Below, one piece after another: positions 1-43,406 of a stretch of DNA of 43,406 bases. The notes beneath the pieces were generated by a model, which did not search any database, was not told the origin of the DNA, and was given only the letters and a program-made list of their open reading frames with translations. The position numbers and the translations under genes were made by a program. Numbering within the stretch: the first letter of the stretch is position 1; the number at the start of each line of letters is the position of its first letter. This DNA comes from Lachnospiraceae bacterium (lineage in GTDB: Bacteria; Bacillota; Clostridia; Lachnospirales; Lachnospiraceae), in contig JAFUMV010000058.1 of the NCBI GenBank assembly GCA_017482485.1, positions 1-43,406 of the forward strand. Reading direction: 5' to 3'.

Positions 1-140
1 AACGATAATAGTGGACAAACTTGGATATCCATCCATGTCAGCCCACTATCTGAAAGTACGTGTAAACTATTGAACCGCCTTGGTACCGAACGGTATGCCG
101 GGTGGTGTGGAAGGGGGACTAATCATCCCCCTATCCGATT
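1..140 (+). mobile_element. 3' end of a group II intron (domains V and VI)
   Basis: Positions about 68-110 fold as a domain V hairpin: an ACCGCC/GGTGGT lower helix, an upper TACC-GAAC-GGTA hairpin with a GAAC loop, and a two-base bulge (TG) on the 3' side, as in the catalytic domain of group II introns. Positions about 112-135 form a domain VI hairpin, AGGGGG/CCCCCT with a nine-base loop. The following CTATCCGAT resembles the usual CTACTCGAT 3' end, so the intron probably stops near 139-140. The left helix of domain V carries one extra unpaired T. The intron body and its 5' end lie left of the window. It ends about six bases beyond the stop codon of the convergent S66 gene. The family-level match is from memory of clostridial introns. 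Confidence 0.75.
2..73 (+). CDS. Possible C-terminal tail of the intron-encoded reverse transcriptase/maturase (partial)
   Basis: An open frame enters from the left edge and ends with TGA at 71-73, immediately before intron domain V. The 23 visible residues end in HYLKVRVNY. In group II introns the maturase gene sits in domain IV and commonly stops just before domain V, so position and orientation fit. The tail is too short to recognise by sequence, and no catalytic motif is inside the window. Confidence 0.35.
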   Translation, partial: TIIVDKLGYPSMSAHYLKVRVNY

Positions 141-146
141 AATCTC

Positions 147-1169
147 TTATTTCATTTCCATATCAATTCTGATATTATTCCCCCTCACGCTTACATGTCC
201 CACGCTGCCCACCATAATCGGCATCATGGGTGCGATGTGCCCAAGGTCCACATCCATAATGACCGGAACATTGTGACGGGAAGCAATTTCCAGCACCGCC
301 TGATAAGCGTCAAGTCCCATCAGCTCCTGACCGAAGCATAAGGGTCTGCCGATGAGAAAACCGCTTGCATGTTCAAACCAGCCCGCCTGTTCCATCTGCC
401 ACATGGCCCGGCGGATGCCGAATACATTTAAGTCGCAGGATTCTAAAAACCAGACAATGCCGTCTTCTTTATATTTTTCGATAAACGCATGTGTTTTGTC
501 AAAACGCGTTCCCAGAAGATTCACCAGGCAGTCCATGCAGCCGCCCAGCAGTCGGCCACAAAATTTTGTATCTTCATCGGGAAATTTCTTCAGGATACGT
601 TTTTCGGTGACATTGTATGGCAGCAGAGGATTTTCTGCGTCCTTTAAGCTTTCCTTTTCCCAGCGGGGATAGCCCTGCACCCACTGCTTTTTGCCTGTGA
701 GAAGATCAAACGCGTCTTTCAGAGATTTATGCCAGGGTTCCATGCCGAATGCGGGCGCATTGGGGCCGTAAACGGCAGCAGTATCGCAGAGCGTTGCCAG
801 CAGATAAGTCATGTTGGTGTTGTCTGAATAGCCCATGTACCATTTGGGGGAAGCGCAAGAGAGCTTTTCAAAATCCATATATTCCAGTATTTCGCACATG
901 AGCTCACCGCCGCCGCAGGAAATCAGAATATCATTCTCTTTTTTCTGATAATATTCCATCAGTTCGGCGGCACAGTTTTGGGGAGTATTGCTGATACCGA
1001 TGCCTTCCCCGGCATAGCAGTTGGGGCCAAGGTCCAGCTGATACCCTTTCTTCATAAAAGTGTACTGCGCGTTTTCAAAGGCGCTGCGATAAGGCTCGAT
1101 GTTGCAGCCAAAGGACGGAGCAACAAAGCCAATGGTTCCTTTTGAGGGTAAAAAGCGGGGATATTTCAT
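147..1169 (-). CDS. S66-family LD-carboxypeptidase / MccF-like serine peptidase
   Basis: A 340-residue cytoplasmic protein of peptidase family S66. Family members cut the L,D bond of tetrapeptides released from murein (LdcA) or detoxify peptide-nucleotide toxins (MccF). The catalytic set is complete: nucleophile Ser115 in GYSDN, Glu243 in FLESCD and His311 in DLGHIAP. The oxyanion-type glycine stretch CGGGEL is at 85-90. Length is normal for the family. The ATG at 1167-1169 has an AAGGAG ribosome binding site eight to nine bases away. It lies 15 bases downstream of the YitT gene on the same strand and is probably cotranscribed with it. No terminator follows; the group II intron lies there instead. 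Murein recycling versus toxin immunity cannot be told from sequence alone. Confidence 0.88.
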   Translation of the reverse strand: MKYPRFLPSKGTIGFVAPSFGCNIEPYRSAFENAQYTFMKKGYQLDLGPNCYAGEGIGISNTPQNCAAELMEYYQKKENDILISCGGGELMCEILEYMDFEKLSCASPKWYMGYSDNTNMTYLLATLCDTAAVYGPNAPAFGMEPWHKSLKDAFDLLTGKKQWVQGYPRWEKESLKDAENPLLPYNVTEKRILKKFPDEDTKFCGRLLGGCMDCLVNLLGTRFDKTHAFIEKYKEDGIVWFLESCDLNVFGIRRAMWQMEQAGWFEHASGFLIGRPLCFGQELMGLDAYQAVLEIASRHNVPVIMDVDLGHIAPMMPIMVGSVGHVSVRGNNIRIDMEMK

Positions 1170-1184
1170 TCGGAGGTCTCCTTT

Positions 1185-2090
1185 CTAGCCAATCTTTACA
1201 TTATCTCTCGGATCAATAAAACCTTCGCCGAACACTTCGCTGGTTTCCGTAATCATGACAAAAGCATCCGGATCAGCTTCCTGAGCGGCATTGCGCACTT
1301 TATAGGCTTCTGCTTTGGAGCAGGCACATAAAAGCACCTCACGATCCAGCCCGGTGTAAGTTCCCTTTGCACGGATGGCGGTGGAACCTCTCTCGCAGGC
1401 ATCTGAAATGCCTGCGGCCACATCAGCAGAGCGGGTGGTGATGATGATGGCCAGCTTGCCGGAGTCCACACCGTACATGATTTTATCGATGACAGCGGAG
1501 GTGACAAAGGTGGCGATCAGTCCGTAAAGCACGGAATCCACGTTGCCGAACACCGGCCATCCGAGCAGAATAATCACCAGATCAATGCTCATGGTGACCA
1601 AGCCGATGGAGAGGTGCGGTTTTAACTTTTTAATGGTCATGGTCAGAAAGTCCGTGCCGCCGGTGGAAGAACCGCGCACATAAAACATGGCCAGTCCCGC
1701 TCCGAAGAAGACGCCGGAAAACAGGGACGCTAACAGTTGACTGCCCGAATAGGACGGCGTGTGGGGAAAGATCACATCCAGAAAAAAGGTGGAAATCAGG
1801 ATGCTGCGGATGGATTTTGTCATAAAACGTCTGCCTACAACCCGGTAACTGAGCAGGATGAGGGGAAGGTTTAAACAAAGGGAAACGGTTCCGATCGGCA
1901 GGCCCCACAGATGATGGATGATCAGGGAGAGGCCGGAAATGCCTCCGGGCGCGAAGTCAGCGTTTTTGGCAAAACTGTAAATGCCGATGGAAAAGAGAAT
2001 GCTGCCGACGATGTCATAGAGCAGATCGAGTAGGAAATCCCGCTGCTTTTGAGAGCGGAGAATAGCTGTTTTTTCTGTGGTGTCTGACAT
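1185..2090 (-). CDS. YitT family membrane protein (YitT + DUF2179 domains)
   Basis: A 301-residue integral membrane protein of the YitT family. The N-terminal two thirds hold about five to six hydrophobic helices with the family's FAKNADFAPGGISGLSLI region near residues 40-60 and the RGSSTGGTDFL loop. The last ~80 residues are a soluble DUF2179 domain, which in related proteins binds small ligands. The function is unknown for most members; a transport or sensing role is inference. An upstream extension to 2222 stays open, but the ATG at 2088-2090 is chosen because it has AAGGAG seven bases before it and starts the normal YitT N-terminus. First gene of a two-gene unit with the S66 peptidase. 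Confidence 0.88.
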   Translation of the reverse strand: MSDTTEKTAILRSQKQRDFLLDLLYDIVGSILFSIGIYSFAKNADFAPGGISGLSLIIHHLWGLPIGTVSLCLNLPLILLSYRVVGRRFMTKSIRSILISTFFLDVIFPHTPSYSGSQLLASLFSGVFFGAGLAMFYVRGSSTGGTDFLTMTIKKLKPHLSIGLVTMSIDLVIILLGWPVFGNVDSVLYGLIATFVTSAVIDKIMYGVDSGKLAIIITTRSADVAAGISDACERGSTAIRAKGTYTGLDREVLLCACSKAEAYKVRNAAQEADPDAFVMITETSEVFGEGFIDPRDNVKIG

Positions 2091-2132
2091 GGAAAGTCTC
2101 CTTATGGGAACATACAAAATAGTTAACGTTGT

Positions 2133-2148
2133 CATCTGTACACAGATG
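2133..2148. promoter_or_regulatory. Palindrome upstream of the yitT-like gene, possible operator
   Basis: CATCTGT-AC-ACAGATG is a perfect 7-2-7 inverted repeat about 43 bases upstream of the chosen start codon of the YitT gene. It could be an operator or a small mRNA hairpin. No convincing promoter boxes were found around it, so the role is open. Confidence 0.35.
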
Positions 2149-2283
2149 CTATCCTGATTTTTGCACAACCGGGTGCAGATGTCAAGGCATACGCCGGCGG
2201 GAGACATTTTCCTGACTGGCATATGCTGCCGGAAGGTATTTTACGGTATCAGTTCAAACTTTCATTCTGCTGCCTGACACTGT

Positions 2284-2560
2284 CAGGGTATTTGTGATCA
2301 AAATTGTCGAAACTATCCCAGTCATATGTATAAAAAACTTGACCGGGGTATATATGATCAGAACCACTGAGAATACCCCGATTTCAGGCAAAAAGGCTCA
2401 AAAAATCCAGGGCTGGGGGTATATGGAAGCAAATTTCCTGGAAATACCCCGGAAAATATGTAAATATGGGGTACTTCAGAGAAATTAGGGTGCATATACC
2501 CCCAGAAGGCAAAAAAGCCCAACCAAACGTGCAATTTTGGGGGATTTCAGAAGAAAAAAT
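2284..2560. repeat. Cluster of degenerate GGGGTAT...ATACCCC inverted-repeat units
   Basis: Four related units of about 38-43 bases lie at roughly 2284-2320, 2343-2380, 2413-2455 and 2465-2505. Each begins with a C/A-GGGGTAT-like arm and ends with the complementary ATACCCC-like arm. The first two also share TGATCA inside. Between and after them a second motif recurs: GGCAAAAAGGCTCAA near 2387, GGCAAAAAAGCCCAA near 2508, and GGATTTCAGAAG near 2542 echoing GATTTCAGGC near 2380. A short open frame at 2294-2488 is composed of these repeats and is not considered a gene. This covers most of the gene-free stretch 2223-2600. Confidence 0.6.
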
Positions 2561-2609
2561 CTGCATATGCCCTGATGCCGCCGCCAGCTGAACCGTTATC
2601 CTGTCAAAA

Positions 2610-2644
2610 GTTACTGTTCACTCCCAATGTCAGTGAACAGTAAC
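2610..2644. repeat. Perfect 13-bp inverted repeat GTTACTGTTCACT
   Basis: GTTACTGTTCACT at 2610-2622 is followed after nine bases by its exact reverse complement AGTGAACAGTAAC at 2632-2644. It would form a strong hairpin. The same 13 bases AGTGAACAGTAAC occur once more, without the partner arm, at 8417-8429. No T-run follows, so it is not a standard terminator. Confidence 0.7.
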
Positions 2645-2739
2645 ATATTTAACTGCCTTTCCCGGGGACCTGGCAGGAGTAGTATTGCGTGGCTGAATGG
2701 TTACAGCGCTTTTTTCAGAAAAACTTTATGCTTTGTTAA

Positions 2740-2768
2740 TTGATTCTGCACAAAAGTGGTGTTAAAAT
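2740..2768 (+). promoter_or_regulatory. Candidate promoter of the ABC exporter operon
   Basis: TTGATT at 2740-2745 and TAAAAT at 2763-2768 are separated by 17 bases, a good sigma-A type match about 80 bases before the exporter start. A TTGATCAA palindrome at 2770-2777 sits at the expected transcription start and could be a repressor site. Confidence 0.5.
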
Positions 2769-2846
2769 TTTGATCAATTTGACGAACACACTGCATACGG
2801 TAAAAAGGACGCAGTGCGAAAAATGTGGAATGGAGGAAAGGATGAA

Positions 2847-5021
2847 ATGCTGAAACTGCTTGGTTATTTGAAAAAGTACAAAAAGTCGGTTGTGATCATC
2901 ATTGCACTGCTTTTGGTGCAGGCCTATTGCGATCTGGCATTACCCCAGTATACCTCAGACATTGTGGATGTTGGAATCCAGCAGGGCGGTATTGCTCATG
3001 CAGCGCCGGAGTGGCTGCGGGAAGAGACCTGGGAGAATCTGACGTTTCTGATGACGGAAGAAGAGGAAAGTCTGGTTTCGCAGTATTATGTGCAGACTGC
3101 TGACGGTATATATGAAAGAACCACCGACAAAACGGAGGTTCTGGATGAACTGGACAGCGCATTTGGCATGCCCATGATGATGCTGGAAAGTTTAAAGCAG
3201 ATGAGCGCAGAAAAGGGATTTAACATGGACGATGCGCAAAATCTCAATCAGCTGGCTGATGCAGGGATAATTGATAAAGAGACCATTCTCGCGCAGAGAG
3301 AAACGATTCTGGAGAGCATGGGCGATATGAGCGGTTCCATTCTGACGCAAAAGGCGGTTGCTTTTGTCAAAACAGAATACGAGGCGATGGGAAAGGATCT
3401 GAACCGCATTCAGATGAAGTATCTGCTCACTTCCGGGGCCAAGATGCTTGGTTATACGCTGCTGATGATGGTTTGTGCAATTGCTGTCAGCTTCCTGGCG
3501 TCAAAAGCAGGTGCCGGAATCGGCCGGGATTTGCGAAAGCAGGTATTTGACAAGGTGCTCACTTTTTCCGGTGGAGAGATGCATCACTTTTCCACGGCAT
3601 CTCTGATTACCAGAAGCACCAATGACATTCAGCAGGTACAGATGGTGTCCATCATGCTGCTTCGAATGATTGTATATGCGCCTATTATCGGCATTGGCGG
3701 CATTTTGAAGGTGACGGGCACCAGGACAGGCATGGCCTGGATCATCGGCGTAGCGGTGGCGGTCATTATGGTGCTGGTATTGTCTTTGGTAAAGATTGCG
3801 ATGCCCGGCTTTAAAAAGATGCAGTCTCTGGTGGACCGGGTGAATCTGGTATCCAGAGAGATTTTGACAGGCGTTTCAGTCATCCGTGCTTTCAGCCGGG
3901 AAAGACATGAGGAAAAACGGTTTGATGCTGCCAATACTGATCTGATGAAAACCCAGCTGTTTACCAATCGCATCATGAACTTCATGATGCCTTCCATGAT
4001 GTTGGTGATGAATGCAGTGACGGTGATGATCGTGTGGTTTGGTGCAAAAGGGATCGATGCCGGCAACCTGCAGGTGGGTGATATGATGGCGTTTATGACA
4101 TACACGATGCAGATTGTGATGGCCTTTTTGATGCTGACGATGGTATCGGTCATGCTGCCCCGTGCCGGTGTGGCAGCAGACCGTATTGAGGAAGTGCTGC
4201 ATACAAAAACCGCTGTTTGTGATGCAGAGCAGACGGAAGATGAGGCACTCAAAGAATGTAAGGGTGTACTGAAATTTGAAGATGTGAGCTTTAAGTATCC
4301 GGGAGCGGACGATGATGCGTTGGAGCATATCAGCTTTACAGCAAGACCCGGTGAAACGACAGCGATAATCGGCAGCACCGGCTGCGGGAAATCCACCATC
4401 ATCAATCTGATTCCCCGGTTTTATGATGTGACTCAGGGAAGAATCACGCTGGACGGAATTGATATTCGAAAGCTTTCACAGCATAAGCTGCGGGAAGTGC
4501 TCGGACTGGTGCCCCAGAAGGGGATCCTGTTTTCCGGCACCATTGCTTCCAATATCAAGCTGGCAGGGGAAGATAAGATAAGTGACGCACAGATGAAAGA
4601 TGCCGCAAATGTTGCTCAGGCAGCCGATTTTATCGAAGAAAAGTCCAAACGGTATGAAAGTGAAGTGGCGCAGGGCGGCAGCAATGTTTCCGGCGGGCAG
4701 AAGCAGCGGCTGGCCATCGCACGGGCAATTGCCAAAAAACCGAAAATCTACCTGTTTGATGACAGTTTTTCCGCGTTGGATTATAAAACCGATGCTGCAC
4801 TCAGAAAGGCATTGAATGAGAAATCCGCTGATGCAACGGTGATTATCGTTGCGCAGCGAATCAGTACCATTTTGCATGCAGATCAGATTCTGGTACTGGA
4901 CGAGGGAAGAATTGCAGGGATCGGTACCCATGAAGAACTGCTTTTGACATGTCCTGAATATCAGGAAATCGCCCGTTCCCAGCTGTCTGAGAGTGAGCTG
5001 AAAGGAGGCGCTGCAATATGA
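2847..5021 (+). CDS. ABC exporter subunit with degenerate ATPase site (YheI/BmrC-like half of a heterodimer)
   Basis: A 724-residue fusion of an exporter membrane domain and a nucleotide-binding domain. Walker A GSTGCGKST is at 509-517, Q-loop Gln557 and signature VSGGQ at 614-618. The residue after the Walker B Asp638 is Asp639 rather than the catalytic Glu, and the H-loop His is Gln670. This is the pattern of the non-hydrolysing half of heterodimeric exporters such as BmrCD, LmrCD and TM287/288. A hydrophilic stretch of about 150 residues (about 45-195) separates the first and second membrane helices and should lie outside the cell. Start ATG 2847 is preferred over 2814 because GGAGGA lies nine bases before it. 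Its stop overlaps the start of the partner gene (ATGA). The substrate, drug or lipid, cannot be inferred. Confidence 0.9.
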   Translation: MLKLLGYLKKYKKSVVIIIALLLVQAYCDLALPQYTSDIVDVGIQQGGIAHAAPEWLREETWENLTFLMTEEEESLVSQYYVQTADGIYERTTDKTEVLDELDSAFGMPMMMLESLKQMSAEKGFNMDDAQNLNQLADAGIIDKETILAQRETILESMGDMSGSILTQKAVAFVKTEYEAMGKDLNRIQMKYLLTSGAKMLGYTLLMMVCAIAVSFLASKAGAGIGRDLRKQVFDKVLTFSGGEMHHFSTASLITRSTNDIQQVQMVSIMLLRMIVYAPIIGIGGILKVTGTRTGMAWIIGVAVAVIMVLVLSLVKIAMPGFKKMQSLVDRVNLVSREILTGVSVIRAFSRERHEEKRFDAANTDLMKTQLFTNRIMNFMMPSMMLVMNAVTVMIVWFGAKGIDAGNLQVGDMMAFMTYTMQIVMAFLMLTMVSVMLPRAGVAADRIEEVLHTKTAVCDAEQTEDEALKECKGVLKFEDVSFKYPGADDDALEHISFTARPGETTAIIGSTGCGKSTIINLIPRFYDVTQGRITLDGIDIRKLSQHKLREVLGLVPQKGILFSGTIASNIKLAGEDKISDAQMKDAANVAQAADFIEEKSKRYESEVAQGGSNVSGGQKQRLAIARAIAKKPKIYLFDDSFSALDYKTDAALRKALNEKSADATVIIVAQRISTILHADQILVLDEGRIAGIGTHEELLLTCPEYQEIARSQLSESELKGGAAI

Positions 5022-6823
5022 AACCCCGTCTCATGGGAGAAAAATCAAAAGTAAAAGATTTAAAGGGCACGGCCGGAAAAATGATGGCCTACCTGGAAAA
5101 CTATAAATTTGCATTGCTTGCAGTGATCATTTTTGCGGTGGGCAGCACCATTTTCAACATCATCGGACCAAAAGTTTTAAGCAGGGTGACCACCGAGCTG
5201 TTCAATGGGCTGGTGGCAAAAATCGGAGGTACGGGCGGGATTGATTTTGAAAAAATCGGACGTATTCTGCTGCTTTTGCTGGGAATTTATGTGCTCAGTG
5301 CGGTTTTGAATTTTTTGCAGGGCTTTATCATGACGGGAATCTCCCAGAAAATGTGCTATCGCATGAGAAAAGAGCTCTCGGAAAAAATCAATCGGATGCC
5401 CATGAAATACTTTGAGTCCAGAACAGTGGGGGAGGTGCTGTCCAGGATCACAAATGATGTGGATACGCTGGGGCAAAGCCTGAATCAGAGCATCACGCAG
5501 CTGATCACATCAGTCACCACCATGGTGGGTGTGCTCATTATGATGCTTTCCATCAGTCCGCTGATGACGCTGATTGCATTGGTGATTTTGCCGATTTCGG
5601 GAACGCTGATCGGTCTGGTGGTCAAGAAATCTCAGAGATATTTCGTGGCACAGCAGACCTATCTGGGTGACATCAATGGTCAGGTGGAGGAAACCTATTC
5701 CGGGCATAATATTGTAAAGGCCTTTAACAGAGAAGAAGCGGCAGGCGCGAAATTTGCCCAGACGAATGATCTGCTATATGAATCTGCCTGGAAATCTCAG
5801 TTCATTTCCGGTCTCATGCAGCCCATCATGAATTTTGTGGGAAATCTGGGCTATGTGGCTGTGGCAGTGCTGGGCAGTGTTTTAGCGGTGAAAGGCACCA
5901 TCGAGGTAGGGGATATTCAGGCTTTTATTCAGTATGTAAAAAACTTCACCCAGCCCATTACCCAGATCGCGCAGGTATCCAACATGCTGCAGTCCACCTT
6001 GGCAGCAGCGGAGCGCGTATTTGAATTTTTAAATGAGCAAGAGGAAGACCAGTTCGCAGAAAATGCGGTGAAGCTTGTGGATATGAAGGGCAGCGTGGAC
6101 TTTTCCCATGTGCAGTTTGGCTATAATCCGGATAAGATCGTCATTCATGATTTCAACTGCAGTGTAAAACCGGGACAGATGGTGGCGATTGTTGGCCCAA
6201 CGGGCGCGGGAAAAACAACTATGGTGAAGCTTTTGATGCGCTTTTATGATGTGAACAGCGGCTCCATTAATGTGGACGGCCACAATGTCAGGGACTTCAA
6301 CAGAAGCGAGCTGCGGGAAATGTTCGGCATGGTGCTGCAGGACACCTGGCTGTTTAAGGGCACGATCATGGAAAACATCCGCTACGGCAGGCTGGATGCC
6401 ACTGATGAGGAAGTCATCGCAGCAGCGAAGGCGGCTCATGCGGACCGCTTTATCCGCACGCTGCCCGGCGGTTATCAGATGGAATTAAATGAAGACGCCA
6501 CCAACGTATCCCAGGGACAGAAACAGCTTTTGACCATCGCAAGAGCAATTCTGGCGGATAACCCGATTCTGATTCTGGATGAGGCCACTTCTTCTGTGGA
6601 CACCCGCACAGAAATTCAGATTCAGAAGGCCATGAACAATCTGATGAAGGGCAGAACCAGCTTTGTCATCGCCCATCGCCTGTCCACGATTAAGGATGCG
6701 GATCTGATCCTGGTCATGAAGGATGGCGATATCGTGGAGCAGGGCAATCATCAGCAGCTGCTGGCGCAGGGAGGATTTTACGCACAGCTGTATAACGCGC
6801 AGTTTGAACGGACAACGGCGTAA
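5018..6823 (+). CDS. ABC exporter subunit with canonical catalytic site (YheH/BmrD-like partner)
   Basis: A 601-residue membrane/ATPase fusion that should pair with the preceding protein. Walker A GPTGAGKTT is at 393-401, Walker B Asp521 with catalytic Glu522, and H-loop His553 are intact. Its signature reads VSQGQ (497-501) instead of LSGGQ, as expected for the subunit whose signature faces the partner's degenerate ATP site. Six membrane helices fill residues about 30-320. The gene starts at the ATG overlapping the upstream stop by four bases, with AAGGAGG nine bases before it, so the two subunits are likely made in equal amounts by translational coupling. Only an imperfect hairpin at 6901-6929 was seen after it, without a T-run. 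Confidence 0.92.
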   Translation: MKPRLMGEKSKVKDLKGTAGKMMAYLENYKFALLAVIIFAVGSTIFNIIGPKVLSRVTTELFNGLVAKIGGTGGIDFEKIGRILLLLLGIYVLSAVLNFLQGFIMTGISQKMCYRMRKELSEKINRMPMKYFESRTVGEVLSRITNDVDTLGQSLNQSITQLITSVTTMVGVLIMMLSISPLMTLIALVILPISGTLIGLVVKKSQRYFVAQQTYLGDINGQVEETYSGHNIVKAFNREEAAGAKFAQTNDLLYESAWKSQFISGLMQPIMNFVGNLGYVAVAVLGSVLAVKGTIEVGDIQAFIQYVKNFTQPITQIAQVSNMLQSTLAAAERVFEFLNEQEEDQFAENAVKLVDMKGSVDFSHVQFGYNPDKIVIHDFNCSVKPGQMVAIVGPTGAGKTTMVKLLMRFYDVNSGSINVDGHNVRDFNRSELREMFGMVLQDTWLFKGTIMENIRYGRLDATDEEVIAAAKAAHADRFIRTLPGGYQMELNEDATNVSQGQKQLLTIARAILADNPILILDEATSSVDTRTEIQIQKAMNNLMKGRTSFVIAHRLSTIKDADLILVMKDGDIVEQGNHQQLLAQGGFYAQLYNAQFERTTA

Positions 6824-6961
6824 GCTGCTGCAGTTTGAGAACAATTTCATAGTTCGTATAAGAAACTCCTGTTTCGGACACACTGAAAAAAACGTCATGT
6901 TTTCCGGGCCATTGCCATGGCGCCGGAAAGCCTGACGGGAAATCCGAAGGGAGTTTTTTTC

Positions 6962-8374
6962 ATGGAAAAAATGAGCAGCAGTCTGTCGGAAAGCATGGAT
7001 TATATGAAACAGCAGCTGGGCATTGGCACCAATTTTGATGTGCTTTACCGGGTGGTGGAGATCGGTAAAAAGAGGGGCTGCTTTTATATGATTGACGGGC
7101 TATGTAAGGACGAGATCATGCAGAAGCTGATGCAGCATTTTATGGAGCTGAAAGCAGAGGAGATACCTTCTGATGTCTATGGTGTGAGCAAACAGCTGGT
7201 GCCATATGGAGAGGTGGATTTAAAGGATCAGTGGGCAGACATTCTGTATTCGGTGATGTCCGGAGTGGTGGCTCTGTTTATTGATGGTTTTGACCGGTGC
7301 ATTCTGATCGATGCCAGAACCTATCCGGCGAGAAGCGTGTCAGAGCCGGAAAAAGATAAGGTGATGCGCGGCTCAAAGGATGGCTTTGTGGAGACGATTG
7401 TTTTCAATACAGCTCTGATCCGGCGCAGAATCCGAAGCCCTCAGCTTCGGATGGAGATGATGAAGGCAGGAACATCGTCCCAGACCGATATTGTGCTGTG
7501 TTACATGGAAGAGCGGGTGGACCATGCATTTTTACAGAAAATCAAAGATCGTATATTGAGCCTGAAGGTGGACGCGCTGACATTAAACCAGGAGAGCCTG
7601 GCCGAATGTTTGTATCAGCGCCGCTGGTACAACCCCTTTCCGAAGTTTAAATACACGGAGCGTCCGGATACGGCGGCAGCGCAGGTGCTGGAGGGAAATA
7701 TTGTCATTCTGGTGGACAATTCACCATCTGTGATGATCACACCAACCTCTTTTTTTGATGTGGTTGAAGAGGCGGACGATTATTATTTTCCGCCCATCAC
7801 CGGCACCTATTTGAGGTTGTCCCGCATGATCATTGCGCTGATGACTTATTTTGTGACGCCTACCTATTTGCTTTTGATGCAGTATCCTCAGTGGATTCCG
7901 AAAGGATTTGAGTTTATCCGGGTGCAGGACACGGTGAATGTGCCCCTGATCTGGCAGCTTCTGATTCTGGAGCTGGCGGTGGACGGCTTGAAGCTGGCGG
8001 CGGTGAACACGCCGAATATGCTGAGCACGCCTCTTTCTGTGATGGCGGCGCTTGTGCTGGGAGAATTTTCTGTAAAAAGCGGCTGGTTTAACTCAGAGGT
8101 GATGCTTTATATGGCATTTGTTGCCGTGGCAAACTACACGCAAAACAGTCTGGAAATGGGATACGCGCTGAAATTCATGCGCATCATCAACCTGATTCTG
8201 ACGGCGATTTTTGGTGTATGGGGCTATGTTGCAGGGGTGCTCATTCTGATTATCAGCATTGCGTCCAATAGAACGATCAGTAGCCAGAGTTATCTGTATC
8301 CGTTGATTCCGTTCAATGGAAAGCAGCTCATTCATCAGATTTTCAGAACCAGACTGCCGGAGGCGAGAAAATGA
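6962..8374 (+). CDS. spoVAF: GerA-family spore protein, SpoVAF-like
   Basis: A 470-residue protein of the GerA germinant-receptor A-subunit family. Residues 1-280 are soluble; helices run from about 288 to 440. The junction carries the family hallmark LVDNSPSVMITPTSFFD followed by a DYY motif. The SPSV form and the lack of neighbouring B and C receptor genes fit SpoVAF, which acts in the inner spore membrane alongside the SpoVA channel for dipicolinic acid; a true germinant receptor subunit is less likely. ATG 6962 is chosen over 6917 because AAGGGAG lies eight bases before it. It is the only clear sporulation gene in the window. I could not find a convincing sigma-G promoter. Confidence 0.78.
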   Translation: MEKMSSSLSESMDYMKQQLGIGTNFDVLYRVVEIGKKRGCFYMIDGLCKDEIMQKLMQHFMELKAEEIPSDVYGVSKQLVPYGEVDLKDQWADILYSVMSGVVALFIDGFDRCILIDARTYPARSVSEPEKDKVMRGSKDGFVETIVFNTALIRRRIRSPQLRMEMMKAGTSSQTDIVLCYMEERVDHAFLQKIKDRILSLKVDALTLNQESLAECLYQRRWYNPFPKFKYTERPDTAAAQVLEGNIVILVDNSPSVMITPTSFFDVVEEADDYYFPPITGTYLRLSRMIIALMTYFVTPTYLLLMQYPQWIPKGFEFIRVQDTVNVPLIWQLLILELAVDGLKLAAVNTPNMLSTPLSVMAALVLGEFSVKSGWFNSEVMLYMAFVAVANYTQNSLEMGYALKFMRIINLILTAIFGVWGYVAGVLILIISIASNRTISSQSYLYPLIPFNGKQLIHQIFRTRLPEARK

Positions 8375-8416
8375 TATACAGCAGCAGCCTGTCTGCTGCT
8401 GTTTGCTGATATTGAG

Positions 8417-8429
8417 AGTGAACAGTAAC
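8417..8429 (+). repeat. Second copy of the 13-mer AGTGAACAGTAAC
   Basis: An exact copy of the right arm of the inverted repeat at 2610-2644, here without its complementary arm, 43 bases after the SpoVAF-like gene. Confidence 0.6.
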
Positions 8430-8469
8430 GCCGGCGTGGAGAAAATGCTGAAGTCCCGCAAATTTGGAG

Positions 8470-8498
8470 TTGTACGGAAAGTTCACAGGTGATACAAT
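8470..8498 (+). promoter_or_regulatory. Promoter of the HAD hydrolase gene
   Basis: TTGTAC at 8470-8475 and TACAAT at 8493-8498 with a 17-base spacer, a strong sigma-A type match. Transcription would start near 8505, leaving a leader of about 78 bases. Confidence 0.65.
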
Positions 8499-8582
8499 AA
8501 ACTTAATATACTCTGTCAGCAGTTTGGAACAGGGAATAAGGAGCCGCAGCAGTGAAAGAATCGCTGCAGAGTGTGAGGAATA

Positions 8583-9326
8583 ATGAAATACAGAGATCTG
8601 ATTTTTGATTTATATGGTACACTGGTTGACATTCATACAGATTCGACTTTGCCGGAAGTTTGGGAAAAACTGGCCATTTTTTATGGATTCTATGGTGCTC
8701 ATTATACGGGAGAAGAACTTCGTAAGACGTTTCGGGAGATCACGGCTGAACTGAATGTGCATGCCGGTCAGGCCTATGAATGTTTTCCGGAACTGCAGTT
8801 TGAAGAGATTTTCAAAGCTCTATTCGAAAAAAAAGGAATTTATGAAGATCGGGATGAGCTGGCACTCCATGCGGCGCAGGTATTTCGGATCCTTTCAATG
8901 GAATATTTAAAGCTTTATCCGGGCGTGAAGGAAGCTCTGAAAGCGTTGAAAAAAGACGGACACAGGCTCTGGCTTTTAACCAATGCCCAGAGGGCATTTA
9001 CCGCGTACGAGCTGCGGGCGCTGGATCTGGAGGCGTGCTTTGACGGAATCTATATTTCATCGGATTATGGGTGCCGTAAGCCGGACAGGCGTTTTTTTGA
9101 AGCGCTGATCGACGGGCGGGGGCTGAAGACAACGGAGTGTCTGATGATCGGCAATGATATGACCAATGATATCAAAGGGGCAGCAAACATGGGCATTGAT
9201 ACCATGTATATTCATTCCAACTTAAGTCCCAGGGCGGATGAAAAAGGGACACAGAATTATTGGATGGAAGGCGCAGACTGGAATGAAATACTGAAAGAAT
9301 TACAGAAAATTTGCAAATCGGAATAA
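8583..9326 (+). CDS. HAD-superfamily hydrolase (dehalogenase/YjjG-like subgroup)
   Basis: A 247-residue cytoplasmic HAD hydrolase with an alpha-helical cap between motifs I and II. Motif I is DLYGT (Asp9 nucleophile), motif II LLTNA (Thr133), motif III Lys166 in CRKPD, and motif IV GNDMTND (Asp192, Asp196). Tyr11 stands where phosphatases normally carry the second Asp of DxDGT; 2-haloacid dehalogenases and relatives share this DxYGT form. The substrate cannot be read from sequence: a phosphatase or a dehalogenase are both possible. An AGGA ribosome binding site precedes the ATG by about five bases. It is 57 bases upstream of the response regulator and probably in the same transcript. Confidence 0.85.
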   Translation: MKYRDLIFDLYGTLVDIHTDSTLPEVWEKLAIFYGFYGAHYTGEELRKTFREITAELNVHAGQAYECFPELQFEEIFKALFEKKGIYEDRDELALHAAQVFRILSMEYLKLYPGVKEALKALKKDGHRLWLLTNAQRAFTAYELRALDLEACFDGIYISSDYGCRKPDRRFFEALIDGRGLKTTECLMIGNDMTNDIKGAANMGIDTMYIHSNLSPRADEKGTQNYWMEGADWNEILKELQKICKSE

Positions 9327-9383
9327 AGCGATTGTTTGAGGGAGGATCCTGCCGGCGGTAGGATGAGGAGGAGAGAGCAGAGC

Positions 9384-10931
9384 ATGTATCGTGTTTTGAT
9401 AGTGGATGACGAAAAGATTGAAAGGCAGGGAATCCGTTTCCTGCTTGGGCAGATGAAAGAACCTTTTGAGGTGGAAGAAGCCGTCAATGGCAGGGATGCG
9501 CTGGAATGGCTGCAGACTCACGAAGTGGATATTCTGATGACGGATGTAAAAATGCCTTTCATGAACGGGCTGGAACTTTTGGGACATGTTTCAAAACAGT
9601 TTCCGCAGATGAAGAAAATTGTTTTTTCCGGTTATGGAGAATTTGAATATGCCCGTCAGGCGATGCGCTATGGCGTGGCAGAATACATATTAAAGCCGGT
9701 GAATCCGACAGAGTTTAAAGAATCCATGGAGAAGATTTTAAAGTCTCTGGAAGGACGCCGGGCAGAACAGAAGCAGAAGGAAAGAAGTATTACCTTTTTT
9801 AAGGAATATGTACTGAACGCTGTTTTAAACGGTATGGATCTGAATGAACTGAAAAAGATGACAGAGCAGGATTATTCTCTGGATTTTCTGGACGGTTATC
9901 GGAGAATGATGCTGGTAGAGCTGAATGGTGATTTTTTCGGGAAAAGGGCGGAAGCGGATGTGCTGGATATTCTGGAAAGTCAGGGCGTTGAATTTGATTA
10001 TCTGAATTTAAGCCCCCAGCAGAGTATTTTGTTTTTTACACAGCAGTATCAAAACTGGAAAGAAATCGCACGCAAAATCTGCAGTGCAATTCAGCAAAAC
10101 TGTGAAAACGGATTAAAATGTTATGTGGCGGTTTCTTCCGGAATTCATGAAAGAAATCATCTGGCATCAAGATACCAGGAACTTGAGTTTTTGATGGAAA
10201 ACCGTTTTTACGATCTGGAAAGCAATGTGTATATGGCTGAGAACGAAGCGGAAAATGCGGAGGATGTGCGTCTCGATGATGATACGCTGATTCGGCAGAT
10301 GAAGCAGGATATCCGCGCAAAAGATATTTTGAGTCTGAGAGAACACTGTGACAGACTGTTCCATAATTACAGCAAAAACATAGGATTTTCTCAGGTATAT
10401 GTCAAATTTATGCTGTCCAGTCTGCTGAAGCTTCTTTATGAAGCGCTTCCGGAAAAGACGGATAAAGAGCTGAATGCGGAAATGGACCGGCTTTATCGCA
10501 CAGCGGATCTGTCCAGTATTCGAACGATCATCGAAGATAATATCGATCTTCTGGAAAAAAATTTGCAGAAGGATGCAGGCAGTGTACATCGGGAAGTGGA
10601 AACCGTCAAACGCTATATTTATGCCCATTACGGAGAAGAGCTGAGCATTGAGATGCTGGCAGAGCAGGTTTATCTGGCGCCCAGCTATCTGAGCACTATT
10701 TTTAAAAAGGAAACAGGACAGAACTTAAGCAAGTTCATCAAGGCGTGCCGGATGGAAAAGGCCAGAGACATGCTGGAAAACACATACGAAAAGATTGTAC
10801 AGATCAGTGAGAAGGTGGGCTATCCGAATGTCTCTTATTTTTGTCAGAGCTTCAGGGAATATTTCGGGGTGAGCCCTCAGAAATACAGGGATAAGGGTGA
10901 ATCCTATGAAGAAAATACTGAGCTGGATTAA
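9384..10931 (+). CDS. YesN-type response regulator with AraC-type DNA-binding domain
   Basis: A 515-residue regulator. The N-terminal receiver has Asp8/Asp9, phospho-acceptor Asp54 in MTDVKMP, Ser82 and Lys104 in YILKPV. A middle region of about 270 residues carries no motif I recognise. The last ~105 residues are two helix-turn-helix units of AraC/XylS type, including LAPSYLSTIFKKETG and PNVSYFCQSFREYFG. The ATG at 9384 is chosen over 9336 because it begins the receiver domain exactly and has GAGGAGGAG about ten bases before it. The gene overlaps the histidine kinase by 26 bases, so they form a pair. Given position, the likely target is the maltodextrin transport operon beginning at 12973; this is inference. 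Confidence 0.92.
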   Translation: MYRVLIVDDEKIERQGIRFLLGQMKEPFEVEEAVNGRDALEWLQTHEVDILMTDVKMPFMNGLELLGHVSKQFPQMKKIVFSGYGEFEYARQAMRYGVAEYILKPVNPTEFKESMEKILKSLEGRRAEQKQKERSITFFKEYVLNAVLNGMDLNELKKMTEQDYSLDFLDGYRRMMLVELNGDFFGKRAEADVLDILESQGVEFDYLNLSPQQSILFFTQQYQNWKEIARKICSAIQQNCENGLKCYVAVSSGIHERNHLASRYQELEFLMENRFYDLESNVYMAENEAENAEDVRLDDDTLIRQMKQDIRAKDILSLREHCDRLFHNYSKNIGFSQVYVKFMLSSLLKLLYEALPEKTDKELNAEMDRLYRTADLSSIRTIIEDNIDLLEKNLQKDAGSVHREVETVKRYIYAHYGEELSIEMLAEQVYLAPSYLSTIFKKETGQNLSKFIKACRMEKARDMLENTYEKIVQISEKVGYPNVSYFCQSFREYFGVSPQKYRDKGESYEENTELD

Positions 10932-12630
10932 CGGGCTGAAGCTGCGCTACAAGCTGATTTTATTTTATTCCTGCTTTTGTTTTTTGCCTGTACTGGTTCT
11001 GTTCACCTTCAGTTTCTATCAGATGAGGGATATTATCGGGGACAAGGAACAGATCAATCTGCAGTCCTATCTGTATCAGTCTGTAGCAACGATGGACAGC
11101 AACATGGAGGTGTATGATAATCTTTCTGACTATATTGCTTTTAATCAGAATCTGGTAAAAGCGCTGGAACAGGAATATGAGAGCCCTTATGAACAGTACG
11201 TGCAGCTGACGGAGGTTGTGGATCCGATGCTGCAGTCTTTGAAATATTTTCATACCGATATTACGAGGGAAACCATTTATACGGATAACGGAATGGTCAA
11301 GCATGATACCACAATCGCTCCGCTTTCCGAAATCGCGGGAGAGTGCTGGTACCAGTCCGTACTGCTGACCCAGGGAATCGGCTGGTATGTGGATACCGAA
11401 AATGAGATGGTGTTTTCTGCCAGGACCATGCCCGTGGATACCGGAACAGGGAACCCCTGCATTTTATATATAGAAGTAAATTATGACAAACTTTTTGGAC
11501 CCTATGAACAGACACTCACTTCGGAATATGGTGTTTTCATTACGGATAAGGCAGGACAGGTGATTTATTCCACCAGCCGTTTTTCAGAGGAAAACAGCAA
11601 TTATGCTTTGGATTACGGACAGTTTGTGGAAGAGAAGGTGCGCGCTGCATCCTCGGAGTATACCATTATTTCGGAACAGTCCTCCAAACGAGGATGGACG
11701 GTATGGCTTTACCAGCCGAAAAGCATTGCCGGGAAGGCAATGCGTCCCATTCAGAAAATGGTCATATTGACGGTGCTTCTTTGTATCGGCGGAACGCTGC
11801 TTGCTTATTCTGCAATTTCCAGTCTGATCAGTAAAAGGATTGAGGGACTGACTGCGAGGATGCTTGAAGTTGAGGAAGGAAATCTGGAGGTTGAGGTAAT
11901 CAGCGGAGATAACGATAAGGATGAAATCGGGCTGCTTTACCGGGGATTCGGGAAGATGCTACGTCAGATCCGAACGCTGATCAATGAAGTGTATGTGAGT
12001 AAAATCACGCAGAAGGAATCCGAAATGAAAGCGCTGCAGGCACAGATTAATCCTCACTTTTTATATAATACGCTCTCTTTGATCAACTGGAAAGCGCTGA
12101 CTGCCGGGGAAGAGGACATCAGTAAAATGACGCTGGCCATGTCAACTTTCTATCGGACTGCATTAAATAAAGGAAAGAATACGCTGCGGGTGGAGGATGA
12201 ACTGAAAAACACGCAGGCGTATCTGGAAATTCAGGGAATGATGCACGATCATGATTTTGACTATGAAGTGAATGTGGATCCGGAGATAAGGGATTACGAA
12301 TCTCTGAACCTGATTTTGCAGCCGCTGGTTGAAAATGCGATCATGCATGGAATTGAGCAGAAGACGGACGGGCGCGGACGCATTGTGATCAATGGCTGGA
12401 TGGAGAACGACTGCGTCTGGTTTTCTGTAGAAGATAACGGAATCGGAATGGAAGAAGAGGTAGCGCAGCGTATTCTTACCATGGAATCGAAGGGGTACGG
12501 CGTGCGCAATGTGAATGAGCGGATACAGCTGTTTTACGGAGAAGAATATGCGGTGACCGTGGAGAGCAGAGTGGGTGTGGGCACGAAGATGATGCTGCAC
12601 TTCCCGGCGCGGCGAACCCGGGAGGGGTGA
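10906..12630 (+). CDS. YesM-type membrane sensor histidine kinase
   Basis: A 574-residue kinase with two membrane helices (about 13-38 and 285-308) flanking an extracellular sensing domain of about 245 residues, then a HAMP linker. The His_kinase domain has the phospho-acceptor His384 in QINPHFLYN. The ATPase domain follows with LVENAIMHG (Asn477) and a DNGIGM G-box. It should phosphorylate the YesN-type regulator. The ATG at 10906 has AAGGG eight bases upstream; a GTG at 10897 is the alternative. YesM/YesN pairs in Firmicutes usually answer to extracellular oligosaccharides, often through an ABC binding protein, which suits the adjacent sugar-uptake locus. Confidence 0.92.
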   Translation: MKKILSWINGLKLRYKLILFYSCFCFLPVLVLFTFSFYQMRDIIGDKEQINLQSYLYQSVATMDSNMEVYDNLSDYIAFNQNLVKALEQEYESPYEQYVQLTEVVDPMLQSLKYFHTDITRETIYTDNGMVKHDTTIAPLSEIAGECWYQSVLLTQGIGWYVDTENEMVFSARTMPVDTGTGNPCILYIEVNYDKLFGPYEQTLTSEYGVFITDKAGQVIYSTSRFSEENSNYALDYGQFVEEKVRAASSEYTIISEQSSKRGWTVWLYQPKSIAGKAMRPIQKMVILTVLLCIGGTLLAYSAISSLISKRIEGLTARMLEVEEGNLEVEVISGDNDKDEIGLLYRGFGKMLRQIRTLINEVYVSKITQKESEMKALQAQINPHFLYNTLSLINWKALTAGEEDISKMTLAMSTFYRTALNKGKNTLRVEDELKNTQAYLEIQGMMHDHDFDYEVNVDPEIRDYESLNLILQPLVENAIMHGIEQKTDGRGRIVINGWMENDCVWFSVEDNGIGMEEEVAQRILTMESKGYGVRNVNERIQLFYGEEYAVTVESRVGVGTKMMLHFPARRTREG

Positions 12631-12715
12631 GAAGGCGGCTGAGTGGCGCCTGCGCCTGCGGCGAAGGGCGTGGAAAGGTTTGTGTGGCTTCTCACCACGA
12701 ACGCCGGGCAAGCTC

Positions 12716-12735
12716 AAAAACGCGCAGCGTTTTTT
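12716..12735 (+). terminator. Intrinsic terminator after the YesN/YesM operon
   Basis: AAAAACGC-GCA-GCGTTTTT, an 8-bp stem with a three-base loop running into a T-tract, 86 bases after the kinase stop codon. Confidence 0.65.
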
Positions 12736-12757
12736 CGCTTAGCGGCTGTCACCGCAT

Positions 12758-12823
12758 AAGTCTGAAAAAAGCTAAATCGTTCGGTGAGCAAGCTCCCCGC
12801 CCGGTTTAGCTTTTTTCAGACTT
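12758..12823. terminator. Large hairpin with A/T tracts, probable bidirectional terminator
   Basis: AAGTCTGAAAAAAGCTAAA at 12758-12776 pairs perfectly over 19 bases with 12805-12823. The A6 and T6 runs inside the arms make it usable as a terminator in both directions. The loop holds a small GAGC-AA-GCTC hairpin at 12786-12795. A further pair, GCCGGGCAAG at 12703-12712 with CTTGCCCGGC at 12821-12830, overlaps the right arm and could compete with it. With the previous terminator this fills the first half of the 342-base gap before the binding protein gene. Confidence 0.65.
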
Positions 12824-12862
12824 GCCCGGCTTGTAGCTTTTAAAAAAATTAACATCAATCTA

Positions 12863-12904
12863 AAATTGTTGATATATACAATTTGTCCTCCTGTTGGATA
12901 TAAT
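12863..12904 (+). promoter_or_regulatory. Promoter region of the sugar-binding protein gene, with operator-like palindrome
   Basis: A perfect TATAAT lies at 12899-12904. No good -35 hexamer is found 16-18 bases before it, as is common for activator-dependent promoters. Exactly there sits an inverted repeat, AAATTGT (12863-12869) and ACAATTT (12878-12884) with eight bases between. It may be the site for the YesN-type activator encoded upstream; that assignment is inference. Confidence 0.5.
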
Positions 12905-12921
12905 ATGTGCATAACCGTGAG

Positions 12922-12944
12922 CGACTTGTCTGCAAGACGAGTCG
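12922..12944 (+). other. 5' leader hairpin before the sugar-binding protein gene
   Basis: CGACTTGTCT and AGACGAGTCG pair over ten bases with one T-G wobble and a GCA loop. It lies about ten bases after the expected transcription start and 28 bases before the start codon, so it could stabilise the mRNA 5' end. Confidence 0.55.
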
Positions 12945-12972
12945 GCAATGTGTATAAATAGGAGGAATTATT

Positions 12973-14319
12973 ATGAAACTGAAAAAAGTGACAGCACTGG
13001 CACTTACCGCTGCTATGTGTGCATCCATGATCGGTTGCGGCAGCACAGAAGCTCCTGCAGAATCCGCAGCTCCCGCTGAAAGCGAAGCAGTAACAGAAGC
13101 TGCTACAGAAGCTGCAGAGACAGAAGCAGCAGAAAGCGAAGCTCCCGCAGAAGTTAGAGACGTTACCTTAAAGGTATGGGGACCTCAGGAAGACCAGAGC
13201 GCAGTTGATGGCTATGACAACGGTATTCTGGCTTATATGTGCGATACTTTCAATGAAGCACATCCTGAATGGAACATCACATTCGAATATGGCGTTTGCG
13301 GTGAAGACGTTGCAAAAGACGAAGTTACCAAAGACGTTGATGCAGCAGCAGATGTTTACATGTTCGCTAACGACCAGCTTCCTATCCTGGTTGAATCCGG
13401 CGCTATCGCAGAGCTGGGCGGAACAAACCTGGATGCGATCAAGGCAGCTAACTCTGAATCCATGATGAACACAGTTACATATCAGGGCGGCGTATACGGC
13501 GTACCTTTTGCTTACAACGGCTGGTTCATGTTCTATGACACAAGCAAGTTCACAGAAGACGAAGTAAAAGATCTGGATACAATGCTGGCTAAAGACCTTG
13601 GCGATGACGTTATCAACGTTTGCTTCCCTCTGGGCAACAGCTGGTATATTCCTGCATTCTACTATGGTGTAGGCGGCACAATGTTCGGTGCTGACGGCAC
13701 AGATGGTTCTCAGCCTTGTGACTTCAACGATGAAAAGGGTCTGGCAGTTACTAACTACCTTGTAGATCTGGCAGCTAACGAAAACTTCACAAACCAGGCT
13801 AACGAAGAAGCTGGTAAGGCAATCTCTCTGTTCACAGAAGGCAAGCTTGGCGCATTCTTCACAGGTTCCTGGGATCGTGGTGCTATCGAAGAAGCTCTTG
13901 GCGAAAACTTCGGTTGTGCACAGCTTCCTTCCTTCACCGCTGGTGACCTTCAGGGAACAATGAAGTCCTTCGCAGGTTCCAAGGCTATCGGTGTTAACCC
14001 TACATGTGAAGACATGGATGTAGCAGTTGCTCTGGCTGTATATCTTGGCAGCGCTGAGTGCCAGAAGATCCGCTACGAAGTTCGTGGTGTGGTTCCGCTT
14101 GATTCCACTGGTATCGACGATGTTATGCTGAACGCTATCACAGATACTGTTAACAATACATCTGTTGCACAGCCTCTGGTTTCCGAAATGAACGGCTGGT
14201 GGTCTCCTGCTGAAGCATTCGGTAAAGCGATTGTAGCTGGCGAAGTTACTCATGACAATGCTCAGGAAAAACTTGATACATTCGTTAACAACGTGAATGC
14301 TGGCGGCAGCCTTGAATAA
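12973..14319 (+). CDS. ABC transporter sugar (maltodextrin-type) substrate-binding lipoprotein
   Basis: A 448-residue extracellular solute-binding protein of MalE type. The signal peptide ends in a lipobox with Cys22 (SMIGC), followed by an Ala/Glu/Thr-rich linker to about residue 60 and then the binding domain. It should capture oligosaccharide at the cell surface for the two permeases downstream. AGGAGG lies eight bases before the ATG. Codon use is unlike the neighbours: it strongly favours GCT/GCA, AAC, GAA, GTT and GGC, a sign of very high expression. A strong terminator follows it directly, so the binding protein should be made in excess over the permeases. Maltodextrin as substrate is inferred from the adjacent amylase. 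Confidence 0.88.
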   Translation: MKLKKVTALALTAAMCASMIGCGSTEAPAESAAPAESEAVTEAATEAAETEAAESEAPAEVRDVTLKVWGPQEDQSAVDGYDNGILAYMCDTFNEAHPEWNITFEYGVCGEDVAKDEVTKDVDAAADVYMFANDQLPILVESGAIAELGGTNLDAIKAANSESMMNTVTYQGGVYGVPFAYNGWFMFYDTSKFTEDEVKDLDTMLAKDLGDDVINVCFPLGNSWYIPAFYYGVGGTMFGADGTDGSQPCDFNDEKGLAVTNYLVDLAANENFTNQANEEAGKAISLFTEGKLGAFFTGSWDRGAIEEALGENFGCAQLPSFTAGDLQGTMKSFAGSKAIGVNPTCEDMDVAVALAVYLGSAECQKIRYEVRGVVPLDSTGIDDVMLNAITDTVNNTSVAQPLVSEMNGWWSPAEAFGKAIVAGEVTHDNAQEKLDTFVNNVNAGGSLE

Positions 14320-14339
14320 GCGAAAGCGAAATTGAATGC

Positions 14340-14372
14340 AAAAGCTTCACTAGGAAACTAGTGAAGCTTTTT
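14340..14372 (+). terminator. Intrinsic terminator between binding-protein and permease genes
   Basis: GCTTCACTAG (14344-14353) pairs with CTAGTGAAGC (14358-14367) around a GAAA tetraloop; flanking AAA/TTT extend the stem and a T-tract follows. Partial read-through would set the ratio of binding protein to permease. Confidence 0.85.
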
Positions 14373-14411
14373 CTTAAGCGGCAGGGAAAAATCCTTTCTG
14401 CCGTTTAAGAA
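14371..14411 (+). other. Second hairpin directly after the terminator
   Basis: TTCTTAAGCGGCAG (14371-14384) pairs with CTGCCGTTTAAGAA (14398-14411) over 14 bases with one G-T pair. It starts in the T-tract of the preceding terminator, so the two structures sit in tandem. It could protect the processed 5' or 3' ends of the two mRNA parts. Confidence 0.6.
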
Positions 14412-14453
14412 AACATGTTTATCCGCATAAAAGAGAGGGAAAGGATAAAGACG

Positions 14454-15842
14454 ATGGCAGGTTTAAAAAGAAAGCAGAGAATTGCAGAGTTCCCGGAAGT
14501 TATTCCTGTTACCGAAGCGATTCAAAAAGGTGATATTTTCACAAAGCTGACTTGTCTGATCATGGGCGCCGGAAATTTTGCCAGAAAGCAGATTATTCAG
14601 GGCCTTTTGTTCCTGGCAGCAGAAATCGGTTACATCTGTTTCATGGTTTTCTACGGGGTGGGTGCACTTCATGATTTCATGACACTGGGAACCGAAACAC
14701 AGTCAAAAGTATTTAATGAAGCAAAGCAGATTTATGAATACACAACAGGTGACAACTCTCAGCTGTGCCTGTTATATGGTGTAGTTACTATTTTCGTTAC
14801 AATAGGATTTATTTTGCTTTGGAGAGCTGCAATTCGTTCTTCTTATATCGGACAGCTTGCAGTATCTAAAGGAAACACGCCAATTACATTTGGACAGATT
14901 CTGAAAGAACTCAAGGACAGAAGAATGCATCATCTTCTGATGTCATTCCCGCTTCTTGGTATTGTGATGTTTACGGTTATGCCTCTTATCTTCATGATTC
15001 TGATGGCATTTACCAACTATGACAGAGACCATCTTCCTCCCGGCAAACTGTTTGACTGGGTTGGTCTGGAAAACTTCGGAAGAGTATTGAATGCCGGCGG
15101 CACGCTTGGTATCACCTTCTGGAAGGTATTGGGCTGGACTCTGATCTGGGCATTTTTTGCAACCTTCCTGAACTATATTTTCGGTATCATTCTTGCGCTG
15201 ATCATTAACCGTGACGGTACAAAGTGCAAAAGTATGTGGCGTTTCCTTTTCACATTGACTATTGCCGTACCTCAGTTCGTATCTTTGCTTGTTATGAACA
15301 CCATGCTGCAGGAGCATGGCGTATTCAACCTGATGGCTAAGGAACTGTTCAATGCAGGACCTTTCCCTTTCCTGTCTAATGCTACATGGGCGAGAGTGAC
15401 AGTAATTATCATCAACCTCTGGGTTGGTATTCCGTATACACTGATTTCTGTAACCGGTATTTTGAAAAATATCCCTGCAGAGCTGTATGAGGCAGCTAAG
15501 GTGGACGGTGCTAATGCATTCGTGACTTTCTTTAAAATCACAATGCCTTATATGATGTTCGTTATGACTCCCCAGCTGATTGTTACTTTTACACAGAATA
15601 TTAATAACTTCAACGTTATTTTCCTGCTCACCAACGGCGCGCCTGCGACGGATGAGTATTACAGAGGTACCGCAGGAAAGACAGACCTGCTGGTTACATG
15701 GCTGTATAAGCTGACCATCGATAATAAGGATTACAACCTGGGTGCCGTTATCGGTATTCTGACCTTTATCCTGATGGCTACGCTGTCATTGTTAACCTAC
15801 CGCAATACGGGATCTTATAAGGACGAGGAGGGATTCTCATGA
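14454..15842 (+). CDS. Carbohydrate ABC transporter permease, MalF-like
   Basis: A 462-residue inner-membrane permease of the carbohydrate uptake (CUT1) type. It has an N-terminal extension with two helices before the core domain, as MalF does. The EAA loop that docks the ATPase reads ELYEAAKVDGANAFVTFFKI in the last third. ATG 14454 is preferred to 14415 since AAGGA lies eight bases before it. Its end overlaps the next permease by ATGA. No ATPase gene is present in the locus; Firmicutes often share one MsmX-type ATPase encoded elsewhere. Confidence 0.9.
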   Translation: MAGLKRKQRIAEFPEVIPVTEAIQKGDIFTKLTCLIMGAGNFARKQIIQGLLFLAAEIGYICFMVFYGVGALHDFMTLGTETQSKVFNEAKQIYEYTTGDNSQLCLLYGVVTIFVTIGFILLWRAAIRSSYIGQLAVSKGNTPITFGQILKELKDRRMHHLLMSFPLLGIVMFTVMPLIFMILMAFTNYDRDHLPPGKLFDWVGLENFGRVLNAGGTLGITFWKVLGWTLIWAFFATFLNYIFGIILALIINRDGTKCKSMWRFLFTLTIAVPQFVSLLVMNTMLQEHGVFNLMAKELFNAGPFPFLSNATWARVTVIIINLWVGIPYTLISVTGILKNIPAELYEAAKVDGANAFVTFFKITMPYMMFVMTPQLIVTFTQNINNFNVIFLLTNGAPATDEYYRGTAGKTDLLVTWLYKLTIDNKDYNLGAVIGILTFILMATLSLLTYRNTGSYKDEEGFS

Positions 15843-16711
15843 ATACAACAAAACAGCATTCCGCAAGTGCGAAAAGAAGAGTTACAAATGTGCTTGTGCA
15901 TGTGTTCCTGACAGTTCTTTCCCTGATCTGGATTTTCCCGATTTTCTGGGTGGTGCTTCTTTCCTTCAGAGAACAGAAGGGACAGTATATTACCTCTTTC
16001 TGGCCTGAAAAGTTTACATTGAACAACTATGTGAAACTGTTTACGGATACAGCAATTTTCAATTTCCCCAGATGGTTCATGAACACTCTGTTTGTGGCAA
16101 TCTGCTCCTGTGTCCTGACCACATTCTTTGTACTGGCAGTGTCATACTGTCTGTCCAGACTGCGTTTTAAGATCCGTAAGCCTTACATGAACGTGGCAAT
16201 GATTCTGGGTATGTTCCCCGGTTTCATGTCCATGATCGCAATTTACTACATTCTGAAAGGCTTTGGCCTGACAGAAGGTCCCATGATTTATCTGGCATTG
16301 ATCATGGTTTACTCCGGCGGTGCAGGCTTGAACTTCTTCATTTCCAAGGGATTTTTCGACACTATTCCGAAGGCTCTGGATGAAGCGGCAACAATTGATG
16401 GCGCGACAAAGTGGGATACATTCTCCAAGATCATTATGCCTCTGTCCAAGCCCATCGTAGTGTATACAATCCTGCAGGCATTTATGGCGCCCTGGCTGGA
16501 TTTCGTATTTGCAAAAGTTATTGCCGGTGCAGATCCCCGTTACTACACAGTTGCGATCGGTCTGTACACCATGCTGAACAAGGAAAACATCATGAACTGG
16601 TATGCACCTTTCGCAGCCGGTGCTGTATGTGTTTCCATCCCGATTTCAATTCTGTTCTTATATCTGCAGAGATTCTATGCAGACGGACTGTCTGGTGCGG
16701 TAAAAGGCTGA
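15839..16711 (+). CDS. Carbohydrate ABC transporter permease, MalG-like
   Basis: A 290-residue permease with six membrane helices and an EAA loop, ALDEAATIDGATKWDTFSKI, in the second half. It pairs with the MalF-like protein to form the membrane channel for the oligosaccharide delivered by the binding lipoprotein. It starts within the stop codon of the upstream gene, which implies coupled translation. Length and topology are typical for the family. It is followed by a terminator at 16795. Confidence 0.92.
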   Translation: MNTTKQHSASAKRRVTNVLVHVFLTVLSLIWIFPIFWVVLLSFREQKGQYITSFWPEKFTLNNYVKLFTDTAIFNFPRWFMNTLFVAICSCVLTTFFVLAVSYCLSRLRFKIRKPYMNVAMILGMFPGFMSMIAIYYILKGFGLTEGPMIYLALIMVYSGGAGLNFFISKGFFDTIPKALDEAATIDGATKWDTFSKIIMPLSKPIVVYTILQAFMAPWLDFVFAKVIAGADPRYYTVAIGLYTMLNKENIMNWYAPFAAGAVCVSIPISILFLYLQRFYADGLSGAVKG

Positions 16712-16794
16712 TGTGTTATTGGCATATTTCAGGTATCCATAGGGACGTGTCGGCTATGCCGTTGGCCATTGATATCTGGAAGTGCCGAACAAAA

Positions 16795-16828
16795 GAGAGG
16801 AGGCCCGAAATGGGTTTCCTCTCCTTTT
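16795..16828 (+). terminator. Intrinsic terminator after the permease genes
   Basis: GAGAGGAGGCCC (16795-16806) pairs with GGGTTTCCTCTC (16812-16823), 12 bp with two G-T pairs and a GAAAT loop, followed by CTTTT. The amylase gene begins 80 bases further on, so it may have its own promoter or rely on read-through. Confidence 0.75.
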
Positions 16829-16907
16829 CGCGTTTATGAGAGTGGAAGATGGAATTATTTTGTGCGGACCAAAGATAGGAACCCGCGATAAATGTGGAGA
16901 ATTTATT

Positions 16908-18647
16908 ATGAAAAAAAGATGGAGCAGTCTGATTTTGGTAATGGCGCTGCTTGCCGGTATTTTAAGCGGATGCAGCCAAAAGGAAAGTGCACAGAAAACG
17001 GATGTGCAGGAAAGCACTGTAAGTGTATCGGAAGGGAAAACGTCAATTGAAGATACACAGGCAGGAGAAACGCCAGCAGCCGCCGATGCAGAGGCGGCTG
17101 AAAAGGAAGCAGCTGTCACTGCACAGAATGTGGAAAGCGTGATAACCTACGAAGATGTTGAATTGATTGACGATGCGTACCGCAATTATTATCAGATTTT
17201 CCCGGGCTCCTATTATGACAGTGACGAAGACGGAAACGGGGATCTGCAGGGAATCATACAAAAGCTTGATTATATTGAGGAAATGGGATTTAACGGAATC
17301 TGGCTGACCCCGATTATGCCCTCCCCCTCTTATCATAAATACGATGTGACAGATTATTATGATATTCATCCGACTTTGGGCACGCTGGAAGATTATCAGG
17401 CTCTTCTGGATGCCTGCCATGAAAGAGGAATCCGGCTGATTATCGATATGGTATTTAACCATACCTCCAGTGAGCATCCCTGGTTTACGGAGGCTGTCAG
17501 CTATCTGGAAGGGCTTGAGGATGGAAAAGAGCCGGATCTGACAGAATGTCCTTATGTAGGATATTATCATTTTGTAAAAGATGGCGAGCAGGGAGTCAAC
17601 TGGTATAAGGCGGGAAATTCCGATTACTATTACGAAGGTGTTTTCTGGAGCGGCATGCCGGATCTGGCACTGGAAAATGAAGCTGTCAGAAAAGAATTTG
17701 AAGAGATTGCAAAGTTCTGGCTGGATATGGGAACCGATGGATTCCGCCTGGATGCTGCCAAGGAATATTTCACAGGATATGCACAGAAAAATGTGGATGT
17801 TCTTTCCTGGTTTACCCAATATGTAAAATCGGTTAATCCGGACGCATATCTGGTGGCAGAAGTGTGGGAAGGTCAGGCTGCAATTCAGGAATACTATACC
17901 AGCGGCATTGATTCACTGTTCAATTTTCCGGCGGCAACACAGGATGGTGCGGTGATCAAAACTGCCCGGGGCAGAGTGGAAGTAAAAGAGTTTTTTGAGT
18001 GGATGATCCGACAGAGAGCTGCAGATCTGCAGGCTAAGCCGGATTATGTGGACGCACCTTTTATCAGCAATCACGATACCACAAGAATTTCCGCACACTG
18101 TGTCAATGATGAGGCCGATATGAAATATGCGGCGGGACTTCTGATGATGATGCCCGGTTCTCCTTTTGTTTATTACGGAGAAGAAATCGGCATGAAGAGC
18201 AGCGGAACCAAGGATGAGAACAAGCGCCTTCCGATGTACTGGTCTGCAATAAATGCGGAAGGAATGACAAATCCTCCGGCGGATGCGGACGAGGTAGAAC
18301 AGAAATTTGCATCCTGGGAAGAACAGATGCAGGATCCTTCTTCCATTTTACAATATTATAGAAAGGCTCTGTATATAAGAAACAGCCATCCGGAAATCGC
18401 CCGGGGGGAAATTTCTTTGGTGGAAGGGGAATTTCCTGTTGGGGCAGCAGCGATGCTTCATGACTGGAACGGTGAAAAATGTGTGGTGATTTCCAGCAAC
18501 GCAGAAGAGACTGTGGAAGTGGACCTTGCAGCCTGCGGACTTTCTGAATATGAGCTGAAAGAGAGTCTGACGGTGGGAGAAGAGGAGGTCGTGCTGGAGA
18601 AAAATATATTGAAACTGCCTTCCTGCAGCATTGCGATTTTTAAATAA
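16908..18647 (+). CDS. Extracellular GH13 alpha-amylase-family lipoprotein
   Basis: A 579-residue surface enzyme that should cut alpha-1,4 glucans to feed the adjacent importer. The signal peptide ends in lipobox LSGC (Cys22), followed by a Ser/Ala/Glu-rich tether to about residue 75. The GH13 barrel is intact: region I DMVFNH near 180-185, nucleophile Asp282 in GFRLDAAK, acid/base Glu318 in AEVWE, and Asp390 in SNHDTTR. A calcium-type loop DEDGNGD is at 106-112. A short beta-domain ends the protein. ATG 16908 is preferred to an upstream start at 16782, since it begins the signal peptide and GGAGA lies about seven bases before it. Exact cleavage preference, amylase or neopullulanase, is not decidable here. 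Confidence 0.9.
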   Translation: MKKRWSSLILVMALLAGILSGCSQKESAQKTDVQESTVSVSEGKTSIEDTQAGETPAAADAEAAEKEAAVTAQNVESVITYEDVELIDDAYRNYYQIFPGSYYDSDEDGNGDLQGIIQKLDYIEEMGFNGIWLTPIMPSPSYHKYDVTDYYDIHPTLGTLEDYQALLDACHERGIRLIIDMVFNHTSSEHPWFTEAVSYLEGLEDGKEPDLTECPYVGYYHFVKDGEQGVNWYKAGNSDYYYEGVFWSGMPDLALENEAVRKEFEEIAKFWLDMGTDGFRLDAAKEYFTGYAQKNVDVLSWFTQYVKSVNPDAYLVAEVWEGQAAIQEYYTSGIDSLFNFPAATQDGAVIKTARGRVEVKEFFEWMIRQRAADLQAKPDYVDAPFISNHDTTRISAHCVNDEADMKYAAGLLMMMPGSPFVYYGEEIGMKSSGTKDENKRLPMYWSAINAEGMTNPPADADEVEQKFASWEEQMQDPSSILQYYRKALYIRNSHPEIARGEISLVEGEFPVGAAAMLHDWNGEKCVVISSNAEETVEVDLAACGLSEYELKESLTVGEEEVVLEKNILKLPSCSIAIFK

Positions 18648-18725
18648 GAGATAAAATAACAGTGACAGCTGCCTCCATACAGCAGTCGAAGAGTAAAAAG
18701 CGGGAGATATGCCCATGAAAAGAGA

Positions 18726-20435
18726 TTGATCAGCAGCATTCTGGTGCTGGGATTGCTTTGTGGCTGTGGACAACAGACCGATCCCGGGCAGTACAGCACA
18801 GAGCAGAGTGTATCGGAAATTCCGACAGAGGAAACCGCAGCAATATCAGAGTCAGAGAAGCAGGCGTGGCAGGAAGCGGCAGCCACTCCATACGGAAAAT
18901 ATCCGGAGCTTGTGACTTATACGCTGGGAAAACTGAATGGTTCCAATAATTCGAATATGCCTGAGGGGGATACTTATGAAGATAATGTATATACCCGCTA
19001 TTTGAAAGAGGCGCTGAATATCCAGAATGAAAATATTTTTGAAGAAAACGGAGATCAGTATATCACCAGTGTGGAAATGGCAATTCAGTCAGGCCAGCTG
19101 CCGGATATCATGGTGGTAGAGGATAGGGAAACCTTGATACGGCTGGCGGAAAAGGGACTGATCGCAGATCTGACGGAGTATTTTGAAACCTGCAGCAGTG
19201 ACGGCATTAAGGTGATGTATGACAGCTATAATGTGTCTGCAGTGGATTCTGCGATAATTGACGGAAAACTGATGGCGCTGCCGGAGCCTAATTTCGTGGA
19301 CGGCCCGAATTTTTTCTGGCTGCGCAAAGACTGGCTGGATAAGCTTGGATTAGAGGAGCCTGGGACGATAGAAGATGTGGAGAACATTATTCGGGCTTTC
19401 ATTGAGGAGGATCCGGGAGAAAACGGAAAAGGCAATACAGTCGGGCTGGTGTCCCATTCCAATTTGACCGGTGAAAACGGATATAATTATGAATTTCAGC
19501 TGGATCCTTTATTTTCCTATTTTCAGGCTTATCCCAAACAGTGGTATTACAATGAAAGCGGGGAAGTGGTATATGGCTCCATAGAGCCGCAGGCAAAAGA
19601 AGCGCTGGCCCATTTGCATGAACTGTATGAAGAGGGGGTGCTGGATCCCAACTTCATGCTGCGGAGTATGAGCAATATAGCGGAACTGATTGTGGAAGGC
19701 AAATGCGGATCATTTTTCGGCCCCTGGTGGGCACCGAATAATCCGCTGATGGACGCGAAAGCAGCCGATCCGGATGCTGTCTGGGAACCCTATCTGATTT
19801 CCACCACAGAAGATGGAAAAACCCGTTTTTTTGATCAGAAACCCAGTTACAAATATGTGGTGGTGCGAAAGGACTTTGAACATCCGGAAATTGTCTTTAA
19901 AATGGCCAGCGTGATGTTTGATAAAATGCGCTATGAGGATAAGGAAAATCCTTCGCTTGAAGATTATTTCCAGAGAAATGTGGATTCCACAGCCCGTCCC
20001 ATTTCTATTAATATTGATTACAGCGATGCGCTTTACAAGTGCTACGAGCAGGTGAATGCGGCATTGAATGGTTCGGTTGCGGAAGAGGAACTGCAGATTC
20101 TGGAACATTCTTACTATGTGAAATGCAAGGCATATCTGGAGCATCCGGAGAGTGCAGATGAGGAAGAATGGGCGGCTTATGTTTCCAGAATCAAGGCCTG
20201 TGCCCTGATGGATGCGTCTCGGCTGGAAGTGGTAAGCACGGCTTTTTCCGGAGAAACAAAGACGATGGAGAAGAGCTGGTCCAAGCTGCAGGAACTGGAA
20301 AAGAGAGCATATCTGGAAATGATTTCCGGTGAAAAAGAGCTGGATTATTTCGATACCTTTGTGGAAGAATGGAAATCTGCAGGAGGAGAAACCATTTTGC
20401 AGGAAGTAAAAGAGTCGCTGAAGGCCCGGCAGTAA
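18726..20435 (+). CDS. Large extracellular solute-binding lipoprotein (LplA-like), frameshift at the start
   Basis: About 569 residues: a lipobox LLCGC near the N-terminus, then an extracellular family 1 binding domain of the long LplA/YtcQ type. No permease genes accompany it; it follows the amylase by about 70 bases. The only in-frame start is a TTG at 18726, too far from the GGGAG site at 18702-18706. The properly spaced ATG at 18715 reads MKRD and hits TGA at 18727. One more A in the AAAA run at 18718-18721 would give MKKRLISSILVLGLLCGC, a normal lipoprotein signal. So the gene appears disrupted by a one-base deletion, or the assembly has a homopolymer error. The rest of the frame is intact. 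Confidence 0.75.
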   Translation: MISSILVLGLLCGCGQQTDPGQYSTEQSVSEIPTEETAAISESEKQAWQEAAATPYGKYPELVTYTLGKLNGSNNSNMPEGDTYEDNVYTRYLKEALNIQNENIFEENGDQYITSVEMAIQSGQLPDIMVVEDRETLIRLAEKGLIADLTEYFETCSSDGIKVMYDSYNVSAVDSAIIDGKLMALPEPNFVDGPNFFWLRKDWLDKLGLEEPGTIEDVENIIRAFIEEDPGENGKGNTVGLVSHSNLTGENGYNYEFQLDPLFSYFQAYPKQWYYNESGEVVYGSIEPQAKEALAHLHELYEEGVLDPNFMLRSMSNIAELIVEGKCGSFFGPWWAPNNPLMDAKAADPDAVWEPYLISTTEDGKTRFFDQKPSYKYVVVRKDFEHPEIVFKMASVMFDKMRYEDKENPSLEDYFQRNVDSTARPISINIDYSDALYKCYEQVNAALNGSVAEEELQILEHSYYVKCKAYLEHPESADEEEWAAYVSRIKACALMDASRLEVVSTAFSGETKTMEKSWSKLQELEKRAYLEMISGEKELDYFDTFVEEWKSAGGETILQEVKESLKARQ

Positions 20436-20472
20436 AATAGCTGCGGACATCTGCTTTTGACGGTAAAATTTG

Positions 20473-20513
20473 AAAGCGCCCCGAAACGATGTGAAAGAGT
20501 TTCGGGGCGCTTT
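20473..20513. terminator. Bidirectional terminator between convergent genes
   Basis: AAAGCGCCCCGAAAC (20473-20487) and GTTTCGGGGCGCTTT (20499-20513) form a perfect 15-bp stem with an 11-base loop, with A and T ends. It serves the binding protein gene on the plus strand and the NhaC-family gene on the minus strand. Confidence 0.9.
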
Positions 20514-20540
20514 ACTAATGGGTGTGTCTTTTTTACAATG

Positions 20541-22160
20541 TCATTCTTTTGGCGGTATCTTCCTGATGAGAAGAAGTGCTGCCAGCATCAACATAAGACC
20601 GATCGCAAGACAGATAATGGCGTTCTGGACAAACCCTGCGATGATATAAGTGACAAAGGAAACCGCAGCGCATACAAGCGCGTAAGGCAGCTGCGTGGAA
20701 ACATGATTCACATGATCGCACTGGGCGCCGGCACTGGCCATGATTGTAGTGTCGGAAATCGGGGAACAGTGATCGCCGCAGACAGCGCCGGCCATACATG
20801 CGGAGATGGAAATGATCATCAGGGTTGGGTTGGTATTTTCAAAAACAGCAACAACAATCGGAATCAGGATGCCGAAGGTGCCCCAGGAAGTTCCGGTAGC
20901 AAATGCCAGGAAACAGCCAACCAGGAAAATGATTGCGGGGAGCATGCTCATCAGTCCGCCGGCAGCATTTTTCATAACACCTTCCACAAATTCTGCCGCT
21001 CCGAGGCTGTCTGTCATCGCTTTCAAAGTCCATGCAAAAGTCAGGATCAGGATTGCGGGAACCATGGCCTTAAAGCCTTCCGGAATGCAGCTCATGATCT
21101 CGTGGAAGTTCAATACTTTGCGGAGCAGATACAGAACGATGGTGACCAGCAGTCCGAAAAAGCCGCCCAGCGCGAGCCCTACGGATGCATCGCTTTGAGA
21201 AAAGCTTGTGATAAAATCCACGCCTTCAAAAAATCCGCCGGTATAAATCATGCCGATGACACAGCATACGATCAGGCTGATGATGGGAATCACAAGATCG
21301 ATAACTCTGCCGTTCGTGGTGATCTTATCTGCATGTTCCATGCCTGCATAGGGACGCTCCTGGGTGGTAAAAAGATCCCCTTTTTCGGCAGCATTTTTTT
21401 CATGACGGGCCATGGGACCGAACTCCACTTTCAGGATAACCATGGCAATCATCATGACGATTGTCAAAAGTGCGTAGTAGTTATAGGGAATGGCGCGGAT
21501 AAACAGGGAGAATCCGTCTTCGCCCTCTACAAAGCCTGTGACCGCGGCGGCCCAGGAGGATATCGGAGCAATGATGCAAATCGGTGCGGCGGTGGCATCG
21601 ATCAGATAGGACAGTTTTGCACGGGATACCTTGTGCTTATCGGTGACAGGACGCATGACGCTGCCCACAGTCAGGCAGTTGAAGTAGTCATCGATGAAAA
21701 TAAGTACGCCCAGCGCGATGGTGGCCAGCTGTGCACCCACACGGGTCTTGATTTTGCCGGAAGCCCAGCGGCCAAAAGCAGCGGAACCGCCGGCCTTATT
21801 CATCAGTGCAACGATCGCACCGAGGATGACAAGGAAAATCAGGATGCCCACATTGTAGCTGTCTGAAAGAACTGCAAGAAATCCGTCCTCAAACATGTGA
21901 GATACTGTTCCTTCAAAGGAAAAGCCGGAGTAAAACAGACCGCTTACAAAAATTCCCAAAAACAGGGAACTGTACACTTCCTTGGTGATCAGCGCAAGAG
22001 CGATTGCAATAATCGGAGGAATCAGCGCCCAGAAAGTGGCATACATGGAAGGCACATATTCAGTTTCCCCTTCCGATGCAAAAGCGGTCATGGAACAAAA
22101 AAGCACGCAAAGTGCAATGACAGGCACAGCAGTTTTTATTCTGCGTATCAAGATTTGCAT
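20541..22160 (-). CDS. NhaC-family transporter, predicted lysine transporter (LysW-like)
   Basis: A 539-residue membrane protein with a signal-like first helix and about eleven to twelve further helices. It has NhaC-family hallmarks: FIDDYFNCLTVGSVMRPVTD in the first half and CGDHCSPISDTTI in the second. Automatic annotation would say Na+/H+ antiporter. However, the gene is headed by a lysine riboswitch (22221-22410), and NhaC-type proteins under L-box control have been predicted to be lysine transporters (LysW). Sodium- or proton-coupled lysine movement is therefore the better guess; direction is not proved, although lysine-repressed genes normally make or import lysine. The start ATG at 22158-22160 has GAGAGGGG before it, and this site lies within the riboswitch terminator. 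Confidence 0.88.
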   Translation of the reverse strand: MQILIRRIKTAVPVIALCVLFCSMTAFASEGETEYVPSMYATFWALIPPIIAIALALITKEVYSSLFLGIFVSGLFYSGFSFEGTVSHMFEDGFLAVLSDSYNVGILIFLVILGAIVALMNKAGGSAAFGRWASGKIKTRVGAQLATIALGVLIFIDDYFNCLTVGSVMRPVTDKHKVSRAKLSYLIDATAAPICIIAPISSWAAAVTGFVEGEDGFSLFIRAIPYNYYALLTIVMMIAMVILKVEFGPMARHEKNAAEKGDLFTTQERPYAGMEHADKITTNGRVIDLVIPIISLIVCCVIGMIYTGGFFEGVDFITSFSQSDASVGLALGGFFGLLVTIVLYLLRKVLNFHEIMSCIPEGFKAMVPAILILTFAWTLKAMTDSLGAAEFVEGVMKNAAGGLMSMLPAIIFLVGCFLAFATGTSWGTFGILIPIVVAVFENTNPTLMIISISACMAGAVCGDHCSPISDTTIMASAGAQCDHVNHVSTQLPYALVCAAVSFVTYIIAGFVQNAIICLAIGLMLMLAALLLIRKIPPKE

Positions 22161-22161
22161 T

Positions 22162-22200
22162 AAAAAATCCCCTCTCTAAATTCATTTGGCAGAAGGGGAG
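22162..22200 (-). terminator. Riboswitch-controlled terminator overlapping the ribosome binding site
   Basis: On the minus strand TCCCCTTCT pairs with AGAGGGGA around a 13-base loop and is followed by six T, ending one base before the start codon. The 3' arm contains the GAGAGGGG ribosome binding site, so the hairpin would both stop transcription and hide the site. Its 5' arm CGCGCTCCCC (22195-22204) is complementary to GGAGCG at the 3' end of the aptamer, which gives the antiterminator. Confidence 0.8.
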
Positions 22201-22220
22201 CGCGAAAAAAAGTATTCGAT

Positions 22221-22410
22221 GATAGCGCTCCACAAAGATGATTCATGTCCTGTCTGATCATGAATATCTGTGACAGTACGGCACATGTTCTGTGACGTCC
22301 CAGGAAATGCCGCCGGGCAGCGAACACTCCTTCGGCAGTTGCCCCTTTTGCACGATGCGGCCGCCCGCCTTGCAACCGTGCTACTGATGAAAACCGCGCC
22401 TCTACCCTAC
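22221..22410 (-). promoter_or_regulatory. Lysine riboswitch (L box)
   Basis: Read on the minus strand, the 190-base leader has every lysine aptamer landmark in order: GGTAGAGGCGCG at the 5' end, TCATCAGTA, AAAGGGGCAACTGCCGAAGG, CTGCCCGG, CTGGG, ACTGTCAC, and GTGGAGCGCTATC closing helix P1. These match the B. subtilis lysC leader box for box. With lysine, P1 holds GGAGCGCTATC, the antiterminator cannot form and the downstream terminator stops transcription. Without lysine, GGAGCG pairs with CGCTCC of the terminator arm and the gene is expressed. Confidence 0.95.
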
Positions 22411-22414
22411 ACAG

Positions 22415-22443
22415 GATTTATCATATTTTGAATGGTATGTCAA
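22415..22443 (-). promoter_or_regulatory. Promoter of the riboswitch and NhaC-family gene
   Basis: On the minus strand TTGACA (22443-22438), a 17-base spacer and TAAATC (22420-22415) preceded by TGA, an extended -10. Transcription would begin near 22408, exactly where the aptamer starts. Confidence 0.65.
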
Positions 22444-22488
22444 GAAAAAAACGAAAATCCGGGTGGCGCGCAGAAATGCCATCGGGGA

Positions 22489-22516
22489 TTGACAGCGATC
22501 ATTGGAGTGATATAAT
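22489..22516 (+). promoter_or_regulatory. Consensus sigma-A promoter of feoAB
   Basis: Perfect TTGACA (22489-22494) and perfect TATAAT (22511-22516) with a 16-base spacer. Transcription should start near 22523, within the Fur-type operator. Confidence 0.9.
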
Positions 22517-22521
22517 TTAAA

Positions 22522-22536
22522 TGAAAATCATTTTCA
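22522..22536. promoter_or_regulatory. Fur-type operator of feoAB
   Basis: TGAAAATCATTTTCA is a perfect 7-1-7 inverted repeat, the classic core of Fur boxes. It covers the expected transcription start and would block initiation when Fur carries iron. Confidence 0.85.
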
Positions 22537-22555
22537 ATAAAACGGAGACGAGATT

Positions 22556-22783
22556 ATGACACTGTACGAAGGAGAAAAAGGCAAGAGCTATTCTGTTGGT
22601 GAAATGCAGATGGAAGATGGCCTGATGCGAAGGCTGCATGCTCTGGGAATCAACGAGGGCACATCTGTGAAAATTTTAAACCGCAAGAGAGACGGGGCGC
22701 TGATCATTTATGTCAGAGGCAGCCGGCTGGCGGTAGGAAAACATATTTCCACGAATATTGAAGTAAATGAGGAGGCGGTCTGA
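22556..22783 (+). CDS. feoA: FeoA ferrous iron transport accessory protein
   Basis: A 75-residue cytoplasmic SH3-like protein of the FeoA family. The core reads RRLHALGINEGTSVKIL and ends with a beta-strand GSRLAVGKHISTNI, both typical. FeoA assists FeoB-mediated uptake of ferrous iron. It has a GGAGA ribosome binding site and sits two bases upstream of feoB under an iron-responsive promoter. Length is normal. Confidence 0.93.
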   Translation: MTLYEGEKGKSYSVGEMQMEDGLMRRLHALGINEGTSVKILNRKRDGALIIYVRGSRLAVGKHISTNIEVNEEAV

Positions 22784-22785
22784 TT

Positions 22786-24789
22786 ATGGCAGCTGAGGAC
22801 AGACATGTACATGTAGCCTTTGTGGGCAATCCCAATTGCGGCAAGACTACTCTTTTTAATGCGGTGACAGGGGCAAAGCTGAAGGTGGCAAACTGGCCCG
22901 GTGTAACTGTGGAAAAATTTGAAGGCAACATAGAATATGAAGGATATCAGCTCAAGCTGGTTGACACCCCCGGCATTTATTCTCTCAGCAGTTATACGAT
23001 CGAAGAACTGGTGACGAGAAAATGCGTGCTGGACGATGATATTGAAGTGATTGTCAACGTGGTGGATGCGTCCTCCCTGGAGAGGAATCTTTATCTGACG
23101 CTGCAGCTTCTGGAGCTGGGTAAGCCTGTGATTTTAGCGCTGAACATGATGGACATCGTCAAGGAGCGGGGGCTGGAAATTGATCTGCATCGTTTGCCGG
23201 AGATGCTTGGAGACATACCGGTAGTGCCTGTATCTGCCGCAAAGCGTACCGGACTGGATATTCTTTTGCATGCGGTGGTACATCATTATGTGGAAGGTCC
23301 TAAAAAGGATGTTATGGATTATGGGCCGGAGATCGAAGAGAAGCTTCAAAAGCTTGAGAAAATGATGGAAAGTCGTTATCCGACCCATTCCATGGTGCGC
23401 TGGCACGCGATCAAGCTTCTGGAGCATGATGAAGAGGTGACCAATGATCATCCCCTGGAAGTGGGCGATGTGGCAGAGCACTGCTATGAAAAGGAAATCA
23501 TTCAGAAGAAATATCAGTACATAGAAGAGATTGTAAAAGAGACCCTTTTTCATAGGGAAAGTAAAGCAGCGCAGACCGATAAGGTGGACAGCCTGCTGAC
23601 CCATCCGATCTGGGGTGTGCCATGCTTTTTAGGCATCATGGCGCTGGTGTTTTTCATGACCTTTACGGTAGGCGATTATCTGAAAGGCTATTTTGAGATC
23701 GTTTTGGAATGGATATCTGAAGGTGCCGGAATGCTGCTGACTTCCCTGCATACATCAGATTGGCTCATATCCCTGGTGGTGGATGGAATTATAGCCGGCG
23801 TTGGCGGTATTTTGACGTTTTTGCCCAATATTTTCATTCTGTTTCTGGCGCTGGGCATTCTGGAAGATTCCGGTTACATGTCCCGGGTGGCATATGTGAT
23901 GGATGGCATTATGGGAAAAGTCGGACTGTCCGGACGTGCATTTTTACCCATGATTCTGGGTTTTGGCTGTACCGTGCCCGCTATTATGGCGACCAGAGCC
24001 CTGGAAACAGAGCATGACAGAAAGAAAGTCATGATCATCACACCGTTTATGTCCTGTTCGGCAAGACTTCCGGTATATGTGCTGTTTTCCGACATGTTTT
24101 TCCCGGAAAATCCGACCATTCCGGCATTTTCCATGTACCTGATCGGTCTTGTGGCCGCAATTTTGGTTGCCATGGTGATCAACCGTCTGGAAAAGGGAAA
24201 AGTGAACGATTCTCTGCTCATTGAGCTGCCTGAATACAAGCTGCCAAACGCAAGAGTAATCCGGACATATGTGTGGAATAAGTTAAAAGACTATCTGACA
24301 AAAGCCGGAACCACAATTTTCATCGCTTCTATTGCCGTCTGGTTTGTTTTAAACTTTGGACCTCAGGGAATGGTGGAAGATGCCACGAACAGCTTCGGCG
24401 CCGCCATCGGACGCTTCCTTGTCCCCGTTCTGGTGCCGGCAGGCCTTGGCATGTGGCAGGTTGTCGTTGCACTGATTTCCGGTATTTCCGCAAAAGAAGT
24501 GGTGGTATCCAGCTTTGCGGTACTCTTTGGCGTATCCAATGCCAATTCGGCAGCAGGTATGCAGACCATCATTGACAACATCCATCAGACCAATCCGGAA
24601 TTCGGCGCATTAAATGCTTTCTGCCTGATGCTGTTCGTTCTTTTGTACGTGCCCTGCGCAGCTACCATCGGCACCATCAAAAAAGAAAGCCGCTCCTGGA
24701 AGTTTACCCTGGGCCTCATGGCCTTCGAAATCCTCTTCGCCTGGGCCGTCTGTGTCCTCGTCTTCCAGATTGGATCCCTGTTTCTCTGA
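22786..24789 (+). CDS. feoB: FeoB ferrous iron transporter
   Basis: A 667-residue membrane GTPase that imports Fe(II). The N-terminal G domain has G1 GNPNCGKTT (14-22), G3 DTPG (60-63) and G4 NMMD (120-123). A helical linker follows to about residue 270. The membrane domain then contains two Gate regions, including GYMSRVAYVMD near 364 and the FGCTVPAIMATR motif, and a second half-repeat with ISAKEVVVSS. Cys residues in the GCTVP motif are conserved in FeoB. GAGGAGG precedes the ATG. Length is at the short end of the family, without a C-terminal FeoC-like extension. Confidence 0.96.
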   Translation: MAAEDRHVHVAFVGNPNCGKTTLFNAVTGAKLKVANWPGVTVEKFEGNIEYEGYQLKLVDTPGIYSLSSYTIEELVTRKCVLDDDIEVIVNVVDASSLERNLYLTLQLLELGKPVILALNMMDIVKERGLEIDLHRLPEMLGDIPVVPVSAAKRTGLDILLHAVVHHYVEGPKKDVMDYGPEIEEKLQKLEKMMESRYPTHSMVRWHAIKLLEHDEEVTNDHPLEVGDVAEHCYEKEIIQKKYQYIEEIVKETLFHRESKAAQTDKVDSLLTHPIWGVPCFLGIMALVFFMTFTVGDYLKGYFEIVLEWISEGAGMLLTSLHTSDWLISLVVDGIIAGVGGILTFLPNIFILFLALGILEDSGYMSRVAYVMDGIMGKVGLSGRAFLPMILGFGCTVPAIMATRALETEHDRKKVMIITPFMSCSARLPVYVLFSDMFFPENPTIPAFSMYLIGLVAAILVAMVINRLEKGKVNDSLLIELPEYKLPNARVIRTYVWNKLKDYLTKAGTTIFIASIAVWFVLNFGPQGMVEDATNSFGAAIGRFLVPVLVPAGLGMWQVVVALISGISAKEVVVSSFAVLFGVSNANSAAGMQTIIDNIHQTNPEFGALNAFCLMLFVLLYVPCAATIGTIKKESRSWKFTLGLMAFEILFAWAVCVLVFQIGSLFL

Positions 24790-24802
24790 TTTTTGAATAA
24801 AT

Positions 24803-24845
24803 GCAGACAGCGCACCTGGTTGAAACAATGGTGCGCTGTCTGTGC
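24803..24845 (+). terminator. Hairpin after feoB, weak terminator
   Basis: GCAGACAGCGCACC (24803-24816) pairs with GGTGCGCTGTCTGT (24830-24843), about 14 bp with a 13-base loop. There is no T-run on the plus strand, so termination may be partial or the hairpin may only protect the mRNA end. Confidence 0.5.
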
Positions 24846-24981
24846 GTCCGGGTTATGTCTTTCAAAGAAAAGGACTTGATTTCTGGGGTGGTTTATGTAA
24901 AAATAGGATAGCGGCAAAGCGTGGTTAATAGGTGAGAAAAATGGTACATGTGCCGCAATTTTTTTATGAGGATAAGAACTT

Positions 24982-26472
24982 ATGAGAGGTATTGATACAC
25001 CGGTAAGACAGATTCGGCGCAGAGTTTTTAAGGAAATCGCAAATCTGGCTTACCATTCTGAAAATCTGATCGATGATATGGAGGCTCTGCCTTACAAAAT
25101 CGTCAATGCAGATGCTCCGATTTACCGTGAGAGTATTTACAGAGAGAGGGCGATTGTCAGAGAACAGCTTCGTCTGGCGATGGGGCTTTCCTTACGTCCC
25201 GAGAACGTGCCGGTTCATCTGACCCAGGGACTGGAGGAGAGCAATATTGATGAGAAGTATTATGAGCCGCCGCTGATGCAGGTTATTCCGTCTGCCTGCA
25301 ATGCGTGCCCGGAGAATGCGTATACGGTCACAAACCGTTGTATGGGCTGTGTTGCACACCCCTGTCAGGAGGTATGTCCCAGAGGGGCGATTTCCATGGT
25401 GAATGGAAAATCATATATCGATCCTGCAAAGTGTATCAAGTGCGGCAAATGTAAGGCGATTTGTCCTTATGATGCGATTTCGCATCAGCAGCGTCCCTGT
25501 TCTGCGGCCTGCGGCGTGGGTGCCATCGAGAGCGATGTATCCGGCAGAGCCGTGATTAATAACGACAAATGTGTATCCTGCGGTCAGTGTATGGTGAGCT
25601 GTCCGTTTGGAGCAATTGCGGATAAATCCCAGATTTTCCAGCTGATCCGGGCAATTCAGTCCGGCAGGAAGATCATTGCCCAGGTGGCGCCAGCCTTTGT
25701 TGGTCAGTTCGGTCCGGCTGTGACGCCCGGAAAGTTAAAGACGGCATTAAAGCAGCTTGGATTTGCGGATGTATATGAAACCGCCATCGGTGCCGATATG
25801 GGAGCTGTTGCGGAGGCGGAGCACTATGTAAAAGAGGTTGCCACAGGAAAGCTGCCTTTCCTTCTGACATCCTGCTGTCCATCCTGGTCTGTACTGGCAA
25901 AGAAGTTTTTCCCGGAGACCATTGACAAGATCTCCAATGCGCTGACCCCCATGGTAGCCACTGCGCGCAAGATTAAGGAAGAACATCCGGAGGCTTCGGT
26001 GGTGTTTATCGGGCCCTGTGCTTCCAAGAAGCTGGAGGCTTCCAGAAGAACTGTCCGTTCCGATGTGGATTTTGTTATCACATTTGAAGAACTGGCGGGG
26101 ATGTTTGAAGCAAAAGGAATTGAGCCCGCTGCTGTGGAGTCGGAGACACCCATTGAAGATGCAACCGCAGCCGGCCGCGGATATGGTGTGGCAGGCGGTG
26201 TGGCCAATGCGATTGAAAACTGCATTCGGGAATATTATCCGGATGTGACTGTGAATATTGAACATGCAGAGAGTTTGGCAGAATGCCGCAAAATGCTGAT
26301 GCTTGCCAAGATGGGGAAGAAAAACGGCTGCCTGATAGAAGGAATGGCCTGTCCCGGCGGCTGTATCGCAGGTGCGGGAACCAATATTGCAATTCCTCAG
26401 GCCGTGAAGGAAGTTAACAGCTTTAAGCAGGCTGCAGCAAAGAAACTGCCCGAGCTGCCGATAGAGGAGTGA
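24982..26472 (+). CDS. Monomeric [FeFe] hydrogenase, probably group B
   Basis: A 496-residue cytoplasmic iron-sulfur protein. After about 100 residues come three four-cysteine clusters: Cys120/123/128/132, Cys151/154/157/161 and Cys197/200/203/207. The H-cluster domain follows with motif 1 TSCCPSW (Cys298/299), motif 2 GPCASKKLE (Cys346) and motif 3 EGMACPGGC (Cys457, Cys461). Motifs 2 and 3 differ from the MPCTAKK and ETMACPGGC forms of group A enzymes such as CpI and fit the group B type common in Clostridia. It would produce or sense hydrogen during fermentation, with ferredoxin as likely partner. No maturation genes (hydEFG) are nearby. It lies downstream of feoAB with a 192-base gap. Confidence 0.87.
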   Translation: MRGIDTPVRQIRRRVFKEIANLAYHSENLIDDMEALPYKIVNADAPIYRESIYRERAIVREQLRLAMGLSLRPENVPVHLTQGLEESNIDEKYYEPPLMQVIPSACNACPENAYTVTNRCMGCVAHPCQEVCPRGAISMVNGKSYIDPAKCIKCGKCKAICPYDAISHQQRPCSAACGVGAIESDVSGRAVINNDKCVSCGQCMVSCPFGAIADKSQIFQLIRAIQSGRKIIAQVAPAFVGQFGPAVTPGKLKTALKQLGFADVYETAIGADMGAVAEAEHYVKEVATGKLPFLLTSCCPSWSVLAKKFFPETIDKISNALTPMVATARKIKEEHPEASVVFIGPCASKKLEASRRTVRSDVDFVITFEELAGMFEAKGIEPAAVESETPIEDATAAGRGYGVAGGVANAIENCIREYYPDVTVNIEHAESLAECRKMLMLAKMGKKNGCLIEGMACPGGCIAGAGTNIAIPQAVKEVNSFKQAAAKKLPELPIEE

Positions 26473-26523
26473 AGCATTTAACGCTTCAACAAAAGTGAAA
26501 CAGTATTTTTTTATAAAGAAGCA

Positions 26524-26540
26524 GTCGGCAGTCTGCCGAC
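26524..26540. promoter_or_regulatory. Palindrome in front of gltX
   Basis: GTCGGCAG-T-CTGCCGAC is a perfect 8-1-8 inverted repeat ending a few bases before the AGAAGGAG ribosome binding site of gltX. It could be an operator or a hairpin that affects initiation. Confidence 0.45.
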
Positions 26541-26555
26541 AGAAGGAGAAATAAA

Positions 26556-28010
26556 ATGGCTAAATTCAGAACCCGTTTTGCGCCCAGCCCTACAGGACGC
26601 ATGCATGTAGGAAATCTGCGTACAGCTTTATATGCTTATCTGGTGGCAAAGCATGAAGGCGGCGATTTCATTTTAAGAATTGAGGACACCGATCAGGAGC
26701 GCTATGTGGAAGGCGCTGTTGAGATTATTTACAGAACGCTGCAGAAGACCGGCCTGATTCATGACGAAGGTCCGGACAAGGACGGCGGCGTCGGCCCCTA
26801 TGTACAGAGTGAGCGTATGGCCAGCGGAATTTATCTGGAATATGCAAAAAAGCTGATCGAAAAAGGAGAAGCTTATTACTGTTTCTGCGATAAGGAGAGA
26901 CTGGCTACCTTAAATCAGGTTGTTGCGGGAAAAGAGATCAATGTATATGATAAGCACTGCCTGCATCTTTCCAAAGAAGAAGTGGAGGCAAAGCTGGCAG
27001 CAGGCGTTCCTTATGTCATCCGTCAGAATAACCCCACAGAAGGAACCACCACTTTCCATGACGAGCTTTACGGTGATATCACGGTGAACAATTCCGAACT
27101 GGATGATATGATTTTGATCAAATCCGATGGATATCCCACCTACAATTTTGCAAACGTTGTGGATGATCATCTGATGGGAATCACTCACGTGGTAAGAGGA
27201 AATGAATACATTTCTTCTTCTCCCAAATACAACAGACTTTATGAAGCGTTCGGCTGGGAAGTGCCCAAGTACATTCACTGCCCGCTGATCACCGATGAGG
27301 AGCATCATAAACTGTCCAAGCGCTGCGGACATTCTTCCTACGAAGATCTGGTGGATCAGGGATTTTTGACAGAGGCGATTGTGAATTTCGTGGCACTTTT
27401 AGGCTGGAGCCCCGAAGGAGAGAATGAAATCTTCACACTGGAAGAACTGGTTAAGGAATTCGATTATAAGAGAATGTCCAAATCTCCGGCAGTGTTTGAC
27501 TATACGAAGTTAAAATGGATGAACGGCGAATACATCAAAGCCATGGATTTTGATCGTTTTTATGAGATGGCAGAGCCTTATCTGAAAAAAGCGCTGACCA
27601 AGGGCCAGGATCTGAAGAAAGTTGCTGCAATGGTCAAGACCAGAATCGAGGTATTTCCCGATATTTATGAAATGGTGGATTTCTTTGAAACACTGCCCGA
27701 GTATGATCCGGCTATGTACGTGCACAAAAAGATGAAGACGACCAAAGAGAGCTCTCTGGAAGTCCTCAATGAGCTTCTGCCCATTCTGGAAGCGCAGGAG
27801 GATTACAGCAATGATGCTCTGTATCAGACCCTGCTTTCCTATGTGGAAAAGAAGGGCTGCAAGAACGGCTATGCGCTGTGGCCTGTCCGTACCGCTGTTT
27901 CCGGCAAGCAGATGACACCTGCCGGCGCTACGGAAATCATGGAGATTATCGGCAAAGAAGAGACACTGTACAGAATCCGCAAAGGAATTGAACTGTTACA
28001 GAACGCATAA
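26556..28010 (+). CDS. gltX: Glutamyl-tRNA synthetase
   Basis: A 484-residue class I aminoacyl-tRNA synthetase that charges tRNA-Glu. The HIGH-type motif is HVGN at 17-20 after FAPSPTGRM, and the KMSKS-type motif is KLSKR at 252-256. The catalytic region with [10 protein letters not shown] (41-50) and the C-terminal anticodon-binding domain are complete. Whether it also charges tRNA-Gln, which is usual where GatCAB is present, cannot be judged here. GAAGGAG lies about nine bases before the ATG. Confidence 0.97.
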
Positions 28011-28097
28011 AGGGCTGCCTGTGTGAAGGTGCATGCGGCTGTTGGCATGTGCCGGACAGCGCTTCGCGTGACAAAGACAGGCAAAAAGGAGTACCGT

Positions 28098-30002
28098 TTG
28101 CAGGGAAACGAACAACAACAAAAGGCGATTGTCTGGAATACAGGACCGGCACTGATTCTTGCCGGTCCCGGTTCCGGAAAGACCTTTACGATCGTGGAGC
28201 GGGTGCGGTATCTGATTGAAGAGCAACAGATTGACCCGTCACAGATTCTTGTCATAACTTTTACCAAAGCGGCTGCACAGCAGATGCGGGACCGCTTCTG
28301 CACCAGGATGGAAGGAGTATACCATCCGGTCACTTTCGGCACATTTCATGCCATATTTTTTCACATCTTAAGAACTTCCTGCCGCTATATGTCCGGCAGC
28401 ATAATTTCCGAAAAAGAAAAAAGAGAATACCTTCGCATTGTTTTTGCAGCCATGAATCAGGAGCTTCCTGCAGAGGAGGGATGGGAAGACGGACTTTTGT
28501 CAGAAATAGGCTATCTGAAAAATACCGGAAAAATGGAGGCGGATTTTAAGAGCAGTTATCTGGAAAATAATTTGTTTAGGCAGGCTTTTGTACGGTTTCA
28601 GAGACTTTTATCCGAAATGGGAAAGCTGGATCTGGACGATTTTGCTGCGGCGCTGAAGCATCTTTTTATAAAAAATCCACAGGTACTGAAAAAATGGCAG
28701 GAGCGATATTCCTATATTCTGGTGGATGAATTTCAGGATATTAATGAAACCCAGTATGAGGCAATCAGGCTGCTGGCCGGAGAACGAAAAAATCTGTTTG
28801 TGGTGGGCGATGATGATCAGGCCATCTACGGATTTCGTGGCTCTGATCCTGCCATTATGCAGCGTTTTTTATCGGATTATCCCCAGGCTGCTCAGATTCC
28901 ATTGTCCGTAAATTATCGCTGCAGTCCGGGAATTGTGGATACTGCCGGAGCACTGGTGAGCAAAAACCGAAAGAGAATGCCAAAGCAGATTGTGGCTGGA
29001 CGTTTAGCCGCGCCAGTGAGACGATCTTTGGAAGTGACAGGCGGTGCCGACAGTTCCTTTCGTACTTTTTCAAAAGATCGGACAGTGCTGATCGGCTCCT
29101 TTGCGGACAGAAAGGCACAGGTCAAAGAGATTGCTACGATCATGAATCAATATCGGGAAAAAGATTTGCAAATCTCCATTGCAGCCATTTACCGAACCAA
29201 TACCGATTGCAGCCTTCTGGCAGAGGCGTTGGGAGCGGCAAAAATACCCTATGTCATGAAAGAAAAGCTGATGAGTCCCTATGCCCACAGCGTATGCCGG
29301 GATCTGCTTTCTTATCTTTGCCTTGCCAAAGCTGACCGGAGCAGACAGGATTTTTTCAGGATCATGAATAAGCCCTGCCGCTATTTTTCCAGACAGATGG
29401 TGCCGGATGGAACGGTTTCCTTTTCTGCGATGCTCAAACGCTGCGGACAGCAGGAATATTTAAAAAAGAATATTCTGAAAATGCAGACAGATATCAGCCG
29501 TATGGCTGTCATGGATTTGTATGCTGCAGTCAACTATGTGAGAAAAGCGATTGGCTATGACGGCTGGCTTCGCAGGGAACTGAAAGAAGAAAAATATCGG
29601 GAAGCCATGGAAATGGCAGATTTTTTTCAGAACAGCGCAAGGGATTTTAAGACCGTGGAGGAAATGAGAGATCATATTACAGCCTATGAAGAATCCTTGA
29701 AGGAGGCAGAAAAAACTGCAGATGCATCGCCCGAAGGTGCGGTAAACCTGATGACCTTGCACGGCTCCAAGGGACTGGAATTTGACATCGTTTTTCTGCC
29801 GGACTGCAACGAGGGGATTGTGCCTCATAAAAAAAGTATGAAAGGGGACGAGGTGGAGGAAGAGCGACGGATGTTTTACGTGGGAATGACACGGGCAAAA
29901 GAGAAGCTTTTTATCAGCTGGGTGGCAGGAAGCTCACAGGAACCGGGGTTCCCATCCAGGTTTCTTGGAGATATGGGATATCGGGAGGCGTATCGGGTTT
30001 GA
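28098..30002 (+). CDS. UvrD/PcrA-like superfamily 1 ATP-dependent DNA helicase
   Basis: About 634 residues from the proposed start. Motif order is that of UvrD-type helicases: Q-motif GNEQQQKAI, Walker A AGPGSGKT at 22-29, motif Ia TFTKAAAQQM, motif II DEFQD at 210-214, motif III GDDDQAIYGFRG, motif IV SVNYRCS, motif V LMTLHGSKGLEFD, motif VI VGMTRAKE. It unwinds DNA 3' to 5' in repair or replication. It is shorter than PcrA and lacks the long C-terminal tail. The TTG at 28098 has AAAAAGGAG six bases before it and directly precedes the Q-motif; a GTG at 28023 without clear ribosome binding site is the alternative. It begins shortly after gltX and is probably cotranscribed. Confidence 0.88.
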   Translation: MQGNEQQQKAIVWNTGPALILAGPGSGKTFTIVERVRYLIEEQQIDPSQILVITFTKAAAQQMRDRFCTRMEGVYHPVTFGTFHAIFFHILRTSCRYMSGSIISEKEKREYLRIVFAAMNQELPAEEGWEDGLLSEIGYLKNTGKMEADFKSSYLENNLFRQAFVRFQRLLSEMGKLDLDDFAAALKHLFIKNPQVLKKWQERYSYILVDEFQDINETQYEAIRLLAGERKNLFVVGDDDQAIYGFRGSDPAIMQRFLSDYPQAAQIPLSVNYRCSPGIVDTAGALVSKNRKRMPKQIVAGRLAAPVRRSLEVTGGADSSFRTFSKDRTVLIGSFADRKAQVKEIATIMNQYREKDLQISIAAIYRTNTDCSLLAEALGAAKIPYVMKEKLMSPYAHSVCRDLLSYLCLAKADRSRQDFFRIMNKPCRYFSRQMVPDGTVSFSAMLKRCGQQEYLKKNILKMQTDISRMAVMDLYAAVNYVRKAIGYDGWLRRELKEEKYREAMEMADFFQNSARDFKTVEEMRDHITAYEESLKEAEKTADASPEGAVNLMTLHGSKGLEFDIVFLPDCNEGIVPHKKSMKGDEVEEERRMFYVGMTRAKEKLFISWVAGSSQEPGFPSRFLGDMGYREAYRV

Positions 30003-30034
30003 CGATCCGGACAGCGTGTTTGACATAAAAATAA

Positions 30035-30068
30035 TGTGCGTAAGCAGGCCTTCGCCTGCCTGCGCACA
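30035..30068. terminator. Hairpin terminator between convergent helicase and DUF1292 genes
   Basis: Outer stem TGTGCG/CGCACA and inner stem GCAGGC/GCCTGC with a CTTC loop. On the minus strand it is followed by ATTATTTTTATG, so it should end DUF1292 transcripts well and helicase transcripts less clearly. Confidence 0.65.
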
Positions 30069-30074
30069 TGAAAG

Positions 30075-30407
30075 TTACGCATCCGCGTCTTTTGCATCGA
30101 TGAGTTCATCGAATTCGCAGCTGTCCAGGTATTCGTCAAATGCCTCTTCGACCTTTTCGTATTCTTCATCGTCATCAATGTAGCCGAGTTCAGGTTCTTC
30201 ATTGGGATCATCGGGATTCTCAGAATAGCGGTAAAACCATACCTCCCCGTCATCGTTCTGACCGTTTTCATCCAGAGGCATCAAAACGATATAATCCTGA
30301 CCTTCCACTTCCAGAATAGTGATAATTGCACAGGTAACATTGGAGCCATCGTCCAGTTCCAGTTCAACGGTCATTTCTTCATCAATTTCATCAAATTTAT
30401 TGCCCAT
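30075..30407 (-). CDS. DUF1292 domain protein
   Basis: A 110-residue, very acidic cytoplasmic protein of the DUF1292 (YrzB-like) family. The conserved core is VELELDDGSNVTCAIITIL followed by YIVLMPLDE and GEVWFYRY. The C-terminal third is a run of Asp and Glu. The function is unknown; family members are widespread in Clostridia and Bacilli. AGGAGG lies eight bases before the start codon at 30405-30407. It is alone on its strand with its own promoter and terminator. Confidence 0.88.
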   Translation of the reverse strand: MGNKFDEIDEEMTVELELDDGSNVTCAIITILEVEGQDYIVLMPLDENGQNDDGEVWFYRYSENPDDPNEEPELGYIDDDEEYEKVEEAFDEYLDSCEFDELIDAKDADA

Positions 30408-30442
30408 AAGAATATCCTCCTGAGAGTATTTTGTTAATTATT

Positions 30443-30471
30443 ATCATACATGAAGTTGCAGTGGCTTGCAA
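30443..30471 (-). promoter_or_regulatory. Promoter of the DUF1292 gene
   Basis: On the minus strand TTGCAA (30471-30466), 17 bases, TATGAT (30448-30443). A strong sigma-A type match about 36 bases before the start codon. Confidence 0.7.
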
Positions 30472-30481
30472 TCTATTTTTA

Positions 30482-30490
30482 TGTTATACT
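30482..30490 (+). promoter_or_regulatory. Extended -10 promoter of the GH13-like gene
   Basis: TGT-TATACT is an extended -10 element. A good -35 at normal distance is missing. The palindromic TTGCAA at 30466-30471 belongs to the divergent promoter and is only 13 bases away. Confidence 0.45.
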
Positions 30491-30564
30491 GATACGGAAA
30501 AGATTTTTAAAAACTGCGCTGGAAACAATGACCGAACAAAGGGAAGGGACAGGTATACTGGGAG

Positions 30565-32469
30565 ATGGAACGGAACATCACTGTTTTAAAGGGGAAGCCG
30601 TATCCGCTTGGAATGACGGTTACGGGGAAGCGTGAATGTAATCTGGCAGCCGTGCTGCAGGGAAAAGAAGAGTGCGGGGTAGTTCTGTACCCAAAAGACG
30701 GAAGTGATCAGATTCGCATTCCTTTTGGAAATGAGAATAAAGTCGGGAATATTTATTGCATGAAGCTTTCCGGGATTCGGGTCAGAAATTTTGCATATAA
30801 TTTTTATGCCGGAGAAGAGATCATCACGGATCCTTATGCAAAGCAGATTCTTGGCAATGAAAAATGGGGAGAGAAAGTGGATCCTGAGCTCTGTGCCGAA
30901 GACCTGTCAGAGGATTTTGACTGGGAAGAGGACACACCGCTGATGACACCGCTTTGCGACAGCATCATTTATCAGCTGCATGTGAGAGGCTTTACAAAGC
31001 ATCCTTCTTCCAGGGTGAAGAAAAAGGGCACCTTTGCCGGAATTGCGGAGAAGATCCCTTATCTGAAGACGCTGGGTATTACAGCGGTGGAACTGATGCC
31101 TGCATACGAATTTACAGAACTGGAAAGTGCAAAGCGAAGCGTTTTCGGCATGGCGGAGGCAAAGAACCGCTATATGGAGCTTCCTGCAGAATCAAAGCCG
31201 CCCAGAATCAATTACTGGGGCTTTAAAAAGGGATATTATTTTGCGCCGAAAGCTTCCTATAGCAGTACGAAATCGCCCTCTTTGGAATTCAAATGCATGG
31301 TGAAGGCTTTGCATGAAAGCGGTATCGAAGTGATCATGCAGTTTTATTTTCCAAAGGAAATCAGGCAGGGATTTATTCTGGAAGTGCTCAAATACTGGGT
31401 TTATGAATATCATATTGACGGCGTGCATCTTCTGGGAGACAGTATTCCCACCACACTTGTGGCAACATATCCGCTGTTATCCAATACAAAGCTGTTTTAC
31501 TATGGTTTTAACTGTCATGAGATTTATGGTTCTTCTGACGTGCCGGCTTATAAGAATCTGGCCTGTTATCAGGATGATTTTCTGTATGACATGCGCCGTT
31601 ACTTAAAAGGTGATGAGGACATGCTCGGGGCAGTTTTGGCACAGCTGAAGAAAAATCCGGCGCAGACCGGTGTTGTGAATTATATTGCCAATTATGAGGG
31701 ATTTACGCTGGCTGATCTGGTTTGCTATGAGCGCAAGCACAATGAAGCGAACGGAGAAGAGGACAGAGACGGGAATCCCTACAATGCCAGCTGGAACTGC
31801 GGTGTGGAAGGCAAAAGCAAAAAGAAAACGATTGAAGCGCTGCGCGCAAAGCAGATGCGCAATGCGATGATGCTTCTTTTATTCGCACAGGGAACGCCCA
31901 TGATTGTGGCGGGAGATGAATTCGGTCACTCCAAGGACGGCAATAATAACAGCTGGTGTCAGGATAATGAAGTGAACTGGCTTAACTGGAATCAGACAAG
32001 GACCAACAAAGAATTTCTGGACTTTGTGAAAGCGGCAATTACCCTGCGCAGAAGTCATCCGATTCTGCATAAACCGGATGAACTGACGATGATGGATTTT
32101 ATCGCCTGCGGTTTCCCTGATCTGTCCTGGCATGACCGTGAGGCCTGGAGACTTTCCATTGACAGAATCAGCAGGGAAGCCGGTGTCATGTACTGTGGAT
32201 GTTATGCCAAAGTGGACAGGCAGATGGACGATGACTTTTTCTACATCGCTTATAATATGCACTGGGAAGAAAAGGAACTGGCACTGCCCCAGCTGAAGGG
32301 TGGTCTGCACTGGGAAAAGGTGATGGACTCTGCTGACGCATCGACTGCGTCTGATGGGGAAATATTAGAAAAGAAGATTATGGTACCTGCCCGCAGCATA
32401 CAGATTTTAAAAAGCTTCGGCAAACCGGTGAAGGAAGGAAAAAAGGTTGAAGGCATTACAGCATTTTAA
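30565..32469 (+). CDS. GH13 debranching-enzyme-like protein with all catalytic motifs lost (putative pseudoenzyme)
   Basis: 634 residues with the plan of GlgX/isoamylase-type debranching enzymes: an N-terminal CBM48-like domain (GKPYPLG, 10-16), a barrel starting IIYQLHVRGFTKH (134-146), and the family segment GDEFGHSKDGNNNSWCQDNE (450-469). The four catalytic regions are replaced. Region I DVVxNH is IMQFYF (257-262). Region II GFRxD is GVHLL (286-290), so the nucleophile Asp is Leu290. Region III AEPWD is YYGFN (312-316), losing the acid/base Glu. Region IV AHDGFTL is NYEGFTL (376-382), losing HD. The frame is uninterrupted, so it is not a decayed gene in the usual sense. A glycan-binding or regulatory role is inference. 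The ATG at 30565 lacks a well-spaced ribosome binding site. Confidence 0.85.
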   Translation: MERNITVLKGKPYPLGMTVTGKRECNLAAVLQGKEECGVVLYPKDGSDQIRIPFGNENKVGNIYCMKLSGIRVRNFAYNFYAGEEIITDPYAKQILGNEKWGEKVDPELCAEDLSEDFDWEEDTPLMTPLCDSIIYQLHVRGFTKHPSSRVKKKGTFAGIAEKIPYLKTLGITAVELMPAYEFTELESAKRSVFGMAEAKNRYMELPAESKPPRINYWGFKKGYYFAPKASYSSTKSPSLEFKCMVKALHESGIEVIMQFYFPKEIRQGFILEVLKYWVYEYHIDGVHLLGDSIPTTLVATYPLLSNTKLFYYGFNCHEIYGSSDVPAYKNLACYQDDFLYDMRRYLKGDEDMLGAVLAQLKKNPAQTGVVNYIANYEGFTLADLVCYERKHNEANGEEDRDGNPYNASWNCGVEGKSKKKTIEALRAKQMRNAMMLLLFAQGTPMIVAGDEFGHSKDGNNNSWCQDNEVNWLNWNQTRTNKEFLDFVKAAITLRRSHPILHKPDELTMMDFIACGFPDLSWHDREAWRLSIDRISREAGVMYCGCYAKVDRQMDDDFFYIAYNMHWEEKELALPQLKGGLHWEKVMDSADASTASDGEILEKKIMVPARSIQILKSFGKPVKEGKKVEGITAF

Positions 32470-32986
32470 AACGATTACCCATCATAAAATACTGGTCATG
32501 AAAGGATGCTTTGCCGTAGGACTCTACTGGCAGGGTCTCTGCCATGATTTATCCAAATATTCCTGGAGTGAATTTAAGGTAGGCGCAAAATACTTCCAGG
32601 GCGACAGAAGCCCGAATAATGCGGAAAGAGAAGATATCGGCTATTCCAGCGCCTGGCTGCATCATAAAGGGCGCAATAAGCACCATTACGAATACTGGGT
32701 CGATTACAGCACAAAGGCAGTTTCCGGTGGGATAGCTCCGGTTCCGATGCCGAAGAAATACGTGGTGGAAATGCTGATGGACCGCATTGCCGCTTCCAAG
32801 ATATACCGGGGCAGCGCTTATACGGACAGCGATCCGCTGAAGTATTATGAAAGCGGCAAAGAAATGCCTTTGATTCATCCGGAGACGAAGGCACTTCTGG
32901 AAAAGCTGCTTCACCTGCTGGCACAAAAAGGAGAAGCTTACACCTTTGCCTATGTACGAAGAAAGGTGCTGGGAAAGAAAAAATAA
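32447..32986 (+). CDS. DUF5662 family protein
   Basis: A 179-residue soluble protein matching the DUF5662 family by its CHDLSKYSWSEF segment. Several His/Asp residues are spaced as in HD-type metal hydrolases: His12-His13, His33-Asp34, His72-His73 and His79-His80. This suggests a metal site, but activity is unknown. It starts at a TTG at 32447, inside the end of the GH13-like gene (23-base overlap), with GGAAGG eight bases before. Translation is therefore probably coupled to the GH13-like protein. A good terminator follows at 33033. Confidence 0.8.
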   Translation: MKALQHFKTITHHKILVMKGCFAVGLYWQGLCHDLSKYSWSEFKVGAKYFQGDRSPNNAEREDIGYSSAWLHHKGRNKHHYEYWVDYSTKAVSGGIAPVPMPKKYVVEMLMDRIAASKIYRGSAYTDSDPLKYYESGKEMPLIHPETKALLEKLLHLLAQKGEAYTFAYVRRKVLGKKK

Positions 32987-33032
32987 GCTTTTTGACAATG
33001 GAAACTTCATCGGGAATATGCAGTTTACAGGT

Positions 33033-33065
33033 AAAAGAGATCTGGATCAGTTCCGGGTCTCTTTT
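33033..33065 (+). terminator. Intrinsic terminator after the DUF5662 gene
   Basis: AAAAGAGATCTGG (33033-33045) pairs with CCGGGTCTCTTTT (33053-33065), 13 bp with two wobble pairs and a seven-base loop, ending in TTTT. Confidence 0.75.
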
Positions 33066-33421
33066 GTGTTCTAAAAATTCCGTGGGATTTCCCCAAACAA
33101 AAATGCGCAGTATGAAAAAAGAAAGTTTATGCTTTGCGGCATAGCTGGAAAAACAGGAAATGGACATGATGTATATCCTGAAAATAAAAAAAGATAATAA
33201 ACAGTGCAATATTTACAACAAAATGAAAAGCGTAACGCAAAAAAGTTGCAGCACAGGGGGAAAATGGAGAAGAAAGATGTCAAAAAAGCACGAAATTTGC
33301 ACTAAATAGAAAAATGGCTGCAATTCATGGTTCTTTCGGTTTTTGAACGGAACACTTACAATGACAGTACGCAGACAACATCAGCGTGACATCAAAAATG
33401 AAAGCGAGGAACCGACATTAT
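33066..33421 (+). other. Leader region of the second importer operon
   Basis: No gene of more than trivial length is supported here. A TACAAT at 33357-33362 is a possible -10 box without a convincing -35, about 60 bases before the first permease. The region is A-rich. I see no riboswitch or strong palindrome. Confidence 0.35.
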
Positions 33422-34345
33422 ATGAAAATAATGCAGCATAAGAAAAAACTCGGTAAACAAATAGCATCAAAATGGCAGCTTTATGTTTTAATGCTTCCTG
33501 CAATACTTTATACATTATTGTTCAGCTATAAACCTATGTATGGCATCTTGATTGCCTTTCAGAATTTCAGCGTGAAAAAGGGGATCTGGGGAAGCGAATG
33601 GGTCGGCCTTGATAATTTTGAAAGGTTGTTCAATTCCTACTGGTTTCCGATCATTTTAAAAAATACATTCACGCTCAGCGCGCTGGGGCTGGTCATCGGA
33701 TTTCCTCTTCCGATTATACTGGCGCTGATGTTGAATGAACTGAGAAACGAGAAATACAGAACTTTTGTGCAGACCGTTTCGTATCTGCCCCATTTCATAT
33801 CTACAGTGGTTATGTGCGGTATCATCACCATGTTTTTAAGTCCCGGCAATGGTGTGATCAATCAGATCATCGGCCTGTTGGGCGGGGAAAAAGTGTATTT
33901 CATGCAGGTGCCGGAATGGTTTAAATGGATTTATGAAATCAGCGGCAGCTGGCAGGGGATCGGCTGGGGGTCCATCATCTATTTCGCCGCATTGTCAAGC
34001 GTCGACAGCGCGCTGCTGGAGGCCGCGGATATCGACGGAGCGAGCCGCCTTCAGAAAATATGGTATATCAACCTGCCGGAAATCGTGCCGACCATTGTGG
34101 TCATGTTCATTCTTCGCTGCGGTCAGATTTTGAGCATCGGTTATGAAAAGGTATTTTTGCTTCAGAATGATATGAACCTGATTGGATCGGAAATCATTTC
34201 TACATATGTATACAAAGTCGGTCTGGAACAGTCGGATTTCGCTTTTTCCACAGCGGTGGGTCTGTTCAATACGGTGGTGAATTGTGTGATTTTATGTACG
34301 GCAAATGCGCTGTCCAAAAAGTTCACAAAGTCGGGATTATTTTAA
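33422..34345 (+). CDS. Carbohydrate ABC transporter permease, LplB-like
   Basis: A 307-residue membrane permease of the LplB type, with six helices and the EAA loop ALLEAADIDGASRLQKIWYI in the second half. Together with the next gene it should form the channel for a complex oligosaccharide bound by the LplA-like lipoprotein at 35389. The ATG at 33422 has GAGGA eleven bases before it; a GTG at 33386 is the alternative. First gene of a second sugar-uptake operon. Confidence 0.9.
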   Translation: MKIMQHKKKLGKQIASKWQLYVLMLPAILYTLLFSYKPMYGILIAFQNFSVKKGIWGSEWVGLDNFERLFNSYWFPIILKNTFTLSALGLVIGFPLPIILALMLNELRNEKYRTFVQTVSYLPHFISTVVMCGIITMFLSPGNGVINQIIGLLGGEKVYFMQVPEWFKWIYEISGSWQGIGWGSIIYFAALSSVDSALLEAADIDGASRLQKIWYINLPEIVPTIVVMFILRCGQILSIGYEKVFLLQNDMNLIGSEIISTYVYKVGLEQSDFAFSTAVGLFNTVVNCVILCTANALSKKFTKSGLF

Positions 34346-34363
34346 AAAAGGAGTGAAGGACAG

Positions 34364-35278
34364 ATGCAGAGAATGAAAAAAAAGATGAACGGAAACACCG
34401 TTTTTCAGTATGTGATCAATGTTCTGATATTTGCTTTTTTGATCGTGGAACTGTATCCCATCATTTATGTGGTAAGCTGTTCATTCAGTGATCCGGAAGC
34501 GGTGAATGCCGGAAAGGTGCTCCTGTTTCCACAGGGATTCACCCTGGAAGGCTATAAAAGAGTTTTACAATATCGCGACATCTGGATCGGATATGCGAAC
34601 ACAATCTTTTATACGGTGGTGGGAACCTGCATCAACCTTCTGGTGACATTGCCCTGTGCCTATGCATTATCCAGAAAGGACGTGGCCGGCAGTAAGTACA
34701 TTATGGTGTTTTTCCTGATCACCATGTATATTGGAGGCGGTCTGATTCCGGGGTATCTGAATGTGAAATCCTTTGGACTTTTAAATACCAGAGGGGTGAT
34801 GGTGATTTTAGGCGCTTTATCGGTTTATAACATGATTGTGGCAAGAACTTTTTTCGCAAGTTCCATTCCCTATGAAATCACGGAAGCCGCCAAAATTGAC
34901 GGATGCGATGAGTTTTCCACATTTTCCAAAATTGTGATGCCGCTGTCCAAAGCAATTGTGGGCGTTATGGTTTTGTATTACGGCATCGGTCACTGGAACT
35001 CCTATTTCAGCGCCATGATTTACCTGGATGACAGAGACAAGTTTCCGCTGCAGATCTTTTTGAGAGAAATTTTATTGCAGAGCAAAATGCTGGAGGAAAC
35101 CATGGCGGATCCGTCAGCCAGCGTGGAAGAGATAATGCGGCTGGAGGAGATGGCGAAAAGCGCAGATCTGGTCAAGTACTGTGTGATCATCGTCTCCACC
35201 GTGCCGATGATGATCATTTATCCCAGACTGCAGAAATATTTTGAAAAAGGTGTCATGATCGGTTCCGTCAAGGGCTGA
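34364..35278 (+). CDS. Carbohydrate ABC transporter permease, LplC-like
   Basis: A 304-residue permease with about six helices. The EAA loop EITEAAKIDGCDEFSTFSKI is at about two thirds. It carries the hydrophilic insert with DPSASVEEIMRLEEMAKSAD near residues 245-265 that is typical of LplC/YtcP-type proteins. It partners with the LplB-like permease 18 bases upstream. AAGGAG precedes the ATG. As with the first locus, no ATPase gene is present. Confidence 0.9.
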   Translation: MQRMKKKMNGNTVFQYVINVLIFAFLIVELYPIIYVVSCSFSDPEAVNAGKVLLFPQGFTLEGYKRVLQYRDIWIGYANTIFYTVVGTCINLLVTLPCAYALSRKDVAGSKYIMVFFLITMYIGGGLIPGYLNVKSFGLLNTRGVMVILGALSVYNMIVARTFFASSIPYEITEAAKIDGCDEFSTFSKIVMPLSKAIVGVMVLYYGIGHWNSYFSAMIYLDDRDKFPLQIFLREILLQSKMLEETMADPSASVEEIMRLEEMAKSADLVKYCVIIVSTVPMMIIYPRLQKYFEKGVMIGSVKG

Positions 35279-35388
35279 CCGGGGCACTTTTGAGATAAAC
35301 ACAAGTGAATGAAGGAATCTTTAAGCCACTGATTTGACAGGTTTGAAAGATTTCAGAAAATCATAAAAAAGAAAGAGAGGTCTTACAA

Positions 35389-37152
35389 ATGAGACGAAGA
35401 AAACAAATCCTTAGCGCACTCCTGACAGCATCGATGATGAGTGCTCTGCTGATCGGCTGCGGCCAGTCCCAGAGCGCTGAGCCCGAAAGCGGGGCGGAAT
35501 CTGTACAGGAAGCAGAGTCCCAGAAAACACAGAGCCAGGAGGCGGCAGGCGAAGCTGCCGATGCAGCGGCTTCGGAAACAGCGCAAGGGGCAGAGACAGA
35601 GGAAACCTTCCCCCGCATTTCCGATGAGGTGATCACCCTGACCGTGGCCGGTGTGGACAATACGGTGGGAGCGGACTGGAATAACACCACCATGTTTGCC
35701 GAATATGAAAAGAGGCTGGGAATCAAGCTGGATGCCACCGTATACAATTCCGAACAGTGGAGCAGCAAGCTGACGTTGATGCTTGCATCCGATGAAATGC
35801 CCGATTTTCTGGGCATGGTGTGGTCACCCATGAGCCGTTCTGATCTGGTAAAATATGCGAACGACGGATATTTCCTTGACTTTTCTCCCTATCTGGATGT
35901 GATGCCGAACCTGAAAGCCTACATGGAGGAGTATCCGGAATATGCGCAGGCAATCACCCTGGATGACGGCGGCATTTACGGTTTTCCGGAACTGATCGAC
36001 AGACCCAACTGCGCGAAACTGTCCTATGCTTTCATGCCTCAGAAGTGGCTGGATAACGTGGGCATGGAAAGGCCGGAAAGCCTGGATGATCTTTACAATG
36101 TGCTCAAGGCCTTCAAGGAGCAGGATGCAAACGGAAACGGCGATCCGGATGACGAAATTCCGATGGGGCTTGCGAGCACCGGAACGAGCGCAGCGGAGCT
36201 GAGAATTCTCTGGGGCTTCGGCATCAACGGCACGCAGAACACATATTTTCTCAATGCGGATGATTCCGGCAAAGTGAGCCTTTGGGATACCAGTGAAAAC
36301 TATAAGGAATTTTTAAAATATATGAACCGTCTGTATGAAGAAGGACTGATCAATCAGGACGCATACGTGCTGGAAACCAGTGAACTGGAAAGCCTGAACA
36401 AAGAAGGAAAAGTGGGATTCTCCGGCGGCTGGAGTTCACGCTGCAGCGGCGAATACAACGACAACGAACCCGGCTGGTATACGCCCACCGGATTTACCAG
36501 TGAGTATAACGCGGACAAGAGTGTGGTTCTCAACTCCTCTGTGAGCAGCGGTTATTACTTTGTGGCAAATGCGGACACCAAATATCCGGAAGAGATGGCA
36601 AAGCTGGTGGACTATCTGTTCACCACAGAGGGCGCGATTTCCTGCGGCAACGGTTATGAAGGCGTGAACTTCGATGCGGTGGAAGTGGCCGGTATCAAGA
36701 CCATGAGCTATGACGGATACTGGGAGGACATCTGTGAAAGCGCAGGAGATTACAGAATCCGAATCGCGACCAATAACAGCGGATTTTCCACTCTGACCAC
36801 AGGAAAGAGCACCATTTATGAAGTGTTGGAAAGCGTGGATGATGAGACTTTATTCTCTGAGGAAGTATGGGTGAAGGGGCAGGCTAATGTTTTAAAGGAA
36901 GAGGCCATGAGAACAGAAGGACTTAAGATCATGGATCCTTTTCCGAATCTGTACTACACCGATGACGAAGCGAAGGAACGCGCAACGCTCTATACAGATA
37001 TCGCAAACTATCTGACCACCGCAAAAGCGCAGTTTATCACCGGTGAAATGGATGTGGATACCTCCTGGGACGCGCATCTTGCCAAATTGAATCAGATGGG
37101 ACTGGAAAGACTGCTGGAGATCGAACAGGCTGCATATGACAGATTGAAGTAA
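35389..37152 (+). CDS. Extracellular solute-binding lipoprotein, LplA-like
   Basis: A 587-residue lipoprotein with lipobox LLIGC (Cys24), a Glu/Ala/Ser/Gln-rich tether to about residue 75, and a long type-1 solute-binding domain. It should deliver oligosaccharide to the LplB/LplC-type permeases. AGAGAGG lies about nine bases before the ATG. The order permease-permease-binding protein is the usual one for this transporter type. The substrate is unknown: neighbouring phosphodiesterase, isomerase and fucosidase remnant hint at a decorated, perhaps host-derived, glycan. Confidence 0.9.
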   Translation: MRRRKQILSALLTASMMSALLIGCGQSQSAEPESGAESVQEAESQKTQSQEAAGEAADAAASETAQGAETEETFPRISDEVITLTVAGVDNTVGADWNNTTMFAEYEKRLGIKLDATVYNSEQWSSKLTLMLASDEMPDFLGMVWSPMSRSDLVKYANDGYFLDFSPYLDVMPNLKAYMEEYPEYAQAITLDDGGIYGFPELIDRPNCAKLSYAFMPQKWLDNVGMERPESLDDLYNVLKAFKEQDANGNGDPDDEIPMGLASTGTSAAELRILWGFGINGTQNTYFLNADDSGKVSLWDTSENYKEFLKYMNRLYEEGLINQDAYVLETSELESLNKEGKVGFSGGWSSRCSGEYNDNEPGWYTPTGFTSEYNADKSVVLNSSVSSGYYFVANADTKYPEEMAKLVDYLFTTEGAISCGNGYEGVNFDAVEVAGIKTMSYDGYWEDICESAGDYRIRIATNNSGFSTLTTGKSTIYEVLESVDDETLFSEEVWVKGQANVLKEEAMRTEGLKIMDPFPNLYYTDDEAKERATLYTDIANYLTTAKAQFITGEMDVDTSWDAHLAKLNQMGLERLLEIEQAAYDRLK

Positions 37153-37169
37153 CAACAGGGAATAAAGGG

Positions 37170-37197
37170 ACAGGCTGCCGGTTTGACGGCAGCCTGT
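37170..37197 (+). terminator. Hairpin after the LplA-like gene
   Basis: ACAGGCTGCCG-GTTTGA-CGGCAGCCTGT, a perfect 11-bp stem. The T-run is poor, so it is a probable but weak terminator. Confidence 0.55.
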
Positions 37198-37280
37198 TGG
37201 CTGCTGCTCGCTGATGACTTAATGGTCTGTTGCCTGTTAAACATCAAAAGATTCTGATACTTTTTGCATAATGAAATGGG

Positions 37281-37289
37281 TGGTATACT
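37281..37289 (+). promoter_or_regulatory. Extended -10 promoter of the AraC-type sensor gene
   Basis: TGG-TATACT is an extended -10 element about 40 bases before the start codon. TTGCAT at 37264-37269 is only 14 bases upstream, too close for a normal -35. Confidence 0.5.
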
Positions 37290-37329
37290 GGAATTATAGC
37301 ATTTGTACACCGATACAGGGGGAATAAAT

Positions 37330-39477
37330 ATGAAGAAAAATTTTTTTGCGCGCTTTTTTCTGACCTATATTTCAGTTGCTGTTCCGGTATTGCTGGCCAG
37401 TGTATTCGCCACTAACGTGATATTGCATGAAACGGTAAAAATGGAAACGCAGATGCTGCAAACACAGCTGGAAGATGCGGAACGGGAATTTGTGGAAAAT
37501 TACCAGGGATACTATAACGAAAGCGTGCTGATTGCCAGCAGGCCTGAGCTTTTGCCCTATAAAATGCTGGAGCATCCCCGCAGCACTTATGACGGCATCG
37601 AGATTCTGCGGTTGAAACAGTCTTTTGATGACAGCATTTTCAGCGTTTTTGTCACCTATGAAAATGAGTATGTTTATTCTTCCAGCGGAACAGCACGAAA
37701 AGAGGTCTATTTTACCAATGTCCTGGAATGTGAATCGGAGAGCCGGCTGCGGGGAATTTCTGCGGTGGAGAGTGAAGAGAATGCAGTCACGCTGATGTAT
37801 GGCATCCAGCAGGTCGGGCGAATTTTATACAGTTATAAAATCTATCGCAGCGGAGAACCGCTGATGTCCGTTAATTTTGTGATTCCCGTGGAGGAAATGG
37901 ATGAGATTTTTGCGCTTTCCTATCCGGAGCAATATTATGAACTCACGATGCGGGACGGAAGCTCTCTGGTGTTTGGGCGGGATGAAAAAGGAGATATGGA
38001 AGTGATGGACGCAGGCCAGTGGCAGCTGCGTGCAGAGGAAAGGGAATACCAGGTTCTTGATGGTGTGACCGGTGAACAGGGGATAACGCTGAAGCTGTAT
38101 TATGACAAAATGTCCTTTTCGGTGAGCAAATGGCTGTACCGTGTTCAGTTGATCAATATCCTGCTCATTTTGCTGGGGGTCACCCTTTCGGCCGTTTTTT
38201 CCTGGCTGCTGAGCCGCAAGCAGCTTCGGGAAATCACCGTGCTGGAAAGTGCGGCCAGGGGCGAGTATGAGCAGTCACTGTCTGCTAAAAATGCCTATCA
38301 CAGTCTGCAGAATCTGATTTTGCAGGGAGTATATGAAAATCAGAAGCTGGAAGAACTTGTAACAGAGCATAAGGAAAAGCTGGAGGACAAGTTGGCTTAC
38401 ATGATTTTTCACGGCCTTTTTCGGGAACCGGAAGCGTTGGAGGTGGCCTTTTCGGAACTGGGAGTTTCCGTTCCGGAGCGTTTTTTCGTGGGAGCGGTCA
38501 GCACGGCGGAAACATTGCCCGCATCCCTGGTAAATGAAATCCTGCAGAAGAAGGTTTGGACTTCTATGGCACACGGGGAAAAAAGGATCATCGTATTTTT
38601 ATATGGGTTAAACAATGAAGATGATGATCAGCTGCTGCGAAAACAGGCGGCAAAAGAAATTCGGGCAGAGCTGCATCGGGCGGGAATGAGCAGGGTGCGC
38701 ATCGGTATGAGCCAGCTTTATGCCAATTCCATTCTGATTGATTCCGCATGTACAGAAGCGGTCAGAACACTGGACGACATTCTCGATGAAAAAGTGAAGG
38801 ACTATTGTGCCTGCTGGGACAGTCGCTCCCAAAAGCAAAAAGGTGTTTTGCCGGATGACTCGATGATGGAGAGATTTGATGAAGCGATGTTGAAAAAAGA
38901 TTATGATGAGGCTTTGGAGTGTTTTCAGAGTTTGCTTTACAGCAGTTCTGCAAAAGAGTGCACGCCCCAAAACCGGACCTATTACAGATATATGATTCTG
39001 CAGCATGTGGCCTCTTTTTTACAAAAGGAAGAAGGATCCGAAGCAGCTGTTTTGTTGGAGGAATGCATTAATATCAATGTGGAACAGGAAAGAGAGTTTA
39101 CCGGTTCTGTCATTCGCATTCTGCAGAAAAGTCTGAGCAAAAAAGAAGATGGAAGCTTTGCCAGAATTCTAAACTATATCAGCCGGAATTATCAAAACAG
39201 CAATCTGACCTATGAAGAGGTGGCGGAAGCCGGCGGAATCGGGAAAACTTACATCAGCAAACTTTTCAGAATAAATCTGGGAATGTCCTATATTGAGTAT
39301 CTCACCTGGATTAGGCTGGACAAAGCGTGTACACTGCTGCGGACAACAGACCTTAATATCAGCGCAATTGCGGAAATGGTGGGCTACGCAAATGCAGCCA
39401 GTTTTCGCAGAGCCTTTAAGGAAAAGTATGGAATCAGCGCATCTGATTACCGGAAAAAGGAGAAGGAGGAATCGTAA
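37330..39477 (+). CDS. Membrane-bound AraC-type transcriptional regulator with extracellular sensor
   Basis: A 715-residue one-component regulator. A helix at about 9-31 and a second at 272-294 enclose an extracellular domain of about 240 residues, which should sense the imported glycan or the loaded binding protein. A cytoplasmic region of about 300 residues follows, then an AraC/XylS double helix-turn-helix in the last ~105 residues (GIGKTYISKLFRINLG and NAASFRRAFKEKYG). It has neither kinase nor receiver domain, unlike the YesM/YesN pair of the first sugar locus. ATG 37330 is chosen over 37303 because AGGGGGA lies six bases before it and it opens the membrane helix. It likely controls the flanking importer and hydrolase genes. 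Confidence 0.88.
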   Translation: MKKNFFARFFLTYISVAVPVLLASVFATNVILHETVKMETQMLQTQLEDAEREFVENYQGYYNESVLIASRPELLPYKMLEHPRSTYDGIEILRLKQSFDDSIFSVFVTYENEYVYSSSGTARKEVYFTNVLECESESRLRGISAVESEENAVTLMYGIQQVGRILYSYKIYRSGEPLMSVNFVIPVEEMDEIFALSYPEQYYELTMRDGSSLVFGRDEKGDMEVMDAGQWQLRAEEREYQVLDGVTGEQGITLKLYYDKMSFSVSKWLYRVQLINILLILLGVTLSAVFSWLLSRKQLREITVLESAARGEYEQSLSAKNAYHSLQNLILQGVYENQKLEELVTEHKEKLEDKLAYMIFHGLFREPEALEVAFSELGVSVPERFFVGAVSTAETLPASLVNEILQKKVWTSMAHGEKRIIVFLYGLNNEDDDQLLRKQAAKEIRAELHRAGMSRVRIGMSQLYANSILIDSACTEAVRTLDDILDEKVKDYCACWDSRSQKQKGVLPDDSMMERFDEAMLKKDYDEALECFQSLLYSSSAKECTPQNRTYYRYMILQHVASFLQKEEGSEAAVLLEECININVEQEREFTGSVIRILQKSLSKKEDGSFARILNYISRNYQNSNLTYEEVAEAGGIGKTYISKLFRINLGMSYIEYLTWIRLDKACTLLRTTDLNISAIAEMVGYANAASFRRAFKEKYGISASDYRKKEKEES

Positions 39478-40224
39478 ATGAAAATTACGTTTTTCGGAAC
39501 GAGCCATGGTGCGCCCGGACCGGATCGATATTGTCAGAGCATGTTTATAGAGACAGAAAACAGCAGCTATATCGTGGACGCCGGTGCGCCGGTGATGGAA
39601 TGCCTGTTAAGGGGCGGATATGATCTGAAAAAACTCAAAGGCGTCTTTATCACCCACATGCACAGCGATCACGTGGACTATCTGTTCGGTCTGCTCACAC
39701 TCCCTTCCTGGTACCGAAAAGAGATGGATTTTGATGTGTATCTGCCGGAACAGGCCGGCATTGATGCCATCACTTCCTATATTCAAATGGGCTTTGGAAA
39801 CGCCGATTATTTTCCAAACGACAGGGTGCGCCTGCATCTGATCGAAAGCAGAGAGGTTTATCAGGATGACGAGATGAAAGTGACCGCTTTTCCCACCGAT
39901 CACATGAAAATTTCAAAGCGTCCCTGCTACGGATATCTGATGGAAGCGGAAGGAAAAAAACTGTATATTTCCGGCGATCTGGACGGTCAGAAAATCGATT
40001 ATCCGGAATTTTTAAATGAGGAAGCGGTGGATGCCTTCGTGGTGGAGTGCGCTCATTTTCCGGCGGAAAGACTGATTGAAAAACTGCGCAGCTGCCGGGC
40101 AAAATGTGTGATGCCGATTCATGTCTGGAGACTGGAAAAATATGATATTCTGAAACAAGCGGAAAAAGAGCTGCCGTTTCAGATGGAATATCCCAGTGAC
40201 GGAGACTGTTTTGAAATCTTGTGA
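39478..40224 (+). CDS. Metallo-beta-lactamase-fold hydrolase (RNase Z-like subgroup)
   Basis: A 248-residue cytoplasmic protein with the metal motif THMHSDHVD (His60, His62, Asp64, His65), a further His in TDHMK, the bridging Asp in SGDLDG and a late His in MPIHVW. The start FFGTSHGAPGP resembles RNase Z and PhnP/Ulag-like hydrolases. A phosphodiesterase-type activity on a sugar phosphate or nucleotide is plausible given the neighbours, but is not shown. It starts directly after the stop of the regulator gene, with GAAGGAGG before it, so the two are cotranscribed. Confidence 0.88.
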   Translation: MKITFFGTSHGAPGPDRYCQSMFIETENSSYIVDAGAPVMECLLRGGYDLKKLKGVFITHMHSDHVDYLFGLLTLPSWYRKEMDFDVYLPEQAGIDAITSYIQMGFGNADYFPNDRVRLHLIESREVYQDDEMKVTAFPTDHMKISKRPCYGYLMEAEGKKLYISGDLDGQKIDYPEFLNEEAVDAFVVECAHFPAERLIEKLRSCRAKCVMPIHVWRLEKYDILKQAEKELPFQMEYPSDGDCFEIL

Positions 40225-40374
40225 GGAGTTCGGGATTGCATTGATTACATTTTTGTGAAAGGCGGCATTGTCTGCAAAAGGCTGGAAAAATGGACGGATG
40301 TGGAGAATGGTGTTTATCTTTCTGATCATTATCCGGTGTGCGCAGAACTCGTCTTTCCGGGAGCGCCCGAATGA
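40225..40374 (+). pseudogene. C-terminal remnant of an endonuclease/exonuclease/phosphatase family gene
   Basis: Directly after the stop codon of the metallo-hydrolase gene the same frame stays open for 49 codons. It reads RDCIDYIFVKGG and then VYLSDHYPVCAEL before TGA at 40372-40374. IDYIFV and SDHYPV are the last two conserved blocks of the endonuclease/exonuclease/phosphatase fold, the second carrying the catalytic Asp-His. There is no start codon or ribosome binding site and the first ~200 residues are missing. It is thus a deletion remnant of a gene that once followed the metallo-hydrolase. Confidence 0.75.
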
Positions 40375-40393
40375 TGGGTAACCAGTAATAATG

Positions 40394-40422
40394 AAAAGCA
40401 GTCGGGCGACCGACTGCTTTTT
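40394..40422 (+). terminator. Intrinsic terminator
   Basis: AAAAGCAGTCGG (40394-40405) and CCGACTGCTTTT (40410-40421) form a perfect 12-bp stem with a GCGA tetraloop and a T-tract. It was presumably the terminator of the operon that ended with the lost gene. Confidence 0.85.
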
Positions 40423-40443
40423 ATGATAATATCTTATAAAAAC

Positions 40444-40471
40444 TTGATAATATTAGCCCTTTATTTATGCA
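40444..40471 (+). promoter_or_regulatory. Candidate promoter of the phosphodiesterase gene
   Basis: TTGATA (40444-40449) and TATGCA (40466-40471) with 16 bases between, about 65 bases before the start codon. A moderate match. Confidence 0.4.
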
Positions 40472-40536
40472 AGGTACACGGATAAAATACAGATAGAAAG
40501 GCAAAGGAGCAAAGACTCTGAATCGGGAGGTAAAGT

Positions 40537-41838
40537 ATGGGAAAACATCTCATTGTCATGTCCGTGGATGCCATGGTGTTTGAAGACCTGGCGTATTTGA
40601 AGGAGAAACCTTATTTCAGAAGGCTGATGGAAGACGGCTCAAGGGTGGAGCGGGTGCGCACCATTTACCCGTCTCTGACCCATCCGGTACATGCCAGCAT
40701 TATGACCGGCTGTTATCCGGACCGCACCGGCGTGTGCAACAATGCGTACTGTTATCCGGGCGGCAAGGGAGCCTGGTACAACGCCCTTGACGAAGTGCGG
40801 GTGCCCACCATTTTTCATGCGGCAAAAAAAGCCGGCCTGACCAGCTGTGTCTGCCGGTGGCCCATGACCAGCGGCGGCAGCGATGTGATCGATTATCTGG
40901 TGCCGGAGATCACCGATGAGATTTTGGGAGAGGATCTGGCGGCGCCCTATCGGCGTCAGGGCACCCGGGAGGCGCTTTTACAGGAAATCGTGCTGCCGAT
41001 TTTGAAAAGTCATAGCCCAGAAGAACCCAAGCATCCTTCCTATGATACTTCTCAGATTGAGATGGCGGCCGAGATCATTCGCCGGTATCGCCCCAACCTG
41101 GTGTTCACCCATCCCGGACAGGTGGATCATGCCCGGCATCAGAACGGCCTGTTCAATGACAGGGTAAATGCGGCCCTTGATCTGGCAGAAGAATATCTGG
41201 GCATGCTGATGCGCGCGGCGGAAGATGCGGGCATTTATGAGGAGACTGACTTTATAGTGCTGTCCGATCACGGACAGATGGAAATTTTGCGGAAAATGTG
41301 TCCTAACGTGCTGCTTGCAGATGCCGGATTTATTCGCACGGACGAAGCCGGGAAGCTGGAAAGCTGGGATGCTGTGGTGCAGTCCTCCGGCATTTCCGCG
41401 CAGGTGAGGCTGGCGCGCCCGGAAGATGAAGAACTGAAGGACCGGGTATATCAGTATCTGCTTCATTTGAAGGAAGAGGGCATTTACGGCATAGGACAGG
41501 TTCTCACTGCCGAAGAAGCGAAAACAGAACATCATCTGGCCGGAGATTTTTCCTTCGTGCTGGAAAGTGACGGATTTTCTTCCATTGGAGAGGAATGGGT
41601 TCGTCCCATCGTGCGGCCGCTGGATGTGACGGATTACCGCTATGGCCGGGCCACCCACGGCCATCTGCCCTGCAATGGTCCGCAGCCGCCGTTTCTGTGC
41701 GCGGGTCCTTCTTTCAAAAAGGGCGTGGTGATAAAAGAAGGTAAAATTGTGGATGAAGCTCCCACCATGGCCAGGGCACTGGGGATTGAGATGCCCTGGA
41801 CGGACGGCGATGCGATGGAGGAGCTGTTGGCCGAGTGA
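40537..41838 (+). CDS. Alkaline-phosphatase-superfamily phosphodiesterase / nucleotide pyrophosphatase
   Basis: A 433-residue soluble enzyme of the type I phosphodiesterase family. Metal and nucleophile residues are in place: Asp11 in MSVDAM, Thr48 in YPSLTHP, Asp197 in QVDHARH with His201, Asp244-His245 in LSDHGQ, and a late His in RATHGH. There is no signal peptide, so it acts in the cytoplasm. Family members split nucleotide-sugars, nucleotides or phosphodiester-linked sugars; removal of a phosphodiester group from an imported glycan is a fitting inference. GGGAGG lies about eight bases before the ATG. It would head the short unit containing the fucosidase remnant and the isomerase. Confidence 0.9.
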   Translation: MGKHLIVMSVDAMVFEDLAYLKEKPYFRRLMEDGSRVERVRTIYPSLTHPVHASIMTGCYPDRTGVCNNAYCYPGGKGAWYNALDEVRVPTIFHAAKKAGLTSCVCRWPMTSGGSDVIDYLVPEITDEILGEDLAAPYRRQGTREALLQEIVLPILKSHSPEEPKHPSYDTSQIEMAAEIIRRYRPNLVFTHPGQVDHARHQNGLFNDRVNAALDLAEEYLGMLMRAAEDAGIYEETDFIVLSDHGQMEILRKMCPNVLLADAGFIRTDEAGKLESWDAVVQSSGISAQVRLARPEDEELKDRVYQYLLHLKEEGIYGIGQVLTAEEAKTEHHLAGDFSFVLESDGFSSIGEEWVRPIVRPLDVTDYRYGRATHGHLPCNGPQPPFLCAGPSFKKGVVIKEGKIVDEAPTMARALGIEMPWTDGDAMEELLAE

Positions 41839-41855
41839 TCCGGAGGGAAAAACAC

Positions 41856-42319
41856 ACGAGAATCGATCAACACGTTCTGGATTTTGAAAAGCTGGGCTTT
41901 GATGACGGATTTTGATGTGATGCACAGCGCTGCGGGGAGAGATCCCGCTGATGACCAGGGCCATCATGCACACGATCGGTGAGTGGACCGCACTTTTCGG
42001 AGAAGCGATTTATGAGGCAAAACCGCTCTGGTACAAAAAGGGCTGCCGCAATTTCATTCTGGAGAGTCAGGACAGTGTTTATGTGTTCTGTTTTGATCTG
42101 TGCAGAAAGGGCTCTGGCAACGTGACCTATATGGAGGGCGGAGAAGGCAATTTTGTCTTTGAGGATTTCCCATATCAGGTTGAAGGCCTGCAATGGATGG
42201 ACAACGGGGAAATGCTGGAGTTTTCCTGCAAAGAACAGAAGCTGACCGTGAATTTCACCGGCTACGCCTACGGAACAGATTACTGCGTCAGTGAGACAAT
42301 GCATTTTTGGACACTGTGA
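41856..42319 (+). pseudogene. Remnant of an alpha-L-fucosidase-like (GH29) gene, start codon changed and interior deleted
   Basis: A GGAGGG ribosome binding site at 41842-41847 is followed eight bases on by ACG where ATG is expected (41856). The frame then reads RIDQHVLDFEKLGF, like the first residues of clostridial GH29 enzymes, and stops at 41913. After a frame change, 41936-42319 reads GEIPL, then HTIGEWTALFGEAIYEAKP (42 residues into the usual C-terminal part) and a C-terminal beta domain ending LTVNFTGYAYGT, as in GH29. About 300 residues including the catalytic barrel are missing. The frame from 41951 has an ATG but no good ribosome binding site. The family assignment is from remembered motifs. 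Confidence 0.68.
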
Positions 42320-42365
42320 AAATACCGCTTATGCGGAACTTATTATAAAGGAGGAAACAAAAACT

Positions 42366-43133
42366 ATGAAGGAACTCGGTTTACAGCTTTACACCATCAG
42401 AGATTTCATGAAAACAGAGGAGGATATCCGCGAATCATTTCAGAAGATGAGAAAATACGGATATACGCAGGCGCAGACCGCGTGCTGCGCGATTCCCTAT
42501 GCGGATTTCGGCCGAATCGCAAAGGAAGAAGGTATTCAGATCGTGGGAACCCATGACAATTTTGATCTGATGGTGAATGATTTTGATCAGGCACTGGAAA
42601 ATCACCTGGCGCTGGGCACCACCAACATGGGAATCGGCGGCAACAAGAGCTATTCCGTGGACGAAGTGAAGGCTTTTATCGAAAAGGCGAACATCATCGG
42701 GGAAAAAGCCGCGAAGCATGGTATGAGGTTCACCTATCACAACCATTCCCACGAGTTTTTCAAATGGGAAAACGGAAAAACCACGATGGACATGCTGGTG
42801 GAGGGCTTAAATCCCGAAACCACATCCTTTGTGCTGGACACCTACTGGGTACAGTACGGCGGCGGAGATGTGAGATACTGGATCGAAAAGCTGGCCGGAC
42901 GCATCGACATCCTGCATTTAAAGGATTTGCGGATTGCCTTTGACAAGGATCAGCCCGCCACACCGAAGATCACCGAGATCGGAAACGGCAACTTAAACTG
43001 GGAGCTGATTCTGGATACCGCCAAGAAATGCAGCGTGAAATATTATGTGGTGGAGCAGGACTGTAATTTTAAAGTCAACTGTTTCGCTTCCATCCGCTCC
43101 AGCGCAGAGTATTTGAAGAAATTCATGGACTGA
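42366..43133 (+). CDS. Sugar phosphate isomerase/epimerase (xylose isomerase-like TIM barrel)
   Basis: A 255-residue cytoplasmic TIM-barrel protein. Family segments in order are LGLQLYTIRD at the start, GTHDNFD, YHNHSHEF near 125, FVLDTYWVQYGG, ILHLKDL and YYVVEQD near the end, which supply the metal-binding Glu/His/Asp residues. It should interconvert ketose and aldose or epimerise a sugar or inositol derivative. ATG 42366 is chosen over 42291 because AAAGGAGG lies directly upstream and the fold begins there. It probably handles the sugar released by this locus, but the substrate is not known. Confidence 0.88.
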   Translation: MKELGLQLYTIRDFMKTEEDIRESFQKMRKYGYTQAQTACCAIPYADFGRIAKEEGIQIVGTHDNFDLMVNDFDQALENHLALGTTNMGIGGNKSYSVDEVKAFIEKANIIGEKAAKHGMRFTYHNHSHEFFKWENGKTTMDMLVEGLNPETTSFVLDTYWVQYGGGDVRYWIEKLAGRIDILHLKDLRIAFDKDQPATPKITEIGNGNLNWELILDTAKKCSVKYYVVEQDCNFKVNCFASIRSSAEYLKKFMD

Positions 43134-43230
43134 GCGCATTTTTTAATAAAACGACAGCAGGGATAAAATAACGGCAGGCGGAACAAAACTGCGCTGCCGT
43201 AAGCACCGATAATGCAACATATGTGAAAAT

Positions 43231-43271
43231 AAGCTTCAACCCACATGCATTGTGAGGATGGAGCTTTTTTT
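43231..43271 (+). terminator. Intrinsic terminator after the isomerase gene
   Basis: AAGCTTC (43231-43237) pairs with GGAGCTT (43260-43266), with a CACA/TGTG inner helix, followed by seven T. A weaker hairpin, ACGGCAG/CTGCCGT, lies at 43171-43200. Confidence 0.65.
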
Positions 43272-43310
43272 ACTTTATAGGAAAGACCGCCTGCGGCGCT
43301 CTTTGGAATT

Positions 43311-43336
43311 AAAAAGTGCCCGCACAAAGGCGGGCA
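43311..43336 (-). terminator. Terminator of the minus-strand gene at the right edge
   Basis: On the minus strand TGCCCGC and GCGGGCA form a 7-bp stem (43336-43317) followed by CTTTTTAATT, a good intrinsic terminator 20 bases after the stop codon at 43357. Confidence 0.7.
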
Positions 43337-43356
43337 TGAAAAGGTTATGACACTGT

Positions 43357-43406
43357 TTAGAAGATATAAAAACCTTCTACTCCAGCCTCATCATCAAAAA
43401 GATCAT
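43357..43406 (-). CDS. C-terminus of an unidentified minus-strand gene (partial)
   Basis: Read on the minus strand from the window edge, one frame gives DLFDDEAGVEGFYIF and stops with TAA at 43359-43357, followed closely by a good terminator. The other two frames close quickly. Fifteen residues are too few to name a family. Confidence 0.5.
   Translation of the reverse strand, partial: DLFDDEAGVEGFYIF

Follow-up and report, generated by a model that had tools for sequence, protein, structure and literature searches.

What is a bacterium doing with an intact, full-length gene of the glycogen-debranching type in which every catalytic region has been replaced? The gene lies in the window, meaning the whole stretch of 43,406 nucleotides that was analysed (contig JAFUMV010000058.1 of the Lachnospiraceae bacterium assembly GCA_017482485.1). 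The original prediction, made from the letters of the window, was that the product is a selected pseudoenzyme. The features needed for the argument are given in coordinates of the window and residues of the 634-aa protein.

30565 to 32469, plus strand: catalytically dead GlgX/isoamylase-fold protein, 634 aa (frame, alignment and AlphaFold2 model)
30580 to 30852, plus strand: N-terminal beta-sandwich in the CBM48 position, residues ~6-96 (AlphaFold2 secondary structure)
31216 to 31224, plus strand: W218-G219-F220, retained aromatic contacts corresponding to W222/Y224 of Streptomyces venezuelae GlgX (alignment)
31348 to 31368, plus strand: junction, residues 262-268, where the tail of region I and ~41 following residues are missing (alignment)
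31432 to 31434, plus strand: Leu290 in the column of the region II nucleophile Asp (alignment)
31501 to 31503, plus strand: Tyr313 in the column of the region III acid/base Glu (alignment)
31693 to 31698, plus strand: Tyr377-Glu378 in the region IV His-Asp columns (alignment)
31735 to 31989, plus strand: near-invariant segment, residues 391-475 (KHNEANGEEDRDG ... GDEFGHSKDGNNNSWCQDNEVNWLNW), with the outer glucan contacts E398, N462 and W464 (alignment)
32122 to 32418, plus strand: C-terminal beta-sandwich, residues 520-618 (AlphaFold2 model, weak Pfam isoamylase C-terminal matches)
32447 to 32986, plus strand: DUF5662 gene, with a 23-base overlap on the 3' end of the pseudoenzyme gene (PF18907, E 9.8e-39)

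The reading frame is as first described, running on the plus strand from an ATG at 30565 to a stop at 32469 with no internal stops. The top family model for the protein is GlgX (TIGR02100), but the score of 315.1 bits falls below the curated cut-off of 640.9. The solved structures nearest by sequence are isoamylases and GlgX. The AlphaFold2 model has a high-confidence, complete fold, and structure comparison with VIA-align finds the GH13 three-domain fold with isoamylases closest; that comparison uses one chain per entry, and the ISA2 chains are therefore unranked there. The predicted fold is shared with the active GH13_11 enzymes (S. venezuelae GlgX, 7u39; E. coli GlgX, 2wsk; plant ISA1, 4j7r and 9lfn). 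The CBM48-like N-terminus, also proposed originally, is weak by sequence, PF02922 being absent from the matches listed for this protein at E<1 with filters that drop most matches above 0.1; the model does have a beta-sandwich in that position. Among 54 relatives of the pseudoenzyme family, PF02922 matches 11 at E<0.1. Inspection by eye noticed no signal or membrane segment.

The active-site columns were read from an alignment with a second, canonical GlgX of the same genome (L002), encoded on a different contig, and 34 other active relatives. This confirmed that all four catalytic regions are replaced. Besides the replacements at Leu290, Tyr313 and Tyr377-Glu378, region I (DxxxNH; D...N-H in GlgX) has become Q259...P263-K264, and the Glu378 that occupies the last region IV column has no His before it. 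Compared to active GH13_11 members, then, the protein is without the nucleophile, the acid/base and the region I Asn-His. The claim that exactly the active-site residues had been lost needs amending, since the ~41 residues after region I are gone as well. A second, shorter deletion is visible in the alignment after the nucleophile column. The warning that it would be wrong to call this a debranching enzyme is supported.

To place the protein among its relatives, a scan of named prokaryote genomes was made with a 30-member alignment, and the best 80 of at least 596 relatives were taken; most of those 80 are Lachnospiraceae. Together with loci from genomes of the family, the genus and the phylum, these made up 159 aligned proteins, the window's own included. 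L003 was left out as a duplicate of L002, and L004, distant and pullulanase-like, was used only in an early alignment; L145 and L157 are partial sequences. One aligned entry, L126, is the second locus of a gene split in genome G300 and was excluded from the classes. The other 158 form two classes, 123 loop-deleted and 35 canonical, with no intermediates. In the loop window (positions 254 to 295 of L002), the 123 have 1 residue and the 35 active relatives have 42-43. The canonical class has standard residues throughout, other than a gap at region IV in L081.

The broken triad recurs in all 123 loop-deleted proteins, so chance does not account for it. None of the three residues is retained in 88, one in 32 and two in 3 (L048, L053 and L146, which have the Glu and Asp with the nucleophile gone). 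The nucleophile Asp is absent from 122 of them; the sole exception, L152, is without the loop and the other two triad residues. What replaces the catalytic residues drifts from lineage to lineage, the nucleophile column being N in 35, M in 24, L in 20, I in 13, K in 11 and V in 8, with others making up the rest. A sub-group of short members (~560-600 aa; L153, L154, L156, L148, L132, L158, L155, L062, L071, L103 and similar) has Ile or Val in the region II Arg column and Asn in the nucleophile column, and some of its members have a gap at region III; to judge from their sequences, these are perhaps in a second stage of degeneration. As to domain fusions that might betray a partner, the two longest of 84 members (L059 and L090) carry long tails which, on inspection by eye, seem to be of low complexity or basic.

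Clustering at 90% identity leaves the 123 pseudoenzymes in 122 groups, which shows that they are no mere near-duplicates of one another; the 35 active proteins make 34. In a tree of 84 pseudoenzymes and 27 active proteins, drawn from the 158 and containing no plant sequences, the two classes are parted by one branch, a single change, with an SH-aLRT of 100. With the root taken as it stands, a single origin fits this result.

The distribution was followed in 299 genomes of the host family, including the window's own and some incomplete MAGs. The 634-aa query has a match in 253, and 236 are counted as carriers at E<1e-60. Some of the matches in the carrier search contain stop codons, for example the one in G036 with two. 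An active GlgX can reach 1.6e-63 with this query (L127), making the rule unsafe near the line; the weakest accepted carrier (G084, 1.2e-65) was read by sequence (L159), and the next lies at 1.3e-70. Sequences were read for 58 of the 236 carriers (30 + 28), and the deletion and broken triad were found in 58 of 58, the other carriers resting on E-value. Active GlgX was scored at E<1e-100 with L002 as query, few of the 100 positives being read by sequence. By these rules, 93 genomes have both proteins, 143 have the pseudoenzyme and no active GlgX, 7 have only GlgX (one of which, G048, has an ambiguous fragment) and 56 have neither. Carriers of the pseudoenzyme in the sample thus outnumber genomes with active GlgX by more than two to one (236 vs. 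100 of 299). Among the matches listed for 358 phylum genomes, few of them of the same order and class, no pseudoenzyme appears outside the host family; the one other strong match, in G555, is an active GlgX. Glycogen synthase GlgA is present in 289 of the 299 family genomes, so glycogen is probably made there. Being nearly universal, GlgA tells little by its co-occurrence with the pseudoenzyme, and we discarded this as a link to glycogen synthesis. It is curious that both active GlgX and the pseudoenzyme should be missing, on the criteria used, from 56 genomes, given how widespread GlgA is.

The closest known kind to the bacterial pseudoenzyme is plant ISA2. According to the accessible text of PMC12510319, ISA2 is a GH13_11 paralogue without catalysis that has been kept ever since green plants and algae shared an ancestor; like our protein, it has lost the nucleophile and most catalytic residues. 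In Arabidopsis it is needed with ISA1 for stability and activity of the complex (PMC3787081, from the part available). By analogy, the bacterial protein could be a non-catalytic subunit in a heteromer with GlgX, or with pullulanase where GlgX is missing, setting stability or specificity, much as ISA2 works with ISA1 (PMC3787081 and PMC12510319, in the parts available). The presence of the pseudoenzyme in 93 of the 100 genomes with active GlgX agrees with such a partnership (odds ratio 5.2, p 1e-5, kinship ignored). Against it, an active GlgX at E<1e-100 is missing from 143 of the 236 carriers, and in the window's own genome the two genes are on different contigs. The simplest form of the originally suggested subunit, a partner of GlgX, is contradicted by these 143 carriers, as judged by the E-value rule, and an obligate GlgX subunit in the style of ISA2 is accordingly weakened. 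We regard the subunit explanation as unlikely overall, if the least unlikely of the alternatives.

The bacterial protein also differs from ISA2 in other ways. ISA2 has an extra N-terminal beta-sandwich before its CBM48 (PMC12510319, as far as its available text goes), whereas the model of our protein has one N-terminal sandwich only, at residues ~6-96, and then the barrel. Profile scores, which stand here in place of a plant tree, also differ: the pseudoenzyme family profile scores ISA1 at 436 bits, GlgX at 407 and ISA2 at 230. Finally, the likely catalytic partner gene is often missing in the bacteria. This would be a second case of a non-catalytic isoamylase-type protein, in bacteria and apparently independent of ISA2. 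Among the matches listed in a literature search, whose coverage left most subscription papers outside, no bacterial non-catalytic GlgX is described. A different sort of companion protein, GlgD, belongs to another enzyme and fold than the GlgX type. It is the regulatory companion of GlgC in some bacteria (PMC10395257, available part), whereas the pseudoenzyme has no known partner. The rBAT and 4F2hc ectodomains, members of the alpha-amylase family to which the accessible portion of PMC8537225 applies the name "fake or orphan alpha-glucosidases", are the heavy subunits of membrane amino-acid transporters, unlike our protein with no membrane segment noticed by eye.

Which parts of the protein have been retained bears on what it might do. 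A position was taken as GlgX-invariant if its conservation among the 35 active proteins reaches at least 90%, and was counted as kept if the same residue is in at least 80% of the pseudoenzymes. In the catalytic segment, only 7 of 88 are kept (7 of 58 with the deleted columns excluded). In the segment just after region IV (L002 442-545), 37 of 45 are kept; elsewhere, the first part of the barrel keeps 25 of 36, the N-terminal domain 6 of 17 and the C-terminal domain 8 of 10. The acarbose complex of S. venezuelae GlgX provides the sugar contacts: W222, Y224, H271, D342, E378, W380 and H449 at subsite -1, and R212, E470, N534 and Y536 to other sugars (PMC9530166, in the part available). These were mapped by alignment, the chain numbers being those of PMC9530166 plus 3. 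R212 is unmappable, its loop being disordered. E470, N534 and Y536 correspond to E398, N462 and W464 of the 634-aa protein; of the 123 pseudoenzymes, 120 have E in the first of these columns, 121 have N in the second and 121 have Tyr or Trp in the third. At subsite -1, the W218 column is W and the F220 column is Y or F in 123 of 123, and the other contacts are kept in 1 (H271), 1 (D342), 22 (E378), 24 (W380) and 25 (H449). Since only two of the seven -1 contacts, W222 and Y224, are kept in all, any glucan binding could be weak. The outer sugar contacts are kept in this alignment, which fits glucan binding, a likely property of the protein. The segment after region IV may instead be conserved for folding and not for glucan binding. 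The E398 column varies less among the pseudoenzymes than among the active proteins, where it is Glu in 18 and Trp in 17 of the 35. The active GlgX proteins with Trp in this column may have an altered specificity.

TIM barrels are often repurposed, and this favors a different explanation, in which a new active site in the barrel serves some other reaction. In its favor, 121 of 123 pseudoenzymes have Gln, Glu or Asp in the region I Asp column, and 77 of 123 have His in place of the region II Arg. The old catalytic columns, on the other hand, gain no new invariant polar residue, and a comparison of 84 with 27 rows yields only 9 positions whose conservation is particular to the pseudoenzymes and not shared by the active proteins. 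We consider a repurposed enzyme improbable.

Very improbable is a nucleotide-sensing regulator built on the GlgX fold, modeled on S. venezuelae GlgX with c-di-GMP bound. The c-di-GMP motif of that protein is ExR(X)6R plus R31 in the N-terminal domain (PMC9530166, as far as the available text shows). The residues E47, R49, R56 and R31 correspond to I52, F54, G61 and E36 in the 634-aa protein, so the motif and R31 are absent from it, in a hand reading of a weakly aligned domain. The same source, in its accessible part, reports c-di-GMP binding as undetected for E. coli GlgX and for a second Streptomyces GlgX. With the motif absent, we rejected a c-di-GMP sensor.

The genomic neighborhood might point away from glycogen. 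Upstream of the pseudoenzyme gene are a UvrD-like helicase gene and a gene that we take to be GltX-like; a divergent DUF1292 gene is also among its neighbors. Elsewhere in the window, long frames at 20457-21866 (plus strand) and 20541-22160 (minus strand) overlap on opposite strands; presumably one is real. The recurrent neighbors of 55 loci, judged by eye from representative sequences, include no glycogen genes. In 44 of 79 eligible pseudoenzyme loci, DUF5662 follows directly on the same strand, frequently with an overlap, and a further 11 have it somewhere else in the examined locus DNA. The DUF5662 protein has an HDLSK stretch that, to us, is reminiscent of HD-type metal sites, and the literature search found no paper naming DUF5662. 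In L058 and 8 other loci (a cluster of 9), a membrane-protein-like gene, which we presume to be TraX-like, is directly 3' of the pseudoenzyme gene; in L058 it occupies 11766-12402 and sits between the pseudoenzyme gene and DUF5662. The frequent adjacency raises the idea that the pseudoenzyme has a role tied to the DUF5662 protein and not to glycogen. DUF5662 is found in 246 of the 299 family genomes, mostly as a single match, and its presence is weakly associated with the pseudoenzyme (201 of 236 carriers vs. 45 of 63 non-carriers; odds ratio 2.3, p 0.015, kinship ignored). Since it is present in those 45 non-carriers and was not found in 35 of the 236 carriers, the link looks mostly positional. 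With adjacency common, presence weakly associated and dependence weak at most, we rejected a functional pair, and a role of this kind seems extremely doubtful.

Selection on the gene was estimated by NG86 from pairs within the genus. For the pseudoenzyme, 14 of the 45 pairs are listed; 2 of these gave no estimate, and the other 12 span dN/dS values of 0.098-0.194. Saturation is close for most of the dS values; the pairs least affected by it, two in number, have dN/dS of 0.174 and 0.098. The active paralogue gives 0.072-0.216 in 9 of 10 pairs. The low dN/dS looked for in the original prediction was thus found, and the pseudoenzyme is under purifying selection. Of 13 genus genomes, 10 have the gene at full length. 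In an eleventh, G300, it is split between two frames on one contig, and it was not found in G301 (95% complete) or G306 (68% complete). We almost entirely discount a decaying pseudogene or annotation artefact, for which the loss of catalytic residues, the drifting replacements, the split copy in G300 and the stops in some carrier matches might be cited, given a dN/dS of ~0.1-0.2, full-length frames in most of the genus, one branch on the tree and a high-confidence fold. With the loss recurrent in the family, confined to one branch, under purifying selection and on a preserved fold, the conclusion that this is a real, apparently ancient, selected pseudoenzyme is almost certain, in agreement with the original prediction.

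As to function, the original prediction pointed to a glycogen- or starch-binding sensor, scaffold or subunit. From the outer sugar contacts being kept and the catalytic residues lost, we infer that the pseudoenzyme can hold alpha-glucan chains and not cut them. The reading that we favor, with modest confidence, is that it is a GlgX paralogue of the GH13_11 fold in which catalysis was lost once, early, and which has been kept by selection to act on glycogen without cutting it. On this reading, the paralogue would have lost catalysis early in the history of the family, and purifying selection would then have maintained the dead protein. In the cytoplasm it would bind glycogen chains or branch points through the retained subsites. 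It might serve there as a non-cutting scaffold, protector or regulator, affecting the access of synthase, branching enzyme, phosphorylase, pullulanase and, where present, GlgX to the glycogen.

The finding bears on how glycogen metabolism is read from genomes. Similarity alone would credit the 143 of 299 genomes that carry the pseudoenzyme without active GlgX with a glycogen-debranching enzyme. In a published census of gut commensals, a match counted at E<1e-5 if identity was 20% or more across half the length or more (PMC10395257, available part). The pseudoenzyme is 31.8% identical to a real GlgX over its residues 12-589 and would pass that bar. It is possible, and we put it forward tentatively, that in this bacterial family a homologue of the debranching enzyme arose, separately from the plant case, as a dedicated non-catalytic protein which binds glycogen and governs how the polymer is built or broken down. 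Why ISA2 stays under selection is said to be not understood (PMC12510319, in the part accessible); a bacterial case, often without its catalytic sister, would make that question testable in a simple system. Since the same disarmed protein has been kept across a large family of gut bacteria, its role is probably in handling glycogen other than by cutting. If so, in most carriers, the apparent GlgX-type "debranching enzyme" would be a glycogen-binding protein and no enzyme.
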